64,000 nucleotides of DNA, from the NCBI RefSeq assembly GCF_001428305.1, contig NZ_LMRZ01000005.1:62001-126000 (forward strand), read 5' to 3'. This DNA comes from Janibacter sp. Soil728. GTDB taxonomy: Bacteria > Actinomycetota > Actinomycetes > Actinomycetales > Dermatophilaceae. A model generated the notes under the pieces. That model saw nothing but the letters and a program-made list of their open reading frames with translations. It did no database searches and was not told the DNA's origin. Made by a program: the position numbers and the translations under genes. Positions 1 through 64,000 of this stretch are shown in pieces; the stretch's first letter is position 1; the number at the start of each line of letters is the position of its first letter.

Positions 1-1800
1 GCGACCTTCGCGATGATCCGTACGACCCGCACGCTCGGGTGCTTCCAGATCGAGAGCCCGGGACAGCGCGAGCTCATCGGCAAGCTCGCACCCACCGTCT
101 TCGACGACCTGATCATCGACATCTCGCTCTTCCGCCCCGGCCCGGTGAAGTCGGACATGATCCGACCCTTCCTCGAGGCCCGGCACGGCTGGTCGCGGCC
201 GCAGTTCCTCCACGACCGGCTCGTCCCGGCGCTCGCCGAGACCGAGGGGGTCGTCGTCTTCCACGAGCAGATGCTGCGGATCATCTCCGAGACGAGCGGC
301 GCGACCCTGGCGCAGGCCGACGAGGTGCGGCGCACCATGGGCAGTCCCGACGGGCAGGCGCGCATCGAGGCGTGGTGGCGGCCCGCTGCGGCCGCCCGTG
401 GTTACCCGCAGGCCGACGTCGACCGGATCTGGACGGTGCTGGCAGCCTTCGCCTCCTTCGGTTTCTGCAAGGCGCACGCTGCCGCCTTCGCCATGCCGAC
501 CTATCAGTCCGCGTGGCTCAAGACCCACCACCCGGCAGCCTTCCTCGCCGGTGTCCTCACCCACGACCCGGGCATGTACCCCAAGCGACTGCTCCTCGAG
601 GAGGCCCGCTCGCTCGGCGTCACGGTCCTCGGCGTCGACGTCAACGCGAGCACGGGGGAGTACCGCATCGAGCGCGCGCCCGTGCCGGGGCAGCCTCCGG
701 ACGACCCGGACCTGCCCGACGGGTCCGGCTGGGGGATCCGCCTCTCGCTCGCCGACGTCAAGGGCATGAGCGACGGCGAGATCGCTCGCGTCGTCGCCGG
801 AGCGCCCTACGACTCGCTCGCCGACTTCTGGCAGCGGGCTGCGGTGAGCCGGCCGGTCGTCGAGCGGTTGATCCTCGTCGGGGCCTTCGACTCCGTGCAC
901 GGCACCGGGGCGGGGCGCGCGGGGCCGGGACTCGGCAGCCGCGGGCGACTGACCCGCCGTGACCTGCTGCTGCACGTCGCCGAGCTCGACCGCTGGTCAC
1001 GGGCCGCATCAGGTCGCTCCCGAGGGCGGGCACGGCGGGCCGATGTCCCGACCTGGGCAGCAGGGAAGCCGGGGGCGCAGCAGGTGCGCACGAGCACCGT
1101 CACCCCGGTCGCCAGTCAGCTGACCCTCGACCTCGGCGACTCCCCGGAGCTCGGTGACGGCGTCGGCCTGCCCGAGATGACCGTCCCCGACCAGGTGAGC
1201 GCCGAGCTGGAGATCCTCGGGCTCGATGCCTCACGGCATGTCATGGACTTCTACGCGCCGATGCTCCAGGCGCTCGGGGTGACCCGCAGTACCGACCTGC
1301 TCTCGGTGCGCAACGGTGCGCGGATCCTCGCCGCAGGAGTCAAGGTCGCGACCCAGACCCCACCGATCCGCTCTGGTCGCCGGGTCGTCTTCCTCACCGT
1401 CGACGACTCGACCGGCCCGGTCGACGCGACCTTCTTCGAGGACGTGCAGGGGCCCTACGCGGCGACGATCTTCCACTCCTGGTTGTTGCTCGTGCGCGGC
1501 ACGATCCGTCGGGCCGGGCCGCGCGGGGTCTCGGTGCTCGCCTCTGGCGCCTGGGAGCTGTCGACGCTGTGGGAGGCCTGGGAACGTGGCGGGATCGAGG
1601 CCGTGCACGCCGCGCTCGACGAGGCCGACGATCTCGCCCGGGCCCGCGACGCCGCGCACCATCAGCCCGAGGGTCACCGCGTGCTCGTCCACGCCTCGGG
1701 TTTCCGCCAGTCACCGTGGGCCGACACCCGTCCCGCGGGCACGGGTGTCGAGCCCCCGCGCAAGCTGTGGCACTCCTCGCCCGGCAGCTCGGGGCACTGA
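1..1800 (+). CDS. dnaE2: Error-prone DNA polymerase DnaE2, C-terminal 599 residues (5' end outside window)
   Basis: This is the C-terminal half of the DnaE2-type C-family polymerase, which in actinobacteria performs SOS-induced mutagenic translesion synthesis. The reading frame is open from base 1, so the start lies upstream. What is visible is the end of the palm/fingers region, including the family's KAHAAAFAMPTYQSAWLK segment near visible codon 157. It is followed by a helix-hairpin-helix stretch (LADVKGMSDGEIARVV) and a C-terminal OB fold (RVVFLTVDDSTGPVDATFFE). The ending, with HASGFRQSPW and a short polar tail, is typical of DnaE2 rather than the replicative DnaE1. The partners ImuA'/ImuB, if present, would lie upstream and cannot be seen. 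An 11-bp hairpin follows the stop codon directly. A DinB gene lies 950 bp downstream, so two translesion polymerases are close neighbours. Confidence 0.93.
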   Translation, partial: ATFAMIRTTRTLGCFQIESPGQRELIGKLAPTVFDDLIIDISLFRPGPVKSDMIRPFLEARHGWSRPQFLHDRLVPALAETEGVVVFHEQMLRIISETSGATLAQADEVRRTMGSPDGQARIEAWWRPAAAARGYPQADVDRIWTVLAAFASFGFCKAHAAAFAMPTYQSAWLKTHHPAAFLAGVLTHDPGMYPKRLLLEEARSLGVTVLGVDVNASTGEYRIERAPVPGQPPDDPDLPDGSGWGIRLSLADVKGMSDGEIARVVAGAPYDSLADFWQRAAVSRPVVERLILVGAFDSVHGTGAGRAGPGLGSRGRLTRRDLLLHVAELDRWSRAASGRSRGRARRADVPTWAAGKPGAQQVRTSTVTPVASQLTLDLGDSPELGDGVGLPEMTVPDQVSAELEILGLDASRHVMDFYAPMLQALGVTRSTDLLSVRNGARILAAGVKVATQTPPIRSGRRVVFLTVDDSTGPVDATFFEDVQGPYAATIFHSWLLLVRGTIRRAGPRGVSVLASGAWELSTLWEAWERGGIEAVHAALDEADDLARARDAAHHQPEGHRVLVHASGFRQSPWADTRPAGTGVEPPRKLWHSSPGSSGH

Positions 1801-1803
1801 ACC

Positions 1804-1827
1804 TTCGCCCCCTCCAGAGGGGGCGAA
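1804..1827 (+). terminator. Perfect hairpin after dnaE2
   Basis: Inverted repeat TTCGCCCCCTC / GAGGGGGCGAA separated by CA, starting 4 nt after the dnaE2 stop. It is GC-rich and lacks a U-tract, as is common for actinobacterial terminators. Confidence 0.7.
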
Positions 1828-1955
1828 CCTCCCTTCGCGCCGCAGCGGATCGTCGGGAGCCCGCGGAGACCGGGACAAAGACAACCCGCGTGCCCTGACA
1901 CGCGATGTGTCTTTGAATGGCGGGCATGGGGCGAAGGGGTGTCACCCGCGGCGAC

Positions 1956-1961
1956 TAGGGT
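1956..1961 (+). promoter_or_regulatory. Candidate -10 box (TAGGGT), leaderless start
   Basis: TAGGGT ends 7 nt before the ATG at 1969 and there is no Shine-Dalgarno sequence. That spacing puts the transcript start at or beside the start codon. No clear -35 box is seen. Confidence 0.45.
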
Positions 1962-1968
1962 TGCAGCC

Positions 1969-2748
1969 ATGACTGACGAGCGAGCATGGCGCCGTGGCGG
2001 CAGCGGTGTCGAGGGCAATGTCCGGACCGCAGCGATCTGGTCGCAGGTGCGTGAGCTCAGCGAGTCCCGCCAGAGCGAGCTCTCCCGGCCGTTGCGCGTC
2101 CTCGACCTCGGTGGCGGCACCGGCGGACTGGCCGTCGCCCTCGCCGAGCAGGGCCACACCGTCACCGTCGTCGACCCGAGCCCCGACGCGCTCGCCTCGA
2201 TGAGCCGTCGCGTCGCCGAGTCCGACGCCGCAGACCGGATCAGCGCGGTCCAGGGCGACGCCGACACCCTCGCCGGCATCGTCGCGCCCGGCAGCATCGA
2301 CCTGCTGTGCTGCCACGGCACCCTCGAGTACGTCGAGGACCCCGGGGCCACCCTGGCCCGCATCGCCGAGGTCCTCGCCCCGGGCGGGCACCTGTCCCTC
2401 GTCACCGCGCAGCGTGTGGCCGCCGTCATCGCCCGTGCCCTCGCCGGCCGCTTCGACCAGGCCACGACAGCACTGACCGCCCCCGACGGACGGTGGGGTG
2501 AGGACGACCCGGTGCCGCGCCGCTTCGACCGGGCGACGCTCGCCGAGATGCTCACCCGCGCCGGCTTCACCACCCTCGAGACCAAGGGAGTGCGGATCTT
2601 CAGCGATGTCGTGCCCAGCACCTTCGTCGACACCGAGGCCGACCGTCAGGCCCTCCTCGAGCTCGAGGAGCTGGCTTCCGCCGACGCCGGCCGCATCGGG
2701 TTGTCCGCGCTGGGTGGCGCCGTCCACCTCATCGCCCGCCGCGACTGA
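1969..2748 (+). CDS. Class I SAM-dependent methyltransferase
   Basis: A 259-residue methyltransferase-fold protein. The SAM-binding motif I (VLDLGGGTGG, residues 44-53) is followed by an acidic residue ending the second strand (VTVVDPSP), then a Methyltransf_11-like core (LLCCHGTLEYVEDP). The substrate cannot be told from sequence; ubiquinone/menaquinone-type or small-molecule methylation is possible. I chose the ATG at 1969 because TAGGGT sits 7 nt upstream in the leaderless configuration seen repeatedly in this window; an upstream in-frame GTG at 1939 would add ten unsupported residues. The stop is 6 nt before dinB, so the two genes are probably co-transcribed. The link to translesion synthesis is positional only. 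Confidence 0.85.
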   Translation: MTDERAWRRGGSGVEGNVRTAAIWSQVRELSESRQSELSRPLRVLDLGGGTGGLAVALAEQGHTVTVVDPSPDALASMSRRVAESDAADRISAVQGDADTLAGIVAPGSIDLLCCHGTLEYVEDPGATLARIAEVLAPGGHLSLVTAQRVAAVIARALAGRFDQATTALTAPDGRWGEDDPVPRRFDRATLAEMLTRAGFTTLETKGVRIFSDVVPSTFVDTEADRQALLELEELASADAGRIGLSALGGAVHLIARRD

Positions 2749-2754
2749 TCGACG

Positions 2755-4023
2755 ATGAGCCGGCGTCAGTACCGGCCCCCACCGCGGGCCGGCCAAGGGC
2801 CCCCGGATGACACCGGGTGCACGATCCTGCACGTCGACATGGACGCCTTCTTCGCCTCGGCGTCCCTCATCGCCCACCCAGAGCTCGTCGGGACACCCGT
2901 CATCGTCGGCGGTGGCAACCGCGGGGTCGTCCTGTCCGCGACCTACGAAGCGCGTGCCTTCGGCGTCGCCTCCGCCATGCCGATGGGGCGCGCTCGACGG
3001 CTGTGCCCGCAGGCGACGATCCTGCCGCCCGAGCACGAGCTCTACTCGCGCATCTCCTCGGCCATCATGGCGACCTTCGCCGACATCACCCCCTACGTCG
3101 AGCCGCTGAGCAGCGACGAGGCCTTCCTGGACGTCGCCGGCGCAGTGCGACTCATGGGCTCACCCGCGAGGATCGCCCAGCGGATCCGCGACACGGTCGC
3201 CGACGAGCAGGGCATCACCTGCTCCGTGGGTGTCGCGAGCAGCAAGTTCGTCGCCAAGATGGCCTCCGGCCTGGCCAAACCCGACGGGCTCCTCGTCATC
3301 CCGGCCGACGAGGTCGTCCCCTTCGTCCAGCAGCTGCCCGTCGGCGCGCTGTGGGGCGTGGGGGACAAGACCGAGGAGGCCCTCGCCCGTCTCGGTCTGA
3401 AGACCGTGGCCGACATCGCCCACACCCCCCGGGCCACGCTCGTGCGAGGGCTCGGTGAGGCCACCGGCAACCACCTGCACGACCTGTCCTGGGGCCGCGA
3501 CCCGCGATCCGTCCAACCCGTCCGTCGCGAGCGCAGCATCGGCAACGAGCGCACCTTCGACCACGACGTCGACGACCCCGACATCGTCCACCGCACCCTG
3601 CTGGGCCTGAGCGACAAGACCGCCTCTCGCCTGCGGGCCGCGGGTCTCGTCGGACGGACCGTGAGCATCAAGGTGCGCTTCGCCGACTTCACGACGATCA
3701 GCCGCTCCCGCTCCCTTCGTGACGCCACCGATGTCTCCCGGGACATCTCGGCGCTGGCCCGTGAGCTCTACGACGCCCTCGGCCTGCAGCGCGCCCGCGT
3801 CCGGCTCGTCGGGGTGCGGGTCGAGCAGCTGTCCGAGGCTTCGTCGACCCCTGTCCAGGTGGCCCTCGACGAGCCCGAGCACGGCTGGCGCGAGGCCGAC
3901 CGGGCCATCGACAGGGCGAGCGCACGCTTCGGCGCCGGCAGCGTGCGGCCGGCGAGCCTCTTCGCCGACCGCAGTCCCAAGGCGAGCCCACCTACCGCAG
4001 GCCGCGGACGCGACCTAGACTGA
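2755..4023 (+). CDS. dinB: DNA polymerase IV (Y-family)
   Basis: A 422-residue Y-family polymerase that extends from lesions and mismatched primers. The catalytic motif HVDMDAFFAS is at residues 24-33. The second acidic motif reads SSDEAFLD around residue 120; the usual form is SIDEAFLD, but the D and E are kept. Further marks are CSVGVASSKFVAKMASG, the helix-hairpin-helix WGVGDKTEEALARLGL, and a full little-finger domain. Length fits full-length DinB. It starts 6 nt after the methyltransferase stop, so it probably shares that promoter. I see no LexA box (TCGAAC-N4-GTTCGA) at that promoter, which suggests it is not directly SOS-controlled from there. Confidence 0.95.
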   Translation: MSRRQYRPPPRAGQGPPDDTGCTILHVDMDAFFASASLIAHPELVGTPVIVGGGNRGVVLSATYEARAFGVASAMPMGRARRLCPQATILPPEHELYSRISSAIMATFADITPYVEPLSSDEAFLDVAGAVRLMGSPARIAQRIRDTVADEQGITCSVGVASSKFVAKMASGLAKPDGLLVIPADEVVPFVQQLPVGALWGVGDKTEEALARLGLKTVADIAHTPRATLVRGLGEATGNHLHDLSWGRDPRSVQPVRRERSIGNERTFDHDVDDPDIVHRTLLGLSDKTASRLRAAGLVGRTVSIKVRFADFTTISRSRSLRDATDVSRDISALARELYDALGLQRARVRLVGVRVEQLSEASSTPVQVALDEPEHGWREADRAIDRASARFGAGSVRPASLFADRSPKASPPTAGRGRDLD

Positions 4024-4100
4024 GAGGACCACGGCGGTCCACCCGGCGTGGGGACCCGCGGGCTCACCCCGCACGAGATCAGGCTGGTAGGGAGGTCACC

Positions 4101-4541
4101 GTGGCGCTGTCAGAGCGTGAGCGGCAGATGCTCGAGGAGATGGAAGAGGCCATCCGGGCCGAAGACCCTCGCTTTGCCTCGCAGATGAACGGATCGGACG
4201 CCCAGCGCACCGATCGCCGCCGAGTCATCCTCGGAGTCATCGGCGCGGTCGCCGGGCTGGGGCTCGTCCTGCTGGGTATCAACACCAATCTGTGGGTCGG
4301 CGTCGCAGGCTTCGCCCTCATCGTCGCGTCCATCGCCCTGGCGATCACGCCCGGTGGCAGTGGCCGCTCCAGAGGCCAGGGACTCGGTCTCGTCGGTGAC
4401 GACGGCTCGGTCCGTCAGCCGCGTACGGGACACAAGCGGACCCGGGCAAAGAAGGCCGGCAAGGCCGCCAAGCAGGGCACCTTCATGCAACGCATGGAGC
4501 AGCGTTGGGAAGAGCGTCGCCAGCAGGGTCAGGGCTGGTAG
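4101..4541 (+). CDS. DUF3040 family membrane protein
   Basis: A 146-residue protein of the actinobacterial DUF3040 family, function unknown. It begins with the family signature (MALSERERQMLEEMEEAI), a short acidic cytoplasmic helix followed by LREDPRFA-like sequence (AEDPRFASQM). Two adjacent transmembrane helices follow at about residues 47-66 and 70-86. The C-terminal tail is strongly basic (residues ~95-146, many K/R and G). The GTG start at 4101 is supported by GGAGG at 4091-4095. In many actinobacteria this gene lies near dinB and the division cluster, as here. It is followed immediately by an interspersed hairpin repeat. Confidence 0.88.
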   Translation: MALSERERQMLEEMEEAIRAEDPRFASQMNGSDAQRTDRRRVILGVIGAVAGLGLVLLGINTNLWVGVAGFALIVASIALAITPGGSGRSRGQGLGLVGDDGSVRQPRTGHKRTRAKKAGKAAKQGTFMQRMEQRWEERRQQGQGW

Positions 4542-4545
4542 CGGA

Positions 4546-4578
4546 CCTTCGAGACGGCGCTGGCGCGCCTCCTCAGGG
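4546..4578. repeat. Interspersed hairpin element, copy A
   Basis: CCTTCGAGACG, then a hairpin with stem GGCGC/GCGCC, then CTCCTCAGGG-type sequence. Related copies lie at 31051-31084, 43744-43777 and, inside hemG/cgoX, 50377-50408. It fills the gap between two convergent genes. Confidence 0.65.
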
Positions 4579-4589
4579 AGCGAAAGCGC

Positions 4590-5105
4590 TCAGTGGACGA
4601 CGATGCCCACGGTCCAGGTGATCGCGATGAGCAGTGCACCGCTGAGCTCGATGCCCATGCTGTGCAGGACCCCGCGCAGCGCTGACTTCGTCGCCTGCCA
4701 CGCCCGGTCGAGCTCGTGGAAGCGGACGTACTCCGCGGCGAAGACTCCGAGCACGAAGCCGATCGGCAGACCGACGACGGGGATGACGAAGAAGCCGACG
4801 ACGGCTCCGACCACACCCAGCGCCAGGGTCAGGCCACCGACGCCCTCCCGCTTCATCCGTCGCCCGGGCAGCAGGAACTGCAGCGTCAGGCAGATCGCAT
4901 AGATCGCCACGACGATGCCGAGGGTCACCCACGCGATGGCGCCGCCGGTCTCGGCGGCCCACAGCAGTACAGCGGCGACGCACAGCAGCAGTCCCGGCAG
5001 CACCGGGATGACGATGCCGAGCACGCCGACGACATAGATCGCGACGGCGAACCACAGCACGGCCGTGGTCGGATCGTGGATGACCTCAGCGGCCTGGCTC
5101 AGCAC
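4590..5105 (-). CDS. DUF456 domain membrane protein
   Basis: A 171-residue integral membrane protein with DUF456 features: glycine- and proline-rich hydrophobic hairpins (VLGIVIPVLPGLLLC near residues 28-42 and a second repeat VVGFFVIPVVGLPIGFVLG near 102-120). About five membrane segments are visible. Function is unknown. The start is a GTG at 5105, 13 nt after the stop of the upstream small zinc protein on the same strand, so the two are probably one transcript. It converges on the DUF3040 gene, with hairpin element A between them. Confidence 0.85.
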   Translation of the reverse strand: MLSQAAEVIHDPTTAVLWFAVAIYVVGVLGIVIPVLPGLLLCVAAVLLWAAETGGAIAWVTLGIVVAIYAICLTLQFLLPGRRMKREGVGGLTLALGVVGAVVGFFVIPVVGLPIGFVLGVFAAEYVRFHELDRAWQATKSALRGVLHSMGIELSGALLIAITWTVGIVVH

Positions 5106-5118
5106 GACCGGGGGCCGG

Positions 5119-5343
5119 TCAGCGCTCGTCGACCGGCGCCGAGGGGGTGGTGCTCTCGTCGAGCCGTGCCGAGTCGTCGTCGATCTCGGCGAGATCCTTC
5201 AGTGCCGGGAGGTGCTCACGCCCGTGGTGGGCGCAGAAGAGCAGTTCCCCGCCCGCGTGGAGGCGGGCACGCACGTAGGCCTTGGCTCCGCAGCGGTCGC
5301 AGCGATCGGCTGCGGTCAAGGGGCTTACCAGGGTCGCGTTCAC
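5119..5343 (-). CDS. Small zinc-ribbon-like protein (DUF7455-like)
   Basis: A 74-residue protein with the pattern LTAADRCDRCGAKAYVRA followed by ELLFCAHHGREH. The CxxC and CxxH pairs look like a treble-clef or zinc-ribbon site. This small family is widespread in actinobacteria and has no known function. I prefer the GTG at 5343, which has GAGG six nt upstream; an in-frame ATG at 5355 would add four residues and also has an AGGA close by. It lies 13 nt upstream of the DUF456 gene and diverges from parE across about 210 bp. Confidence 0.8.
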   Translation of the reverse strand: MNATLVSPLTAADRCDRCGAKAYVRARLHAGGELLFCAHHGREHLPALKDLAEIDDDSARLDESTTPSAPVDER

Positions 5344-5512
5344 GTGTTGCCTCATTTCCTGCGTATTTCGTGGACGTCCGAGTCAACAGTCAAACATGCG
5401 AAAGGCTTCCCGAGTAGCACCTGTTCTTCGTGGCGTGATGCACGGCACAGCTCGGCGGGGTGCGTGCGACACCACGACGGGCGACCTCCACGGCGTCGTC
5501 GGTGCCGCGGAC

Positions 5513-5518
5513 TACCCT
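5513..5518 (+). promoter_or_regulatory. Candidate -10 box (TACCCT) for parE
   Basis: The 5344-5561 intergenic region separates two divergent genes. TACCCT at 5513-5518 is the best -10-like hexamer before parE and gives a leader of about 40 nt. On the other strand two overlapping TTGACT hexamers near 5381-5394 could serve the small zinc-protein gene. No riboswitch-like structure was recognised. Confidence 0.3.
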
Positions 5519-5561
5519 GCGAGAAGTCCATCCATGACCGACGACAGGACAGGCCACCTTC

Positions 5562-7697
5562 GTGCCTCCGGCAGCCAGCACCGCCCAGAAGACCGCCAGC
5601 AGCAAGACCGCGCAGGACTACACCGCGCACCACCTGCAGGTGCTCGAGGGGCTCGAGGCCGTTCGCAAGCGCCCGGGCATGTACATCGGGTCCACCGACC
5701 AGCGCGGCCTCATGCACTGCATGTGGGAGATCATCGACAACGCGGTCGACGAGGCGCTGGGCGGGCACGGCGACCACATCGCCATCGTCCTGCACGCCGA
5801 CGGTTCGGTCGAGGTGCATGACAACGGTCGTGGCATCCCGGTCGACATCGAGCCGCGCACGGGCCTGACGGGCGTCGAGGTCGTCTACACCAAGCTGCAC
5901 GCCGGCGGGAAGTTCGGCGGCGGTTCCTACACGGCCTCTGGTGGTCTGCACGGTGTCGGTGCCTCGGTCGTCAACGCCCTCTCCTCACGGCTGGACGTCG
6001 AGGTCGACCGCGGCGGCAAGACCTACGCGATGAGCTTCCGCCGTGGCGAGCCCGGCACCTTCTCCGACGTGGCCGGGGCGAAGGGGGCGAAGTCCCCCGA
6101 CAACGAGTTCAGCCCCTACGAAAAGGGCAGCGAGCTGGCTGTCGTCGGCAAGGCCAAGCGCGGCGTGACGGGCACCCGGGTGCGGTACTGGGCCGACTCG
6201 CAGATCTTCTTGAAGGGGGCCGAGCTCGACCGTGAGGCCCTGGCCTCTCGCGCTCGTCAGACATCCTTCCTCGTGCCCGGCCTGACCCTCGTCGTACGCG
6301 ACCAGCGTGGCGAGGAGACCGTGGAGGAGACCTTCCACCACGACGGCGGCATCAGCGAGTTCGTCGACTACCTCTCGCCGGATGCTGCGGTCACCGATGT
6401 GTGGCGGCTCGAGGGCACCGGGACCTTCACCGAGACCGTGCCCGTCCTCGACGCCAAGGGGCACATGACCCCGACCGAGGTCGAGCGTGAGTGCGGCGTG
6501 GACATCGCCCTGCGGTGGGGGACCGGCTACGACGCCAAGCTCGCCTCCTTCGTCAACATCATCGCCACCCCCAAGGGCGGTACCCATGTGGCCGGCTTCG
6601 AGCAGTCGCTGCTCAAGGTCTTCCGCAAGCAGCTCGAGACCAATGCCCGCAAGCTCAAGGTGGGCAACGACAAGGTGGAGAAGGACGACGTCCTCGCGGG
6701 CATGACCGCTGTCGTCACCGTCAGGCTGGCCGAGCCGCAGTTCGAGGGGCAGACCAAGGAGGTGCTCGGCACCAACGCCGTCCGCTCCATCGTCAGCAAG
6801 GTCGTCGAGACCGAGCTGACCTCGCTGCTCACCTCGACCAGGCGTGGCGACAAGCAGATGGCCGCCCAGCTGCTGGAGAAGGTCGTCGCCGAGATGAAGT
6901 CGCGCATCTCCGCGCGGCAGCACAAGGAGACCCAGCGCCGCAAGAACGCACTGGAGACCTCGTCCCTCCCGCCCAAGCTGCGCGACTGCCGCAGCACCGA
7001 CGTCGAGGCGACCGAGCTCTTCATCGTCGAGGGTGACTCCGCCATGGGCACGGCCAAGGAGGCACGCAACAGCGAGTTCCAGGCACTGCTGCCCATCCGC
7101 GGCAAGATCCTCAACGTGCAGAAGGCCGCGGTCGGCGACATGCTCAAGAATGCCGAGTGCGCCTCGATCATCCAGGTCATCGGCGCCGGGTCCGGGCGCA
7201 GCTTCGACGTCGACGTCGCTCGCTACGGCAAGATCATCATCATGACCGACGCCGATGTCGACGGCGCCCACATCCGCACGCTGCTGCTCACCCTCTTCTT
7301 CCGCTACATGCGCCCGCTCGTCGAGGCCGGCAAGGTCTACGCAGCGGTCCCGCCGCTGCACCGGATCGAGGTCATCAACCCCGGGTCGAAGAAGAACGAG
7401 CTGATCTACACCTACTCCGAGGCCGAGATGCGCAAGAAGCTCAGCTCGTTGAGCTCTCGCGGCAAGAACATCAAGCAGCCGATCCAGCGCTACAAGGGTC
7501 TGGGTGAGATGGACGCCGACCAGCTCGCCGAGACGACGATGGACCCGCGTCACCGCATGCTGCGCCGCGTGACCACCGCCGACCTCGAGGCCGCCGAGGA
7601 GGTCTTCGAGCTGCTCATGGGCAAGGACGTCGACCCTCGGCGCGAGTTCATCGTCTCCTCCGCCGACCAGCTCGACCGCGAGCGCATCGACGCCTGA
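5562..7697 (+). CDS. parE: DNA topoisomerase IV subunit B (ParE / second GyrB-type ATPase)
   Basis: A 711-residue type IIA topoisomerase ATPase subunit. The GHKL ATP site is clear: EIIDNAVDEALGG near residue 56, DNGRGIPV near 87, and SGGLHGVGASVVNALS near 126. The TOPRIM domain holds EGDSAMGTAK (about residue 490), LLPIRGKILNVQKA and MTDADVDGAH (about 561). The C terminus carries QRYKGLGEMDADQL. EGDSAMG instead of gyrase-type EGDSAGG is typical of the actinobacterial ParE branch, and the dnaN-recF-gyrB neighbourhood expected of gyrase is absent. The start is a GTG at 5562. It acts with ParC, encoded about 1.7 kb downstream on the other strand, to decatenate replicated chromosomes. Confidence 0.93.
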   Translation: MPPAASTAQKTASSKTAQDYTAHHLQVLEGLEAVRKRPGMYIGSTDQRGLMHCMWEIIDNAVDEALGGHGDHIAIVLHADGSVEVHDNGRGIPVDIEPRTGLTGVEVVYTKLHAGGKFGGGSYTASGGLHGVGASVVNALSSRLDVEVDRGGKTYAMSFRRGEPGTFSDVAGAKGAKSPDNEFSPYEKGSELAVVGKAKRGVTGTRVRYWADSQIFLKGAELDREALASRARQTSFLVPGLTLVVRDQRGEETVEETFHHDGGISEFVDYLSPDAAVTDVWRLEGTGTFTETVPVLDAKGHMTPTEVERECGVDIALRWGTGYDAKLASFVNIIATPKGGTHVAGFEQSLLKVFRKQLETNARKLKVGNDKVEKDDVLAGMTAVVTVRLAEPQFEGQTKEVLGTNAVRSIVSKVVETELTSLLTSTRRGDKQMAAQLLEKVVAEMKSRISARQHKETQRRKNALETSSLPPKLRDCRSTDVEATELFIVEGDSAMGTAKEARNSEFQALLPIRGKILNVQKAAVGDMLKNAECASIIQVIGAGSGRSFDVDVARYGKIIIMTDADVDGAHIRTLLLTLFFRYMRPLVEAGKVYAAVPPLHRIEVINPGSKKNELIYTYSEAEMRKKLSSLSSRGKNIKQPIQRYKGLGEMDADQLAETTMDPRHRMLRRVTTADLEAAEEVFELLMGKDVDPRREFIVSSADQLDRERIDA

Positions 7698-7829
7698 TCG
7701 ACCTCGTCGACTGTCACAAATCGAGCGGTTGTCGGCGCGTCGTGGCCGATGCAGTTGCGCCTGACCGTGGCGTGGGTCACGGTAGGAGGATCGGTGCGCA
7801 TCGGGTGCGCCGCAGACCCAGGAGGACCC

Positions 7830-9272
7830 ATGTCCGACGTCGCCACCTCGGACCGTGCCGCGGGCGAGGAACCCACTGAGCTCAAGCGGGTCATGGGACC
7901 CAAGCTCCTCCTCCTCTTCATCGTCGGGGACATCCTCGGCACCGGCGTCTACGCGCTCACCGGCGATGTCGCCGCCGAGGTGGGTGGCGCCGCGTGGGCG
8001 CCCTTCATCGCGGCCTTCCTCGTCGCGACGATCACGGCGTTGTCCTACCTGGAGCTCGTGACCAAGTACCCGCTGGCCGGCGGTGCGGCCACGTTCGTGC
8101 ACAAGGCCTTCGGCATCCACTTCGTGACCTTCATCGTCGCCTTCGCCGTCATGTGCTCCGGCATCACCTCGGCCTCCACCGCGTCCAGTGCCTTCGCGGG
8201 GTTCCTGCGCGACGGTCTCGGTGCGGACTGGGAGGCGGGCTCGACGCCGCTGCTGCTCATCGCGCTCGGCTTCATGACGCTCATCGCGCTCATCAACTTC
8301 CGCGGCGTCGGCGAGAGCGTCAAGGCCAACATCGTCCTGACCTGCGTCGAGCTCTCGGGTCTGCTGCTCATCATCTTCGTCGGCATCTACGCCGTGACCC
8401 AGGACAAGGCCGACTTCTCCCGCGTCATCGTCTTCGAGAGTGCGAGTGACAAGAGCGTCTTCATCTCCATCTCCATGGCCACCGCGCTGGCCTTCTTCGC
8501 GATGGTCGGCTTCGAGGACTCGGTCAACATGGCCGAGGAGACCCACGAGCCGTCGAAGATCTTCCCCAAGGTCATGCTCTCGGGCCTGGCGATCACCGGT
8601 GTCATCTACGTGCTCGTCTCGATCACCGCGGTTGCGCTCGTCCCGGTCGACCAGCTCGTCGGCGGGGAGAGGTCCGCGCTCACCCAGGTGGTGGCGACCG
8701 GTGCGCCCGGTCTGCCCTTCGACAAGATCTTCCCCTTCATCGGGATGTTCGCCGTGGCCAACTCGGCCCTGATCAACATGCTGATGGCCTCGCGTCTCGT
8801 CTACGGCATGGCGCGCCAGGAGGTCCTCCCCCCGGGGATGGGCCTGGTGCACCGCACCCGTCGGACCCCGTGGGCGGCCATCATCTTCACCACCCTCGTC
8901 TCCTACGCACTGATCAGCTACGTGGTGCTCGGCAGCGGCAGCCCGATCGTGAAGTTGCTCGGTGGCACGACCGCTCTGCTGCTCCTGGCCGTCTTCACGG
9001 TCGTCAACATCGCGGTCCTGGTGCTGCGTCGCGACGATGTCGGACGCAAGCACTTCCGCACCCCGACATTCATGCCGATCCTCGGTGCGCTGACCTGCGC
9101 CTTCCTCGTCGGTCCGTGGGCCCGCAGCGAGGAGCAGCAGGAGCAGTACGTCATCGCTGGCGGGTTGCTGGTCCTGGGCATCGTCCTGTGGGCCATCACC
9201 TGGTTCCTCAACCGGGCGCTCTACGCCAAGAAGACCTACATGCGCGACCCGGAGCACATCGACCACGAGTGA
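7830..9272 (+). CDS. APC superfamily amino-acid permease
   Basis: A 480-residue permease with about 12 membrane helices. Near the N terminus it has the APC helix-1 signature LLLFIVGDILGTGVYALTG (residues ~22-40), followed by a glycine-rich second helix and a conserved GFEDSVNMAEETHEP segment around residue 227, typical of cationic or neutral amino-acid transporters. Substrate cannot be fixed from sequence. The ATG at 7830 is preceded by GGAGGA at 7821-7826, which decides the start over an in-frame ATG at 7749. It stands alone between parE and parC, 132 bp after parE, and is closed by a perfect 22-bp terminator stem. Confidence 0.88.
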   Translation: MSDVATSDRAAGEEPTELKRVMGPKLLLLFIVGDILGTGVYALTGDVAAEVGGAAWAPFIAAFLVATITALSYLELVTKYPLAGGAATFVHKAFGIHFVTFIVAFAVMCSGITSASTASSAFAGFLRDGLGADWEAGSTPLLLIALGFMTLIALINFRGVGESVKANIVLTCVELSGLLLIIFVGIYAVTQDKADFSRVIVFESASDKSVFISISMATALAFFAMVGFEDSVNMAEETHEPSKIFPKVMLSGLAITGVIYVLVSITAVALVPVDQLVGGERSALTQVVATGAPGLPFDKIFPFIGMFAVANSALINMLMASRLVYGMARQEVLPPGMGLVHRTRRTPWAAIIFTTLVSYALISYVVLGSGSPIVKLLGGTTALLLLAVFTVVNIAVLVLRRDDVGRKHFRTPTFMPILGALTCAFLVGPWARSEEQQEQYVIAGGLLVLGIVLWAITWFLNRALYAKKTYMRDPEHIDHE

Positions 9273-9278
9273 GCCGGC

Positions 9279-9329
9279 ATGACGAAGGGGGCGGAGCCGG
9301 CGATCAACCGGCTCCGCCCCCTTCGTCAT
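9279..9329. terminator. Bidirectional terminator, perfect 22-bp stem
   Basis: The arms at 9279-9300 and 9308-9329 are fully complementary with a 7-nt loop. The outer arms are an inverted pair of the GACGAAGGGGG motif. It lies between the convergent permease and parC genes. Confidence 0.9.
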
Positions 9330-9337
9330 GTCCGCTG

Positions 9338-9393
9338 ATGCGCACGACCTTGAGGAGATGCGAACCTCGGGCGCACGACCTTGAGGAGATGCG
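9338..9393. repeat. Two 23-bp direct repeats downstream of parC
   Basis: GCGCACGACCTTGAGGAGAT plus GCG occurs at 9340-9362 and again at 9371-9393, identical over 23 bp. Its core CGCACGACCTTGAGG recurs in the terminator at 23316-23349. Function unknown. Confidence 0.8.
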
Positions 9394-9400
9394 GGGAGGG

Positions 9401-11836
9401 TCAGAGGGAGCCGATGCCCCCGATGACGGCGCTGGCGGGGGTGCCGGAGCCATCGCGGCGGCCGTCGGCCTCGGGCAGGTTGACCGCGACGCCGTTGGGC
9501 TGGGAGGCCCGAGCACCAGCGCGACCCACCCAGGCCAGGACCAGCCCGTCCTCGCCCTTGAGGAAGCGGTGGGCCCGCATGCCAGAGGTCGCGCGGCCCT
9601 TGCTCGGGTACTCGTCGAAGGACGTGACCTTCCATGCGCCGGTGTCGGTCCCGGGCAGCGCGTCGGAGGAACCCGACACGGTCACGACGATGTTGTCGAA
9701 GTTGAGGTTGGCGGCGCCGAAGAAGATCACCTTGGCCCCGTCGGTCAGACGAATGCCGGCGATGCCACCACCGGAGCGGCCCTGTGGCCGGACGTCGCCG
9801 GCGGAGAAGTGCAGCAGGCTGGCGTGGTCGGTGACGAAGACCAGCTCCTCCTCGCCCGTGATCAGCTCGACCGCACCAACGACGCGGTCGCCGTCCTTGA
9901 GCGAGATCGCCTCCCAGGCGCTCCCCTTGGGGTAGTCGGTGCTCACGCGCTTGACGATCCCGTTGGCGGTGCCGAGAGCGAGGCCGGGGGAGCCGGTCGA
10001 CAGGCTCATCAGGGTGAGCGGGGACTCGCCGCCCGGCAGGTCCACATAGGCAGCCAGGGGTGCCCCACCTGAGAGGTTGGGCGCGCCGTTGGACGGCGGC
10101 AGGGTGGGCAGATCGAGGGCGCTCACCCGCACCACACGACCGGCCGAGGTGACGACCGCGACCTCGCCGCGGGCGGTCGTGCGGGTGGCGGCGACGATCG
10201 CGTCGTGCTTGGCCCGGCCCCCTTCGGTGCTCAGCGGCTCTGCGTCGCTGGTGCGGGCCAGCAGGCCGGTGCTCGACAGGAGCACCCAGCAGGGGTCGTC
10301 GGCGACCTCGAGCGGCGTGCTCGAGGCAGCAGGCTGCCCGGCCGACTCGAGCAGGACCGTGCGACGAGGATCGCCGTGCCGCTTGGCCACGTCGGCCAGC
10401 TCGGTCGAGATGAGCCGGGTGAGGACCTTGTCGTCGCCGAGGATCTCCTCGAGCGCGGCGATCTGCTCGAGCAGGTCGCTCTGTTCCTTCTCGAGCTCGA
10501 TCCGGGAGAACTTGGTCAGGCGCCGCAGCTGCAGGTCGAGGATGTAGGTCGCCTGTGGCTCGGAGAGGTCGAAGACCTCCCGCAGACGCTCGCGCGCGAT
10601 GTTGGCGTCGTCACTGGTGCGGATGACCTGGATGACCTCGTCGATGTCGACGATGGCGATGAGCAGGCCCTCGACGAGGTGCAGGCGCTCACGACGTTTG
10701 GCCAGGCGGTACTCGGTGCGCCGGCGCACGACGTCACGTCGGAAGTCGACGTAGACGGTGAGCAGCTCCTTGAGCCCCATCGTGCGCGGCTGCCCCTCGA
10801 CGAGCGCGACATTGTTGATGGAGAAGGAGTCCTCCATCGGGGTGAGCTTGTAGAGCTTGTCGAGAACCGCCTCGGGGTTGAAGCCGTTCTTGATCTCGAT
10901 GACCAGCTGCATGCCGGACTGGCGGTCGGTGAGGTCCTTGACGTCGGCGATGCCCTGCAGCTTCTTGGACTGCACCGCGTCCTTGATCTTCTCGATGACC
11001 TTCTCCGGGCCGACGAGGTAGGGCAGCTCGGTGACGATGATGCCCTGGCGCCGGGGAGAGACCTTCTCGATCCGCGTGGTCGCCCGGGTGCGGAAGCTGC
11101 CGCGACCGGTGAGGTAGGCATCGCGGATCCCGTCGAGGCCGACGATCCGACCGCCACCGGGCAGATCGGGGCCGGGTACGAACTTCATCAGGTCGTCCAG
11201 GCTGGCGTCTGGGTGGGTCAGCAGGTGACGGGCGGCGCCGACGACCTCGACGAGGTTGTGCGGCGGCATGTTGGTCGCCATGCCGACGGCGATACCCGTC
11301 GTTCCGTTGACCAGGAGGTTGGGATAGGCCGAAGGGAGGACCTCCGGCTGGAGCAGTTGGTCGTCGTAGTTGGGGACGAAGGGGACAGTGTCCTCGTCGA
11401 GGCCGGTCACCATGAGCAGCGCGGCCGGGGCCATGCGCGCCTCGGTGTAGCGGCTCGCGGCAGGCCCGTCGTCGAGCGAGCCGAAGTTGCCGTGCCCGTC
11501 GACCAGGGGCAGTCGCATCGAGAAGGGCTGGGCCAGACGCACGAGGGCGTCGTAGATGGCCGTGTCACCGTGCGGGTGGTACTTGCCCATGACCTCACCG
11601 ACGACGCGGGAGGACTTCACGTGGCCGCGCTCCGGTCGCAGGCCCATCTCGCTCATCGAGTAGAGGATCCGCCGGTGGACCGGCTTCAGGCCGTCGCGGG
11701 CGTCGGGCAGGGCCCGCGCGTGGATCACCGAGTAGCTGTACTCGAGGAAGGCATTGCGCATCTCGTCCGCGACATCGATGTCGACGATCCGCTCCGGGGC
11801 GTCGGGAGGGGGAGAGGCTGCGGTGCGGCGGGCCAT
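9401..11836 (-). CDS. parC: DNA topoisomerase IV subunit A (ParC / GyrA-type)
   Basis: An 811-residue DNA-cleaving subunit of type IIA topoisomerase. The winged-helix breakage domain shows [14 protein letters not shown], the quinolone-determining region [20 protein letters not shown] (Thr92 at the position of E. coli GyrA Ser83), and the catalytic tyrosine in SRYTEARM (Tyr130). The C-terminal domain is a beta-pinwheel without a clear GyrA-box, favouring topoisomerase IV over gyrase. The ATG at 11836 has GAGGAG about 12 nt upstream; an in-frame ATG at 11878 adds 14 poorly conserved residues. It converges on the permease and shares its terminator, and it diverges from the lysine acetyltransferase gene. 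Partner: ParE at 5562. Confidence 0.93.
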
Positions 11837-11958
11837 GCTGGCTGTGGACTCCTCGTGGGGGTGATGCTCTGAGCCCACCCATCCTCACCCCTGCGCCCCG
11901 TCGACGCCGGTACCGACACACGTGTCATCCCTCGGCGTGCAGGTGCGAGTTGGCGTGG

Positions 11959-11964
11959 CAGGAT
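11959..11964 (+). promoter_or_regulatory. Candidate -10 box (CAGGAT), leaderless start
   Basis: CAGGAT ends 7 nt before the ATG at 11972, with no ribosome binding site between. A GACAC-AC-GTGTC inverted repeat lies at 11915-11926, in the divergent promoter region shared with parC. Confidence 0.4.
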
Positions 11965-11971
11965 TGAGGAC

Positions 11972-14653
11972 ATGACGGACCTCCCACCGGGGTACCCGGT
12001 GCTGGCAGAGGCCGACGTCGTCCTGCGGGACGGGTCGGTCTGCAGACTGCGGCCGATCAAGCCCTCGGACGCTGAAGGGATTCGCAGATTCCACGCAGGC
12101 CAGTCGGACGAGTCGATCTACCTCCGCTTCTTCGCTCCGATGCGCACGCTCAGCGACCGTGACATCAAGCGCTTCACCGAGGTCGACTACCACGACCGGA
12201 TGGCCCTCGTGGCCACCATCGGTGACGACATCATCGGGATCGGCCGCTATGACCGGGTGAGCGAGCGCAGCGCCGAGGTCGCCTTCAACATCTCCGATCA
12301 TTACCACGGCAAGGGCATCGGTTCGGTCCTGCTGGAGCACCTCGCGGCCATTGCCAAGTCGCACGATCTCGCCGAGTTCGAGGCCGAGGTCCTGCCGCAC
12401 AACCGCAAGATGCTGTCGGTCTTCGCCGACGCCGGGTACCAGGTCAGCCGTCGTCTCGAGGACGGCGTCGTGACATTGCACTTCGCGATCGAGCCGACCG
12501 CGGAGTCGCTCTCGGTCCGCTTCGCCCGGGAGCACCGTGCCGAGTCGCAGAGCCTGCGAGCGCTGCTGCACCCGAGCTCGGTCGCCGTGGTCGGCGCCAG
12601 TCGGCGCGAGCGCGCCATCGGCCATCAGGTGCTCAAGCACATCGTCGATGGCGGTTTCACCGGGAGGGTGCACGCGGTCAACCCCGGTACGGACGAGATC
12701 CTCGGGGTGCCTGCGGTCGGGTCCATCGGCGAGATCGAAGGGGGCGTGGAGCTGGCCGTGATCGCGGTGCCCGCCGACCTGGTCACCCAGATCGTCGCCG
12801 AGTGCGCCGCGGCCGGGGTGCGGACGCTGCTCATCATCTCCTCCGGCTTCGCGGAGGTGGACGAGGAGGGCGCCCGACGGCAGCAGGAGGTCCTGCGCCT
12901 GGCCCGCGACCACGGGATGCGGATCCTGGGGCCCAACTCCTTCGGCCTGATCAACACCGATCCGGCAGTCAGCCTCAACGCGACCCTGACGTCGGGCATC
13001 CCCAAGCCGGGGTTCCTCGGCCTCTTCTCCCAGAGCGGTGCGCTGGCGATCGCCAACCTCGACTCCGCGGCCCGCCGCAACCTCGGGATCTCGGTCTTCG
13101 CCTCCGCCGGCAACCGGGTCGACGTCTCCGGCAACGACCTCATGCAGTACTGGGTCGAGGACGAGCGCACCCGGGCGGTCGGGCTCTATCTGGAGTCCAT
13201 GGGCAACCCGCGCAAGTTCTCCAGAGTGGCTCGCCACCTCGCCTCCAACAAGCCCGTCATCGTCGTCAAGCCCGCCTCGGCGAGCTACGGGGCGCCCCCT
13301 GGGCACAAGGTGCGCAAGCCCAAGGTCAAGCCGCACGCCTTCAGCGCGATGCTGGAGCAGGCCGGGGTCATCCACTGCGAAAACGTCCACCAGATGTTCG
13401 ACGTCGCCCAGCTGCTCGTCCACCAGCCACTCCCAGCCGGCCGCCGGGTCGCGATCGTCGGCAACTCCAGCCAGCTCGCGGCACTGTGCGCCGACAACGC
13501 CAACGAGCGCGGGCTCGAGGTGGTCCACGGTCCGGTGGCGGTGCCCACCGAGGCCAGCGCCATCGAGTTCCAGACCGCCGTGGATGCCGCTTTCGCCGAC
13601 GACGAGGTCGACTCGGTCATCGTCTGCTTCATCCCTCCCGTCGGAGCGCTCGACCAGGAGGTCGTCGAGGCACTGCGGCACGCAGCCTCGCGCTCGGACA
13701 AGCCCTGTGTCGCCACACTGCTGGGGATGCGGGGCGTCGACGACGGTGGTGACGCCGCCTTCCTCCACGAGACCGGCGACTTCGCCGACGACGTTCCCCG
13801 GCAGGCCGTGCCCCTCTACTCCATGCCCGAGGAGGCCATCCGAGCGCTCGCTGCCGCGACGGACTACGGGCAGTGGCGTGACAAGGACAAGGGCGAGACC
13901 GTCGTGCGCGAGGGGATCGACCGTTGGGCGGTCCGTGCCCTCCTCGACCGGGTGCTCGAGGAGGACCCGGAGGGGCGTGCGCTCACCACCGATGAGGCCC
14001 GCGAGCTGCTCGCTGCCTACGGGATCGACGTCTGGCCGCGCCACGAGGCCGCCACGGCAGACGAGGCGGTCGCGGCAGCCGACGCGGTCGGCTACCCCGT
14101 CGTCGTCAAGTCCCTCTCGCCGCTCGTGCGGGGCCAGGCGATGCTCGAGGGCATCCGGGTGGACCTGCACGATGCCCCGTCGGTGCGGGCAGCCTTCGAG
14201 GCTCTCGACCGGAGGCTGGCCCCGATGGACGCCAACTACTTCGTCGTCCAGCGGATGGCGGGGCCCGGCGTCTCCACGGTGCTCTCCACGATCGAGGACC
14301 CGCTCTTCGGCCCGGTGGTCTCCTTCAGCATCGCCGGTGCACCGACCAAGCTGCTCGACGACATCGCCTACCGGATCCCGCCACTCACCGATGTCGACGT
14401 GCGTGAGCTCGTCGAAGGGATCAAGCTGTCGCCGCTGCTCACCGGGCACGATGGCGCGGCGCCGGTCGACCGGGCCGCGATCGAGGATGTGCTCGGGCGG
14501 CTGTCGATCATGTCCGACGACTTCCTCGAGCTGTCCTCCGTGGAGCTCAACCCGGTGATCGCTCACGTGAGCGGGGTGACGGTCCTCGGGGCCGACGTCA
14601 TGATCACTCCCGCGACCCGGCGCATCGACACCGACGCGCGGAGCCTGACCTGA
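11972..14653 (+). CDS. GNAT acetyltransferase fused to acyl-CoA-synthetase-like domains (Pat-type protein lysine acetyltransferase)
   Basis: An 893-residue fusion. Residues about 10-170 form a GNAT domain (acetyl-CoA loop region FNISDHYHGKGIGSVLLEHL). The CoA-binding domain follows (residues ~195-310, SVAVVGASRRERAIG), then succinyl-CoA-ligase-like flavodoxin domains, and an ATP-grasp domain (from ~residue 680, YPVVVKSLSPLV). This GNAT-first order matches the Streptomyces PatA arrangement, reversed relative to enterobacterial Pat. The SHTGALAG phosphohistidine motif of active ADP-forming synthetases is not visible, so the synthetase part is more likely a sensor than a catalyst (inference). 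Pat enzymes acetylate and inactivate acyl-CoA synthetases. The gene diverges from parC and is followed 20 nt later by DUF5998. Confidence 0.87.
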   Translation: MTDLPPGYPVLAEADVVLRDGSVCRLRPIKPSDAEGIRRFHAGQSDESIYLRFFAPMRTLSDRDIKRFTEVDYHDRMALVATIGDDIIGIGRYDRVSERSAEVAFNISDHYHGKGIGSVLLEHLAAIAKSHDLAEFEAEVLPHNRKMLSVFADAGYQVSRRLEDGVVTLHFAIEPTAESLSVRFAREHRAESQSLRALLHPSSVAVVGASRRERAIGHQVLKHIVDGGFTGRVHAVNPGTDEILGVPAVGSIGEIEGGVELAVIAVPADLVTQIVAECAAAGVRTLLIISSGFAEVDEEGARRQQEVLRLARDHGMRILGPNSFGLINTDPAVSLNATLTSGIPKPGFLGLFSQSGALAIANLDSAARRNLGISVFASAGNRVDVSGNDLMQYWVEDERTRAVGLYLESMGNPRKFSRVARHLASNKPVIVVKPASASYGAPPGHKVRKPKVKPHAFSAMLEQAGVIHCENVHQMFDVAQLLVHQPLPAGRRVAIVGNSSQLAALCADNANERGLEVVHGPVAVPTEASAIEFQTAVDAAFADDEVDSVIVCFIPPVGALDQEVVEALRHAASRSDKPCVATLLGMRGVDDGGDAAFLHETGDFADDVPRQAVPLYSMPEEAIRALAAATDYGQWRDKDKGETVVREGIDRWAVRALLDRVLEEDPEGRALTTDEARELLAAYGIDVWPRHEAATADEAVAAADAVGYPVVVKSLSPLVRGQAMLEGIRVDLHDAPSVRAAFEALDRRLAPMDANYFVVQRMAGPGVSTVLSTIEDPLFGPVVSFSIAGAPTKLLDDIAYRIPPLTDVDVRELVEGIKLSPLLTGHDGAAPVDRAAIEDVLGRLSIMSDDFLELSSVELNPVIAHVSGVTVLGADVMITPATRRIDTDARSLT

Positions 14654-14661
14654 GGCTGGGG

Positions 14662-14667
14662 CACAAT
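14662..14667 (+). promoter_or_regulatory. Candidate -10 box (CACAAT), leaderless start
   Basis: CACAAT ends 6 nt before the ATG at 14674 and there is no Shine-Dalgarno sequence. Confidence 0.4.
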
Positions 14668-14673
14668 GGCGGG

Positions 14674-15270
14674 ATGCCCGCACCTGCTGACCTCACGGCG
14701 ATCACCCTGCCGCCGGCCCTCACCGCCGACATCGAGAGGGCCGGCTACTACCCGGCGCTCGTGGCCGATGTCATCAAGGCGGCGGTCGGCGCCGAGGACG
14801 TGCACGGGCATCTCGTGCACCAGGAGACGACCTTCGACCAGGACACCGTTCGTCGACACATCACCGTCTTCGCCCGTACGACCACGCGCCTGGTCGTGGC
14901 GCACGCCGACGACTACCCGGACCACTTCTCGGGTGCGCAGGAGATCGCCACGGCCACGACCGAGTGCATCCCGCTGTCCAACGTTCGCGGCGTCATGCTC
15001 ACCCACGTCGTCGGCGACCCCTCGTCGTACGTGCCCGGGTCCCTGGGCCGCGAGCTGACGCTCACGGTCGGCTGGGGCGCGGTCAGCCGGGTCGACCTCC
15101 TGCCCGCCCAGTGCAACGACCCCGAGTGCGACGGCGGCGACCACGGCTACGAGGGCACGGTCACCAGTGACGACATCGCCCTGCGCATCAGCGCCGAGGC
15201 CGAGGGACGGACCGCGCTCGACCGAGCCATCGAGTTCGCCCGGGACCTCTCGGCGAGCATCGGGCACTGA
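14674..15270 (+). CDS. DUF5998 family protein
   Basis: A 198-residue soluble protein of a conserved actinobacterial family (DUF5998), function unknown. Visible features are an N-terminal helical segment (LPPALTADIERAGYYPALV), a phosphodiesterase-adjacent context, and a cysteine pair in CNDPECDGGDHGY (residues ~147-159) that could bind a metal. There is no signal peptide or membrane segment. The start at 14674 is supported by a CACAAT -10 box 6 nt upstream. The next gene starts 8 nt after the stop, and thymidine kinase follows, so the three are probably one operon. Confidence 0.82.
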   Translation: MPAPADLTAITLPPALTADIERAGYYPALVADVIKAAVGAEDVHGHLVHQETTFDQDTVRRHITVFARTTTRLVVAHADDYPDHFSGAQEIATATTECIPLSNVRGVMLTHVVGDPSSYVPGSLGRELTLTVGWGAVSRVDLLPAQCNDPECDGGDHGYEGTVTSDDIALRISAEAEGRTALDRAIEFARDLSASIGH

Positions 15271-15277
15271 CCCGCTG

Positions 15278-16438
15278 ATGGCGCACCACGGCAACCAGCC
15301 CGCCACCCTCCTGCCGGCGACCCCTCGGCTGGACCGTCTGCTGCCAGCTGTGGCCACCAGCCTGGGCGTCCCCGGGCTGACTCGCGGTACGGACCGCGAC
15401 CTTCGTCCGGCGCGCCGCACCGTCGTCGTCCTCGTGGACGGCCTGGGAGCCCAGCTGCTGGCGCGCCGCGGCGGGCATGCCCCCTTCCTGCGGCGTCTGC
15501 TGCAGGACCCCGAGGCCGCGGTGACGATCGACTGTGGGTTCCCCTCGACCACCGCGACCTCGATGGGCAGCTTCGGCACCGGGTCGCTCGCCGGCGCTCA
15601 CGGTCTCGTCGGGTACGAGGCCTACGACCCCGACACGGACACCGTCTTCAACGAGCTGTCCTGGGAGGACGGTCCGGCGCCGCACCAGTGGCAGCCGGCC
15701 CCGACCGTCTTCGAGGCGGCAGCGGACCACGGGGTGACGGTCACCCGGATCGGCCCCGGCTTCTTCGACGGTTCAGGCCTGACCGAGGCGGCTCTGCGCG
15801 GCGGCCGCTTCATCGCGGCCAAGAGCCTGGCGGCGAGGGTAGACGCGACGATCACCGCCGTGCGCGCGCAGCCGCGCTCGCTGGTCTACCTCTACTGGGG
15901 TGATGTCGACAAGATCGGGCACGTCCACGGCTGTGACTCCCACGAGTGGGTGGCCGAGCTCGAGGAGGTGGACGCGCAGCTGGCCAGGTTGGCCGACCTG
16001 CTGCCTGCCGACACCTCCCTGCACATCACGGCCGACCACGGCATGGTCGACGTCCCGATCGCTGCTCGGCCGGACATCGCCGAGGACGCCGAGCTCGACA
16101 CCGGGATCCGCCACGTCTCGGGCGAACCTCGGTGCGTCCAGCTGCACGTGCAGCCGGGTGCGCTCGACGACGTCCTGGCGACCTGGCGGGGCCGGCTCGG
16201 GGAGGAGGCCCTGATCGTCACGCGGGAGGAAGCCATCTCGGCGGGCTGGTTCGGGACGGTCAGCGAGACGGTGCGGCCCCGCATCGGCGACGTCATCGCC
16301 GCGATGACCGGACCGATCGCCGTCCAGGACTCGCGCCGTCACCGGCCCGAGCTGCGGGCCCTCATCGGGGTGCACGGCTCGATCACCGCCGACGAGGTGG
16401 CGATCCCGTGGCTGACCTTGTCCGCGCGGGAGCAGTGA
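15278..16438 (+). CDS. Alkaline-phosphatase-superfamily phosphodiesterase / nucleotide pyrophosphatase
   Basis: A 386-residue enzyme of the type I phosphodiesterase/nucleotide pyrophosphatase family (PF01663-like). Two-metal ligands are visible in order: Asp in VVVLVDGLG (residues ~47-55), the Thr nucleophile in FPSTTATSMG, DVDKIGHVHG with Asp and His, and ITADHGMVDV near residue 250. No signal peptide is seen, so it is probably cytoplasmic. It hydrolyses phosphodiester or pyrophosphate bonds, but the substrate is unknown. It starts 8 nt after DUF5998, and its stop is one base before the thymidine kinase start. A role in nucleotide metabolism is suggested by that neighbour only. Confidence 0.86.
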   Translation: MAHHGNQPATLLPATPRLDRLLPAVATSLGVPGLTRGTDRDLRPARRTVVVLVDGLGAQLLARRGGHAPFLRRLLQDPEAAVTIDCGFPSTTATSMGSFGTGSLAGAHGLVGYEAYDPDTDTVFNELSWEDGPAPHQWQPAPTVFEAAADHGVTVTRIGPGFFDGSGLTEAALRGGRFIAAKSLAARVDATITAVRAQPRSLVYLYWGDVDKIGHVHGCDSHEWVAELEEVDAQLARLADLLPADTSLHITADHGMVDVPIAARPDIAEDAELDTGIRHVSGEPRCVQLHVQPGALDDVLATWRGRLGEEALIVTREEAISAGWFGTVSETVRPRIGDVIAAMTGPIAVQDSRRHRPELRALIGVHGSITADEVAIPWLTLSAREQ

Positions 16439-16439
16439 C

Positions 16440-17120
16440 GTGGCCGAGCTGAGCTTCTTCGCCGGGACGATGGACTGCGGCAAGTCCACGCTCGCCCTGC
16501 AGATGGACCACAACCACCGGGCGCGTGGGCAGGTCGGCATCATCTTCACCCGCCTCGACCGCTCCGGCGAGGCGGTGCTGTCCTCACGCCTGGGGCTCGA
16601 GACACCCGCGGTCGAGGTCGCACAGGACCGAGACCTGTGGGACACCGTCGTCGCCCAGCTGACCGCCGGCGGTCGGGTGGACTACCTCATCTGCGACGAG
16701 GCGCAGTTCTACACGCCCGAGCAGGTCGAGCAGCTCGCGCGCATCGTCGACGAGCTGGACATCGAGGTCTTCGCCTTCGGGATCACGAGCGACTTCCGCA
16801 CCGAGCTCTTCCCGGGGAGCCGGCGCCTCATCGAGCTCGCCGATCGCACCCAGGTCCTGCAGGTCTCCGCGCTGTGCTGGTGCGGTCGTCGAGCCACGCA
16901 CAACGCCCGCGTGGTCGACGGCGTCATGGTCGTCGAGGGCGAGCAGGTCGTCGTCGGGGACACGGCCGACCCCACGCACGAGAGCGAGGTCGAGTACGAG
17001 GTGCTCTGCCGCCGCCACCACATGCGGCGGATGAACTCACGCGCCGCCCAGGCAGCGGCGTTGTCGGCCGACGTCCTGCCCTTCGACCTCGACGCCTGCC
17101 CGGTTCCGCCACCGGCCTGA
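16440..17120 (+). CDS. tdk: Thymidine kinase
   Basis: A 226-residue type II thymidine kinase that salvages thymidine to dTMP. It has the P-loop GTMDCGKST (residues ~8-16), the DEAQF motif with the catalytic glutamate, the lasso region (GSRRLIELAD), and a four-ligand zinc site (CWCG and CRRHH). Length is near the family's usual 190-220 residues with a slightly long C terminus. The GTG start at 16440 follows the previous stop by one base, implying translational coupling. The convergent neighbour is sepH, 39 bp away, with a single GACGAAGGGGG motif in the gap but no hairpin. Confidence 0.94.
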   Translation: MAELSFFAGTMDCGKSTLALQMDHNHRARGQVGIIFTRLDRSGEAVLSSRLGLETPAVEVAQDRDLWDTVVAQLTAGGRVDYLICDEAQFYTPEQVEQLARIVDELDIEVFAFGITSDFRTELFPGSRRLIELADRTQVLQVSALCWCGRRATHNARVVDGVMVVEGEQVVVGDTADPTHESEVEYEVLCRRHHMRRMNSRAAQAAALSADVLPFDLDACPVPPPA

Positions 17121-17159
17121 CCCACACGTGCGGCCACCCGTCGCGGAGGACGAAGGGGG

Positions 17160-18497
17160 TCAGTCCCGAGTGGTCCCGAACATCACGTCGTCCCAGCTGG
17201 GCACCTTGGCCCGGCCCTTGCGGCCACCGCGCCCCTTGGCGCCAGCCTCGGTGTCGGCGGTCTCCGTGCTTGCTTCTGCCGCGTCGGCGGTCTGCGTGCC
17301 GGCGCGGTCGCCGTCAGGCTTCGCCGTCTCGGACTCGTCCTTGCCCTGGCCGGACTCGACGGCCTTCGTCGGCTCCGGCACCTGAGTCGGGTCGGGCCGG
17401 TCGGCAGCGTCGGTCATGTCGGCGGACTCCTCCTGCGTGTCGACCGGGTCCGCGTCGGGCTCGTGCTCGGCCTTCATCTCCGCGGCCGGAGCGGCCGTGG
17501 TGCTCTGCTGAGTCCCACCCGTGCCGGTTTCGCTCGTGGCGGCGTCATCAGACATCAGCTCGGGCTTGGACGTGGCGGGCTTGGGCGTGGCGGGCTCGGA
17601 CGTGGGTGCAGCGGTCGCTGCAGCAGCCTTGGGCGTGGCGGACGATTTGTCGCGAGGCTTCTCGTCCTGCGGGTGCGTCCCGCTTGCCGGCGGCGGCAGC
17701 TCGTCCAGCGGCAGCTCGTCCTCGGTCACGGGAGGCGTCGGGTCGGAGCCACGGCCCTTGCGTCGCCCGCCGCGCCGGCGGTTCTTGGCGCCGGAGTGCT
17801 CGCGCATGGAGTTGATGAGGTCGTCGGTGTTGGCGCGCGTGGCGCGCTCGACCTTGGTCTCCTCGACCTCGACGTCGAAGACGGCCGTGGGGCGGTGCAC
17901 GCCGACGGGCACCGGCCCGGCCGGGGTGTCTGCCTCGGAGAGCCACTTGGCCTCGTCGTTCTTGGCGACGACGCTCATGCCGGCCATGTCGAACCACCAG
18001 GTGGCCGTGCGCTCGCGGCCACCGGCAGCGAAGATCGCCGAGACGCTCCACTGACCCTCAGGGTCGCGGTAGGCGTCCCACGCGACGGAGGAGGGCTCGA
18101 CGCCGCGGCCGGTGAGCCGGGTCGCGGCGCGTTGCGCCAAGGTCTCGGGAGAGCCGGCCTGGTTGGTGCCGCGCATGCGCACGGTCTGGGCCCGGCTGGC
18201 GATGTGCTCGCGCTCGGCGATCACCGGTCCCTCGAAGCGAGCGATCTTGTCCAGGTCCCACCCGGTGCGGGCAGCGACCTCTTCCGCGCTGGCACCGGCA
18301 CGGATCATGGCCTGCACCTCACGCGGTCGCACATCGTTGTCGATGGCGATCTGCAGCTGCCCGAGCCGGGGGCGGTCGCGCCGGGCTGCAGCGCGCAATG
18401 GTTCGTCGATCCGCAGGCGGTACTCCTCGCCGGCGTCGTCGGTGACAACGAGGTGCTCGCCGTCGTCGTGCACACCGATGAGTCGCAGGTCGCGCAT
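17160..18497 (-). CDS. sepH: Cell-division protein SepH (DUF3071)
   Basis: A 445-residue SepH protein, which in Streptomyces and mycobacteria binds FtsZ and stimulates its assembly. The N-terminal DUF3071 domain (residues 1-~165) starts with MRDLRLIGVHDDGEHLVV and includes the helix-turn-helix-like VQAMIRAGASAEEVAARTGW. From about residue 240 the protein is low-complexity: a basic patch (NRRRGGRRKGRG) and then a long acidic, Ala/Thr/Ser/Pro-rich linker, ending in a conserved basic tail with WDDVMFGT. The ATG at 18497 has AGAGGG upstream; a TTG directly before it is less likely. It diverges from ferrochelatase across 95 bp. Confidence 0.92.
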   Translation of the reverse strand: MRDLRLIGVHDDGEHLVVTDDAGEEYRLRIDEPLRAAARRDRPRLGQLQIAIDNDVRPREVQAMIRAGASAEEVAARTGWDLDKIARFEGPVIAEREHIASRAQTVRMRGTNQAGSPETLAQRAATRLTGRGVEPSSVAWDAYRDPEGQWSVSAIFAAGGRERTATWWFDMAGMSVVAKNDEAKWLSEADTPAGPVPVGVHRPTAVFDVEVEETKVERATRANTDDLINSMREHSGAKNRRRGGRRKGRGSDPTPPVTEDELPLDELPPPASGTHPQDEKPRDKSSATPKAAAATAAPTSEPATPKPATSKPELMSDDAATSETGTGGTQQSTTAAPAAEMKAEHEPDADPVDTQEESADMTDAADRPDPTQVPEPTKAVESGQGKDESETAKPDGDRAGTQTADAAEASTETADTEAGAKGRGGRKGRAKVPSWDDVMFGTTRD

Positions 18498-18580
18498 CAA
18501 CTATCCCTCTCGTCCAGCATGGCTCCAGTCAGACTCTGCCATCTGCTCGGCCCGATCCGGGGACGTACACGCCGCGGCGA

Positions 18581-18586
18581 TACCTT
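18581..18586 (+). promoter_or_regulatory. Candidate -10 box (TACCTT), leaderless start
   Basis: TACCTT ends 6 nt before the ferrochelatase ATG at 18593, without a ribosome binding site. Confidence 0.45.
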
Positions 18587-18592
18587 GTCTTC

Positions 18593-19702
18593 ATGTCGGA
18601 TCAGGCCCCAGAGCACCCCCTTCGTCCCTACGACGCCGTGATGGTCCAGTCCTTCGGTGGGCCCGAGGGGCCTGACGAGGTGCTGCCCTTCCTGCGACGG
18701 GTCACGGCCGGCCGCGGAGTACCCGACGACAGGCTGGCCGAGGTCGGGTCCCACTACGAGCGCGTCGACGGGGTCAGCCCACTGCCTGCGCTCAACCGTC
18801 GCCTCGTCGCGGACCTCGTTGCGGAGCTCGCGGCCCGCGAGTGCCCCCTCCCGGTCGTGCTCGGCAACCGCAACTCCGCCCCCTTCGTCCCGGAGGCGCT
18901 CGACGAGCTCACCGCCGACGGCGCCCAGCGGATCCTCGTCGTCCCGACGAGCGCCTGGCGCAGCTACTCCTCCTGCCGGCAGTACCGGGAGGGTCTGGCA
19001 GACGCGGCCGAAGGGAGGGGAGGGCTCGTCCTGGACAAGGTGCGGCCCTTCGGCGAGCACCCCGGCTTCGCGGCCACGCTGGCCCGGGACACGCTGGCGG
19101 CTGCCCGAGCGGCCGTGGACGCGGTCGGCGCCGACAAGGTCGCCATCGTCTACGTCACCCACTCCATCCCCGACGCGATGGACGAGACCTCCGGACCGGG
19201 CGACGGCGAGGGGCGCGCCTACTCCGCGGACCAGGCCGAGGTGGCCGCGGCGATCACGGCGGAGGTGGACACGGTGCTCGGCACCGATCTGCCCGCCGGG
19301 CTGGCCTTCTGCTCGAGGTCCGGTTCCCCGCGCACCCCGTGGCTCGAGCCCGATGTCAACGATCGACTGCGTGAGCTGGCCGTCGACGGGGTCGAGCACG
19401 TGGTCGTGGTGCCGATCGGCTTCATCTCCGACCACATGGAGGTCTTCTACGACCTGGACGTCGAGGCCGCCGCGACGGCCGCCGAGGTCGGTCTGGCGAT
19501 GACTCGCGTACCGACGCCCGGTGGCGACCACGCCTTCGTGGCAGGGCTCGTCGACCTCATGCTCGAGCGCGCCGCCCAGGCGCGTGGCGAGCAGCCGGTG
19601 CGGGCCACCTGGCGTGACCTGGACTCCCACCCGGCGGTCTGCCCCATGGGTTGCTGCCCCAACCTGCGCGAGGCCCGCCCCGCGCTCTGCGGATCGGACT
19701 GA
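18593..19702 (+). CDS. cpfC: Coproporphyrin III ferrochelatase
   Basis: A 369-residue ferrochelatase inserting iron into coproporphyrin III in the Gram-positive heme route. Family marks are VMVQSFGGPEGPDEVLPFL at the N terminus, YVTHSIPDAM with the active-site histidine, and CSRSGSP with the later DHMEVFYDLD segment. Cysteines at 128 (SSCRQYRE) and in the C-terminal tail (350, 354, 355, 366 within CPMGCCPNLR and ALCGSD) fit the [2Fe-2S] ligand pattern of mycobacterial ferrochelatases. The partner genes hemE, cgoX and chdC are 28-33 kb away. The ATG is set by the -10 box 6 nt upstream. The next gene begins one base after the stop. Confidence 0.93.
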   Translation: MSDQAPEHPLRPYDAVMVQSFGGPEGPDEVLPFLRRVTAGRGVPDDRLAEVGSHYERVDGVSPLPALNRRLVADLVAELAARECPLPVVLGNRNSAPFVPEALDELTADGAQRILVVPTSAWRSYSSCRQYREGLADAAEGRGGLVLDKVRPFGEHPGFAATLARDTLAAARAAVDAVGADKVAIVYVTHSIPDAMDETSGPGDGEGRAYSADQAEVAAAITAEVDTVLGTDLPAGLAFCSRSGSPRTPWLEPDVNDRLRELAVDGVEHVVVVPIGFISDHMEVFYDLDVEAAATAAEVGLAMTRVPTPGGDHAFVAGLVDLMLERAAQARGEQPVRATWRDLDSHPAVCPMGCCPNLREARPALCGSD

Positions 19703-19703
19703 C

Positions 19704-20564
19704 ATGCACGCACTGCCCCCGGGGGTCGACCCCGCCGAGCTGGCCCGGATCGCGCTGACGGTGGCGGTCGAGGCCGGCCGCCTCGTCGTCGACGAGCGGC
19801 CCGCCGGCCTCGGCGTCGCCGAGACCAAGAGCTCGGCGACCGACATCGTCACCGTCATGGACCAGCGCAGTCAGGACCACCTGCTCGCGCGACTGGGGGA
19901 GCTGCGGCCGCAGGACGGCTTCGCCGGGGAGGAGCGCGGCGCTCGCGCGAGCGAGTCGGGCATCACCTGGGTCGTCGACCCGATCGACGGCACCGTCAAC
20001 TACCTCTACGAGATCCCCGCCTACGCGGTCTCGGTGGCCGCGGTGGTGGGTGACCCGGGCGTCGACGGCGCATGGCAGCCGGTGGCCGGCGCGGTCGTCA
20101 ACCCGGTGACGGGGGAGCGGTACACGGCGTGGCTCGGCGGCGGGTCCTGGCGGTCGGTCGGCGACGAGGAGCCTCGCCGGCTGCACGTCACCGAGACCTC
20201 GTTGGGGCAGGCCCTGTGCGGGACCGGTTTCGGGTACGACGCGGATCGCAGGGCGTGGCAGGCAGCCGTGCTGACCCACGTCCTGCCTCGGGTGCGAGAC
20301 ATCCGACGGCTCGGCAGCGCCGCTCTGGACCTCTGCCGGGTGGCCGAGGGCAGCCTCGACGTGTACTACGAGCGAGGTCTCAACCCGTGGGACGTGGCGG
20401 CCGGGTGGCTCGTGGCCACCGAGGCCGGCGCGGTGGTCTCCGACCTGCACGGACAGGCCCCCCGGGCGGAGCTCACGCTTGCTGGCGCACCGGTGCTCCA
20501 CACGAGTCTGGGGACGGCGCTGGAGCGCGCCATCGAGCAGGTCGGGCCCGAGAACGTTCGCTGA
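19704..20564 (+). CDS. suhB: Inositol monophosphatase family protein (SuhB-like)
   Basis: A 286-residue Mg-dependent phosphatase of the inositol monophosphatase superfamily. Metal and phosphate motifs are GFAGEE (residues ~73-78), WVVDPIDGTVNYLY (~91-104) and the C-terminal WDVAAGWLVATEAGA. In actinobacteria such enzymes dephosphorylate inositol-1-phosphate, histidinol phosphate or related sugar phosphates; which one cannot be told here. The ATG at 19704 lies one base after the ferrochelatase stop, so translation is probably coupled. The same neighbourhood (suhB near dut) is found in mycobacteria. Confidence 0.88.
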   Translation: MHALPPGVDPAELARIALTVAVEAGRLVVDERPAGLGVAETKSSATDIVTVMDQRSQDHLLARLGELRPQDGFAGEERGARASESGITWVVDPIDGTVNYLYEIPAYAVSVAAVVGDPGVDGAWQPVAGAVVNPVTGERYTAWLGGGSWRSVGDEEPRRLHVTETSLGQALCGTGFGYDADRRAWQAAVLTHVLPRVRDIRRLGSAALDLCRVAEGSLDVYYERGLNPWDVAAGWLVATEAGAVVSDLHGQAPRAELTLAGAPVLHTSLGTALERAIEQVGPENVR

Positions 20565-20601
20565 TCAGGAACCGGGTGGCGTGATGGCGCCGGATGGGGC
20601 A

Positions 20602-20607
20602 CAATCC
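20602..20607 (+). promoter_or_regulatory. Possible -10 box (CACAAT) in the suhB-DUF4193 gap
   Basis: The 132-bp gap 20565-20696 contains GGGGCACAATCCGG followed by the near repeat GGGCACAAATCCAG at about 20619-20632. Either could be a -10 region for the DUF4193-dut operon. TTGATG at 20641 has no good -10 partner. Confidence 0.25.
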
Positions 20608-20696
20608 GGCGCGCCGGGCACAAATCCAGCACCTGCTGCGTTGATGTCGGCAACAGAGCTTTTCAAGCCCTTCTAGCCCCCAAGGAAACAGGAGAG

Positions 20697-20996
20697 ATGG
20701 CGACCGATTACGACGCTCCTCGCAAGACCGACGACGATCTGTCCGAGGACTCCATCGAGGAGCTCAAGTCCCGTCGCGGCGACGCGACCTCCTCCAACGT
20801 CGACGTCGATGAGACCGAGATGGCCGAAGGCTTCGAGCTGCCCGGCGCTGACCTCTCCGGTGAGGAGATGTCGGTGCGGGTTGTTCCCCGCCAGGCGGAT
20901 GAATTCACCTGCACGAGCTGCTTCCTCGTCCACCACCGCAGCCAGCTGGCCAGCGACGGCAAGAACGGCCCGGTCTGCACCGAGTGCGCTGCGTGA
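20697..20996 (+). CDS. DUF4193 family small zinc-finger protein
   Basis: A 99-residue acidic protein of the actinobacterial DUF4193 family, function unknown. The N-terminal 75 residues are rich in Asp/Glu/Ser and probably flexible. The C terminus is a compact four-cysteine site, CTSCFLVHHRSQL followed by VCTECAA, which looks like a zinc ribbon. The ATG at 20697 has GGAGAG immediately upstream (AGGAAACAGGAGAG). It begins the dut operon: dut starts 4 nt after its stop. The fold suggests nucleic-acid or protein binding, but that is inference. Confidence 0.88.
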   Translation: MATDYDAPRKTDDDLSEDSIEELKSRRGDATSSNVDVDETEMAEGFELPGADLSGEEMSVRVVPRQADEFTCTSCFLVHHRSQLASDGKNGPVCTECAA

Positions 20997-20999
20997 CAC

Positions 21000-21482
21000 G
21001 TGACTGACGGCCCCCGTCAGATCGCGCTCCCGGTGCAGCTGCTGCACCGGGACGCAGTCCTGCCCTCATACGCCAAGCACGGCGACGCGGGCGCGGACCT
21101 CACGTCCGTCGCCGAGCTGACCCTCGCTCCGGGCGAGCGTGCTCTCGTACCCACGGGGGTGGCGATCGCCCTACCTCATGGCTGGGTCGGACTCGTCCAC
21201 CCGCGCTCGGGCCTCGCGGCCCGCCATGGCATCTCGGTCGTCAACGCGCCCGGGACGATCGACTCGGGGTATCGGGGTGAGATCCTCGTCAACCTCGTCA
21301 ACCTCGATCGGGCCGAGTCCTTCACGGTGCGGGTGGGGGACCGGATCGCCCAGCTCGTGCTCCAGGAAGTGGGCGAAGGGGAGTTCCTCCCCGTCGATTC
21401 GCTTCCACCCAGCAAGCGGGGCGAGACTGGACATGGATCCAGCGGGGGCTTCGGCCCACAGTCGACGACAGGACGTGAATGA
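21000..21482 (+). CDS. dut: dUTP diphosphatase
   Basis: A 160-residue trimeric dUTPase that converts dUTP to dUMP and keeps uracil out of DNA. All five family motifs are present in order: [40 protein letters not shown], and the C-terminal arm [13 protein letters not shown]. The GTG start at 21000 follows the DUF4193 stop by three bases. Its TGA stop shares bases with the next start (ATGATG at 21479-21484), so DUF3710 translation is coupled to it. Dut-DUF3710-OB-fold is a conserved actinobacterial block. Confidence 0.96.
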
Positions 21483-22204
21483 TGTTCGGGCGCAAGAAGA
21501 AGAACGCAGCTGACGAGGCGACCGAGCCCGACACGACGACCGCGTCCGACGGTGCTGACCTGGCACCGAGCGAGGACGCGCCGGCACAGGGCCCCCGGGA
21601 CATCTCTGACGTCACTGACACCAGCTCCCTCGTCGATCTCGGGTCGATCCTGCTCGCACCTTCCAGCGGTACCGAGCTGCGGCTCGAGGTGGACCAGGGC
21701 ACCAATGACGTCACGGCCGTGCAGATTGCCGACGATGACGGCGCCGTGCAGGTGCAGGTCTTCGCGGCGCCCCGGTCCTCGGGCATCTGGGACGACATCC
21801 GCGACGAGATCGCCGCCCAGATCACCGGCAACGGCGGCACCGTCGAGCAGGCCAAGGGTCCCTTCGGCGCCGAGCTGCTCACCCGGCTGGCCCAGCCGGG
21901 ACCCCAGGGTCGCACCGTCTTCGCTCCCGCGATCTTCGCCGGGGCCGAGGGCCCGCGGTGGTTCCTGCGCGCGGTGTACTCCGGTGCGGCTGCCGTCGAC
22001 GAGAGCACGCGCGCACGCTTCGACGAGGTCATGCGCTCGATCGTGGTCTCGCGCGGCGAGGAGCCCCGCGCCCCGCGTGAGATGCTCCCGCTCCAGATGC
22101 CCACTGCTCCCAGCGGGCAGGACCCGGTGGAGGAGGACGGCGACGCTCAGGTCGACGACCTCAAGCCCTTCCAACGCGGACCCGAGATCACCGAGGTGCG
22201 CTGA
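21482..22204 (+). CDS. DUF3710 family protein
   Basis: A 240-residue soluble protein of the DUF3710 family, function unknown. The basic start MFGRKKK is followed by an acidic linker (residues ~10-45) and a folded domain (about 50-210) with recurring LLAP, VQVFAAPRSSGIWDDIR and GPRWFLRAVYSG segments. The last 30 residues are acidic and proline-rich. Two adjacent ATGs (21479 and 21482) are possible; I favour 21482, which is about 8 nt from an AGGA. It overlaps dut and its stop shares a base with the next start, so it sits in a tightly coupled operon with a dUTPase and an OB-fold protein. Confidence 0.87.
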   Translation: MFGRKKKNAADEATEPDTTTASDGADLAPSEDAPAQGPRDISDVTDTSSLVDLGSILLAPSSGTELRLEVDQGTNDVTAVQIADDDGAVQVQVFAAPRSSGIWDDIRDEIAAQITGNGGTVEQAKGPFGAELLTRLAQPGPQGRTVFAPAIFAGAEGPRWFLRAVYSGAAAVDESTRARFDEVMRSIVVSRGEEPRAPREMLPLQMPTAPSGQDPVEEDGDAQVDDLKPFQRGPEITEVR

Positions 22205-22569
22205 TGCCCACCCTGCTGCGTCGGCTCGTCGACCTCGCTCGCACCGATGACGATGTCGCGGCAGGGGAGCTGCGCGAGGCGGCGACCGCCCACGGGTGTG
22301 CGCCGATCACGGACGAGGTCGACCGGCAGTTCGTGACGATCGCGGGCACCCTCACGGCTGTGACCCTGCGCCCGCGGGCGACGGTCCCTGCGCTCGTGGC
22401 CGAGGTCTTTGACGGGTCCGCCACGGTGCAGCTCGTCTGGCTGGGGCGACGCAGCATCCACGGCATCGAGCCCGGGGCCTATCTCAAGGCCACCGGACTC
22501 CTGTGCCGGCCGCACGGCTCAGCCGTGATCTTCAACCCGGCGTACGAGCTCCTCCCGCACCATGGCTGA
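22204..22569 (+). CDS. OB-fold nucleic-acid-binding domain protein
   Basis: A 121-residue protein dominated by one OB-fold domain (residues ~35-118): FVTIAGTLTAVTLRP, VPALVAEVFDGSATVQLVWLGR, and IEPGAYLKATGLLCRP resemble a tRNA-anticodon/RecG-type nucleic-acid-binding OB fold. No catalytic motifs are visible. The ATG at 22204 shares its A with the preceding stop. Its end overlaps the next gene by 8 nt. Together with dut and DUF3710 it suggests a DNA-related role for the operon, which is inference. Confidence 0.85.
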   Translation: MPTLLRRLVDLARTDDDVAAGELREAATAHGCAPITDEVDRQFVTIAGTLTAVTLRPRATVPALVAEVFDGSATVQLVWLGRRSIHGIEPGAYLKATGLLCRPHGSAVIFNPAYELLPHHG

Positions 22570-23272
22570 GCAGCCCGACGGCATCGCCGAGCCCATGCAC
22601 CCGACGGTCGAGGCCCTCATCCGCCATCGTCTGGGTGAGGCATTCGGTGGGCTGCGCGGTTCGCTGGAGGCGGCGATGCCGATGCTCGTCTTCGTCATCG
22701 CGTGGTCGACCACCAAGGACCGCACCATCTCCCTGGGGGCCGCCGCCGCACTGACGGTGGTGCTCGGCCTCGTCCGCCTGGTCCAGAGGCAGACCCTCCA
22801 GTTCGTCCTTGGGTCGATCATCGCGACCGGGCTGGCGGCCTTCTTCGCGCTGCGCTCGGGCGACGCCCAGGACGCCTTCCTCCCGGGGATCCTCACGTCC
22901 TGCGCCTATCTCGTCGGGACGGTGCTGTCCGTCGTGCTGCGCTGGCCCGCCGTCGGGCTCATGGTGGGCCTCGCCGATCAGGCGGCCGTCGCCGCGGGCG
23001 ACCCCTTCCGCTGGCGCCGTAATGCGGCCGCGGTCAAGGTGTGCAGCCGACTGACCCTCGTCCTCGTCGCGGTCTACGCCATCCGGGTCGGCATCATGGG
23101 GCCGCTCTACCTCGCTGACAATGTTGCCGGGCTCACGATCTCCAAGGTCGTCCTCGGCTGGCCCCTGTGGGCGGGCGCCGTGGCGATCATGGGCGCGATG
23201 CTCCTCAAGGGCAACACCCCGATCGACCCGGACGACGATCTCGTCCAGCCGGTCGACGTCTGGTCGCGCTGA
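22562..23272 (+). CDS. DUF3159 family membrane protein
   Basis: A 236-residue membrane protein of the DUF3159 family, function unknown. After an N-terminal cytoplasmic segment (HPTVEALIRHRLGEAFGGL) there are about six membrane helices in a symmetric arrangement, with short charged loops (LVRLVQRQT) and a conserved DPFRWRRN loop near residue 146. It overlaps the OB-fold gene by 8 nt and ends the dut operon. A perfect 16-bp terminator stem lies 43 bp downstream. A transporter-like or scaffold function is possible; nothing in the sequence decides. Confidence 0.87.
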   Translation: MAEQPDGIAEPMHPTVEALIRHRLGEAFGGLRGSLEAAMPMLVFVIAWSTTKDRTISLGAAAALTVVLGLVRLVQRQTLQFVLGSIIATGLAAFFALRSGDAQDAFLPGILTSCAYLVGTVLSVVLRWPAVGLMVGLADQAAVAAGDPFRWRRNAAAVKVCSRLTLVLVAVYAIRVGIMGPLYLADNVAGLTISKVVLGWPLWAGAVAIMGAMLLKGNTPIDPDDDLVQPVDVWSR

Positions 23273-23315
23273 CCCCCTTCGTCCGCGGCACCTCCCGAGT
23301 CGCCCACGGCCCACA

Positions 23316-23349
23316 AGAAACCGCACGACCTTGAGGTCGTGCGGTTTCT
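23316..23349. terminator. Bidirectional terminator, perfect 16-bp stem
   Basis: AGAAACCGCACGACCT and its exact complement are separated by TG. It lies between the convergent DUF3159 and ceoC genes. Its arm contains the CGCACGACCTTGAGG core of the direct repeats at 9338-9393. Confidence 0.9.
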
Positions 23350-23383
23350 CGGTATGACCTCGAGGAGGCGGCGTCGGGGTGGG

Positions 23384-24076
23384 TCAGGACGAAGGGGTGG
23401 GGCGCCGGCGGCTCTTGCTGCCAGGACGCATCATCGCCTCGAGCTCCGGCTCGGCCTCGGTGGTGGTGAGCAGGAGCAGCTCGTCGTGCGCCTCGAGGGA
23501 GTCGTCCGGGGTCGGTCCGATGGGACGGCCGTCGCGGATGATGCCGACGAGCAACGTGTCGATCGGGAAGGTGATGTCGCCGACCCGGCGACCCACGTTG
23601 GGGTTGTCCGCGGGCAGGGTGATCTCGGCCATCGCCGCATTGCCCTGCTGGAAGTCGAAGATGCGCACGAGATCGCCGACGCTGACGGCCTCCTCGACGA
23701 GTGCGGTCATCAGGCGCGGGGTCGACACGGCGACGTCCACGCCCCAGGACTCGTCGAACATCCATTCGTTCTTCGGGTTGTTGACCCGGGCAACGGTGCG
23801 GGGGACGCCGAACTCGGTCTTGGCCAGCAGCGACACGACGAGGTTGACCTTGTCGTCACCGGTCGCGCAGACGACGACATCGCAGGACTGGATCTCGGCC
23901 TCCTGCAGCGTGGACAGCTCGCAGGCGTCGCCGGAGAGCCAGTTGGCCTCGGCCAGCTTGGCCACCCGGACCTCGTTGGCGTCCTTGTCGATGAGCAGGA
24001 CGGTGTGGTCGTTCTGCAGGAGCTCTTGGGCGATGGACCGGCCGACTGAGCCGGCTCCGACGATGGCGACGCGCAT
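23384..24076 (-). CDS. ceoC: TrkA/RCK-family potassium regulatory protein (CeoC-like)
   Basis: A 230-residue RCK protein. The N-terminal Rossmann domain starts MRVAIVGAGSVGRSIAQELL, with the acidic end of strand 2 in VLLIDKD, so it should bind NAD(H) or ATP/ADP. The C-terminal TrkA_C domain (from ~residue 140) ends in DELLLLTTTEAEPE and a basic tail. RCK pairs gate potassium channels and transporters from the cytoplasmic side. Its start is 3 nt after the stop of the second RCK gene, so the two are one operon. The same pair occurs in mycobacteria as ceoBC beside an APC permease. Confidence 0.9.
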   Translation of the reverse strand: MRVAIVGAGSVGRSIAQELLQNDHTVLLIDKDANEVRVAKLAEANWLSGDACELSTLQEAEIQSCDVVVCATGDDKVNLVVSLLAKTEFGVPRTVARVNNPKNEWMFDESWGVDVAVSTPRLMTALVEEAVSVGDLVRIFDFQQGNAAMAEITLPADNPNVGRRVGDITFPIDTLLVGIIRDGRPIGPTPDDSLEAHDELLLLTTTEAEPELEAMMRPGSKSRRRPTPSS

Positions 24077-24079
24077 GCC

Positions 24080-24745
24080 TCAGTCCTCCTGCGGGGGCTG
24101 GCCGTCGAGGATGCGCTCGACGTCGTGGACGTACTCCTTGCGGATGACCAGATGCACGAGGTCGTCCTCCTGGTGGACCGTGTCCGGGCCCGGCAGCACG
24201 CCTTCGCCCAGACGGGTGATGTATGCGACCCGCGCCCCGGTCGCCTCCTCGATGGCGGTCAGACGACGGCCGACCCACGCGGACGAGATCTGGATCTCGG
24301 CGACGACGAGCCGGCCCGACGCGTCGGTCATCTCGGAGGCCTGGCCCTGGGGGAGCATCCGGCGCAGCACCTGGTCAGCGGTCCAGCGGACCGTGGCCAC
24401 GGTGGGGATGCCCAGGCGCTGGTAGACCTGCGCCCGGTCGGGGTCGTAGATCCGCGCGACGACGTGCTCGACGCCGAAGGTCTCGCGTGCCACCCGGGCG
24501 GCGAGGATGTTGGAGTTGTCACCGCTGGAGACAGCGGCGAAGGCATATGCCTGGGTGATGCCGGCCTGCTCGAGGGTGTCGCGGTCGAAGCCGACCCCGG
24601 CGATGCGGCGGCCGTTGAACTCGCTGCCGAGGCGGCGGAAGGCAATGGGATCCTGGTCGACGACCGCCACGTCGTGGCCGAGGCGTTCGAGTGAGCGAGC
24701 GAGCGAGGCGCCGACGCGGCCGCAACCCATGATGACGAAGTGCAC
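24080..24745 (-). CDS. ceoB: TrkA/RCK-family potassium regulatory protein (CeoB-like)
   Basis: A 221-residue RCK protein beginning VHFVIMGCGRVGASLARSLE, with the nucleotide-binding aspartate in VAVVDQD. The TrkA_C domain follows (EIQISSAWVGRRLTAIEEATGARV). The GTG at 24745 begins exactly at the Rossmann fold; in-frame sequence further upstream belongs to the divergent permease gene and is not coding here. It is first in the ceoBC operon and diverges from the KimA-like permease with only 42 bp between start codons, so the two promoters must overlap and the genes are probably regulated together. Confidence 0.9.
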   Translation of the reverse strand: MHFVIMGCGRVGASLARSLERLGHDVAVVDQDPIAFRRLGSEFNGRRIAGVGFDRDTLEQAGITQAYAFAAVSSGDNSNILAARVARETFGVEHVVARIYDPDRAQVYQRLGIPTVATVRWTADQVLRRMLPQGQASEMTDASGRLVVAEIQISSAWVGRRLTAIEEATGARVAYITRLGEGVLPGPDTVHQEDDLVHLVIRKEYVHDVERILDGQPPQED

Positions 24746-24775
24746 GGGTTGACGGTACCCCTCCTCGGACGGGCC

Positions 24776-24781
24776 TACACT
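24776..24781 (+). promoter_or_regulatory. Candidate -10 box (TACACT), leaderless start
   Basis: TACACT ends 6 nt before the GTG at 24788 in the 42-bp divergent region. A TTGACG at 24749-24754 is 21 nt upstream, longer than the usual 17-nt spacer. Confidence 0.4.
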
Positions 24782-24787
24782 CACACG

Positions 24788-26794
24788 GTGTCTTCCGGAC
24801 GACTGATCAAGCGCGTCCTCGTCGGCCGCGCCATGCGCAGCGATCACCTCGGCGAGACCCTCCTTCCAAAACGCCTCGCCCTTCCCGTCTTCGCCAGCGA
24901 CGCCCTCAGCTCGGTCGCCTATGCGCCGGACGAGATCCTGCTGACCCTCGGGCTGGCTGGCGGTGCCCTCGCGATGACCCACTCGTGGCCCGTCGCCCTC
25001 GCGGTCGTTGCGGTGATGGTGGTCGTCGTCGCGAGCTACCGACAGAACGTGCACGCCTATCCCTCAGGCGGCGGGGACTACGAGATCGCCAGCACCAACC
25101 TCGGTCCCAAGGCCGGGCTGACGGTCGCGAGCGCGTTGCTCGTCGACTACGTCCTGACCGTCGCCGTGTCGATCTCCTCGGGTGTGCAGAACGCCGCTGC
25201 AGCCTTCCCCTGGCTGCGTGGTCACGAGGTGCTGGCCGCGGTCCTGCTCATCGCGGCACTGACCGCCATGAACCTTCGTGGGGTGCGTGAGTCCGGCAAG
25301 GCCTTCGCCATCCCGACCTATCTCTTCATGTTCGCCATCCTGGCCATGGCGCTCGTGGGCGTCGTCCGCCGGACGTCCGGCACCCTCCCCTCGGCCGAGA
25401 GCGCCGGCTTCACCCTGGCTCCCGAGCCCGGGATGGAGCAGCTCGGCACCCTGGCGATGGCCTTCCTCCTGCTGCGCGCCTTCAGCTCCGGCGCTGCGGC
25501 ACTCACCGGTGTCGAGGCGATCAGCAACGGGGTGCCCGCCTTCCGCAAGCCCAAGAGCAAGAACGCCGCGACGACACTGCTCCTCATGGGCACCGTCTCG
25601 GTGACGATGCTGCTGTCGATGATCGCCCTGGCCACGTGGACCGGGGTCAAGATGGCCGACGACCCGGCGCACCAGCTGCTGAACAACGGTGTCCCCGTCG
25701 GTGACGGCTATGTGCAGCACACGGTCATGGCGCAGGTCGCGACGGCGGTCTTCGACGGCTTCCCGGCGGGCGTCGTCTTCGTCTCGGTCGTGACCGGGCT
25801 CATCCTTGTCCTCGCGGCCAACACCGCCTTCAACGGCTTCCCCGTGCTCGGGTCGATCCTGGCCCGCGACGGCTTCCTGCCGCGTCAGCTGCACACGCGC
25901 GGTGACCGGCTCGCCTTCTCCAACGGCATCATCCTGCTCGCTGGTGCGGCGGGGTTGCTCGTGATCATCTTCGACGCCAGCGTGACCCGACTGATCCAGC
26001 TCTACATCGTCGGGGTCTTCGTCTCCTTCACCCTCAGCCAGACCGGCATGGTGCGGCACTGGAACCGTCACCTGGCCGTCGAGAGCGACCGCTCCGAGCA
26101 ACGGTCCATGAAGCGCCGGCGTGCCATCAACGCCGTCGGGGCCGCGATGTCCGGCACCGTCCTGGTCGTTGTCGTCGTCACGAAGTTCACCCACGGAGCC
26201 GGCTTCGCGATGGCCGCGATGGCCGTCATCTTCCTGCTCATGGGATCGATCCGCAGGCACTATCGCCACGTGAGCGAGGAGCTCTCCGTGCCGGAGGGGG
26301 ACACCCAGCACCAGCTCCTCCCTTCGCGCGTGCACGCCATCGTCCTCGTGAGCACCATCCACCGTCCGGCCCTGCGAGCGCTGGCCTATGCCTCGGCGAC
26401 CCGGCCCTCGCGGCTGGAAGCGGTCACGGTCGATGTCGACGCGGAGGCGACCAGGGAGTTGCAGGACGAGTGGGACCGCAGGGGCATCCCGGTGGCGCTG
26501 AAGGCCCTCGACTCGCCCTACCGGGAGATCACTCGTCCGGTCGTCGACTACGTCAAGTCGATCCGCTCGGGCAACCCGCGCGACCTCGTCGTGGTCTACA
26601 TCCCGCAGTATGTGCTCGGGCACTGGTGGGAACAGGCCCTGCACAACCAGTCGGCGCTGCGCCTGCGCAGTCGACTGCTCTTCACGCCGGGTGTCATGGT
26701 GTCCTCGGTGCCCTGGCAGCTCGCGAGCTCGGCTGGAGCCGAGGAACGCATGGACGGCCCCGTAGCGGGCGACGTACGACGAGGTGGAGCATGA
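24788..26794 (+). CDS. APC-family permease, KimA-like potassium importer
   Basis: A 668-residue protein with about 12 membrane helices (residues ~45-480) and a long cytoplasmic C-terminal domain resembling a universal-stress-protein fold (HAIVLVSTIHRPALRALAYA). The N-terminal signature LPKRLALPVFASDALSSVAY is close to that of Bacillus KimA (YdaO), a high-affinity potassium/proton importer whose C-terminal domain binds cyclic-di-AMP. Divergent ceoBC genes encoding RCK regulators support a potassium role. Cyclic-di-AMP control here is inference. The GTG at 24788 is chosen for its -10 box spacing. The stop overlaps the RNA methyltransferase start (ATGA). Confidence 0.88.
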   Translation: MSSGRLIKRVLVGRAMRSDHLGETLLPKRLALPVFASDALSSVAYAPDEILLTLGLAGGALAMTHSWPVALAVVAVMVVVVASYRQNVHAYPSGGGDYEIASTNLGPKAGLTVASALLVDYVLTVAVSISSGVQNAAAAFPWLRGHEVLAAVLLIAALTAMNLRGVRESGKAFAIPTYLFMFAILAMALVGVVRRTSGTLPSAESAGFTLAPEPGMEQLGTLAMAFLLLRAFSSGAAALTGVEAISNGVPAFRKPKSKNAATTLLLMGTVSVTMLLSMIALATWTGVKMADDPAHQLLNNGVPVGDGYVQHTVMAQVATAVFDGFPAGVVFVSVVTGLILVLAANTAFNGFPVLGSILARDGFLPRQLHTRGDRLAFSNGIILLAGAAGLLVIIFDASVTRLIQLYIVGVFVSFTLSQTGMVRHWNRHLAVESDRSEQRSMKRRRAINAVGAAMSGTVLVVVVVTKFTHGAGFAMAAMAVIFLLMGSIRRHYRHVSEELSVPEGDTQHQLLPSRVHAIVLVSTIHRPALRALAYASATRPSRLEAVTVDVDAEATRELQDEWDRRGIPVALKALDSPYREITRPVVDYVKSIRSGNPRDLVVVYIPQYVLGHWWEQALHNQSALRLRSRLLFTPGVMVSSVPWQLASSAGAEERMDGPVAGDVRRGGA

Positions 26795-28128
26795 GCGGAC
26801 CAGCAGCAGATGACCTGACCGTGGGCGACGAGATCGACGTCGAGGTGGGACCCGTGGCGCACGGTGGCCACTGCGTGGCTCGTTACGAGGGCAGAGTCCT
26901 CTTCGTCCGGCACTCGCTGCCGGGGGAGCGGGTGCGGGCCAGGATCACCGAAGGGGGCCCCGGTGACAGATTCCTGCGCGCGGACGCGGTCGCCGTCACC
27001 GAGGCCTCGGAGCACCGCGTGGACTCGCGCTGCCCGGTCGCCGGCCCCGGTGGGTGCGGCGGTTGCGACTTCCAGCACGTGGCCACGGGTCACCAGCGTG
27101 ACCTCAAGGCGCGCGTCGTCGCCGAGCAGCTGCAGCGGCTGGCCGGCCTCGAGCGTCAGGTCGTCGTCGAGCCGCTCGACGACGCCGACGGGCTGCGCTA
27201 CCGCACCCGGGTCGAGTTCGCCGTCGGCGACGGCAAGGTCGGGCTGCGTCGCCACCGCAGCCACGACATCGTCCCGCTGACCGGTTGCCCCATCTCGGTC
27301 CCCGGCATCGACGAGGCACTGGCCGAGACGCTCGAGGAGACCGCGCAGGCGAAGGGAGCGCTCACGGGCATCTCTGCCCTGGACGTGGTCGTCCCGTCGG
27401 CCGAGGACGACACGGTCGTCGTGGAGGTCCCGGCGGACGGGCCCACGCCACCCATCACCGTCACCGAGCGCGTCGCCACCCCTGCGGGGGAGCGGGTCAT
27501 GGGCGTGGACGCCCGCGGCTTCTGGCAGGTGCACCGCGATGCCCCCCGTGCCTTCGTCGAGGCGGTCCTCACGGCTGCCGACGTGCAGGAGGGCGAGCGC
27601 GTGCTCGACCTGTACTGCGGCGTCGGCCTCTTCTCCGTCCCGCTCGCCGAGGCGGCCGGGTCGGACGGTCAGCTCGTGGCCATCGAGTCCGACCGTCGGG
27701 CGGTCGACCACCTGCGCGACAACCTCGCCGCGACGCCGCAGGCGCTCGTCGTCCCCGGTCGTGTCGACGACCTCTTCGGCATCGCCCGCAAGGGACCCAA
27801 GGGCTCGAAGGGGGGTCGCAACGGTCGCGGCCGTACCCGCGGGCGGACGGCACGCTCCGACCTGCTGCCGCCCAGCGCCGATGTCGTCGTCCTGGACCCG
27901 CCCCGCACCGGGGCTGGCCGCGAGATCGTCGGGGCGCTCGCCTCCCTTCGTCCTCGTCGTCTCGTGTACGTCGCCTGCGACCCGGCAGCGCTGGCCCGAG
28001 ACACCGCCTACCTGGCCGACCTCGGGTTCGCGATGACCGGCCTGCGGGCCTTCGACGCCTTCCCCATGACCCATCACGTCGAGTGCGTGGCGACCTTCGA
28101 GGCGAAGGGGGAGACCCTCACCCCGTGA
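26791..28128 (+). CDS. TRAM-domain class I RNA methyltransferase (RlmD/RlmC/TrmA-like)
   Basis: A 445-residue 5-methyluridine-type methyltransferase. An N-terminal TRAM domain (residues ~8-65) is followed by a cysteine-rich region, CPVAGPGGCGGCDFQH (~82-97), that matches the [4Fe-4S] ligands of RumA-type enzymes. The SAM motif is LDLYCGVGLFSVPLAEA; the catalytic motif is VLDPPRTGAG plus VYVACDPAALARD with the nucleophilic cysteine (~396). The C terminus carries HHVECVATFE with the general base. The likely product is m5U in 23S rRNA or tRNA. A glycine/lysine/arginine-rich insertion (about residues 331-355) lies before the catalytic motif. It overlaps the permease stop by four bases. Confidence 0.92.
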   Translation: MSGPAADDLTVGDEIDVEVGPVAHGGHCVARYEGRVLFVRHSLPGERVRARITEGGPGDRFLRADAVAVTEASEHRVDSRCPVAGPGGCGGCDFQHVATGHQRDLKARVVAEQLQRLAGLERQVVVEPLDDADGLRYRTRVEFAVGDGKVGLRRHRSHDIVPLTGCPISVPGIDEALAETLEETAQAKGALTGISALDVVVPSAEDDTVVVEVPADGPTPPITVTERVATPAGERVMGVDARGFWQVHRDAPRAFVEAVLTAADVQEGERVLDLYCGVGLFSVPLAEAAGSDGQLVAIESDRRAVDHLRDNLAATPQALVVPGRVDDLFGIARKGPKGSKGGRNGRGRTRGRTARSDLLPPSADVVVLDPPRTGAGREIVGALASLRPRRLVYVACDPAALARDTAYLADLGFAMTGLRAFDAFPMTHHVECVATFEAKGETLTP

Positions 28129-28193
28129 CGGTTGGGCGGTTTTGGGGAAGAGTGGGAGCGAGCGGGCCGACGGATCGGTGTCCACGGCCCTGT

Positions 28194-28220
28194 GATAGTT
28201 TTATCTTGACGTCAAGATAA
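28194..28220 (+). promoter_or_regulatory. acnA promoter with perfect 20-bp palindrome
   Basis: TTATCTTGACGTCAAGATAA at 28201-28220 is a perfect palindrome. Just upstream, TGTGATAGT at 28191-28199 resembles an extended -10 box, which would put the palindrome over the transcription start as a repressor operator would lie. The binding protein is not identified. The start codon itself has GAGGAG at 28229-28234. Confidence 0.65.
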
Positions 28221-28240
28221 CTACGACAGAGGAGTCGACT

Positions 28241-31042
<2,802 letters not shown>

Positions 31043-31050
31043 CGTCCGAC

Positions 31051-31084
31051 CCTTCGAGACGCTTGCTGCGCAAGCTCCTCAGGG
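31051..31084. repeat. Interspersed hairpin element, copy B
   Basis: CCTTCGAGACG, stem GCTTGC-TGC-GCAAGC, then CTCCTCAGGG. It lies directly after acnA and runs into the tandem repeat array. Confidence 0.75.
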
Positions 31085-31156
31085 AACGTGAGGGACCCTC
31101 GGGGAACGTGATCGATCCTCAGGGAACGTGAGGGGTCCTCAGGGAACGTGAGGAAG
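31077..31156. repeat. Four exact-length 20-bp tandem repeats
   Basis: Units at 31077, 31097, 31117 and 31137 share CCTCAGGGAACGTGA (unit 2 has CCTCGGGG). In units 1, 3 and 4, CCTCA pairs with TGAGG around a 7-nt loop, so each unit is itself a small hairpin. The array leads straight into the acnA terminator. Confidence 0.9.
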
Positions 31157-31184
31157 GGGGTCGCCCGGTTGGGCGGCCCCCTTC
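31153..31184 (+). terminator. acnA terminator
   Basis: GAAGGGGGTCGCCC pairs with GGGCGGCCCCCTTC with one G-T wobble and a GGTT loop. The outer arms are part of the repeated GACGAAGGGG-type motif. Confidence 0.85.
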
Positions 31185-31204
31185 GTCATGTCGCCGGAAC
31201 GGCG

Positions 31205-31225
31205 TACACTCGAACACATGTTCGA
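31205..31225 (+). promoter_or_regulatory. LexA (SOS) box overlapping promoter and start codon
   Basis: TCGAACACATGTTCGA at 31210-31225 is a perfect match to the actinobacterial LexA consensus TCGAAC-N4-GTTCGA. TACACT at 31205-31210 is a -10 box 7 nt before the ATG at 31218, so the operator covers the -10 edge, the inferred transcription start and the first codons. Confidence 0.85.
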
Positions 31226-31661
31226 TCACACGGCGGCTCCTCCGGTACGGACGGCGCTGCCAGGGTCGCCCGGGGCGCGTACCGCTGCCGGGAGGGCGGC
31301 AGGAGGACCTCCGGGGTGGCCGGACCGCGTCCCACCGCCCAGCGTGCGCAACTGGCAGGCAGCGGCTGTCTCGTGGCTGCTCGACCTGTGTCCACCCGAC
31401 TACCGCGGGCACGCCGTGCTGCGCCGCCACCCGGCAGCGCTGGCCTGGCTGACCGAGCAGCACGTCGCCGCGCAGGTCGAGGCGATGCGGCAGGCCTATC
31501 GCACGGTGCGGGTCGACCTGGCCGAGTCCCTGCCCGACGGGACGCTCGACGCGCTGCTCGTCTGCCTCGAGCACGAAGGGCTGCGGTTGCGGGCCGCTCA
31601 GCGCGCCATCGTGCTCATCCGTGAGGCGATGGACGGGAGCATCTTCGTCGAGCGGTTGTGA
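31218..31661 (+). CDS. Conserved hypothetical protein, predicted LexA-regulated
   Basis: A 147-residue soluble protein with no recognised catalytic motif. The first 45 residues are Ala/Gly/Pro-rich and probably disordered. The remainder is helical: VRNWQAAAVSWLLDLCPPDYR, HPAALAWLTEQHVAAQVEAM and a C-terminal helix pair ending in IREAMDGSIFVERL. Homologues with the same DLCPPDYR core are, to my knowledge, common uncharacterised actinobacterial proteins. The ATG at 31218 is placed inside a perfect LexA box and 7 nt after a TACACT -10 box, so a leaderless, DNA-damage-inducible transcript is predicted. It lies between acnA and dxs on the same strand but has its own promoter. Confidence 0.85.
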   Translation: MFDHTAAPPVRTALPGSPGARTAAGRAAGGPPGWPDRVPPPSVRNWQAAAVSWLLDLCPPDYRGHAVLRRHPAALAWLTEQHVAAQVEAMRQAYRTVRVDLAESLPDGTLDALLVCLEHEGLRLRAAQRAIVLIREAMDGSIFVERL

Positions 31662-31711
31662 CGCGCGGTGAGTGCGGGCAGGGTCACAGCCACTTCCCAG
31701 TACGTGAGACG

Positions 31712-31717
31712 TAGACT
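31712..31717 (+). promoter_or_regulatory. Candidate -10 box (TAGACT) for dxs
   Basis: TAGACT in the 90-bp gap before dxs gives a leader of about 30 nt with GGAAGGA at 31737-31743 as ribosome binding site. Confidence 0.35.
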
Positions 31718-31751
31718 CGTGCGGTCCCCGACCCCCGGAAGGAACGCCAGC

Positions 31752-33614
31752 GTGGCAGTCCTCGAGACGATCACCTCTCCCGCCGACCTCAAGCGACTCC
31801 CCGCGGAGCAGCTCGAGACCTTGGCGCAGGAGATCCGAACCTTTCTCGTCGCGGAGGTCTCGCGCAGTGGGGGACACCTCGGACCCAACCTCGGGGTCGT
31901 CGAGCTGACCATCGCGATCCACCGGGTCTTCGACTCGCCGAGCGACACCGTCGTCTTCGACACCGGCCACCAGTCCTACGTGCACAAGCTGCTCACGGGA
32001 CGCCAGGACTTCAGCGGGCTGCGCACCCGCGGCGGGCTGTCCGGGTACCCGAGCCGCGCCGAGTCCCCGCACGACGTGGTCGAGAACAGCCACGCCTCGA
32101 CCTCCCTGTCGTGGGCAGAGGGCATCGCCACCGGTTATCGCCTGCGTGGCGAGGAGCGCCACGCGGTCGCGGTCATCGGTGACGGCGCGCTGACCGGCGG
32201 CATGGCCTGGGAGGCGCTGAACAACATCGCCGCCCGCAAGGACCTCCCGCTCGTCGTGGTGGTCAACGACAACGAGCGTTCCTACGCCCCGACGATCGGC
32301 GGGCTCGCCGACCACCTCGCGATGCTGCGCACCAACCGCCAGTACGAGCAGGTCCTCGACTGGGGCAAGGACAAGCTCCACCGCACGCCCGTCGTCGGGC
32401 GGGCGGCCTACCAGGCCTTCCACTCGATGAAGAAGGGCGCCAAGGACTTCTGGGCGCCGCAGGGGATGTTCGAGGACCTGGGCATCAAGTACCTGGGTCC
32501 GGTCGACGGGCACGACGAGGCGAGCGTCGAGCAGGCCCTGCGCCGCGCGCGGGCCTTCGGTGGGCCGGTCCTCGTGCATGTCATCACGCAGAAGGGGCGT
32601 GGTTACGAGCACGCCTACAACAACGTGGCCGACCAGTTCCACGCCGTCGGCAAGATCAACCCGGAGACCGGTCTGCCCCTGGAGATCTCCGGACGCTCGT
32701 GGACCGACGAGTTCGGTGACGAGATGCTCCGTCTGGGCGCGCAGCGGCCCGACATCGTCGCGATCACCGCGGCGATGATGATGCCGGTGGGCCTGCAGCC
32801 CTTCGCCGAGGCGTACCCCGACCGGATCTTCGACGTCGGTATCGCCGAGCAGCACGCGACGACGATGGCCGCCGGTCTGGCCTTCGCCGGCATGCACCCG
32901 GTCGTCGCGATCTACGCGACCTTCTTGAACCGTGCCTTCGACCAGCTGCTCATGGACTGCGCGATGCACAAGGCGGGCGTGACCTTCGTCCTCGACCGCT
33001 CCGGCGTCACCGGTCCTGATGGCGCCAGTCACCACGGCATGTGGGACATGTCCCTCGTCTCCTTGGTCCCGGGCCTGCGGCTGGCCGCACCCCGCGACGG
33101 GCAGCAGATCCGTCTCGCCGTGCGTGAGGCGGCCGACGTCGACGACGCACCGACCGTCATCCGTTTCCCGAAGGGGAGCGTCGGTGACCCCATCGAGGCC
33201 ACGGCGACCATCGACGGTCTCGACGTGCTCTCCGGGGACCCTGCCGTCGACCCCGAGGTCCTCCTCGTCGCCATCGGTTCCATGGCCGGGACCGCGGCGA
33301 CCGTCGCGGAGAAGCTTGCTGCAGAGGGCCACTCGACCCTGGTCGTGGATCCCCGGTGGGTCCTGCCCGTGCCGACCGCGCTCGTCGACCTCGCCCGCCG
33401 CGCCGGTCGGGTCGCCGTCATCGAGGACAACAATGTCGCCGGCGGGGTGGGTGCCGAGGTCGCGCGCGCCCTCGACGAGGCCGGTCTGGCCGTGCCCGTG
33501 CACCGCTTCGGCCTGCCCAAGGAGTTCCTCGACCACGCCTCCCGAGCCCAGGTGCTCGAGACTGTGGGCCTGACTCCCGACCCGATCGTGGAGCGGTTGC
33601 GCACCCACCTCTGA
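31752..33614 (+). CDS. dxs: 1-deoxy-D-xylulose-5-phosphate synthase
   Basis: A 620-residue thiamine-diphosphate enzyme that condenses pyruvate and glyceraldehyde-3-phosphate, the first step of the MEP isoprenoid pathway. The N-terminal [15 protein letters not shown] and [13 protein letters not shown] motifs are followed by the ThDP-binding [16 protein letters not shown] (from ~143), the transketolase-type [16 protein letters not shown] (~360) and a conserved C-terminal domain. The GTG at 31752 begins at the family's usual AVLETI start; in-frame sequence upstream is not conserved. It precedes the ABC operon without an obvious terminator (177-bp gap). Confidence 0.97.
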
Positions 33615-33710
33615 GGCGCGCTGCCACCCCCTTCTCCGCGTGTCGTCGCAGGACATGAGGGCCGGGCGAATGTGTCTCGACCATCCACACCGGCGGGAGC
33701 CTTGCCCCGA

Positions 33711-33739
33711 TTGACTCTGCCCATCGGTTGAGCGTCAAC
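33711..33739 (+). promoter_or_regulatory. Possible promoter/operator before the ABC operon
   Basis: TTGACT at 33711-33716 is a good -35 hexamer but the -10 is unclear. An inverted repeat GTTGA-GCG-TCAAC (33727-33739) follows and could be an operator. Nothing else is seen in the 177-bp gap 33615-33791. Confidence 0.3.
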
Positions 33740-33791
33740 GGTTCTCGTTGCAGCAAAGGCGCGAGCGCTCACCGCAGGTGGAGGAACGCTC

Positions 33792-34994
33792 ATGTCCAAC
33801 TCGTGGAAGCTCGCCCTGGCGAGCATCGCTGTCACTGCAACCGTCGCCGCGTGCGGCACCCCGGGCGGGGCCGGCGACTCCGGCGCCTCGGGTGACGCGG
33901 GCGAGGGCCCGGTCAAGGTCGGTCTCGTCTACAGCAAGTCCGGTCCGCTCGCCACGTACGGCGCCCAGTACAAGGCCGCCTTCGACGTCGGTCTGGACTA
34001 CGCGACCGACGGAACGGGCGAGGTCGACGGTCGCACGATCGAGATCACCGAGAAGGACGACGCGGGAGACCCGGCCAAGGCCGTCGCCGCCGCGACCGAC
34101 CTCATCGGACAGGACACCAAGATCCTCGCCGGATCGACCGCGTCGGGCGTCGCCCTGCAGGTCGCCCCGCTCGCGCAGGACAACAAGGTGCTCTTCATCT
34201 CCGGCCCGGCCGCCGTCGACGGCATCACCGGCGCCAACGACTACACCTTCCGCTCGGGTCGACAGACCTACCAGGACGTCGCGACCGCGGGCACCATGCT
34301 CGGCGACGTCAAGGGCAAGAAGGTCACCGTCCTCGCGCAGGACAGCGCCTTCGGCAAGGCCAATGTCGACGCGGTCAAGGCGGTGCTGGGTGACAAGGGC
34401 GCCACGGTCACCGCGATCGAGGCTCCGGCGGCAGCGAAGGACTTCACCCCCTTCGCCACCAAGATCAAGAGCGGCTCCCCGGACCTGCTCTTCGTCGCCT
34501 GGGCGGGGGACAACGCGACCTCGATGTGGAGCACGCTCTCCCAGCAGGGTGTCTTCGACGAGACCAAGGTCGTCACCGGCCTGGACATCAAGCCCACGCA
34601 CAAGCTCTTCGGTGAGGCCAGCACCAAGATCGACTTCCTGTCGCACTTCTTCGCCGGCGCGGCTGACAACCCTGCGTACACGGCGCTCGAGGACGGCCTG
34701 AAGAAGAAGGGTGACGAGGTCGACCTCTTCAGCAACGACGGCTTCGTCGCCGCGCAGATGGTCGTCCGGGCCGTCAAGGAGGGTGGCAACGACCCCGACA
34801 AGATGGTCAGCGCCCTCGAGGGTTGGACATTCGAAGGCCCCAAGGGCGACATGGAGATCCGCGCCGAGGACCACGCCATGCTCCAGCCGATGTTCACCGT
34901 CTCGCTGAAGAAGGACGGCACGAACTACGTGCCGGTCCTGGGCAAGACCATCGACGCCGCCGAGGTGGCCCCGCCCCTCGCCGAGTCCAAGTGA
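33792..34994 (+). CDS. ABC transporter substrate-binding lipoprotein, branched-chain amino-acid (LivK) type
   Basis: A 400-residue extracellular lipoprotein. A short hydrophobic signal ends in the lipobox-like TVAAC with Cys21, followed by a Gly/Ser/Asp-rich tether. The mature part is a Peripla_BP_6 fold (VKVGLVYSKSGPLATYGAQ, then TKILAGSTASGVALQVAPLA and GKKVTVLAQDSAFGKANVD). It captures the solute for the permease encoded next; branched-chain amino acids are the family default, but amides or other small acids are possible. GAGGAA precedes the ATG. The stop overlaps the first ATPase start (GTGA), giving a five-gene coupled operon. Confidence 0.92.
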   Translation: MSNSWKLALASIAVTATVAACGTPGGAGDSGASGDAGEGPVKVGLVYSKSGPLATYGAQYKAAFDVGLDYATDGTGEVDGRTIEITEKDDAGDPAKAVAAATDLIGQDTKILAGSTASGVALQVAPLAQDNKVLFISGPAAVDGITGANDYTFRSGRQTYQDVATAGTMLGDVKGKKVTVLAQDSAFGKANVDAVKAVLGDKGATVTAIEAPAAAKDFTPFATKIKSGSPDLLFVAWAGDNATSMWSTLSQQGVFDETKVVTGLDIKPTHKLFGEASTKIDFLSHFFAGAADNPAYTALEDGLKKKGDEVDLFSNDGFVAAQMVVRAVKEGGNDPDKMVSALEGWTFEGPKGDMEIRAEDHAMLQPMFTVSLKKDGTNYVPVLGKTIDAAEVAPPLAESK

Positions 34995-35725
34995 TCGCCG
35001 CCACCGGGATCGGGTGGCGCATCGGTGGAGCACGCATCCTCGAGGACATCTCGCTCGAGGTCGGGACCGGTGAGCTGCTCGGCATCATCGGACCCAACGG
35101 TGCGGGCAAGTCCTCACTCGTCAACATCCTCTCCGGGGTGACCCGGCCGACCACCGGCCGGGTCACCCTGGGGGAGGCGGACGTGACGAGGATGAGCTCG
35201 ACCCGCCGCGCCCACCGCGGCCTGGCCCGGTCCTTCCAGACCTCGGCCCTCTTCGACGGGCTCACCGCCAGGGAAAACGTCCGGCTGGCCATCCAGGCCA
35301 CCGGCTCGGCCCCCTTCTCGCCCTTCCACCCCGCGAGCGCCACGGGTACCGAGAGCATCGACCCACTCCTGGAACGGGTGCGGATGCCGGGCAAGGGGGA
35401 GACCCTCGCGCGGGACCTCTCGCACGGCGACCGGCGCAAGCTGGAGCTGGCGATGTCACTCGCCTCGGACCCCACGGTCCTCCTGCTCGACGAGCCGATG
35501 GCCGGAGTCTCGGCCGAGGACGTCGACGGGCTCACCGAGATCATCGGCGAGGTCAGGGACGAAGGGGTGTCCGTCGCCATGGTCGAGCACCACATGCACG
35601 TGGTGCTCGGCCTGGCCGACCGGGTCGCAGTCCTCCACCACGGGCAGCTCCTGGCGATCGGGAGCCCGACCGAGGTCACCTCTGACGAACGCGTGCAACA
35701 GGCCTATCTGGGAGAAGCGCTGTGA
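34991..35725 (+). CDS. livG: ABC transporter ATP-binding protein (LivG type)
   Basis: A 244-residue ATPase. Walker A is GPNGAGKSS (residues ~36-44), the Q-loop lies in GLARSFQTSALFDGLTARENV, the signature is the variant LSHGDRRKLELAM, and Walker B is TVLLLDEPMAGVS, with the switch histidine in VEHHMHVV. The LSHGD variant and the GLARSFQ stretch are LivG hallmarks. The GTG start overlaps the stop of the binding-protein gene. It should pair with the LivF-type ATPase encoded next to power the LivHM channel. Confidence 0.92.
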   Translation: MIAATGIGWRIGGARILEDISLEVGTGELLGIIGPNGAGKSSLVNILSGVTRPTTGRVTLGEADVTRMSSTRRAHRGLARSFQTSALFDGLTARENVRLAIQATGSAPFSPFHPASATGTESIDPLLERVRMPGKGETLARDLSHGDRRKLELAMSLASDPTVLLLDEPMAGVSAEDVDGLTEIIGEVRDEGVSVAMVEHHMHVVLGLADRVAVLHHGQLLAIGSPTEVTSDERVQQAYLGEAL

Positions 35726-36480
35726 ACGACGAGACCAGCGCACCGCCGGTGGAGACCACACGGAGCCCCGCACCCGTGCTCACGGTCGACGACCTGCACG
35801 TGCGCTACGGCGGCTCGCACATCCTCCAGGGGGTCTCCTTCGAGGTACCAGCGACCGGCGTCACCGCACTGCTCGGGCGCAACGGCGTCGGCAAGACGAC
35901 GACGCTCAAGTCACTCATCGGTCTGGCCCCCCGCACCGGGCGCATCGTGCTCGACGGTGAGGAGATCCAGACCCGGACCACGACCCGCATCGTGCGGGAG
36001 GGCATCGGCTACGTCCCCGAGGACCGTGAGGTCTTCGGGGGGTTGACCGTCGAGGAGAACCTGCGCCTCGTCGACCCGAGCACCGGGACCGACGCGCCCA
36101 TCGTCCAGAAGCTCTTCCCGGACCTCGTGACCCGTCGGGCGCAGCGCGCCGGCACCCTCTCCGGGGGTCAGCAGCAGATGGTCGCGCTCGCGCGGGTGCT
36201 GCTGCGGGACAACCGTCTGCTCCTCATCGACGAGCCGACCAAGGGCCTGGCGCCCAAGCTCGTGACCGAGGTGGCGGATGTTCTCGCCGAGGTGGCCGAG
36301 GCGACCCCGATCCTGCTCGTCGAGCAGAACCTGCCCCTCGTGCGCCGCATCGCCGACACCGTCATCGTCCTCGATGCCGGACAGGTCGTGCACGCAGGCT
36401 CGGCAGCCGACCTGATCGCGGACCAGGAGCTGACCCGTGAGCTCCTCGGCGTCGCGATGCGACGGGACGGTGCCGCATGA
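35722..36480 (+). CDS. livF: ABC transporter ATP-binding protein (LivF type)
   Basis: A 252-residue ATPase with an N-terminal extension of about 20 residues. Walker A is GRNGVGKTT (~52-60), followed by GIGYVPEDREVFGGLTVEENL, the signature LSGGQQQMVALARVLL, Walker B LLLIDEPTKGLAP, and the H-loop region LLVEQNLPLVRRIAD in which glutamine replaces the usual histidine, as is normal for LivF. The GTG start overlaps the livG stop and its stop overlaps livH (ATGA), so the whole set is translationally coupled. Confidence 0.92.
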   Translation: MNDETSAPPVETTRSPAPVLTVDDLHVRYGGSHILQGVSFEVPATGVTALLGRNGVGKTTTLKSLIGLAPRTGRIVLDGEEIQTRTTTRIVREGIGYVPEDREVFGGLTVEENLRLVDPSTGTDAPIVQKLFPDLVTRRAQRAGTLSGGQQQMVALARVLLRDNRLLLIDEPTKGLAPKLVTEVADVLAEVAEATPILLVEQNLPLVRRIADTVIVLDAGQVVHAGSAADLIADQELTRELLGVAMRRDGAA

Positions 36481-37361
36481 GCGAGCTCATCCTGATCCTC
36501 GCCACCGGGCTCGGCCTCGGTGCGCTCTACTTCCTCGCCGCGAGCGGCCTGAGCCTCATCTACGGACTCATGGGCGTGCTGAACTTCGCCCACAGCGCCT
36601 TCATGATGCTCGGTGCCTATGCCGGCTGGGAGACGATGCAACGGCTGCCGGATGGGATGTCCGTCGGCGTCCGGCTCGTCCTCGCGGTCGTCGTGGCACT
36701 CGTCGTCGGGGCCCTCATCGGGGCGGTCGTCGAGGTCTGCCTCATCCGGCCGCTCTACAAGCACCACATCCAGCAGGTGCTGGTGACCGTCGGCCTCTCG
36801 CTCGCGGCGGTCGCCGTGGCCCAAGCGGTGTGGTCCGCCGACCCCAAGCCGGTGCAGAAGCCGACCTGGATGGCGTCGACGACCGACATCGGTGGAGCCC
36901 ACCTGCCCAACGACCGACTGCTCTTCGTCGTCGTCGCGCTCCTCGTCTTCGCCGGACTGATGGCCCTGCTGCGCTACACGCGCCTGGGTCTGATCATCCG
37001 GGCCGGGGTGGAGAACCGCACGATGGTCGAGGCGCTCGGCATCAACGTGCAGGGCACCTTCACCATCGTCTTCGCCATGGGTGGCGCCGCAGCGGCGCTC
37101 GCGGGAGTCCTGTACTCGCAGTACGCCGGGTCGGTCTCGCCGGCCCAGGGCGGGTCACTGCTCATCTACGCCTTCATCGTCGTCGTCATCGGCGGTATGG
37201 GGTCGCTCCCCGGCACCGCGGTGGCAGCCGTCGCCGTCGGGCTCGTGCAGCAGATGGCGAACTACTACGCCGCCAGCGGGGTGGGCGACCTGTCGGTCGT
37301 CCTGCTCCTGGCCGTCGTCCTGCTCGTTCGGCCCGCATCCATGAAGGGTGGTCACGCATGA
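36477..37361 (+). CDS. livH: Branched-chain amino-acid-type ABC permease (LivH)
   Basis: A 294-residue permease with about eight membrane helices. It opens with the LivH signature GLGLGALYFLAASGLSLIYG and LMGVLNFAHSAFMMLGAY. A conserved cytoplasmic EAA-like loop reads TRLGLIIRAGVENRTMVEALG (~165-185), the ATPase contact. It forms the membrane channel with LivM, encoded four bases overlapping downstream. Confidence 0.93.
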   Translation: MSELILILATGLGLGALYFLAASGLSLIYGLMGVLNFAHSAFMMLGAYAGWETMQRLPDGMSVGVRLVLAVVVALVVGALIGAVVEVCLIRPLYKHHIQQVLVTVGLSLAAVAVAQAVWSADPKPVQKPTWMASTTDIGGAHLPNDRLLFVVVALLVFAGLMALLRYTRLGLIIRAGVENRTMVEALGINVQGTFTIVFAMGGAAAALAGVLYSQYAGSVSPAQGGSLLIYAFIVVVIGGMGSLPGTAVAAVAVGLVQQMANYYAASGVGDLSVVLLLAVVLLVRPASMKGGHA

Positions 37362-38392
37362 GAGCCACATCCCTGATCAAGGCCCTGCCGGGTCTGGTCG
37401 TCCTGGTCGCCCTCGTCGTGCTCCCGTACGTGACGGTGACGATCCCGGGCATCCTGCCCGGTCGGGTCAACGGCCCCGGGTCGCTGACGCTGCTGGCCAC
37501 CTGCTTCATCTTCGCGGGCTTCGCCCTCAGCTACGACGTGATCTTCGGACGGACCGGCCTGCTGAGCTTCGGGCACGCGCTCTTCGTCGCTGCCGGCAGC
37601 TACCTGCTGACGATATCGCTCTCCTCGTGGGACCTGCCGCTGCCGCTGGCGATCGTCGTGGCGCTGACCAGCACGCTCGTCCTGGCGCTCGTCGTCGGAG
37701 GGATCGCACTACGGGTCGGAGGCATCGCCTTCGCGATGGTGACCCTGGCCTTCGCCCAGGCGGCGTCGATCATCGTCCTGCGCAACCCGGGCGACCTCAC
37801 CGGTGGTGAGGAAGGGCTGGTCCTGGACCGCTCGGCGATCCCTCAGCTGCTCGTCGGGGTGCACAACGCTCCGTACCGGTACTGGCTGGCGCTGGGCTTC
37901 GTCGTCATCGCCTGGGCACTCGTGGCACTCCTGGTGCGCTCGCGGGCCGGGCATGCGATGGCCGCGGTCCGGGAGAACGAGGCCCGTGCGGCGGTGCTCG
38001 GCTACGACGTCTACAAGGTCAAGCTGCTCGCGATCGTCGTCGGCGCCCTGATCGGTGGGCTCGGTGGCATCGTCCACGCCATCGTCCTCGGTGGCTCGAC
38101 CCCACACCTGACGACCACGGAGTTCACCCTCGCGCTGCTCGTCATGGTCGTCCTCGGCGGCGCGGGCCGCCTGTGGGGAGCGGTCATCGGTGGTTTCGTC
38201 TACCACTACCTGGACTCCCGGCTCGTCGAGTTCAGCAGCTCCTCGGCGCTGGGAGCGATGCCGGACATCGTGCAGCGCCTCCTCGGGCAGCCGCTGCTCA
38301 TCCTCGGCGTGCTCTTCATCATCGTCGTGTACTTCGCGCCGCAGGGCCTGACCGGGCTCGGCGCGCGGTTGTTGCGCAAGGAGAGGGCATGA
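37358..38392 (+). CDS. livM: Branched-chain amino-acid-type ABC permease (LivM)
   Basis: A 344-residue permease with nine to ten membrane helices and the LivM signatures FALSYDVIFGRTGLLSFGHA near residue 48 and SRAGHAMAAVRENEARAAVLG near 195, the latter facing the ATPases. The ATG at 37358 overlaps the livH stop. Its own stop overlaps the alpha/beta-hydrolase start, which places that enzyme in the operon. Confidence 0.93.
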   Translation: MRATSLIKALPGLVVLVALVVLPYVTVTIPGILPGRVNGPGSLTLLATCFIFAGFALSYDVIFGRTGLLSFGHALFVAAGSYLLTISLSSWDLPLPLAIVVALTSTLVLALVVGGIALRVGGIAFAMVTLAFAQAASIIVLRNPGDLTGGEEGLVLDRSAIPQLLVGVHNAPYRYWLALGFVVIAWALVALLVRSRAGHAMAAVRENEARAAVLGYDVYKVKLLAIVVGALIGGLGGIVHAIVLGGSTPHLTTTEFTLALLVMVVLGGAGRLWGAVIGGFVYHYLDSRLVEFSSSSALGAMPDIVQRLLGQPLLILGVLFIIVVYFAPQGLTGLGARLLRKERA

Positions 38393-39315
38393 CCAACGAC
38401 CCGGACTTCGTCATCGAGCTGCCGGTGGGCAGCCTGGCCATCCACGACCTCACGGTGGGAGCAGCCGCACCCGACGCTCCCGTCGTCCTGGCCGTCCACG
38501 GCATCACGGCCAACGGGTTGTCCTGGGCGGGCCTGGCCGAGGAGATGCACCGTCGGCACGGACCGGGAGCCGTGCGAGTGCTGGCGCCCGACCTGCGTGG
38601 TCGGGCGGCCAGCCGCGAGGCGCCGGGGCCCTACGGTCTCGCCGCGCACGCCGTGGACCTGGCCACCGTCGCCGGTGTCTTCGGCACGCACCCGATCCTC
38701 GTGGGCCACTCGATGGGCGGTTTCGTCGTCGCTCTCACGGCTGCGGAGCGACCCGACCTCTTCCCGTCGGTCGTGCTCGTCGACGGGGGGCTGGCCTTCC
38801 CTCCGCCCCCGGACCTGGATGTCGATGCGGCCCTCCAAGCGGTCATCGGCCCGGCCATGGACAGACTGTCCATGCGCTTCGACGACGAGGCAGACCATCT
38901 CGCCTTCTGGGCGAAGCACCCGGCCGTCGGGCCCTTGCTCGAGGGTCCGGTCGGCGGGATCGTGCGGCGCTACCTCGACCACGACCTGATGGCTGCGCCC
39001 GAGGGGGATGGGCGGTCCATGAGCTCGTGCGTCCTCGATGCCGTGCGGGCAGACGGCGCCGATGTCCTCGCCGACCCCGCCGCCCACGCGGCCGCCGGTC
39101 GGGCGGTGGAGCAGGGGATCAGCGTCGAGCTGGTGTGGGCCCGACGCGGCCTGCAGGACGAGCCCCAGGGTCTGTACGACGAAGGGCGGCTCGCCGCCCT
39201 CGACCTGCCCGTCGGTCTCGTGACGCACGAGACCGACGCCAACCACTACGACGTCATCCTGAAGGGGGAGGGGCTGACCGCAGTCGCCGATGCCGTCGAT
39301 CGCGCCCTGGACTGA
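38389..39315 (+). CDS. Alpha/beta-fold hydrolase ending the ABC operon
   Basis: A 308-residue alpha/beta hydrolase. The oxyanion-hole region is VLAVHGITANGLSW, the nucleophile elbow GHSMGG (Ser near residue 108), and the C-terminal catalytic histidine is probably in HETDANHYD. A cap domain lies between about residues 140 and 230. The ATG overlaps the livM stop by four bases, so it is translated with the transporter. It may process the imported compound, for example an ester or amide; this is inference from operon position. It converges on the PucR-type regulator with no hairpin in the 50-bp gap. Confidence 0.88.
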   Translation: MTNDPDFVIELPVGSLAIHDLTVGAAAPDAPVVLAVHGITANGLSWAGLAEEMHRRHGPGAVRVLAPDLRGRAASREAPGPYGLAAHAVDLATVAGVFGTHPILVGHSMGGFVVALTAAERPDLFPSVVLVDGGLAFPPPPDLDVDAALQAVIGPAMDRLSMRFDDEADHLAFWAKHPAVGPLLEGPVGGIVRRYLDHDLMAAPEGDGRSMSSCVLDAVRADGADVLADPAAHAAAGRAVEQGISVELVWARRGLQDEPQGLYDEGRLAALDLPVGLVTHETDANHYDVILKGEGLTAVADAVDRALD

Positions 39316-39365
39316 CTGCGGGGCAGTGGCGTGCGGTCCGGTCGGGCGGCGCGCAGGTGGCGGGC

Positions 39366-41219
39366 TCAGGGGGACTCGAGGAGGCGGCGCATGCGCAGGG
39401 CCAGCTGGATCTCCAGGGCGCGGTCGGGGTGCTGCCAGTCGTCGCCGAGCAGGGCCGCGATACGGCCGAGGCGCTGGGCGACCGTGTTGACGTGCACGTG
39501 GAGAGAACCGGCGGCGTGCCTCGGGCTGGATCCGGCCGCGAAGTAGGCGACGAGCGTGCCCGCGAGGTCGCTGCCGCGCTCGTCGTCGTAGTCGAGGACT
39601 GGGCCGAGGACCGAGCGGACGTAGTCGTGGACATCAGGATCGGCCCCGACGATGAGCCCGGCAAAACCGAGCTCGGTGGCCGCGGCGCCCGTCCCCGCCC
39701 GGCCGAGCGCCACGAGCGCGCGCACCGTGCGGGACCCTTCCTCGAGCGCACCCGGCAGGTCGTCGACGTCGCCGACGGGCCCGCACCCACCGACGGTGAT
39801 CTGCGGGCCCCTGGTGACCCGCTCGGCCAATGTTCGGGCCAGGGCGTCGGGATTCTCACCGGGGACGATCGCGACGATGCTGTCCTCGTGCGTCCCCACG
39901 AGCGTGCCGTCTCCGAGGATCGTGCTCACGGTCAGGGCCAGCGCCCGCTGCTGCGTGGGGTCACCGCCTCGCACGACGAGCAGGCACCACGGGTCCCGCG
40001 GCTCGACCGACGCCGAGCGCAGGTACCCGGTGCGGTCGTCGCGGCCGCCGCGCGCGGTGAGGAGGTCGGCGAGGACGCGGTCGCGCTCGCTCTGCCGTGC
40101 ATCGTCGGCCTGACGCTCGAAGAGCAGGACGAGGGCCGTGACGACGGCAGCGCGCTCGACCGTGCGCTGGTCGGCGTCCTCGAGGGCATCCGGTGCACCG
40201 ACGACGAGGGTCCCCAGCTGCTCGTGTGCGGCGATGACGCCGATGGCGTGGATGCCGTCGTCCTCGACGAGTCGACCGACCTCGTGACGGGCCCGGTCCA
40301 CGACCGGATGGGCGAGGAGGGGATCCTTCTCGGCCTCCGGGGCGACTCCGGCGACGCTGCGGCGCTCGCCGGCACCGTCGAAGAGGACGGCCCACCCTCC
40401 GAGCAGGTCGACCAGGGCCTGCGTGACGTCACCGACACCCCCACCTTCGAGGACGACGGAGGCAAACCGGTCGTGGGCGGCCGCTGCCCGCTCCACGCCG
40501 ACGGCCTGCTGCCGCACGATGTCGTGGGCCTCGGACAGCGCCGCGAGCGCGTGCTCGGCGTCGGCGAGTGCCCGCGTCTGCACGATGGCGATCGCAGCGA
40601 GGGCCGCCAGGTTGCCCAGCAGGCCGATCTCGGCGTGGGAGAAGGGTCGCGGCGTGCGGTTGGCAGCGAAGAGCACTCCGACGAAGGTGGACTCCACGAT
40701 CAGCGGCGTGCCGCAGATGGCGATGATGCCCTCGTCGCCCACACCGTGGTCGATCGTGGAGGTGTGGCTGAAGCGTTGGTCCGACGAGTAGTCCGCCGTC
40801 CAGTACGGCTTGTGGGTCGAGGCCACGAGACCACCGAGACCGTCACCGAGCGACAGCCGCAGCGACTGGAAGTCCGCGGACACCGACCCGTCTGTCACCC
40901 GCATGAAGGTGTCGCCGGCGTCGGCGTCGTAGAGGGTCAGGTAGGCCAGGTCCGTGCCCAGGAGGGTCCGAGCCCGACGCACGATCGCCTCGAGGACGAT
41001 GGACGGGCTCGACTCGGAGGCGAGCTCCCGTGCGGTGTCGAGGAGTGCGGACTGGGCCGACTCCCTTCGCCGGTGGGTCTCGCGCAGCCCCCCGATGCGC
41101 AGGGCGAGGTCCTTGGCCGCCTCCGGCGCGGGGGCATCGGCCAGCTGGGCGATCGGCACATCGGACACCAAGAGCTCGAGCAGGTGGGTGACCTGCGTCA
41201 GGGGCTCGTCGCTGGGCAT
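39366..41219 (-). CDS. GAF-domain PucR/CdaR-family transcriptional regulator
   Basis: A 617-residue regulator. A GAF domain covers residues ~55-205 (TDLAYLTLYDADAGDTFMRV to VGVLFAANRTPRPFSHAEIG). A coiled segment (QTRALADAEHALAALSEAHD) leads to a GGDEF-like CdaR middle domain, and the C terminus holds the PucR-type helix-turn-helix (HVHVNTVAQRLGRIAALLGDD). Such proteins sense small molecules and activate catabolic genes. The ATG at 41219 is chosen because TAGGAT lies 7 nt upstream. It follows the 3-hydroxybutyrate dehydrogenase gene by 25 nt and probably controls that gene and the divergent permease (inference). Confidence 0.88.
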   Translation of the reverse strand: MPSDEPLTQVTHLLELLVSDVPIAQLADAPAPEAAKDLALRIGGLRETHRRRESAQSALLDTARELASESSPSIVLEAIVRRARTLLGTDLAYLTLYDADAGDTFMRVTDGSVSADFQSLRLSLGDGLGGLVASTHKPYWTADYSSDQRFSHTSTIDHGVGDEGIIAICGTPLIVESTFVGVLFAANRTPRPFSHAEIGLLGNLAALAAIAIVQTRALADAEHALAALSEAHDIVRQQAVGVERAAAAHDRFASVVLEGGGVGDVTQALVDLLGGWAVLFDGAGERRSVAGVAPEAEKDPLLAHPVVDRARHEVGRLVEDDGIHAIGVIAAHEQLGTLVVGAPDALEDADQRTVERAAVVTALVLLFERQADDARQSERDRVLADLLTARGGRDDRTGYLRSASVEPRDPWCLLVVRGGDPTQQRALALTVSTILGDGTLVGTHEDSIVAIVPGENPDALARTLAERVTRGPQITVGGCGPVGDVDDLPGALEEGSRTVRALVALGRAGTGAAATELGFAGLIVGADPDVHDYVRSVLGPVLDYDDERGSDLAGTLVAYFAAGSSPRHAAGSLHVHVNTVAQRLGRIAALLGDDWQHPDRALEIQLALRMRRLLESP

Positions 41220-41226
41220 GCTCTGC

Positions 41227-41232
41227 ATCCTA
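41227..41232 (-). promoter_or_regulatory. Candidate -10 box (TAGGAT), leaderless start of the PucR-type gene
   Basis: On the minus strand TAGGAT ends 7 nt before the ATG at 41219, inside the short gap after the dehydrogenase gene. Confidence 0.4.
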
Positions 41233-41244
41233 GGCATGAGGGAA

Positions 41245-42024
41245 TCAGTGGGCAGTCCAGCCGCCGTCCAGCGGTAGCGATGATCCGGTGATGCTCGTCG
41301 CCGCCGTGGAGCAGAGGAAGAGTGCCAGCGCAGCGACCTCGTCCACCTCGACCAGACGCTTCAGGGCGACCGGGGCGAGCATGATCTGCTCGAGCACCTC
41401 CTCCTCGGGGATGTCGTGCGTACGGGCCTGGTCGGCGATCTGCTTCTCCACGAGGGGAGTGCGCACGTAGGCGGGGTTGAGGCAGTTGCTCGTCACCCCG
41501 TGCTCGGCTCCCTCCAGCGCCACGACCTTGCTCAGGCCCTCGAGCCCGTGCTTCGCCGAGACGTACGCGGACTTGAAGGCGCTGGCCCGCAGCCCGTGGA
41601 CGCTCGAGATGTTGACGATGCGGCCCCAGCGCTGCTCGTACATGTGGGGGAGGTTGGCCCGGATGAGCCTGAAGGGTGACTGGAGCATCAACCTCTGGAT
41701 GAGGTCGAACTTCTCGACCGGAAACTCGTGCACCGGGCTCACGTGCTGGATGCCGGCGTTGTTGACGAGGACATCGACCTCACCGGGGAGGTCGGCCAGC
41801 CCGTCGAGGTCAGCCAGGTCAGCGGGGCAGGGGGTCACGGTCAGCCCCGACAGCTCGTCGGCGAGACGATCGAGGCCACCCTGGTCGAGGTCGACGGCGG
41901 TGACGCGGGCCCCGGCGGACGCGAAGGCCGCCACGCAGGCCGCCCCGATGCCGCTCGCGGCGCCCGTGACCATCACATGACGGCCGGTCAGGTCCGGAGC
42001 GAGGGTGATGTGGGAGTGGGTCAT
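41245..42024 (-). CDS. bdhA: 3-hydroxybutyrate dehydrogenase (SDR family)
   Basis: A 259-residue short-chain dehydrogenase. The NAD-binding TGAASGIG (residues ~19-26), NNAG, catalytic Ser in NISSVHG and YVSAK with Tyr/Lys are all present. The segments AGIQHVSPVHEFP, GLEGLSKVVALEGAEHGVT and NCLNPAYVRTPLVEKQI are typical of D-3-hydroxybutyrate dehydrogenase, which oxidises 3-hydroxybutyrate to acetoacetate. The ATG at 42024 lies 7 nt after TACGTT. It is followed by the GAF/PucR regulator and diverges from a GntP-family permease, a coherent uptake-and-oxidation locus. Confidence 0.9.
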   Translation of the reverse strand: MTHSHITLAPDLTGRHVMVTGAASGIGAACVAAFASAGARVTAVDLDQGGLDRLADELSGLTVTPCPADLADLDGLADLPGEVDVLVNNAGIQHVSPVHEFPVEKFDLIQRLMLQSPFRLIRANLPHMYEQRWGRIVNISSVHGLRASAFKSAYVSAKHGLEGLSKVVALEGAEHGVTSNCLNPAYVRTPLVEKQIADQARTHDIPEEEVLEQIMLAPVALKRLVEVDEVAALALFLCSTAATSITGSSLPLDGGWTAH

Positions 42025-42031
42025 GACGAGC

Positions 42032-42037
42032 AACGTA
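42032..42037 (-). promoter_or_regulatory. Candidate -10 box (TACGTT), leaderless start of bdhA
   Basis: Minus-strand TACGTT ends 7 nt before the ATG at 42024. An imperfect inverted repeat TGCCGC-N10-GCGGCA (42081-42102) lies in the 176-bp divergent region and is a candidate regulator site. Confidence 0.4.
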
Positions 42038-42200
42038 TGAGTCGACCTTCGACGTGCGCATGGGCCATCACCACATGATTTGCCGCAGATGGTGTGGCGG
42101 CACACGCGTTGTTCTCGGATCGAGGGTGCCACCATCGGTCAAGCCACAGTGACGTCGCCCGCTCGACGTCGCGTCCTGAACTCGACTGTAGGAGACACCG

Positions 42201-43673
42201 ATGTCCCTCGGACTCATCGGCATCATCCTGTCGCTTGGCCTGCTCATGTACCTGGCCTACCGCGGCATCAACGTGCTGATCCTCGCCCCACTGCTCGCCC
42301 TCCTGGCGACCCTCATGGCAGGCGGCCCGATGCTGGCCACCTACACCCAGGTCTTCATGCCGGCCCTGGGCAAGTACGCCATGACCTACTTCCCCCTCTT
42401 CCTCCTGGGCGCCATCTTCGGCAAGGTGATGGACGTCAGCGGCTCGGCCAAGGCGATCGCCGACTTCATCGTCGACAAGATCGGTGCCCAGCGGGCGATC
42501 CTCGCGATCGTCCTCGCCTGCGGCATCCTCACCTACGGCGGTGTCTCGCTCTTCGTCGTGGCCTTCGCGGTCTTCCCGATCGCGGCGGCGCTCTTCAAGG
42601 AGTCGGGCATCCCCAAGCGGCTCATCCCGGCAACGATCGCCCTGGGCTCCTTCACCTTCACCATGACGGCGCTGCCCGGCACGCCCGCGATCCAGAACGC
42701 GATCCCCTCGCCGTACTTCGGCACCAACGCCTTCGCCGCCCCCGGCCTGGGCCTGATCGCCGGCCTGATCATGTTCGGCGGTGGCGTCGCCTACCTCAAC
42801 CACCGCTCGAGCAAGCTCGTCGCGGCCGGGGAGATCTACGAGCCGCCGGTGATGAAGGGCGGCGGCTTCTTCGGACGCGGCAAGAACAAGGACGTGGAGA
42901 CCGGGGACGAGGCGCCGGTTGCGGCGACCACCGAGTCCTCCGAGGCCGACGAGCACATCATGGAGCGCCCTACGGTCCCGTGGGCCCTGGCCTTCCTCCC
43001 GATCGTCGTCGTCATCGCGCTCAACTACGCGCTGGTCAACTGGATCTTCCCCGGCATGGACTTCGACTACCTCAAGCAGGACGCCTACGGCTCGGTCGGC
43101 ATCGACGACGTCGCTGGCATCTGGGGCATCATCGTCGCGCTGGTGGCCTCGATCGCCATCGTCCTGGCGGCCAACTGGACCCGTATCGGCGACGTCAAGG
43201 GCGCCGTCAACGAGGGCACGATGGGCTCGCTCCTGCCGATCTTCAACACTGCCTCCGAGGTCGGCTATGGGGCGGTCATCGCCTCCCTGGCGGCCTTCAC
43301 GACGATCAAGGACGCGGTCCTGGGCGTCTCGGGCAACCCGCTCGTCTCGCTCGCGTTGTCGGTCAACGTCCTGGCCGGGATCACCGGCTCGGCGTCCGGC
43401 GGCATGAGCATCGCGCTCGAGGCGCTCGGTACCCAGTTCAAGGAGATGGCCATCTCCCAGGGCATCTCCCTGGAGCTGGTCCACCGGGTCACGGCGATCT
43501 CGTCCGGTGGCTTCGACGCACTGCCGCACAACGGCGCCGTCATCACCCTGCTCGCCATCTGCGGCCTGAGCCACCGGCAGTCCTACAAGGACATCGCGGT
43601 CGTCGCGATCCTCGTCCCGGTGCTCGCGCTCATCGTCATCATCGTGCTCGGCACGATCTTCGGCAGCTTCTGA
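42201..43673 (+). CDS. GntP-family permease, probable 3-hydroxybutyrate transporter
   Basis: A 490-residue secondary transporter of the GntP/ArsB superfamily with about 12 membrane helices. Family segments include NVLILAPLLALLATLMAGG near residue 24, YFPLFLLGAIFGKVMDVSG and TALPGTPAIQNAIP (residues ~153-166), and a C-terminal GSASGGMSIALEALG. A charged cytoplasmic loop (~210-255) is rich in Gly, Lys and Glu. GntP members carry gluconate or hydroxy acids; the divergent 3-hydroxybutyrate dehydrogenase suggests hydroxybutyrate (inference). AGGAG lies 6 nt before the ATG. Confidence 0.87.
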   Translation: MSLGLIGIILSLGLLMYLAYRGINVLILAPLLALLATLMAGGPMLATYTQVFMPALGKYAMTYFPLFLLGAIFGKVMDVSGSAKAIADFIVDKIGAQRAILAIVLACGILTYGGVSLFVVAFAVFPIAAALFKESGIPKRLIPATIALGSFTFTMTALPGTPAIQNAIPSPYFGTNAFAAPGLGLIAGLIMFGGGVAYLNHRSSKLVAAGEIYEPPVMKGGGFFGRGKNKDVETGDEAPVAATTESSEADEHIMERPTVPWALAFLPIVVVIALNYALVNWIFPGMDFDYLKQDAYGSVGIDDVAGIWGIIVALVASIAIVLAANWTRIGDVKGAVNEGTMGSLLPIFNTASEVGYGAVIASLAAFTTIKDAVLGVSGNPLVSLALSVNVLAGITGSASGGMSIALEALGTQFKEMAISQGISLELVHRVTAISSGGFDALPHNGAVITLLAICGLSHRQSYKDIAVVAILVPVLALIVIIVLGTIFGSF

Positions 43674-43703
43674 TCGAGCGCCCACGCGCACGTGTCGCCC
43701 ATG

Positions 43704-43750
43704 ACGAAGGGAGGCCCCCACCGGTGATCCGGTGGGGGCCTCCCCTTCGT
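43704..43750. terminator. Bidirectional terminator between permease and murA
   Basis: ACGAAGGGAGGCCCCCACCGG pairs with its complement through to CCCCTTCGT with one bulged base and a TGAT loop. The outer arms are variants of the GACGAAGGGG motif. Confidence 0.88.
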
Positions 43751-43777
43751 GACGCTTGCTGAGCAAGCTCCTCAGGG
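43744..43777. repeat. Interspersed hairpin element, copy C
   Basis: CCTTCGTGACG, stem GCTTGC-TGA-GCAAGC, then CTCCTCAGGG. It overlaps the right edge of the terminator. Confidence 0.7.
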
Positions 43778-43807
43778 CGGCGCCTTCGTCGTGCGTGGTG
43801 GTGGTGC

Positions 43808-45349
43808 TCAGCCGATGTCGCGGAAGGGCTGCACGCTGGCCCCCAGCGCGTTGAGGCGCTCGGCCAGGTCCTCGTAGCCGCGGTGGATGACGTAGACATT
43901 GCGCAGGTACGACGTGCCCGGCGCGGCGAGCATCGCCAGCAGAACGACCACGCCGGGGCGCAGCGCCGGCGGGCAGGTGACCTCGTTGGCGCGCCAGCGG
44001 TTGGGGCCCTCGACCAGGACGCGGTGCGGGTCCATGAGCGTCACCTTGCCGCCGATCTTGTTGAGCTCGGTGAGGTAGATGGCGCGGTTGTCGTAGACCC
44101 AGTCGTGGATCGTCGTGGTGCCCTCCGCGCAGGCTGCGATGAGTGCGAAGAAGGGCAGGTTGTCGATGTTGAGACCCGGGAAGGGCATCGGGTGGATCTT
44201 GTCGATCGGTGCCTTGAGCGGACCGGGGTGCGTCGTGATGTCGACGAGCCGGGTCCGGCCGTTGTCGGCGAGGTACTCCTGGGACAGCGAGTACTTCATG
44301 CCCATCCCCGACAAGGTGGCGAGCTCGATCTCGAGGAACTCGATGGGCGAACGCCGGATCGTGATCTCGGACTTGGTGACCACCGCGGCGGCGATGAGGC
44401 TCATCGCCTCGATCGGGTCCTCGCTGGGGGAGTACTCGACGTCGACGTCGATGTCCTTCTTTCCCGTGATGACGAGCGTGGTCGTGCCGATGCCCTCGAC
44501 GACCACGCCGAGCTTCTCGAGGAAGAAGCACAGGTCCTGGACCATGTAGTTGGGCGAGGCGTTGCGGATGGTCGTGCGGCCCGGGTGACGGGCGGCGGCC
44601 ATCAGCGCGTTCTCGGTGACGGTGTCGCCGCGCTCGGTGAGGATGATCGCCTTGTCCGAGTCGACCTTGCCGGAGGCGGTGGCCTCGTACGAGCCCTGGG
44701 TGGCCTCGACGTCGAGGCCGAAGTGGGTCAGCGAGGTCATGTGGGGCTCGACCGTGCGCGTGCCGAGGTCGCATCCGCCGGCGTAGGGCAGGCTGAAGTG
44801 CTCGAACTCGTGCAGCAGCGGGCCGAGGAACATGATGACCGTGCGGGTGCGGCGCGCCGCCTGCTCGTCCATCGTGTCCAGGCTCAGACGCGCCGGGGGC
44901 GTGATCTCCAGGTCGGAGCTGTCGGGCAGCCACCGGGTCTGCACGCCGATGGAGTTGAGCACCTCGAGGATGCGGTTGACCTCCTCGATGCGAGCGAGGT
45001 TGCGCAGGGTCGTCGTGCCCTTGTTGAGCAGGGAGGCGCAGAGCAGGGCGACGGCAGCGTTCTTGCTCGTCTTGACGTCGATGGCACCGGACAGCTGCCG
45101 GCCACCCTCGATCTTCAGGTGGACGGCGCCACTGCTGGGGGTGCGGGTGAGCGCCACGAGCTCGGTGTCCAGGGCTTCGCTGATCCGGGCGAGGTTGTCG
45201 AGGGTCAAGTTCTGGCCTCCGGCCTCGATCCGTGCGACCGCGCTCTGGCTGGTCTCGAGCTTGGTGGCGAGATCGGACTGGGACAGGCCAGCGCGGTGAC
45301 GCGCTTCCTTGATCGTGGTGCCGATCCGGGCGAGATAGTCATCAGACAT
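43808..45349 (-). CDS. murA: UDP-N-acetylglucosamine 1-carboxyvinyltransferase with N-terminal XRE-type HTH domain
   Basis: A 513-residue fusion. Residues ~8-62 are a Cro/CI-type helix-turn-helix (LARIGTTIKEARHRAGLSQS, LETSQSAVARIEAGGQ). The rest is a complete EPSP-synthase-fold MurA: substrate residues in TSKNAAVALL, the catalytic cysteine in AGGCDLGTR (Cys193), a conserved aspartate in NIDNLPFF, and arginines in YDNRAIY and ALRPGVV. MurA adds enolpyruvate to UDP-GlcNAc, the first step of peptidoglycan synthesis. It is probably the second, HTH-bearing actinobacterial paralogue rather than the housekeeping copy. The ATG at 45349 is 7 nt from a TACCTT -10 box. Confidence 0.9.
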   Translation of the reverse strand: MSDDYLARIGTTIKEARHRAGLSQSDLATKLETSQSAVARIEAGGQNLTLDNLARISEALDTELVALTRTPSSGAVHLKIEGGRQLSGAIDVKTSKNAAVALLCASLLNKGTTTLRNLARIEEVNRILEVLNSIGVQTRWLPDSSDLEITPPARLSLDTMDEQAARRTRTVIMFLGPLLHEFEHFSLPYAGGCDLGTRTVEPHMTSLTHFGLDVEATQGSYEATASGKVDSDKAIILTERGDTVTENALMAAARHPGRTTIRNASPNYMVQDLCFFLEKLGVVVEGIGTTTLVITGKKDIDVDVEYSPSEDPIEAMSLIAAAVVTKSEITIRRSPIEFLEIELATLSGMGMKYSLSQEYLADNGRTRLVDITTHPGPLKAPIDKIHPMPFPGLNIDNLPFFALIAACAEGTTTIHDWVYDNRAIYLTELNKIGGKVTLMDPHRVLVEGPNRWRANEVTCPPALRPGVVVLLAMLAAPGTSYLRNVYVIHRGYEDLAERLNALGASVQPFRDIG

Positions 45350-45356
45350 ACCTCCC

Positions 45357-45362
45357 AAGGTA
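45357..45362 (-). promoter_or_regulatory. Candidate -10 box (TACCTT), leaderless start of the HTH-MurA gene
   Basis: Minus-strand TACCTT ends 7 nt before the ATG at 45349. A GGGAGG sequence lies only one base from the ATG, too close to act as a ribosome binding site. Confidence 0.45.
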
Positions 45363-45424
45363 ACCCATATATGAGATAGATGCAGGTTGTGTGGTGTCTG
45401 CGTGTCGAGGGACATGCTGCCTGC

Positions 45425-46651
45425 TCAGACGTCGGGATGGGCGGCGAACGCGTCAGCGATCAGTGGCGCGACGATCTCACGCTGCCAGGGACGCACTCCG
45501 AGCGCCGCCAAGGAGTCGGCGAAGGCCTCGGGGGAGAGCTGCGCCGGCGGTGTCCAGATGACCCGACGAAGGGGGTCGGGCGAGCAGACATTCTCGATCG
45601 GGATCGTGTGCTCCTGGGCAAAGACGCTCAGCCGCTCACGGGTGTCCGACAACCGCTCGGCGGCGACCGGGTCACGGCTCACCCACGAGCGCTGCGGGGG
45701 TGGGCCGTCGGACTTCACGGATGCGGGGGGCAGCTCGTCCTCGGCCATGGCCCGAGCGCGGGAGACGGCCTCGAGCCAGGCCCGCTGGCTGCGCTGGATG
45801 GCTCGGTGCCCGCGCGGCAGGTCGCCGGGGGAGTCGGGGTTGGCGAGCGCGATGTCGACGAGTGCGGTGTCGGGGATGACCCGTCCCGGCGAGGTGTCGC
45901 GGTCGCGGGCGATGCGGTCGCGCTCGTACCAGAGCTCACGGACGGTCGCGAGGACGCGTGGCTGGCGGATCTTGTGCAGGCCGGAGGTGCGCCGCCACGG
46001 GTCCTCCTTGACCGCAGGACGCCAGGTGAGGAGGGACTCGAACTCCTGCCGGGCCCACTCGCTCTTGCCCTGCTCGGCCAGGTCGATGCCCATGAGGTTG
46101 CGCACCTCGGTGAGCACCTCGACGTCGAGCGCGGCGTAGCGCAGCCACGGCTCGGGAAGCGGCCGGGTGGACCAGTCGACGGCCGAGTGCTCCTTGGCCA
46201 GACTGATCCCGAGGTAGTGCTCGATGACGGCGGCGAGCCCGACGCGGGGGAGCCCGATCAGCCGCGCGGCGAGCTCGGTGTCGAAGATCTGACGGGGCCG
46301 CAGACCGACCTCGGCCAGACAGGTCAGGTCCTGCGTCGCGGCGTGCAGGATCCACTCGCCGGTGCCGATGGCCCGGTCCAGCGGGGCCAGGTCCGGTAGG
46401 TAGACGGGGTCGATGAGCCAGGTGCCGGAGCCCTCGCGCCGCACCTGCACCAGGTAGGCGGCCTGCCCGTAGCGGTACCCGGAGGCGCGCTCGGCGTCCA
46501 GCGCGACCGGGCCGTAGCCAGCGGCGATCGCGGAGGCGCAGTCGTCGAGCTCGGACTCGCGCGTGATGACGGGCGGGACGCCCTCGGCAGGTTCGGTGAG
46601 GACGGGGAGAGGCGCGGCCTCGCTCCCTTCGCTCTCATGGTCCTCGCTCAC
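45425..46651 (-). CDS. rnd: Ribonuclease D (DEDDy 3'-5' exoribonuclease with HRDC domain)
   Basis: A 408-residue exoribonuclease involved in tRNA 3' processing and RNA turnover. Catalytic acidic residues appear in PVALDAERASGYRY (motif ExoI), ILHAATQDLTCLAEVGL (ExoII) and WLRYAALDVEVL (ExoIII, with Tyr). An HRDC domain follows from about residue 215 (RIARDRDTSPGRVIPD), and a C-terminal HRDC-like domain completes it. The start is a GTG at 46651 that overlaps the DUF3000 stop by four bases, so the two are coupled. The same DUF3000-RNase D pair is seen in mycobacteria. Confidence 0.9.
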   Translation of the reverse strand: MSEDHESEGSEAAPLPVLTEPAEGVPPVITRESELDDCASAIAAGYGPVALDAERASGYRYGQAAYLVQVRREGSGTWLIDPVYLPDLAPLDRAIGTGEWILHAATQDLTCLAEVGLRPRQIFDTELAARLIGLPRVGLAAVIEHYLGISLAKEHSAVDWSTRPLPEPWLRYAALDVEVLTEVRNLMGIDLAEQGKSEWARQEFESLLTWRPAVKEDPWRRTSGLHKIRQPRVLATVRELWYERDRIARDRDTSPGRVIPDTALVDIALANPDSPGDLPRGHRAIQRSQRAWLEAVSRARAMAEDELPPASVKSDGPPPQRSWVSRDPVAAERLSDTRERLSVFAQEHTIPIENVCSPDPLRRVIWTPPAQLSPEAFADSLAALGVRPWQREIVAPLIADAFAAHPDV

Positions 46652-47229
46652 CGGCGCCGTCCCGGGAGGGCCACGACTCCTGAGGGCAGTGGCGGCAGAC
46701 CGCCGACCGTGCCCAGCATGTCGACCCACGCCTCGAGGTGGCGACCGACCGACGAGTCGGTGGGGCTCCACGAGGCGCGGATCTCCATCTCGACCTCAGG
46801 CTCGCGCGCCTCGAGGTCGGCGAAGGACTCCGAGACGACGTGGGTGACGGTGCCGGCGAGGTTGACCGGGTCGATGTCATGGGACTCGAGCGCATCGGTC
46901 AGCCAGGACCAGCCGACGGCGCCGAGCATCGGGTCACCCGCGACCTCGGCCTCGAGCTCGGCCCGGGAGAAGGTGACGACGCGCCATGCGCTGCCCCACG
47001 GCTCGGGCTCGTCCGGGTCGTGCAGCAGGACGAAGCGACCGGTCGCGATGTCCTCGTTGTCGGCGGGGTCGACGATGTCGGCGGTCATCGCCACGGCATG
47101 GGGGGCCAAGCGCGTCGGCGCGGGGACCTCGGTGAGTCGGACCTCAGGTCGCAGTCGGGCCGCGTGCAGAGTGCGCAGCGCGTGCGCGAAGTCCGGGGAC
47201 TGCACATCGGAGATCTGTCGGGTTGCCAC
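46648..47229 (-). CDS. DUF3000 family protein
   Basis: A 193-residue protein of the DUF3000 family, function unknown. It begins with a helical segment (FAHALRTLHAARLRPEVRL), continues with FVLLHDPDEPEPWGSAWRVVTF, and ends in a conserved SWSPTD and HLEAWVDMLGTVGGLPPLP. No membrane segment or catalytic motif is seen. The GTG at 47229 is 6 nt from a TAGTCT -10 box, so the transcript is probably leaderless. It is translationally coupled to RNase D and diverges from hemE. Confidence 0.88.
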   Translation of the reverse strand: MATRQISDVQSPDFAHALRTLHAARLRPEVRLTEVPAPTRLAPHAVAMTADIVDPADNEDIATGRFVLLHDPDEPEPWGSAWRVVTFSRAELEAEVAGDPMLGAVGWSWLTDALESHDIDPVNLAGTVTHVVSESFADLEAREPEVEMEIRASWSPTDSSVGRHLEAWVDMLGTVGGLPPLPSGVVALPGRRR

Positions 47230-47235
47230 CCCGTG

Positions 47236-47241
47236 AGACTA
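47236..47241 (-). promoter_or_regulatory. Candidate -10 box (TAGTCT), leaderless start of DUF3000
   Basis: Minus-strand TAGTCT ends 6 nt before the GTG at 47229. Confidence 0.4.
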
Positions 47242-47320
47242 GGTCTCGGGGAGCGGCAGACGCGGGAAGGCACGCCGTGGAGCGGGGAGACACCGGGGGA
47301 GCTCCCTGGGGCCTGCATGG

Positions 47321-47326
47321 GATGAT
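47321..47326 (+). promoter_or_regulatory. Candidate -10 box (GATGAT), leaderless start of hemE
   Basis: GATGAT ends 6 nt before the GTG at 47333; no Shine-Dalgarno sequence is present. Confidence 0.3.
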
Positions 47327-47332
47327 GCGGCC

Positions 47333-48376
47333 GTGACGAACTCAGCCGATCCTTCCGACAGCCCCCTGGTCCGCGCGGCCCGAGGGGAGTCCGTCCCGCA
47401 CACGCCGGTGTGGTTCATGCGTCAGGCCGGGCGCTCGCTGCCCGAGTACCGCGAGCTGCGTCGCGGGACCGACATGCTGCAGGCCTGCCGCACCCCGGAC
47501 CTCGTCACCGAGATCACCCTGCAGCCGGTGCGCCGCCACCGGGTCGACGCGGCGATCTTCTTCTCCGACATCGTCGTGCCGCTCGAGGCCACCGGTATCG
47601 AGATCGACATCGAGCCCGGCGTCGGTCCGGTCCTGGACGACCCCTTCGAGTCCCGCGCCGACCTCGACCGGATCCCCGAGCTGACTCCCGAGATGATCCC
47701 CGACATCGCCGAGTCGGTCCGCCGTACGGTCCTCGAGCTGGGCTCGACGCCGCTCATCGGGTTCGCCGGCGCCCCCTTCACCCTCGCGTCTTACCTGATC
47801 GAGGGCGGGCCGAGCAAGAACCACGAGCTGACCAAGTCGCTCATGCACGGTGACCCCCAGCTGTGGAACGACCTGTGCGAGCGTCTGACGCAGATCTCTG
47901 CGGCCTTCCTCAAGGTCCAGGTCGAGGCGGGCGCCAGCGCGGTCCAGCTCTTCGACTCGTGGGCCGGGTTCCTCTCCCGCGCCGACTACCGCAAGTACGT
48001 CCTCCCGCACAGCCGGGCGACGCTGGCCGCGCTCGCCGACTCCGGTGTCCCGCGCATCCACTTCGGTGTCGGCACCGGCGAGCTGCTCCCGGACATGGCC
48101 GACGCCGGGACCGAGGTCATCGGTGTGGACTACCGCGTCAACCTCGCGGACGCCATCGAGCGGGTCGGCGGCAACCAGCCGGTCCAGGGCAACCTCGACC
48201 CCGCGCTGCTCTTCGCCCCCTGGGAGGTCGTCGAGCGCGAGGTCCGCCGCATCCTCGAGGAGGGGCGTGCGGCGCCCGGCCACATCTTCAACCTCGGTCA
48301 TGGGGTCCTCCCGGACACCGACCCCGTGGTCCTCACCCGCGTCGTCGAGCTGGTCCACGAGGTCAGCGCGCGCTGA
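47333..48376 (+). CDS. hemE: Uroporphyrinogen decarboxylase
   Basis: A 347-residue decarboxylase converting uroporphyrinogen III to coproporphyrinogen III. The N-terminal signature [19 protein letters not shown] carries the substrate-binding arginines, followed by [29 protein letters not shown] and the C-terminal [11 protein letters not shown] and [13 protein letters not shown]. Length is standard. It heads the heme group in this region. Its end faces the DUF4349 gene with a 3-bp gap and no terminator; the next heme genes lie beyond that convergent gene. Confidence 0.96.
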
Positions 48377-48379
48377 CGC

Positions 48380-49339
48380 TCACTCGTCGGTGGTCGCGAC
48401 CACCGGTGCCGGGCGAGTGGTGCGACGGCGCAGCCACCAGAGCCCGGGGGCCAGCAGCACCAGTCCGGTGAGGGCGAAGGGGGTGATCGCCCCGAGCGCG
48501 GTCAGCCCGACCGTCAGCGCGGAGGTGAAGGCACCCCAGCCCTCGCTGAGCCCGGCGACGAACCCGCTCGCCTCCTCCTCGGAGGCATCGGTCCCGGTCG
48601 CGTCGGTGGACAGGCTGACGGTGATCGGTGCGGTGGCGGTGCGCTGCTCCAGCGACTTCTGCTGACTCGTCATCGACTCCAGATCCGCCTCGCGGGTGGA
48701 CAGCTCGCGCTCGAGCGTGACGATCTGGTCGAGGTCGTCGGTGGAGTCGATGAGCGTGCGCAGGCGCTCGACCGACTTCGTCTTGGTGCGCACCCGCGCC
48801 GTGGTGTCGGTGTACTGCGACGTGAGGTCCTCGGCGCTGCTCGCGCGCTTGGTGACCTTGCCGAGCTCAGAGAGGTCCGTGGTCGTGGAGTCGAGCTTGT
48901 CGACGGGGACGGTGATGGTGATCTCTGCCCAGGAGCGGCCCCCTTCGTACGTGGCGGCGCGAGAGTCCTCGTCGGACACGTAGCCGCCGGCCGTGCGGGC
49001 CGTGGAGCGCACCTTGGCGGCCGCCTGCTCGAGGTCCTCGACGGTGAGCGACAGGCTGGCCGTGCGCGCGATGCGTGCGTCGGCGGGGGCCTTGTAGCCG
49101 CTCGCGGCGCTGCTGCCTGAGCCACTGTCGCCTGAGCCCTTGCCCTGACCGCCGGAGGCGGAGCTCGCGGCCGACTCCGGCCGCGCGTCCGAGTCGCCGC
49201 CTCTCGCCTGCGACTGGTGGGGGACCGAGTCGCCGCCCTCGGAGCTGGCGCCCGAGTCGCTGCCGACGGCGCACCCGGTGAGCGCCAGCCCGCCGGCCGC
49301 GACCAGTGCTGCCCATCGCCCGTGTGTCGTCCTGGTCAT
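48380..49339 (-). CDS. DUF4349 family lipoprotein
   Basis: A 319-residue membrane-anchored lipoprotein. The signal ends in the lipobox LALTGC (Cys23). A low-complexity Ser/Gly/Asp linker (to ~95) leads to the DUF4349 domain (IARTASLSLTVEDLEQAAAK, then GGYVSDEDSRA), a coiled-coil (VERLRTLIDSTDDLDQIVTLE) and a C-terminal transmembrane helix (~285-305) with a basic tail. Function is unknown. AGGGGG lies upstream of the ATG at 49339. It sits between hemE and the protoporphyrinogen-oxidase-like gene on the opposite strand, interrupting the heme group. Confidence 0.88.
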   Translation of the reverse strand: MTRTTHGRWAALVAAGGLALTGCAVGSDSGASSEGGDSVPHQSQARGGDSDARPESAASSASGGQGKGSGDSGSGSSAASGYKAPADARIARTASLSLTVEDLEQAAAKVRSTARTAGGYVSDEDSRAATYEGGRSWAEITITVPVDKLDSTTTDLSELGKVTKRASSAEDLTSQYTDTTARVRTKTKSVERLRTLIDSTDDLDQIVTLERELSTREADLESMTSQQKSLEQRTATAPITVSLSTDATGTDASEEEASGFVAGLSEGWGAFTSALTVGLTALGAITPFALTGLVLLAPGLWWLRRRTTRPAPVVATTDE

Positions 49340-49432
49340 TTTTGAACCCCCTGCTCGGTGGCCGGGTGATCCCGGCCGTCTGATGGTGCTGTGACGGGGT
49401 GAGGTGGTGGATCGGTTCCATCGACGTGGTGG

Positions 49433-49438
49433 GAGAGT
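49433..49438 (+). promoter_or_regulatory. Weak candidate -10 box (GAGAGT) for the coproporphyrinogen oxidase gene
   Basis: GAGAGT ends 7 nt before the ATG at 49446. It is a poor hexamer, but there is no ribosome binding site either. Confidence 0.22.
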
Positions 49439-49445
49439 TGGGGGC

Positions 49446-50894
49446 ATGGGTCAGCGCGTTGTCGTCATCGGTGGGGGACTGGCCGGCCTGGCCACCGCCC
49501 ACCATCTGCTGCACGCCCGCCCGGACCTCGACCTGACCCTCCTGGACGGCGCCGACCGGCTCGGCGGCAAGGTCCGCCAGCAGACCGTCGGCGGCGTGAG
49601 AGTCGACGTCGGTGCCGAGTCGATCGTCGCGAGCAGCGTCGCGGCACGGGAGCTCTTCGCCGAGCTCGGGCTGGCCGAGCAGGTCGTGCACCCCGAGCCC
49701 GTCCCGGCGTCCTTCTGGTCCCGAGGTGCGCGTCATGCCATCCCCGGCCGCACCTTCATGGGTGTCCCCGGTCCGCAGACCGACCTCACGGGTCTCCTCG
49801 ACGAAGGGGAGGTCGCTCGCGCCGCGCAGCCGGCCCCCTTCGTCCTCGAGAGCGATGACGTGACGATCGCCGACGCGGTGGGCGCCGTCTACGGGAGGGC
49901 GGTCGTCGACCGGGTCGTCGAGCCCCTCCTCGGTGGGGTCTACGCCGGTCGCGTCGACCACCTGTCGTTGCGCTCGACGATGCCTGCGCTGTGGGCGGCG
50001 ATGGTCGGCGGGCGGTCCATGCCGGCGGCCGTCGAGTCGCTGCTCCCACCGCCGACGTCGACGCCGCGCCCCCGGGTGATGGGCCTGGCCGGCGGGGTCG
50101 GCACGCTCGTCGGGGCCTTGTGGCGCAGCGTGCTCGACGCCGGGGGCCACGTGGAGGGTGCCACCCTCGTGCGCCGGATCGAGCGCACGCAGTCGGGGTG
50201 GCGAGTGGTCTCCGGCGCGACCAACGCGGAGGTCGCTCGGGATGCGGACCTCGTCGTCGTCTCGACCCCTGCTGCAGCGACCTCTCGTCTCCTGGCCGAC
50301 CACGCACCGGCAGCAGCGAGCGCACTCGGAGGCATCGAGTACGCATCGATGGCGGTCATGACGATCGCCCTGCCCGCCCTTCGAGACGGTCGCTTCGCGA
50401 CGTCCTCCGGCAACGGGGTGGGCGCGCTGCCCGGCAGCGGCTTCCTCGTCCCCGCGGTCGACGGACGGCCGATCAAGGCGAGCACCTTCTCCGCCTCCAA
50501 GTGGGCCTGGGTGCGTGAGGCCGCCGATGACGTGGTGCTCCTGCGCGCCTCAGCCGGTCGAGCCGGCGAGGTCGCCACCCTCCAGCGCGACGACGCCGAC
50601 CTCGTCGCCGACGCGCTCGCCGAGATCGGCAGCGCCCTCCGCACCGACCTGCCGCGGCCCGTCGATGCCCACGTGCAGCGCTGGGGCGGCGGTCTGCCGC
50701 AGTACGACCTCGGGCACACTGGACGGGTCGCCGCGGTGCGCTCCGCGGTGGCCGGCCTGCCCGGTCTCGAGGTGACCGGTGCCGCCTACGACGGAGTGGG
50801 CATCGGCGCGGTCCTGACCGGTGCCGCCGAGACCGCCACGACGATCCTCGATGCTCTTCCCCCTTCGTCCACCATCCGACAGGAGCCCAGATGA
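49446..50894 (+). CDS. cgoX: Coproporphyrinogen III oxidase, oxygen-dependent flavoprotein (HemG/HemY type)
   Basis: A 482-residue FAD enzyme. The N-terminal dinucleotide fold is [17 protein letters not shown] with [14 protein letters not shown]. Middle segments [20 protein letters not shown] and the C-terminal [13 protein letters not shown] are typical of the family. In actinobacteria this branch oxidises coproporphyrinogen III to coproporphyrin III. Residues about 312-323 ([12 protein letters not shown]) look inserted, and their DNA (50377-50408) resembles the interspersed hairpin element. The stop overlaps the chdC start by four bases. Confidence 0.92.
50377..50408. repeat. Interspersed hairpin element, copy D, inside a coding sequence
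   Basis: CCCTTCGAGACG, stem GTCGC-TTC-GCGAC, then GTCCTCCG. It keeps the architecture of intergenic copies A-C but is read in frame as part of the oxidase. Confidence 0.5.
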
Positions 50895-51610
50895 CCACGA
50901 GGCCCAGCCCCGCCAAGCCCACCCGCGAGCAGCTCGAGGCGATCAACAGCAGCGTGCACTACGCGATGTTCTCCGCCTTTGCGCTCGTCAACCCGATCGG
51001 TGACGACGACCGAGGCGCGATCACCGAGGAGGTCGAGGCGCTCTTCGCCGAGCTCACCGAGGCCGGCGTGCGCATCCGCGGTGTCTACGACGTCGCCGGT
51101 CTGCGCGCCGACGCGGATGTCCTGATCTGGTGGCACGCGGACGAGATCGAGATGCTCCAGGACGCCTACAAGCGGCTGCTGCGCACCGAGCTCGGCGGTC
51201 ACCTCGACCCGGTGTGGTCCAACGCGGCCGTGCACCGCCAGGCGGAGTTCAACCGCAGCCACATCCCGGCCTTCCTCGCTGGTGACGAGCCGCGCGACTA
51301 CGTGTGCGTCTACCCCTTCGTGCGGTCCTACGACTGGTACGTCCTGGACGACAAGGACCGTCGCGGCATGCTCGCGGAGCACGGTGGCATGGCGCGCGAC
51401 TTCCCGGACGTGCGGGCCAACACCATCCCCGCCTTCGCGCTGGGTGACTACGAGTGGATCCTCGCCTTCGAGGCCGACGAGCTGCACCGCATCGTCGACC
51501 TCATGCGCGAGCTGCGTGCCTCCAAGGCCCGGCTGCACGTGCGCGAAGAGGTCCCCTTCTTCACCGGCCCGCGGGTGAGCGTCGAGGGGCTGGTGGCGGG
51601 GCTGCGTTGA
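50891..51610 (+). CDS. chdC: Coproheme decarboxylase (HemQ/ChdC, chlorite-dismutase-like)
   Basis: A 239-residue enzyme that converts coproheme to heme b in the last step of the coproporphyrin route. The conserved tyrosine lies in [12 protein letters not shown] (~141-152), and His164 in [12 protein letters not shown] is the proximal heme ligand. The C-terminal [15 protein letters not shown] is the family's end. It overlaps the oxidase stop by four bases, so the two enzymes are made together; ferrochelatase, which acts between them, is encoded at 18593. Its stop shares a base with the next membrane-protein gene. Confidence 0.95.
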
Positions 51611-52095
51611 TGACCGCCTCGAGCACGCGACTGTCCGGCGAGACCGTGAGCCGGATGGCCGTCCTGGTCGGCGCCTGGCTGTCCCTGGTCTCGTTGCCGC
51701 TGCCGTGGGTGGCCGGTGAGCTCCACCCCGCGAGCTTCCGTCTGCCGCACGACGCGCACGGGGTGTGGCTGGCCCAGCAGATCTGGGACACGTACGCGCC
51801 CGCGAGCGCGACGGTGGCGTTCACCGTGGTCATCGGCACCGTGGTGCTGGCGCTGCTCTGCCACCTCGTGGCCACCACGGGCGCGCGCTGGCCGCTCGCG
51901 GCGACCGCCGCCGTCGTCGTGGCCCTCTTCCTCGTCGTCAGGAGCGGCGTCCAGCTGCCCGGCGAGGGGTCCGACCCTGCGGCCTTCGTCGCGGGCTACC
52001 ACCTCTGGCGAGGGGCGCTGCTGCTGGTCCTGGGTGGTCTCGTCGGGTTCGTGCTCGCCAGCGAGACCACCCAGGAGCGGCGGGTCTTCGACTGA
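51610..52095 (+). CDS. Hypothetical four-helix membrane protein coupled to chdC
   Basis: A 161-residue protein that I do not recognise. Four hydrophobic segments are visible (residues ~17-37, 66-86, 93-112 and 131-150) with short loops; the extracellular loop after helix 1 contains ELHPASFRLPHDAHGVWL. There is no signal peptide or motif. The ATG at 51610 shares its A with the chdC stop, so it is translated with heme enzymes. That could suggest a heme- or redox-linked role, but nothing in the sequence proves it. It converges on msrB with a 2-bp gap. Confidence 0.78.
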   Translation: MTASSTRLSGETVSRMAVLVGAWLSLVSLPLPWVAGELHPASFRLPHDAHGVWLAQQIWDTYAPASATVAFTVVIGTVVLALLCHLVATTGARWPLAATAAVVVALFLVVRSGVQLPGEGSDPAAFVAGYHLWRGALLLVLGGLVGFVLASETTQERRVFD

Positions 52096-52097
52096 GC

Positions 52098-52526
52098 TCA
52101 GCCCTGGGCGGGCCGCAGCGTCATCGAGATCGAGTTGATGCAGTAGCGCTGGTCGGTCGGGGTCTCGTAGCCCTCGCCCTCGAAGACGTGACCCATGTGG
52201 CTGCCGCAGTTGCCGCAGCGCACCTCGACACGGGGACGGCCCGGCAGCGAGTCGTCCTTGATGTACTCGACCCGGTCCTCGGCGAGCGGGCTGTAGAAGC
52301 TCGGCCAGCCGCAGTGGCTCTCGAACTTCGTGCCCGAGGTGAAGAGCTCGGTACCGCAGGCGCGGCAGGCGTAGACACCCTCGGTGGCGGTGTCGGTGTA
52401 CTCCCCGACGAAGGGACGCTCGGTCCCCGCGGCACGGAGCACGGAGTACTCCTCGGGCGAGAGCTCAGCGCGCCACTCTTCTTCGCTCTTGGTGACGGCG
52501 TAGTCGCGGCCGGTGGATTCCATCAT
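52098..52526 (-). CDS. msrB: Peptide-methionine (R)-S-oxide reductase
   Basis: A 142-residue MsrB that repairs methionine-R-sulfoxide in proteins. Four zinc cysteines are in VYACRACGTELF and VRCGNCGSHMGHVF. The substrate region is FESHCGWPSF, and the catalytic cysteine is in RYCINSISM (Cys129). Two adjacent ATGs exist; the one at 52526 has GAGGAG six nt upstream. The heme-msrB neighbourhood is also seen in mycobacteria. It is not coupled to the upstream nuclease gene, whose terminator lies between them. Confidence 0.95.
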   Translation of the reverse strand: MMESTGRDYAVTKSEEEWRAELSPEEYSVLRAAGTERPFVGEYTDTATEGVYACRACGTELFTSGTKFESHCGWPSFYSPLAEDRVEYIKDDSLPGRPRVEVRCGNCGSHMGHVFEGEGYETPTDQRYCINSISMTLRPAQG

Positions 52527-52570
52527 GATCTGCTCCTCGCACTTGGTCTGACCATCATGCAACGCCGAGA

Positions 52571-52592
52571 CCCCCGGACTTTCATCCGGGGG
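52571..52592 (-). terminator. Terminator of the secreted nuclease gene
   Basis: CCCCCGGA and TCCGGGGG enclose a six-base loop (CTTTCA), 33 nt past the nuclease stop on the minus strand. Confidence 0.7.
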
Positions 52593-52624
52593 CCGCGGGC
52601 GCGCGCTGTGGGCGTGGGGTCAGC

Positions 52625-55051
52625 TCACTTCTTCAGGTCCAGGTGCACGACCTGCGGGTCGTGGTCGCTGTCCTGGTCGGCGAAGGGAGAGTTGGTGTGG
52701 ACGATGTCGTAGGTGAAGGCAGGGCGCTGACCCTTGCCCGGTCGCCAGGGGCCGTTGACCGTGCCGTCGAGCGTCGCGAGCGACGGCGAGACGAGGATGT
52801 GGTCGAGCACCTGGCTGTTGCCCTCGTAGACATAGGTCCAGCGCTCCGACTCCGGCAGCGTGCGCGGCAGGTCGGTCATCGCGGTGCTGCCGGAGCCCTC
52901 GACGATGTCCGTGAGGATGTCGGTGGTCTGGCTGAACTCGAAGTCGTTGACGTCACCCGCGACGACGAACTTCGCCCCAGGGTCGGCTGCGAGCAGGTCG
53001 TCGGCGATGGAGCGCACCTCACGGGCCTGTGCGTGGCGGTCGTCCTCGCTCGAGCGGACCGGCTGCTGCCAGCGGCCGAAGAGCGGGTCGTCGCCTCCCT
53101 TGGAGCTGAAGTGCACGGCCGCGACGAAGACGCGCTCGCCGCGGTAGCGGTACTCGCCGATGAGCGGCTTGCGCGAGTTGTCGAAGGCCGGTGACGAGGG
53201 CGCGATGCGGCCGGGGGACTCGGTGAGCAGCGGACCCTTGCTGTCCTTGACGACGCTCGTGGCGTGGTCGGCAGCGCCGGAGCTGCGCTTGGTGAAGTCG
53301 ATGTCGCGGTCCGTGCGGTGCAGCAGGACATTGCGGATGTTGCCGCCCGGCTGACCACCGTCGGCCTTGTCCTGCGGGTTGACCCAGTTGGCCTCGTAGG
53401 TCGGGCCGCCCTGTGCCTCGATGGCGGCGATGAGCTTGTCGGTCGTCGCCGTCGAGTCGACGGTCCCGTCGTCGGTCGGGCCGCTCGCGTCCTGGATCTC
53501 CTCGACGGCGAGGATGTCGGGGCTGCGCAGGTTGGTGACGATCTGGCCGGCGAGGCGGTCGAACTTGCCCTGGTCATTGCTCGGCGCGAGGTTTTCGACG
53601 TTGAAGGACGCGACGGACAGCTCACGGTCGTGCTGCGGCTGGGTCACCTCGCGCTCGAGGCGGCCGTCCTGCACGGTCGGCACCTGCGTCGCCAGCAGCT
53701 TGAAGTTGCTGAAGGAGTAGTCGAGCGGACCGGCGACAAGGCCAGGCAGCGTGTCCTTGACGTCGGCGTCGGGCAGCGAGCCGCTCGGGAGCAGGGCGTC
53801 GTCGACGAGCACGCGCATCGCGTTGGGACGGTCGTAGCCCGAGTACACGACGCCACCGACGGAGGAGCGGGTGGCATCGACGCCGCTCCCGGGGACGACC
53901 GGGATCTCGTAGCCGGTCGGGCCGACCACCTGGGCGTCACGTACGCCGACCTGCATGCCCTCGAGGGACTCGTAGAAGTCGATGGCGTCACGCTCGGGGA
54001 GGAAGTCGGCGTCGGCGTACTCGACGCTCTTGGGGTCGTCGGCGTCGATCGTCTGCTGGGGAGCGGCTCGGTCCTCACCGAGCACGATCGGTGCGGGCAC
54101 CTCGGCGGTGCCGGTCACTCGCACGACGGGGGAGGTGAGCTCGGTCGTCGTGAGGTTGTCCCAGCCGCCCGAACCGCCCGGGCGGTACTCCTCGACGTAC
54201 CCGTCCACGCTCACCGTGTCCCCGACCGAGGTGCTTGGTGCCGTGCGCGTGTAAACGTAGAGGCCTTCGGACGTGGCGGCGTCGCCGTCGGGAGTGGCGC
54301 TCTGGATCCAGAACCCGTTGCGCGACACCGCGGTCACGACACCCTCGACCTCGGCGACCTTGGTCCCGTCGAAGGGGGAGAGGTGCGCGGCTCCCTGGAT
54401 CTGCGGGATCGTCCGGGTCGGCACGACCGGAGGCTCACCGGTGCCCGGCTCACAGGTGACCGTCTCGGTGGCGGAGTTCTGCGGGGTGGGGGCCCCGACG
54501 ACGAAATCGGCGGCGTTGTTGTCGGTGTCGGTGCAGATGTCGCGGCGGGCCACCGAGGTGGTGTTGTCCGTGCCATCGGCGGCGACACCCTCGGCGGGTG
54601 CGGCGCCGCCCCAGCCGAGCCGGTCGACGACGGCGCCGTCGGGGTTGACGACGTCGACGCGGGCACCCGACCCGGACATCGGCACCGTGCCGGTGGCATC
54701 AGGGGTGGGCAGAGGGTCGGCGGCCGTGTTGGCGCCGTCGGCCTGCTGGACGAGGTAGCGGCCGCCCGCCTTGACGCTCCCGCTCAGCGCGGTCGTCTGC
54801 GGGGTCGTGCCGCTCTTGGAGTAGTAGCGCAGGGTCCATCCGGTGAGGTCGACCTCGGACGTGGCGCGGTTGGCCAGCTCGACGAAGTCGCTGCGCAGGG
54901 TGGCCTTGGAGTTGCCGCCACCCCCGTAGGCCTCCGAGATGACGACATCCGGCGAGGCCGCGGTGGCACTCGGGGCGGTGACGGCCAGACCGGCCAGGGT
55001 GATCGGTGCAAGGGTGAGTGCCGCGAGGGCGCGGCGACGTCGAGCGAGCAT
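52625..55051 (-). CDS. Secreted ExeM/NucH-type extracellular nuclease (lamin-tail + EEP domains)
   Basis: An 808-residue exported protein. The signal peptide (MLARRRRALAALTLAP...) ends near ATAAS (~31). Next come a lamin-tail-like domain (VVISEAYGGGGNSKATLRSD, ~residues 35-150), an OB-type domain (AHLSPFDGTKVAEVEGVVTA onwards), and a C-terminal endonuclease/exonuclease/phosphatase domain: SVASFNVENL, ILAVEEIQD, FVAAVHFSSKGGD, VVAGDVNDFE and the final DSDHDPQVVHL with catalytic Asp-His. Such enzymes degrade extracellular DNA for phosphate or biofilm turnover. AGGAG lies 7 nt before the ATG. No C-terminal anchor is seen, so it is probably released. Confidence 0.9.
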   Translation of the reverse strand: MLARRRRALAALTLAPITLAGLAVTAPSATAASPDVVISEAYGGGGNSKATLRSDFVELANRATSEVDLTGWTLRYYSKSGTTPQTTALSGSVKAGGRYLVQQADGANTAADPLPTPDATGTVPMSGSGARVDVVNPDGAVVDRLGWGGAAPAEGVAADGTDNTTSVARRDICTDTDNNAADFVVGAPTPQNSATETVTCEPGTGEPPVVPTRTIPQIQGAAHLSPFDGTKVAEVEGVVTAVSRNGFWIQSATPDGDAATSEGLYVYTRTAPSTSVGDTVSVDGYVEEYRPGGSGGWDNLTTTELTSPVVRVTGTAEVPAPIVLGEDRAAPQQTIDADDPKSVEYADADFLPERDAIDFYESLEGMQVGVRDAQVVGPTGYEIPVVPGSGVDATRSSVGGVVYSGYDRPNAMRVLVDDALLPSGSLPDADVKDTLPGLVAGPLDYSFSNFKLLATQVPTVQDGRLEREVTQPQHDRELSVASFNVENLAPSNDQGKFDRLAGQIVTNLRSPDILAVEEIQDASGPTDDGTVDSTATTDKLIAAIEAQGGPTYEANWVNPQDKADGGQPGGNIRNVLLHRTDRDIDFTKRSSGAADHATSVVKDSKGPLLTESPGRIAPSSPAFDNSRKPLIGEYRYRGERVFVAAVHFSSKGGDDPLFGRWQQPVRSSEDDRHAQAREVRSIADDLLAADPGAKFVVAGDVNDFEFSQTTDILTDIVEGSGSTAMTDLPRTLPESERWTYVYEGNSQVLDHILVSPSLATLDGTVNGPWRPGKGQRPAFTYDIVHTNSPFADQDSDHDPQVVHLDLKK

Positions 55052-55149
55052 GGGATGGCTCCTGAAAGAGGGCGAGGGTGTGGCCTCCCGCACACTAGGA
55101 CCGCTGGGGGCGTCCTGCAGTGCGAGCAGGTGAACGCCGGGAGTCCATC

Positions 55150-56055
55150 TCACAGCGCCGCGGTGCCGGCCCGGCGGGAGCGCACCAGGGCCAGCACGGC
55201 GGCACCACCGGCACCGGCGACGAGCGCGGCGGCCAGTGGCCAGACGGGGCGGTTCGTCGGGTCCAGCGCGGCGCGCAGCACGTCGAGGGCGCCGTCGACG
55301 AGCTCGGACTGCCCGGCGCTCGTGCTCGCCCATCCTCCGGCGTAGCTGCCCAGATAGGTCAGTGCCGTCAGCCCGGCCGGGATGACCCAGACGACGGCGA
55401 GCGCACCGAGCCAGCCGAGGAGCGTGGTCAGCGGGCGCCACCCGGCGACGGCGAGGACGACGGCCAGGACGGCGGCGAGCAGGTGCTGCTGGTGAGCGAT
55501 CACCCAGGTCTGCCAGCCGCTGATCGAGATCGGGTCGGTGACCACGAGGTCGAGGACCCACGAGACCAGGACCGTGGCGACGGCACCCCGGGCCGTCGTC
55601 CGCAACCACCGCGGACCGCGGCAGGACGCGATCGCGACGACCAGCCCCACGAGGAGTCCGAGCAGGGCGAGCCCGAGGTGCGCTGCGACGAGCAGCTCGG
55701 CGCCACGGCTGCCACCGGACAGGGAGTCGATGGTGCGCCAGGTATCGCCGATCGACAGCGTCGCGGCCACGAGGGCGCCGGCCACGCCGGGCCACAGCGA
55801 CCTCCTGAGGAGGTGCCCGACCACGACGGGGACCACCCCGACGAGTCCGCAGGTCACGAGCAGCGCGCTCAGCCGGTGCTCGCCGGCGGGTAGCGCCACC
55901 CACGGTCCCGCATCCGGCACCACGGAGGGCCACGCCGACGAGATCGGGAGGCGGCCCCCTTCGAGCAGCCACGGCAGGGCAGCGGCGAGCCAGCCGAGGG
56001 ACCCGGCGACGAGGACGACGGCGGTGCCGCGCAGGAGGGAGGAGCTCGAGGACAT
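55150..56055 (-). CDS. Hypothetical multi-spanning membrane protein
   Basis: A 301-residue protein I do not recognise. About seven hydrophobic segments are visible, starting with a signal-anchor-like helix (~9-30). An extracellular loop contains PDAGPWVALPAGEHRLSAL, and the final helix (~275-295) is followed by a basic tail. There are no cysteine or catalytic motifs. The ATG at 56055 is 14 nt after the stop of the beta-lactamase-like gene, so it belongs to the lysR-hydrolase transcript. Its role may be linked to envelope or beta-lactam response (inference only). Confidence 0.75.
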   Translation of the reverse strand: MSSSSSLLRGTAVVLVAGSLGWLAAALPWLLEGGRLPISSAWPSVVPDAGPWVALPAGEHRLSALLVTCGLVGVVPVVVGHLLRRSLWPGVAGALVAATLSIGDTWRTIDSLSGGSRGAELLVAAHLGLALLGLLVGLVVAIASCRGPRWLRTTARGAVATVLVSWVLDLVVTDPISISGWQTWVIAHQQHLLAAVLAVVLAVAGWRPLTTLLGWLGALAVVWVIPAGLTALTYLGSYAGGWASTSAGQSELVDGALDVLRAALDPTNRPVWPLAAALVAGAGGAAVLALVRSRRAGTAAL

Positions 56056-56069
56056 GGGTGGCCTTCGGG

Positions 56070-56975
56070 TCAGAGGGGGGCGCGCAGGGGGTGGACGACG
56101 GCTGCGGCCGCGGCACCGATGGCCGCGTCGACGACCGGGAGGTGTCGCTCGGGCCGAGCGGAGCGGGTGAGCACGGCGACGGCGATCGGGACCTCGTCGG
56201 GGAAGGTGACGACTCCGACCTCGTGGCGCAGGGTGCCGAGCGTTCCGGTCTTGCCGGCAATGTCCACGTCGTCGTGGGGCAGACCGGAGCGCAGCCGGTG
56301 CGACGAGACCTGCCGTGTCATCGCCCCGCGGACGACGTCGCCGTGCTCCCCGGGGACGAGCCGGTCGCCCCACAGGTCCGCGAGGAGCCCGGTGAGGGTG
56401 CGGGCCGAGGCCGATGTGGCCAGCGCGGGGTCGTACTGGCTCGTGACGACGTCCCGGTGGATGTCCGCGAGCGCGCGCATGTACGAGGCCTCGTCCGGTG
56501 TCCCGGTCTCCTGCAGCCCCATCGCGAGGGAGTGTCGGGTGCCACCTCTGACGGTGATCTCGTGCCCGAGACCGGCGAGGACCGCGCTCACCCGCGCCGG
56601 TCCGCCGAGGAGGTCGAGGAGGTGGTCGGCCGCTGCGTTGTCGGAGAGCGTCAGTGCCAGTCGCACGAGATCGCGGGAGCTCATCTCGACGTCGTCGGAC
56701 AGGATCGACAGCCCCGTCGGTCCCGGTGTCCGGCCCGAGGGGCGAAGGGAGAGTCGCTCGCGTGGGTCGAGGGCACCAGCGTCGGCGTCGAGGGCCCAGA
56801 CGAGCGCCAGTGCCGCCTTGTAGACCGAGGCGATCGGGACGATGTCGTCGGGGTCGAGGCCGATGTCGTCGTCGGGATCGTCGACTCGTCGGGCGTGCAC
56901 CCAGCCGCGGCAGCCCGCGTCCCGCAGGATCGCGCCCGCTCGTTCAGCCGGACGCAAGGCGGGTCTCCAGGGCAT
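56070..56975 (-). CDS. Class A beta-lactamase-like serine hydrolase, cytoplasmic form
   Basis: A 301-residue penicillin-recognising hydrolase. The three active-site elements are present: SVYK (Ser50, Lys53), the SDN motif in LTLSDNAAADHLL, and KTG in IAGKTGTLG (Lys242). The Glu166 region of true class A lactamases corresponds to LQETGTPDEASYM, not a clear ExxLN motif, so lactamase activity is uncertain. No signal peptide is visible. The ATG at 56975 overlaps the LysR gene by 32 nt; a TTG at 56957 is the only nearby alternative. The lysR-hydrolase-membrane protein order with a divergent PBP suggests a cell-wall or beta-lactam response locus. Confidence 0.8.
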   Translation of the reverse strand: MPWRPALRPAERAGAILRDAGCRGWVHARRVDDPDDDIGLDPDDIVPIASVYKAALALVWALDADAGALDPRERLSLRPSGRTPGPTGLSILSDDVEMSSRDLVRLALTLSDNAAADHLLDLLGGPARVSAVLAGLGHEITVRGGTRHSLAMGLQETGTPDEASYMRALADIHRDVVTSQYDPALATSASARTLTGLLADLWGDRLVPGEHGDVVRGAMTRQVSSHRLRSGLPHDDVDIAGKTGTLGTLRHEVGVVTFPDEVPIAVAVLTRSARPERHLPVVDAAIGAAAAAVVHPLRAPL

Positions 56976-57801
56976 GCGCGACGAGGTCTCGTTGCTCGTC
57001 CGCAGGCGCGAGCCGGGCCGTGGCGACCCGGACCCGCAGGTCCACCGCGGGCCCGGCCAGCGGACGCAGGCGGGCGGGCAGGTCCGCGAGCGTGTGGACC
57101 GTGCAGGTGAGTCCGGACGCGGTGAGGGCCGCCGCCTCGGCAGGCGTTGCGACACTGCGAACGGCGCCCGTGTACCCAGCGCGTCGCAGCGCGTCGACGA
57201 GCTGGTCGTGGGCGGGCGGGTTGTGCGATCTCGGCGGCAGGGCCACCGGCAGGTGGACCTCGTGGGCAGCGGCCGCGGCGTGACTGGTGGCCACGGCGAG
57301 GGTGCGGGGCAGGGAGTGCACCGGACCCAGGTCGAGCCCGTCGACGACCGCCGGGTGCTGGACGACCGCGAGGTCGATCTCGCCACGGCCCAGCTGGTCG
57401 ACGAGGGAGGTCGTCGCAGCGATGACCGGTTGGAGGGTGGTGCCCGTCGGCGTCAGCGCCTCTGCGGCCAGGGCCGCGCAGTCCATGGCGACGGACCCGA
57501 GGTCGCCGGGGAGCCCCAGGCGCCGGGGCCGTCCGTCGTCGGACTTCTCGCCGGCCTCCCGGTCGAGGTCGTCGGCCGCGTCGAGCACGTGCTGGGCCGA
57601 GGCGAGCAGCGCTGCGCCGGCCTCGGTCAGCTGGACGCCGCGGGGGCGTCGGTCGAACAGGCGCAGGCCCCACCGGCGCTCGAGCCGCTGGATGCCCTGC
57701 GAGAGGGGCGGCTGCGTCATGCTGAGCTCGTCGGCCGCATGACCGATGTGCTGCTCCTCGGCCACCGTGACGAAGTACCGCAGGTGCTTGATGAGGTCCA
57801 C
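56944..57801 (-). CDS. LysR-family transcriptional regulator
   Basis: A 285-residue LysR-type regulator. The N-terminal winged helix-turn-helix (LRYFVTVAEEQHIGHAADELSM... SQGIQRLERRWGLRLF) is standard, followed by a two-lobed effector domain (ATTSLVDQLGRGEIDLAVVQ). The GTG at 57801 is the start. It diverges from the PBP gene across 114 bp that contain a LysR-like site, and it overlaps the downstream serine hydrolase gene, so it is the likely regulator of both. Effector is unknown. Confidence 0.9.
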   Translation of the reverse strand: MDLIKHLRYFVTVAEEQHIGHAADELSMTQPPLSQGIQRLERRWGLRLFDRRPRGVQLTEAGAALLASAQHVLDAADDLDREAGEKSDDGRPRRLGLPGDLGSVAMDCAALAAEALTPTGTTLQPVIAATTSLVDQLGRGEIDLAVVQHPAVVDGLDLGPVHSLPRTLAVATSHAAAAAHEVHLPVALPPRSHNPPAHDQLVDALRRAGYTGAVRSVATPAEAAALTASGLTCTVHTLADLPARLRPLAGPAVDLRVRVATARLAPADEQRDLVAHALETRLASG

Positions 57802-57823
57802 GGGGCGAGCGTAGTGACCACGT

Positions 57824-57840
57824 CATATGCAGGCGATATG
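57824..57840. promoter_or_regulatory. Candidate LysR-type operator
   Basis: CATATGCAGGCGATATG has symmetric CATAT/ATATG ends and fits the T-N11-A LysR pattern. It lies 23 nt from the lysR start codon in the divergent region. Confidence 0.45.
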
Positions 57841-57915
57841 TCGGCCAGTCCGTTGCGCACTTTGCGCTATGAGGACTGCATGCGCTGCGATGAGGTCCCC
57901 ACACGAGGAGACTGC

Positions 57916-59850
57916 ATGTCCGTGACCGACCTTCCCCGACGCAGCCGTCGACGCTCCCGCTCCCTGGTCGCCGCCGCAGTGGCCCTGGCACTCCTGCTCG
58001 CCCTGGGCGGTTGGTGGTGGATCCACCGCGATGACGACACCGACGCCGTGCGCAGGTTGGGGCAGCAGATCGCCATGGACCTGAGGGCCGGTACGGTGCC
58101 CGACGGGCTGCGGGTGGACGACCGTGACGCCGCGCAGGAGCACCTCGACGCGGTGCTGGCCGGCATGGGCCGCCTGCGCCCGTCAGTGACTGTCGGTGCG
58201 GTCGAGGTCCCCGACGGCGGCGACACGGGCACGGTGCACCTCGACCTGACGTGGACCGTCCACGAGGGCAAGGCGCCCTGGCGCTACTCGTCGACCGTCC
58301 CGGTCCGCAGGAGCGGTGATTCGTGGACCGGCGACTGGGCTGCGACAGTGCTCGCACCCGAGCTGGGCGAGGGCGAGGTCCTGCGCGCCACCCGGGTCAC
58401 CCCGGAGCGGGGCGAGGTGCTGGGTGACGGCGGCGAGACCATCGTGACCCGACGTCCGGTGGTGCGCGTCGGCATCGACCGTGGCCAGGTGCCCGCCGCG
58501 CAAGCGGGCAGCTCGGCCCGTCAGCTGGCCGAGGCGGCGGACGTGACGGTCGCTCCCTTCGTCACTGCGGTGGAGTCGGCGGGGGACAAGGCCTTCGTCG
58601 AGGCGATCGTCCTGCGGGCCGATGCGAAGGAGCTGGAGCGGGTGCGCCGGGCCGTCCCCGGCATCGCGGGCGCTCGCCTCGTCGACGGGAGCATGGACCT
58701 GCCACCGTCCTCCGGGTTCGCCTCGGCCGTCCTGGGACGGGTGGGCCCGGCGACGGCCGAGATCATCTCCGCGGACCCGCAGGTGCGCGCAGGGGACGTG
58801 GTCGGCCTGAGCGGCCTGCAGGCGACGCACGACAAGGAGCTGCGTGGCACCTCCGGCTTCGTCGTCGAAGCGGTGGCCGAGGACGGCACCGCACGGGACC
58901 TGCACCGCCTCGACGCGGTCGACGGCACGCCGCTGCGCACCACCTTGAGCATCAATCACCAGACCGCCGCGGAGGACGCCCTCGCCGACGTGCCCAAGGC
59001 CGGTGCGGTCGTCGCCATCCGCCCCTCCGACGGTCACGTGCTCGCACTCGCCAGCGCGAAGGGAGGATCCGGCCAGCCGACGGCGACCCTGGGGCAGTAC
59101 GCCCCCGGGTCGACCTTCAAGCCCGTCACGGCGCTCGCCCAGCTGCGCGCGGGGGCCACGCCCGGGACCCAGCTGCAGTGCCCGCCCACGATCACCGTCG
59201 ACGGGCGCGAGTTCAAGAACTACGACGACTACCCGTCCGGCCGCAACGGCGCCATGACCCTGAAGGACGCGATCGCCACCTCGTGCAACACCGCGCTCAT
59301 CGGCGCCCGCGACCGGCTCCCTGCTGACGGGATCAGCTCTGCCGCAGCGGCGCTCGGCATGACCCAGACTCCCACGCTCGGCGTCCCCGCGGCGATGGGC
59401 CAGGTGCCGGCAAGGCCGACGGGCACTGACCTGGCCGCTACGAGCATCGGTCAGGGCGAGGTCGTCGCGACGCCCCTGTCGATGGCGACCGTCATGGCGA
59501 GCATCGTCGCGGAGGACCGGGTCACGCCGGTCCTGCTCCCGGGCGCCACCACGGCACCGGCGAAGGGCGGCGCGCCGATCACCGCCGGTGAGGCCGGCCA
59601 GCTGCGCGAGATGCTGCGGGCGGTCGTCACCGACGGCTCGGCCACCTTCCTGGGCGACAACCCGGGTGGCCCCGTCATCGCCAAGACCGGGACGGCCGAG
59701 TACGGCTCCGCCTCGCCCCCGCGCACGCACGCCTGGATGATCGTCGCCCAGGACGACCTCGCGGTCGCGGTCTTCGTGGAGGACGGCTCCGGGGGCGCCT
59801 CGGTCGCCGGGTCGATCGCCGACCGGTACCTGGGGCTCGTGCGTCGGTAG
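57916..59850 (+). CDS. Penicillin-binding protein with MecA-type N-terminal domain
   Basis: A 644-residue class B PBP. One transmembrane helix (~17-36) is followed by an NTF2-like MecA_N domain (~40-150, GRLRPSVTVGAVEVPD to RRSGDSWTGDW), a PBP dimerisation domain (~155-330), and a transpeptidase domain with SxxK at Ser399-Lys402 (PGSTFKP), SCN at 456-458, and KTGTAEYG at 590. This domain order is shared with staphylococcal PBP2a and with actinobacterial PBP2a-like proteins. GAGGAG lies just before the ATG. It is transcribed divergently from LysR and ends in a strong terminator. Confidence 0.9.
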   Translation: MSVTDLPRRSRRRSRSLVAAAVALALLLALGGWWWIHRDDDTDAVRRLGQQIAMDLRAGTVPDGLRVDDRDAAQEHLDAVLAGMGRLRPSVTVGAVEVPDGGDTGTVHLDLTWTVHEGKAPWRYSSTVPVRRSGDSWTGDWAATVLAPELGEGEVLRATRVTPERGEVLGDGGETIVTRRPVVRVGIDRGQVPAAQAGSSARQLAEAADVTVAPFVTAVESAGDKAFVEAIVLRADAKELERVRRAVPGIAGARLVDGSMDLPPSSGFASAVLGRVGPATAEIISADPQVRAGDVVGLSGLQATHDKELRGTSGFVVEAVAEDGTARDLHRLDAVDGTPLRTTLSINHQTAAEDALADVPKAGAVVAIRPSDGHVLALASAKGGSGQPTATLGQYAPGSTFKPVTALAQLRAGATPGTQLQCPPTITVDGREFKNYDDYPSGRNGAMTLKDAIATSCNTALIGARDRLPADGISSAAAALGMTQTPTLGVPAAMGQVPARPTGTDLAATSIGQGEVVATPLSMATVMASIVAEDRVTPVLLPGATTAPAKGGAPITAGEAGQLREMLRAVVTDGSATFLGDNPGGPVIAKTGTAEYGSASPPRTHAWMIVAQDDLAVAVFVEDGSGGASVAGSIADRYLGLVRR

Positions 59851-59882
59851 GACGAAGGGGGCGCGGCGGCCCCCCTTCGTCC
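59850..59882. terminator. PBP terminator, inverted pair of GACGAAGGGGG
   Basis: GGACGAAGGGGG and CCCCCTTCGTCC form a 12-bp stem directly at the PBP stop codon. Confidence 0.88.
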
Positions 59883-59893
59883 GGCGCAGCCCA

Positions 59894-59899
59894 TACGCT
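59894..59899 (+). promoter_or_regulatory. Candidate -10 box (TACGCT), leaderless start
   Basis: TACGCT ends 6 nt before the ATG at 59906, with no ribosome binding site. Confidence 0.45.
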
Positions 59900-59905
59900 G
59901 ATCGC

Positions 59906-60988
59906 ATGGCCAAGACCCCCGCTGCGATGGTGACCGTCGGTGAGCGGGAGGTGCGCGTCTCCAGCCCCGACCGGGTGATCTACGAGGCGACCGCGCGGAC
60001 CCCGGCGATCAGCAAGCTCGAGGTCTGCCAGTACGTGGCCGACGTCGGCGAGACGATGATGCGCACCATCGGGGACCGGCCGACGGCCATGGAGCGCTGG
60101 CCCGACGGATGGCGCGAGGGCATGCGGCTGGCGGTCGGCCCGCGCGACAAGGACGCGGACGGGTTCTACCAGAAGCGGCTGCCGCGGGGCGCGCCCGACT
60201 ACATCGAGACCGTCGAGATCACCTTCCCGAGCGGGCGCACCGCTGACGAGCTGTGCCCGAGCGAGCCGGCGGCGCTCGTCTGGGCGGCACACATGGGGAC
60301 GCTGACCTTCCACCCGTGGCCGGTGCGTCGGCCAGACGTCGACCACCCCGACGAGCTGCGCATCGACCTCGACCCGCAGCCGGGCACGACCTTCGCCGAC
60401 GTCCAGCGGGTGGCCGACGTGGGCCGGGAGCTCCTCGAGGAGCTCGGGATGCGCGGGTTCGCCAAGACGAGCGGCAACCGTGGCATCCACATCTATGTCC
60501 GCATCGAACCACGCTGGTCCTTCGAGGAGCTGCGGCACGCGGCGATCGGCTTCGGCCGCGAGCTGGAGCGACGTGACGACGGCGTGACGACCGCCTGGTG
60601 GAAGGAGCAACGGGGGGAGCGGATCTTCGTCGACTTCAACCAGAACAACCGCGACCGCACGATCGCCGGCGCGTGGAGCCTGCGCGCTCGCCCCGGCGCC
60701 CCGGTCAGCACCCCGATGACGTGGGAGCAGGTCGCGGCCGTCACCGACCCCGCCGAGTACAACCTCACCACCGTCCTCGACCACCTGGCCGAGGGTGACC
60801 CCTGGGCCGAGATCGACTCTGCTGCAGCGTCGCTCGACCCGCTGCTCGAGCTCTGGGAGAACCTCCCCGGCGGTGAGCTGAACTTCCCGCCCGACTACCC
60901 GAAGATGCCCGGCGAACCCCCGCGCGTGCAGCCGAGCAAGAAGGTGGCCGAGCACTGGGACGAGGACGGCAACCGGGTGGAGGAGTAG
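59906..60988 (+). CDS. Primase-polymerase of the LigD-PolDom family (Prim-PolC-like)
   Basis: A 360-residue archaeo-eukaryotic primase-type polymerase. The metal-binding DLDP (Asp154, Asp156), the SGNRGIHIYV nucleotide-binding loop and VDFNQNNRDRTI are the three family motifs. There is no fused ligase or nuclease domain; the ligase is encoded separately and convergently 11 bp away. In mycobacteria the LigC/Prim-PolC pair works in short gap filling in base excision repair. No Ku gene is seen here. A -10 box lies 6 nt from the ATG. Confidence 0.9.
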   Translation: MAKTPAAMVTVGEREVRVSSPDRVIYEATARTPAISKLEVCQYVADVGETMMRTIGDRPTAMERWPDGWREGMRLAVGPRDKDADGFYQKRLPRGAPDYIETVEITFPSGRTADELCPSEPAALVWAAHMGTLTFHPWPVRRPDVDHPDELRIDLDPQPGTTFADVQRVADVGRELLEELGMRGFAKTSGNRGIHIYVRIEPRWSFEELRHAAIGFGRELERRDDGVTTAWWKEQRGERIFVDFNQNNRDRTIAGAWSLRARPGAPVSTPMTWEQVAAVTDPAEYNLTTVLDHLAEGDPWAEIDSAAASLDPLLELWENLPGGELNFPPDYPKMPGEPPRVQPSKKVAEHWDEDGNRVEE

Positions 60989-60999
60989 GCCGATCCGGG

Positions 61000-62061
61000 T
61001 CAGTCGTCGAGGACCTGCCCGAGGTCGTAGGCCGCCGCTCGGTCGATCTGGTCGAGCGTGCACGACTCGGGGTCCCGGTCGGGGCGCCACCGCAGGAACT
61101 GCACGGTGTGCCGGAAGCGCCAGCCCTCGAGCTGGTCGAAGGCCACCTCGACGACGCGCTCGGGCCGCAGCGGCACGAAGCTGACGTCCTTGGCCGACGA
61201 GAAGCGCGACCGGTCGGTCTCGGCGTGCTCGACCTCCCCGTCGGCGTCACGTCGCACGAGCGGCTCCAGCTCCTCGATCAGCTCCAGCCGGCGCGCGGCG
61301 GTGAAGGCCGCGATCCCGCCGACGCCCACGAGCTGCCCCTCGTGGAAGAGCCCGAGCAGCAGCGACCCGACACCCTGACCGGACTTGTGCACCCGGTAGC
61401 CGGTGACGACGGCCTCCGCCGTGCGCTTGTGCTTGATCTTGAGCATCGTGCGCTTGCCGGGGGAGTAGGGCGAGCTCAGCGCCTTGGCGACCACGCCGTC
61501 GAGCCCGGCTCCCTCGAAGCGGGCGAACCAGTCGCTCGCCTCGTCCGCGTCCCGGGTCACCCTCGTCAGGTGCAGGGACGCTCCCTTCGTGATGGTCGCG
61601 AAGAGCGCCTCGAGCCGCTCCCGACGCTGGGCGAAGGGGGAGCCCGTCACGTCCTCGTCGCCGATCGCCAGCAGGTCGAAGGCAATGAGCTCGGCCGGCG
61701 TCTCCGCCGACAGCTTGGCGATGCGTGACTCGGCAGGGTGGATGCGCTGCCCGAGGGCCTCCCAGTCCAGGCGCTGCGCGCCGGGCTCACCGCTGCGCAC
61801 GACGATCTCGCCGTCGACGACAGCGCTGCCGGGTAGGTGCGTACGGATGGCCTCGACGAGCTCCGGGAAGTACCTGGTGAGCGGCTTCTTGCCGCGGCTG
61901 ATCAGCTCGACATCGTCGCCGTCCTTGCGCACGATGCAGCGAAACCCGTCCCACTTGGGCTCGTAGGAGTAGCCGCCCTCGACGGCGTCGGCCGCCGGCA
62001 CCTCCTTGACGGCCTTGGCGAGCATGGGGTCGAGCACGAGGTCAGCAGGCAGCGGTGTCAC
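61000..62061 (-). CDS. ligC: ATP-dependent DNA ligase C
   Basis: A 353-residue ligase of the LigC type. The adenylated lysine is Lys36 in EPKWDGFR. Other nucleotidyltransferase motifs are VVDGEIV, ELIAFDLLAIG, GLDGVVAKAL and the final MLKIKHKRTAEAV, followed by an OB fold ending WRPDRDPESCTLDQ. It seals nicks with ATP and should work with the primase-polymerase encoded convergently 11 bp away. The GTG at 62061 lies 7 nt after CAGAAT. It diverges from an alpha/beta-hydrolase gene. Confidence 0.92.
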   Translation of the reverse strand: MTPLPADLVLDPMLAKAVKEVPAADAVEGGYSYEPKWDGFRCIVRKDGDDVELISRGKKPLTRYFPELVEAIRTHLPGSAVVDGEIVVRSGEPGAQRLDWEALGQRIHPAESRIAKLSAETPAELIAFDLLAIGDEDVTGSPFAQRRERLEALFATITKGASLHLTRVTRDADEASDWFARFEGAGLDGVVAKALSSPYSPGKRTMLKIKHKRTAEAVVTGYRVHKSGQGVGSLLLGLFHEGQLVGVGGIAAFTAARRLELIEELEPLVRRDADGEVEHAETDRSRFSSAKDVSFVPLRPERVVEVAFDQLEGWRFRHTVQFLRWRPDRDPESCTLDQIDRAAAYDLGQVLDD

Positions 62062-62068
62062 TCGTCAC

Positions 62069-62074
62069 ATTCTG
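62069..62074 (-). promoter_or_regulatory. Candidate -10 box (CAGAAT), leaderless start of ligC
   Basis: Minus-strand CAGAAT ends 7 nt before the GTG at 62061. Confidence 0.35.
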
Positions 62075-62107
62075 CCCGTCCGGCAAGACTTTTGAGACGA
62101 TGTGGGC

Positions 62108-63274
62108 GTGGCAAAGACGACGGGGGCCCAGAAGGCGCTGACGTACGGCTCGGTGGCCGTGGGCTCGGCGCTCGTCGGCGCAGGCTCGGTGTGGATGGGC
62201 GGAGCGACCTACTTCGCCCGCAGGGTGCTCACGCCCGACCTCGTGCGCCCCGACGACACCCAGATCCACGTCATCCACTCCGACAGCCTCACCCTCTCGG
62301 GTTCGCCCGACCTGCTCGTCCCCGGACGCTACGGACTCTGGCTGGACGGCGGTCGAGGCCATGCCCGGATCGGGGCGATGCTCGAGGTGGACCACCGTCG
62401 CCAGACCGTGCGGCGGGAGCTGCTGGGTGTCGACTGCGGTGTGCTGCAACCGGGCTCGGCCCGCTTCAACGGCTACTACTACGGCGGCACCCCCGGATCC
62501 GACCTCGGGCTCGCCTACGAGGACATTGCCGTCCCGACCGAGCTGGGCCCCATGCCGGCATGGGTGGTGCCGAGCGAGCACGGGGACGGGTCACGCTGGG
62601 CGGTGCTCGTCCATGGTCGTGGCGCGCGTCGGCACGAGACCCTGCGCGCGCTCCCGGCGATGCACGCTGCCGGGTTGACCAGCCTCGTCCCGAGCTACCG
62701 CAACGACGGCGACGCGCCGGTGGGTCCTGACGGCCGCTACAACCTGGGTCTGTCGGAGTGGCGCGACATCGAGGACGCCATCAAGCTCGCTCTCGCCCGT
62801 GGGGCCCACGAGATCGTCCTCGTGGGTTGGTCGATGGGCGGCGCCATCGTGCTCCAGTTCCTCGACCGTTCGCCGCTGTCCTCGGTCGTCTCCCGGGCGG
62901 TGCTCGACGGTCCTGTCGTCGACTGGGGCGATGTCCTGAAGCACCACGCGGCGATGCACCGGGTCCCGGCTGCGGTCGGCCACCTCGGCAGTGCCCTGAT
63001 GGGCCAGCACTGGGCCAAGCGTCTCGTCGGGGTCTCCGAGAGCGTCGACGTCGCACGGACCAACTGGGTCAAGCGCGCCGAGGAGCTCTCGCACCGGATC
63101 CTGCTCATCCACTCGCGCGATGACGAGTTCGTGCCCGTCGGACCCAGCGAGGCGCTCGCCTCCGCCCGGCCGGACCTGATCACCTTCGAGCCGTGGTCGC
63201 TCGCCCGTCACTGCAAGGAGTGGAATGTCGACCCCAGGCGCTGGGAGTCCGTCGTGACCGGGTTCGTGCGCTAG
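62108..63274 (+). CDS. Alpha/beta-fold hydrolase with N-terminal membrane anchor
   Basis: A 388-residue hydrolase. A hydrophobic N-terminal stretch (ALTYGSVAVGSALVGAGSVWMGG, cut here: residues ~9-31) looks like a signal anchor. The catalytic domain has VLVHGRGARRHETL, the nucleophile elbow GWSMGG, IHSRDDEFVPV with the acid, and a C-terminal histidine in SLARHCKEW. GTG codons at 62102 and 62108 are both in frame; 62108 is preferred because GACGAT ends 6 nt before it. Substrate unknown. It diverges from ligC and stands alone. Confidence 0.82.
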   Translation: MAKTTGAQKALTYGSVAVGSALVGAGSVWMGGATYFARRVLTPDLVRPDDTQIHVIHSDSLTLSGSPDLLVPGRYGLWLDGGRGHARIGAMLEVDHRRQTVRRELLGVDCGVLQPGSARFNGYYYGGTPGSDLGLAYEDIAVPTELGPMPAWVVPSEHGDGSRWAVLVHGRGARRHETLRALPAMHAAGLTSLVPSYRNDGDAPVGPDGRYNLGLSEWRDIEDAIKLALARGAHEIVLVGWSMGGAIVLQFLDRSPLSSVVSRAVLDGPVVDWGDVLKHHAAMHRVPAAVGHLGSALMGQHWAKRLVGVSESVDVARTNWVKRAEELSHRILLIHSRDDEFVPVGPSEALASARPDLITFEPWSLARHCKEWNVDPRRWESVVTGFVR

Positions 63275-63347
63275 TGGCTGCCCTTGGCCGTCGCGCGACG
63301 GTGACGCGTACGACGAGGTTCGTCGTCCAGTCTGGGGACGTGCCGCG

Positions 63348-63722
63348 ATGAAGGCCGCAGTGGGCTGCTTGGCGGTGGTCGCCCTGGCCTTCGTCCTCCT
63401 GCTTGGCCTGACCTTCTTCGTCATCTCCGACACCGAGGACCAGAGTGGTCTGAGCACGGAGGTCGACGTCACCGTCACCACGTCCGAGGAGAAGCGCAGG
63501 AGCAGCAGCGGTCACACGGTCGACTACGCCTATCGCATCGGGGCGCAGCGGTTCGTCAACCAGACGTGGATCACCAACACGGGCTGGATGCCCGGTGAGC
63601 CGCTGAGCGCGTGCGTGGACCCCGACGCGCCGGAGAGACACGCACTGCGCACGGACGGCACCGAGGTCTGCGGCGACGACTTCATCGCCTTCACCGTGGA
63701 GACCGCCGAGCCTGCTCGGTGA
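63348..63722 (+). CDS. Small membrane-anchored protein, DUF3592-like
   Basis: A 124-residue protein with one N-terminal membrane helix (residues ~4-27, AVVALAFVLLLGLTFFV) and an extracytoplasmic domain (STEVDVTVTTSEEKRRSSSGHTV, cut by function: a charged strand followed by DYAYRIGAQRFVNQT). The strand pattern and the TVxY-type core resemble DUF3592, but I am not certain. Its last 32 nt overlap the 3' end of the convergent reductase gene, so either both genes truly overlap or one annotation is slightly long. Confidence 0.65.
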   Translation: MKAAVGCLAVVALAFVLLLGLTFFVISDTEDQSGLSTEVDVTVTTSEEKRRSSSGHTVDYAYRIGAQRFVNQTWITNTGWMPGEPLSACVDPDAPERHALRTDGTEVCGDDFIAFTVETAEPAR

Positions 63723-64000
63723 GCGACGCGACCCGCCAGAGCCCGAGCAGCGTGCCGTCCTCCTCGAGCAGGTGCCGGCAGGTCAGGTCGACCTGGACGT
63801 CCGTGCCGTCGAGGATGCGCGGGTGCGCGGCCCGGCTCCCCCCGACCAGGTGAGGCGTCCACGACAGGCCCAGCTCGTCGACGAGCCCCGTGGCGACCAG
63901 CTCGGCCGCGAGAGTGGGACCCCCTTCGCACAGCACGTGGGGACCGAAGCTTGCCCGCGCCCTCTCGATGACCGCCGCCAGGTCCACGGTGTCCTCGCCG
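63691..64000 (-). CDS. RibD C-terminal-type reductase (dihydrofolate-reductase fold), partial
   Basis: The last 102 residues of a reductase whose start lies beyond the window. The segment VLCEGGPTLAAELVATGLVDEL is the conserved RibD_C motif, followed by LSWTPHLVGGSRAA. The family includes the 5-amino-6-uracil reductase of riboflavin synthesis and several pyrimidine or dihydrofolate-like reductases; this part does not decide. It overlaps the 3' end of the convergent small membrane-protein gene by 32 nt. Confidence 0.85.
   Translation of the reverse strand, partial: GEDTVDLAAVIERARASFGPHVLCEGGPTLAAELVATGLVDELGLSWTPHLVGGSRAAHPRILDGTDVQVDLTCRHLLEEDGTLLGLWRVASLTEQARRSPR

Follow-up and report, generated by a model that had tools for sequence, protein, structure and literature searches.

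The window analyzed here (i.e., the whole stretch of 64,000 nt from a Janibacter genome) carries a 147-aa ORF on the forward strand (31218..31661). It is flanked by two genes of the same orientation in the ORF list: an upstream neighbor (28241..31042), which we take from family knowledge to be the aconitase gene acn, and a downstream neighbor (31752..33614), which is presumably dxs (1-deoxyxylulose-5-phosphate synthase), also named on family grounds. In most of the orthologous loci, dxs likewise lies 3' of the gene. At the start of the ORF, a LexA operator (SOS box; TCGAACACATGTTCGA; 31210..31225, no strand assigned) forms a perfect palindrome across both half-sites, and a putative forward-strand -10 box (TACACT; 31205..31210) ends 7 nt 5' of the ATG (31218-31220). 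The first-pass annotation had described a perfect LexA box that overlaps this -10 box and whose right half-site encodes the first codons (Met-Phe-Asp) of the 147-residue protein. All parts of this description were borne out: 31210-31225 matches the consensus exactly, a single base (31210) serves both as the final T of the -10 box and as base 1 of the LexA box, and the right half-site GTTCGA spans the G of the ATG together with the Phe and Asp codons (MFD) of ORF 31218-31661. The operator fits the LexA motif tCGAAC-N4-GNNCGa identified in Streptomyces venezuelae by chromatin immunoprecipitation sequencing (ChIP-seq) (PMC9380542). It is the sole perfect LexA site in the window, which contains 13 sites with two or fewer mismatches, versus 3.45 expected; a weak LexA-like site at 23754 lies within a TrkA-like coding region.

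The box spans the expected transcription start site of the putative promoter, for which a scan with the E. coli-type consensus called no -35/-10 pair. An alternative start, at 31188, could be proposed on paper but was ruled out, as the ATG found there is not kept among the orthologs; the start position within the box is occupied by ATG or GTG in every Janibacter ortholog. Between acn and the promoter, a G+C-rich hairpin without a T tract (31153..31184, forward strand) was read from the sequence. It may mark the end of the acn transcript, and a terminator scan did not call it. In the same intergenic region, a 20-bp unit (TCCTCAGGGAACGTGAGGGA and variants; 31076-31151) is repeated four times in tandem, and its core has no exact or one-mismatch copies elsewhere in the window.

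The encoded protein has a variable N terminus (residues 1 to 30), which is probably disordered, followed by a helical domain running from PPGWP to FVERL. This core domain (31302..31658, forward strand; about 120 aa) consists of short helices and then a hairpin of two helices of ~30 residues each. The N terminus varies across the family, for which the core consensus is PPGWP...WLLDxCPxDYR...RRHPxALAW...FVPRL, and arginines and histidines are conserved within the helical domain. In an AlphaFold2 model (mean pLDDT of 92.8 for the core), the protein is small and all helical. Searches of Pfam, NCBIfam, PHROGs, and PADLOC returned no credible domain, in agreement with the earlier reading of the protein as lacking a known domain. 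The best match in a sequence profile search of the PDB was not credible (E value of 0.08), Foldseek searches of the PDB and BFVD with the full model or the core gave no match at an E value of ≤0.001, and the best VIA-align matches (Z score of 7.9) were to generic helical hairpins. No interaction motif was found in the protein, and the fold provides no functional hint. The average hydropathy (GRAVY) is -0.09, with no sign of a membrane segment. A literature search of partial coverage revealed no description of the gene.

Conservation of the LexA box and promoter geometry

Of 58 relatives, 36 carry the ORF; within Janibacter, it is present in 15 of 16 genomes (the sixteenth is 79% complete). All 15 Janibacter orthologs have a perfect or one-mismatch box, and pairwise comparison of these loci gave identities of 100% (left half-site) and 98% (right half-site), versus 32% upstream and 53% downstream of the box. 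Absence of the box upstream of orthologs had been named in the first-pass annotation as one of the outcomes that would speak against its reading. Scanning the 250 bp located 5' of the conserved core in 78 named loci from Janibacter and other genera revealed that the box is kept, with two or fewer mismatches, at 47 of them, versus 0 of 67 control regions. Overall, conserved boxes were found in Janibacter, Knoellia, Phycicoccus, Tetrasphaera, Ornithinimicrobium, Serinicoccus, and Kineococcus, along with two other families of the class. Many of the Ornithinimicrobium and Serinicoccus loci have the box TCGTACACTTGTTCGC/T, the TCGTAC half-site of which is shared with the dnaE2-1 box of S. venezuelae, a site that has been validated experimentally. 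No box was found at the orthologs of Arsenicicoccus, Mobilicoccus, Intrasporangium, and Humibacillus, or within 260 bp of the gene in the ORF-containing families f16, f109, f114, and f5. At one locus (L114:5820-5855), two perfect LexA boxes overlap through a common half-site (TCGAACAAACGTTCGAACATCTGTTCGA) upstream of an ortholog with a leader.

The position of the promoter relative to the gene is more uniform than that of the box. Of the 59 distinct boxed loci, 54 have a TANNNT hexamer that ends 6 to 8 nt (nearly always 7 nt) 5' of the start codon, and the mRNA is probably leaderless, because this gap corresponds to the spacing expected for leaderless transcripts; a few loci (Kineococcus and L114) have a leader. 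The box occupies three positions on this promoter: (i) in Janibacter, Knoellia, Phycicoccus, and others, it begins on the final base of the -10 box and covers the start codon; (ii) in Ornithinimicrobium and Serinicoccus, it is centered on the -10 box and directly followed by the ATG; and (iii) in families f24 and f102, it lies just 5' of the -10 box, as read by eye. In all of these arrangements, LexA would cover the promoter. Conservation of MFD as a peptide was ruled out, since the protein does not begin with MFD in families in which the box lies elsewhere. The DNA site rather than the peptide is thus conserved, because the box moves while the geometry of the -10 box and start codon stays the same. 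These loci clearly illustrate how a LexA site can shift among three positions while the promoter, which is apparently leaderless, stays fixed.

The LexA regulon and the dnaE2 operon

The 3.64-Mb Janibacter genome contains five perfect TCGAAC-N4-GTTCGA sites (TCGAACNNNNGTTCGA). In addition to the site described above, they are located (i) between the class II ribonucleotide reductase gene (nrdJ) and lexA, (ii) between an AlkB-like dioxygenase gene and recO, (iii) 5' of a DUF6504-HEPN_SAV_6107-dnaE2-polY operon, and (iv) 5' of a DUF222/HNH nuclease gene; the recA box has one mismatch. The LexA gene of the same genome (L047:6644-7393; TIGR00498, E value of 1e-71) has boxes upstream. The other genes with perfect boxes are a strong internal positive control for the regulon. 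The S. venezuelae LexA regulon shares the operator consensus and the core targets lexA, recA, alkB, and dnaE2 and contains no recognizable relative of the ORF in its table of selected members (PMC9380542). A fortuitous palindrome that is not under LexA control would fit with regulation being predicted from a sequence match but is highly improbable, as the box is kept across genera and families at differing positions, its half-sites are far better conserved than the flanks, and every other perfect site in the genome precedes SOS genes or the nuclease gene. The gene is very probably a member of the LexA (SOS) regulon, with SOS control predicted from the operator. The earlier suggestion that the protein could be an undescribed component of the DNA damage response gains good computational support, because the box is conserved upstream of the orthologs and the rest of the regulon serves as a positive control.

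Three features of this regulon were observed in passing. The intergenic region of lexA and nrdJ (L047:6380-6560) contains several LexA-like sites, including one perfect site and one with a single mismatch, an arrangement that suggests shared control of lexA and the B12-dependent ribonucleotide reductase. The DUF222/HNH gene located 3' of its perfect SOS box (L054:5035-6817; G000:C3:144034) contains 18-bp tandem repeats and a frame change (5729-5804), which suggest that the gene may be broken or prone to slippage. A one-mismatch SOS box (L050:5420; G000:C3:10419) lies in a prophage-like cluster just 5' of a terminase-like gene (names assigned by eye) and possibly represents SOS-linked phage control.

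The LexA-boxed dnaE2 operon of this genome encodes DUF6504, HEPN_SAV_6107 (L055:5606-6079; E value of 9e-20), DnaE2, a methyltransferase, and PolY. The ORF lies outside this operon, with the two boxes 34 kb apart on the same contig; the distance between the ORF and the operon is 34 to 58 kb, or the two are unlinked. The operon content, which does not include the ORF, is broadly conserved in the 20 ORF-containing genomes examined, and a LexA-like box (two or fewer mismatches) occurs within about 310 bp of the operon in 19 of them. SOS boxes are found at both the ORF and the dnaE2 operon in this genome and many relatives and at dnaE2 only in some families. DUF6504 is probably a stand-alone ImuB-C protein, given where it lies in the operon and that it is also found in Caulobacter. 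We found no description of a role of the HEPN_SAV_6107 family in translesion synthesis (TLS). ImuB-C has been described as a stand-alone SOS protein (PMC3765255), and a 2026 survey proposes DnaE2B-PolY-[ImuB-C]-RecA and DnaE2B-iPolY-RecA complexes for Actinobacteria lacking ImuA/ImuB (PMC12926913).

Co-occurrence with DnaE2 and DUF6504

Among the 58 relatives searched, all 36 genomes with the ORF also encode DnaE2. Only three genomes have DnaE2 without the ORF, namely, two with a divergent DnaE2 (41 to 44% identity) and a third in which the match is partial and lies at a contig end. At the genus level within the family of this Janibacter strain, both the ORF and DnaE2 are present in 14 genera and neither is present in 7. 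The comparison was extended to 248 genomes at the order level using DUF6504, which is encoded by the first gene of the dnaE2 operon. With thresholds for presence that were picked after the E-value lists were seen, 58 genomes have both the ORF and DUF6504, 3 have the ORF only, 1 has DUF6504 only, and 186 have neither (i.e., agreement in 244 of 248 genomes; phi of 0.96, versus 0.62 for the control gene nrdJ). These counts exclude DUF6504 matches weaker than an E value of about 1e-9, which come from families that lack the ORF and were taken to be a divergent form, as well as one 32-residue match to the ORF (E value of 5e-4) that was considered spurious. All four genomes with only one of the two genes are fragmented drafts with 430 to 1,060 contigs.

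The association is looser at the class level. A distant homolog without DUF6504 occurs in 22 Streptomyces-like genomes (f21), a weak DUF6504 match without the ORF occurs in 34 members of the small-genome family f107, some genomes of families f24 and f112 have the ORF only, and six genomes of family f102 have DUF6504 only. The distant Streptomyces-like homologs that were read have no SOS box, and an SOS gene of this type was ruled out on that basis. Such a homolog (L151:3483-3863 and L153:4136-4516) lies beside a gene of ~800 codons, unlike the acn/dxs setting, and an RpiR-like regulator (named by eye) also adjoins it in L152 and L153.

A general link to the SOS response was ruled out by the persistence of LexA: lexA was found near nrdJ in seven of nine tested genomes lacking both the ORF and a strong DUF6504 match, one of them a two-contig genome from the family to which Janibacter belongs, and several of these seven genomes carry LexA-like boxes upstream. 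In the remaining two, the stretch examined around nrdJ contains no lexA, which says nothing about the rest of the genome. RecA would generally be expected in genomes lacking the ORF as well. The ORF therefore follows DnaE2 and not the SOS response as such, because, as far as could be checked, the genomes without both genes keep LexA.

Candidate roles of the protein

The pattern described above points to a protein that probably serves as an unlinked, SOS-induced accessory factor acting with the actinobacterial DnaE2 mutasome. More tentatively, it may be a previously unreported direct subunit of a DnaE2-[ImuB-C]-PolY mutasome, with a novel TLS fold and in the adaptor role taken elsewhere by ImuA'/ImuB. 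The mycobacterial ImuA'-ImuB-DnaE2 mutasome offers a parallel, in that DnaE2 there requires SOS-induced accessory proteins; however, the ORF has neither a RecA-like nor a Y-family domain in Pfam or NCBIfam and is neither ImuA' nor ImuB. To our knowledge, the makeup of DnaE2 complexes outside the mycobacteria is known from prediction only. The putative DnaE2B-PolY-[ImuB-C]-RecA mutasome corresponds to a matching LexA-boxed cassette in this Janibacter genome that the ORF tracks, whereas the ORF itself is encoded elsewhere, has no recognized fold, and was not found in the survey text that was searched (PMC12926913).

Two other SOS-related roles appear unlikely. In one, the protein would be an SOS checkpoint factor that delays division or replication in the manner of SulA, YneA, ChiZ, or DivS, and a shared lifestyle, instead of a common complex, would account for the match with DnaE2. 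The strong SOS operator and small size of the protein are features it has in common with the SOS division inhibitors (ChiZ/Rv2719c, DivS, YneA, and SulA), and SOS regulons usually hold such an inhibitor, none of which was recognized beside lexA, where the divergent neighbor is nrdJ. Nevertheless, there is no sign of the membrane-plus-LysM architecture of ChiZ, DivS, and YneA, because LysM (like any other known domain) is absent, the average hydropathy is near zero, and no membrane segment is apparent. The ORF also differs from these inhibitors in co-occurring with DnaE2, and a checkpoint protein would have no reason to be missing jointly with DnaE2 from 7 of 21 genera of one family.

We regard it as similarly doubtful that the protein is an SOS-regulated partner of RecA, AlkB, or RecO, or of DNA or RNA directly, with the DnaE2 co-occurrence arising from co-inheritance within lineages. 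The conserved arginines and histidines of the helical domain would suit such a partner, and shared ancestry also leaves the control gene nrdJ moderately correlated with the ORF (phi of 0.62). The DUF6504 association is far tighter than that of the control (phi of 0.96), the association with DnaE2 is perfect among the genera of the family to which Janibacter belongs, and LexA persists in genomes that lack the ORF, all of which argue against this explanation.

For the accessory factor of the DnaE2 mutasome that we favor, computation shows the operator and its conservation, the promoter geometry, the other members of the regulon, and the co-occurrence with DnaE2, and we infer LexA binding, induction, leaderless translation, a physical or functional interaction with DnaE2, and an adaptor role. 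In an undamaged cell, LexA would block the leaderless promoter by binding over the -10 box, the transcription start site, and the start codon. DNA damage would lead to RecA-stimulated cleavage of LexA and free the promoter, so that induction would be concurrent with that of lexA, recA, alkB, and the dnaE2 operon. The small helical protein would then act on or with the DnaE2 cassette (i.e., DUF6504, HEPN_SAV_6107, DnaE2, and the Y-family polymerase), most likely as a noncatalytic adaptor or regulator of the mutasome. Such a role is a natural guess because DnaE2 depends on accessory proteins in other bacteria.

In actinobacteria, mutation induced by damage is driven by the error-prone polymerase DnaE2. 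A family that bears an SOS operator, lies outside the dnaE2 operon, and is absent where DnaE2 is absent represents a testable candidate component of this system, and operon-based surveys would overlook such a component. The near restriction of the family to actinobacteria with DnaE2 suggests that it may be an overlooked helper of damage-induced mutation.
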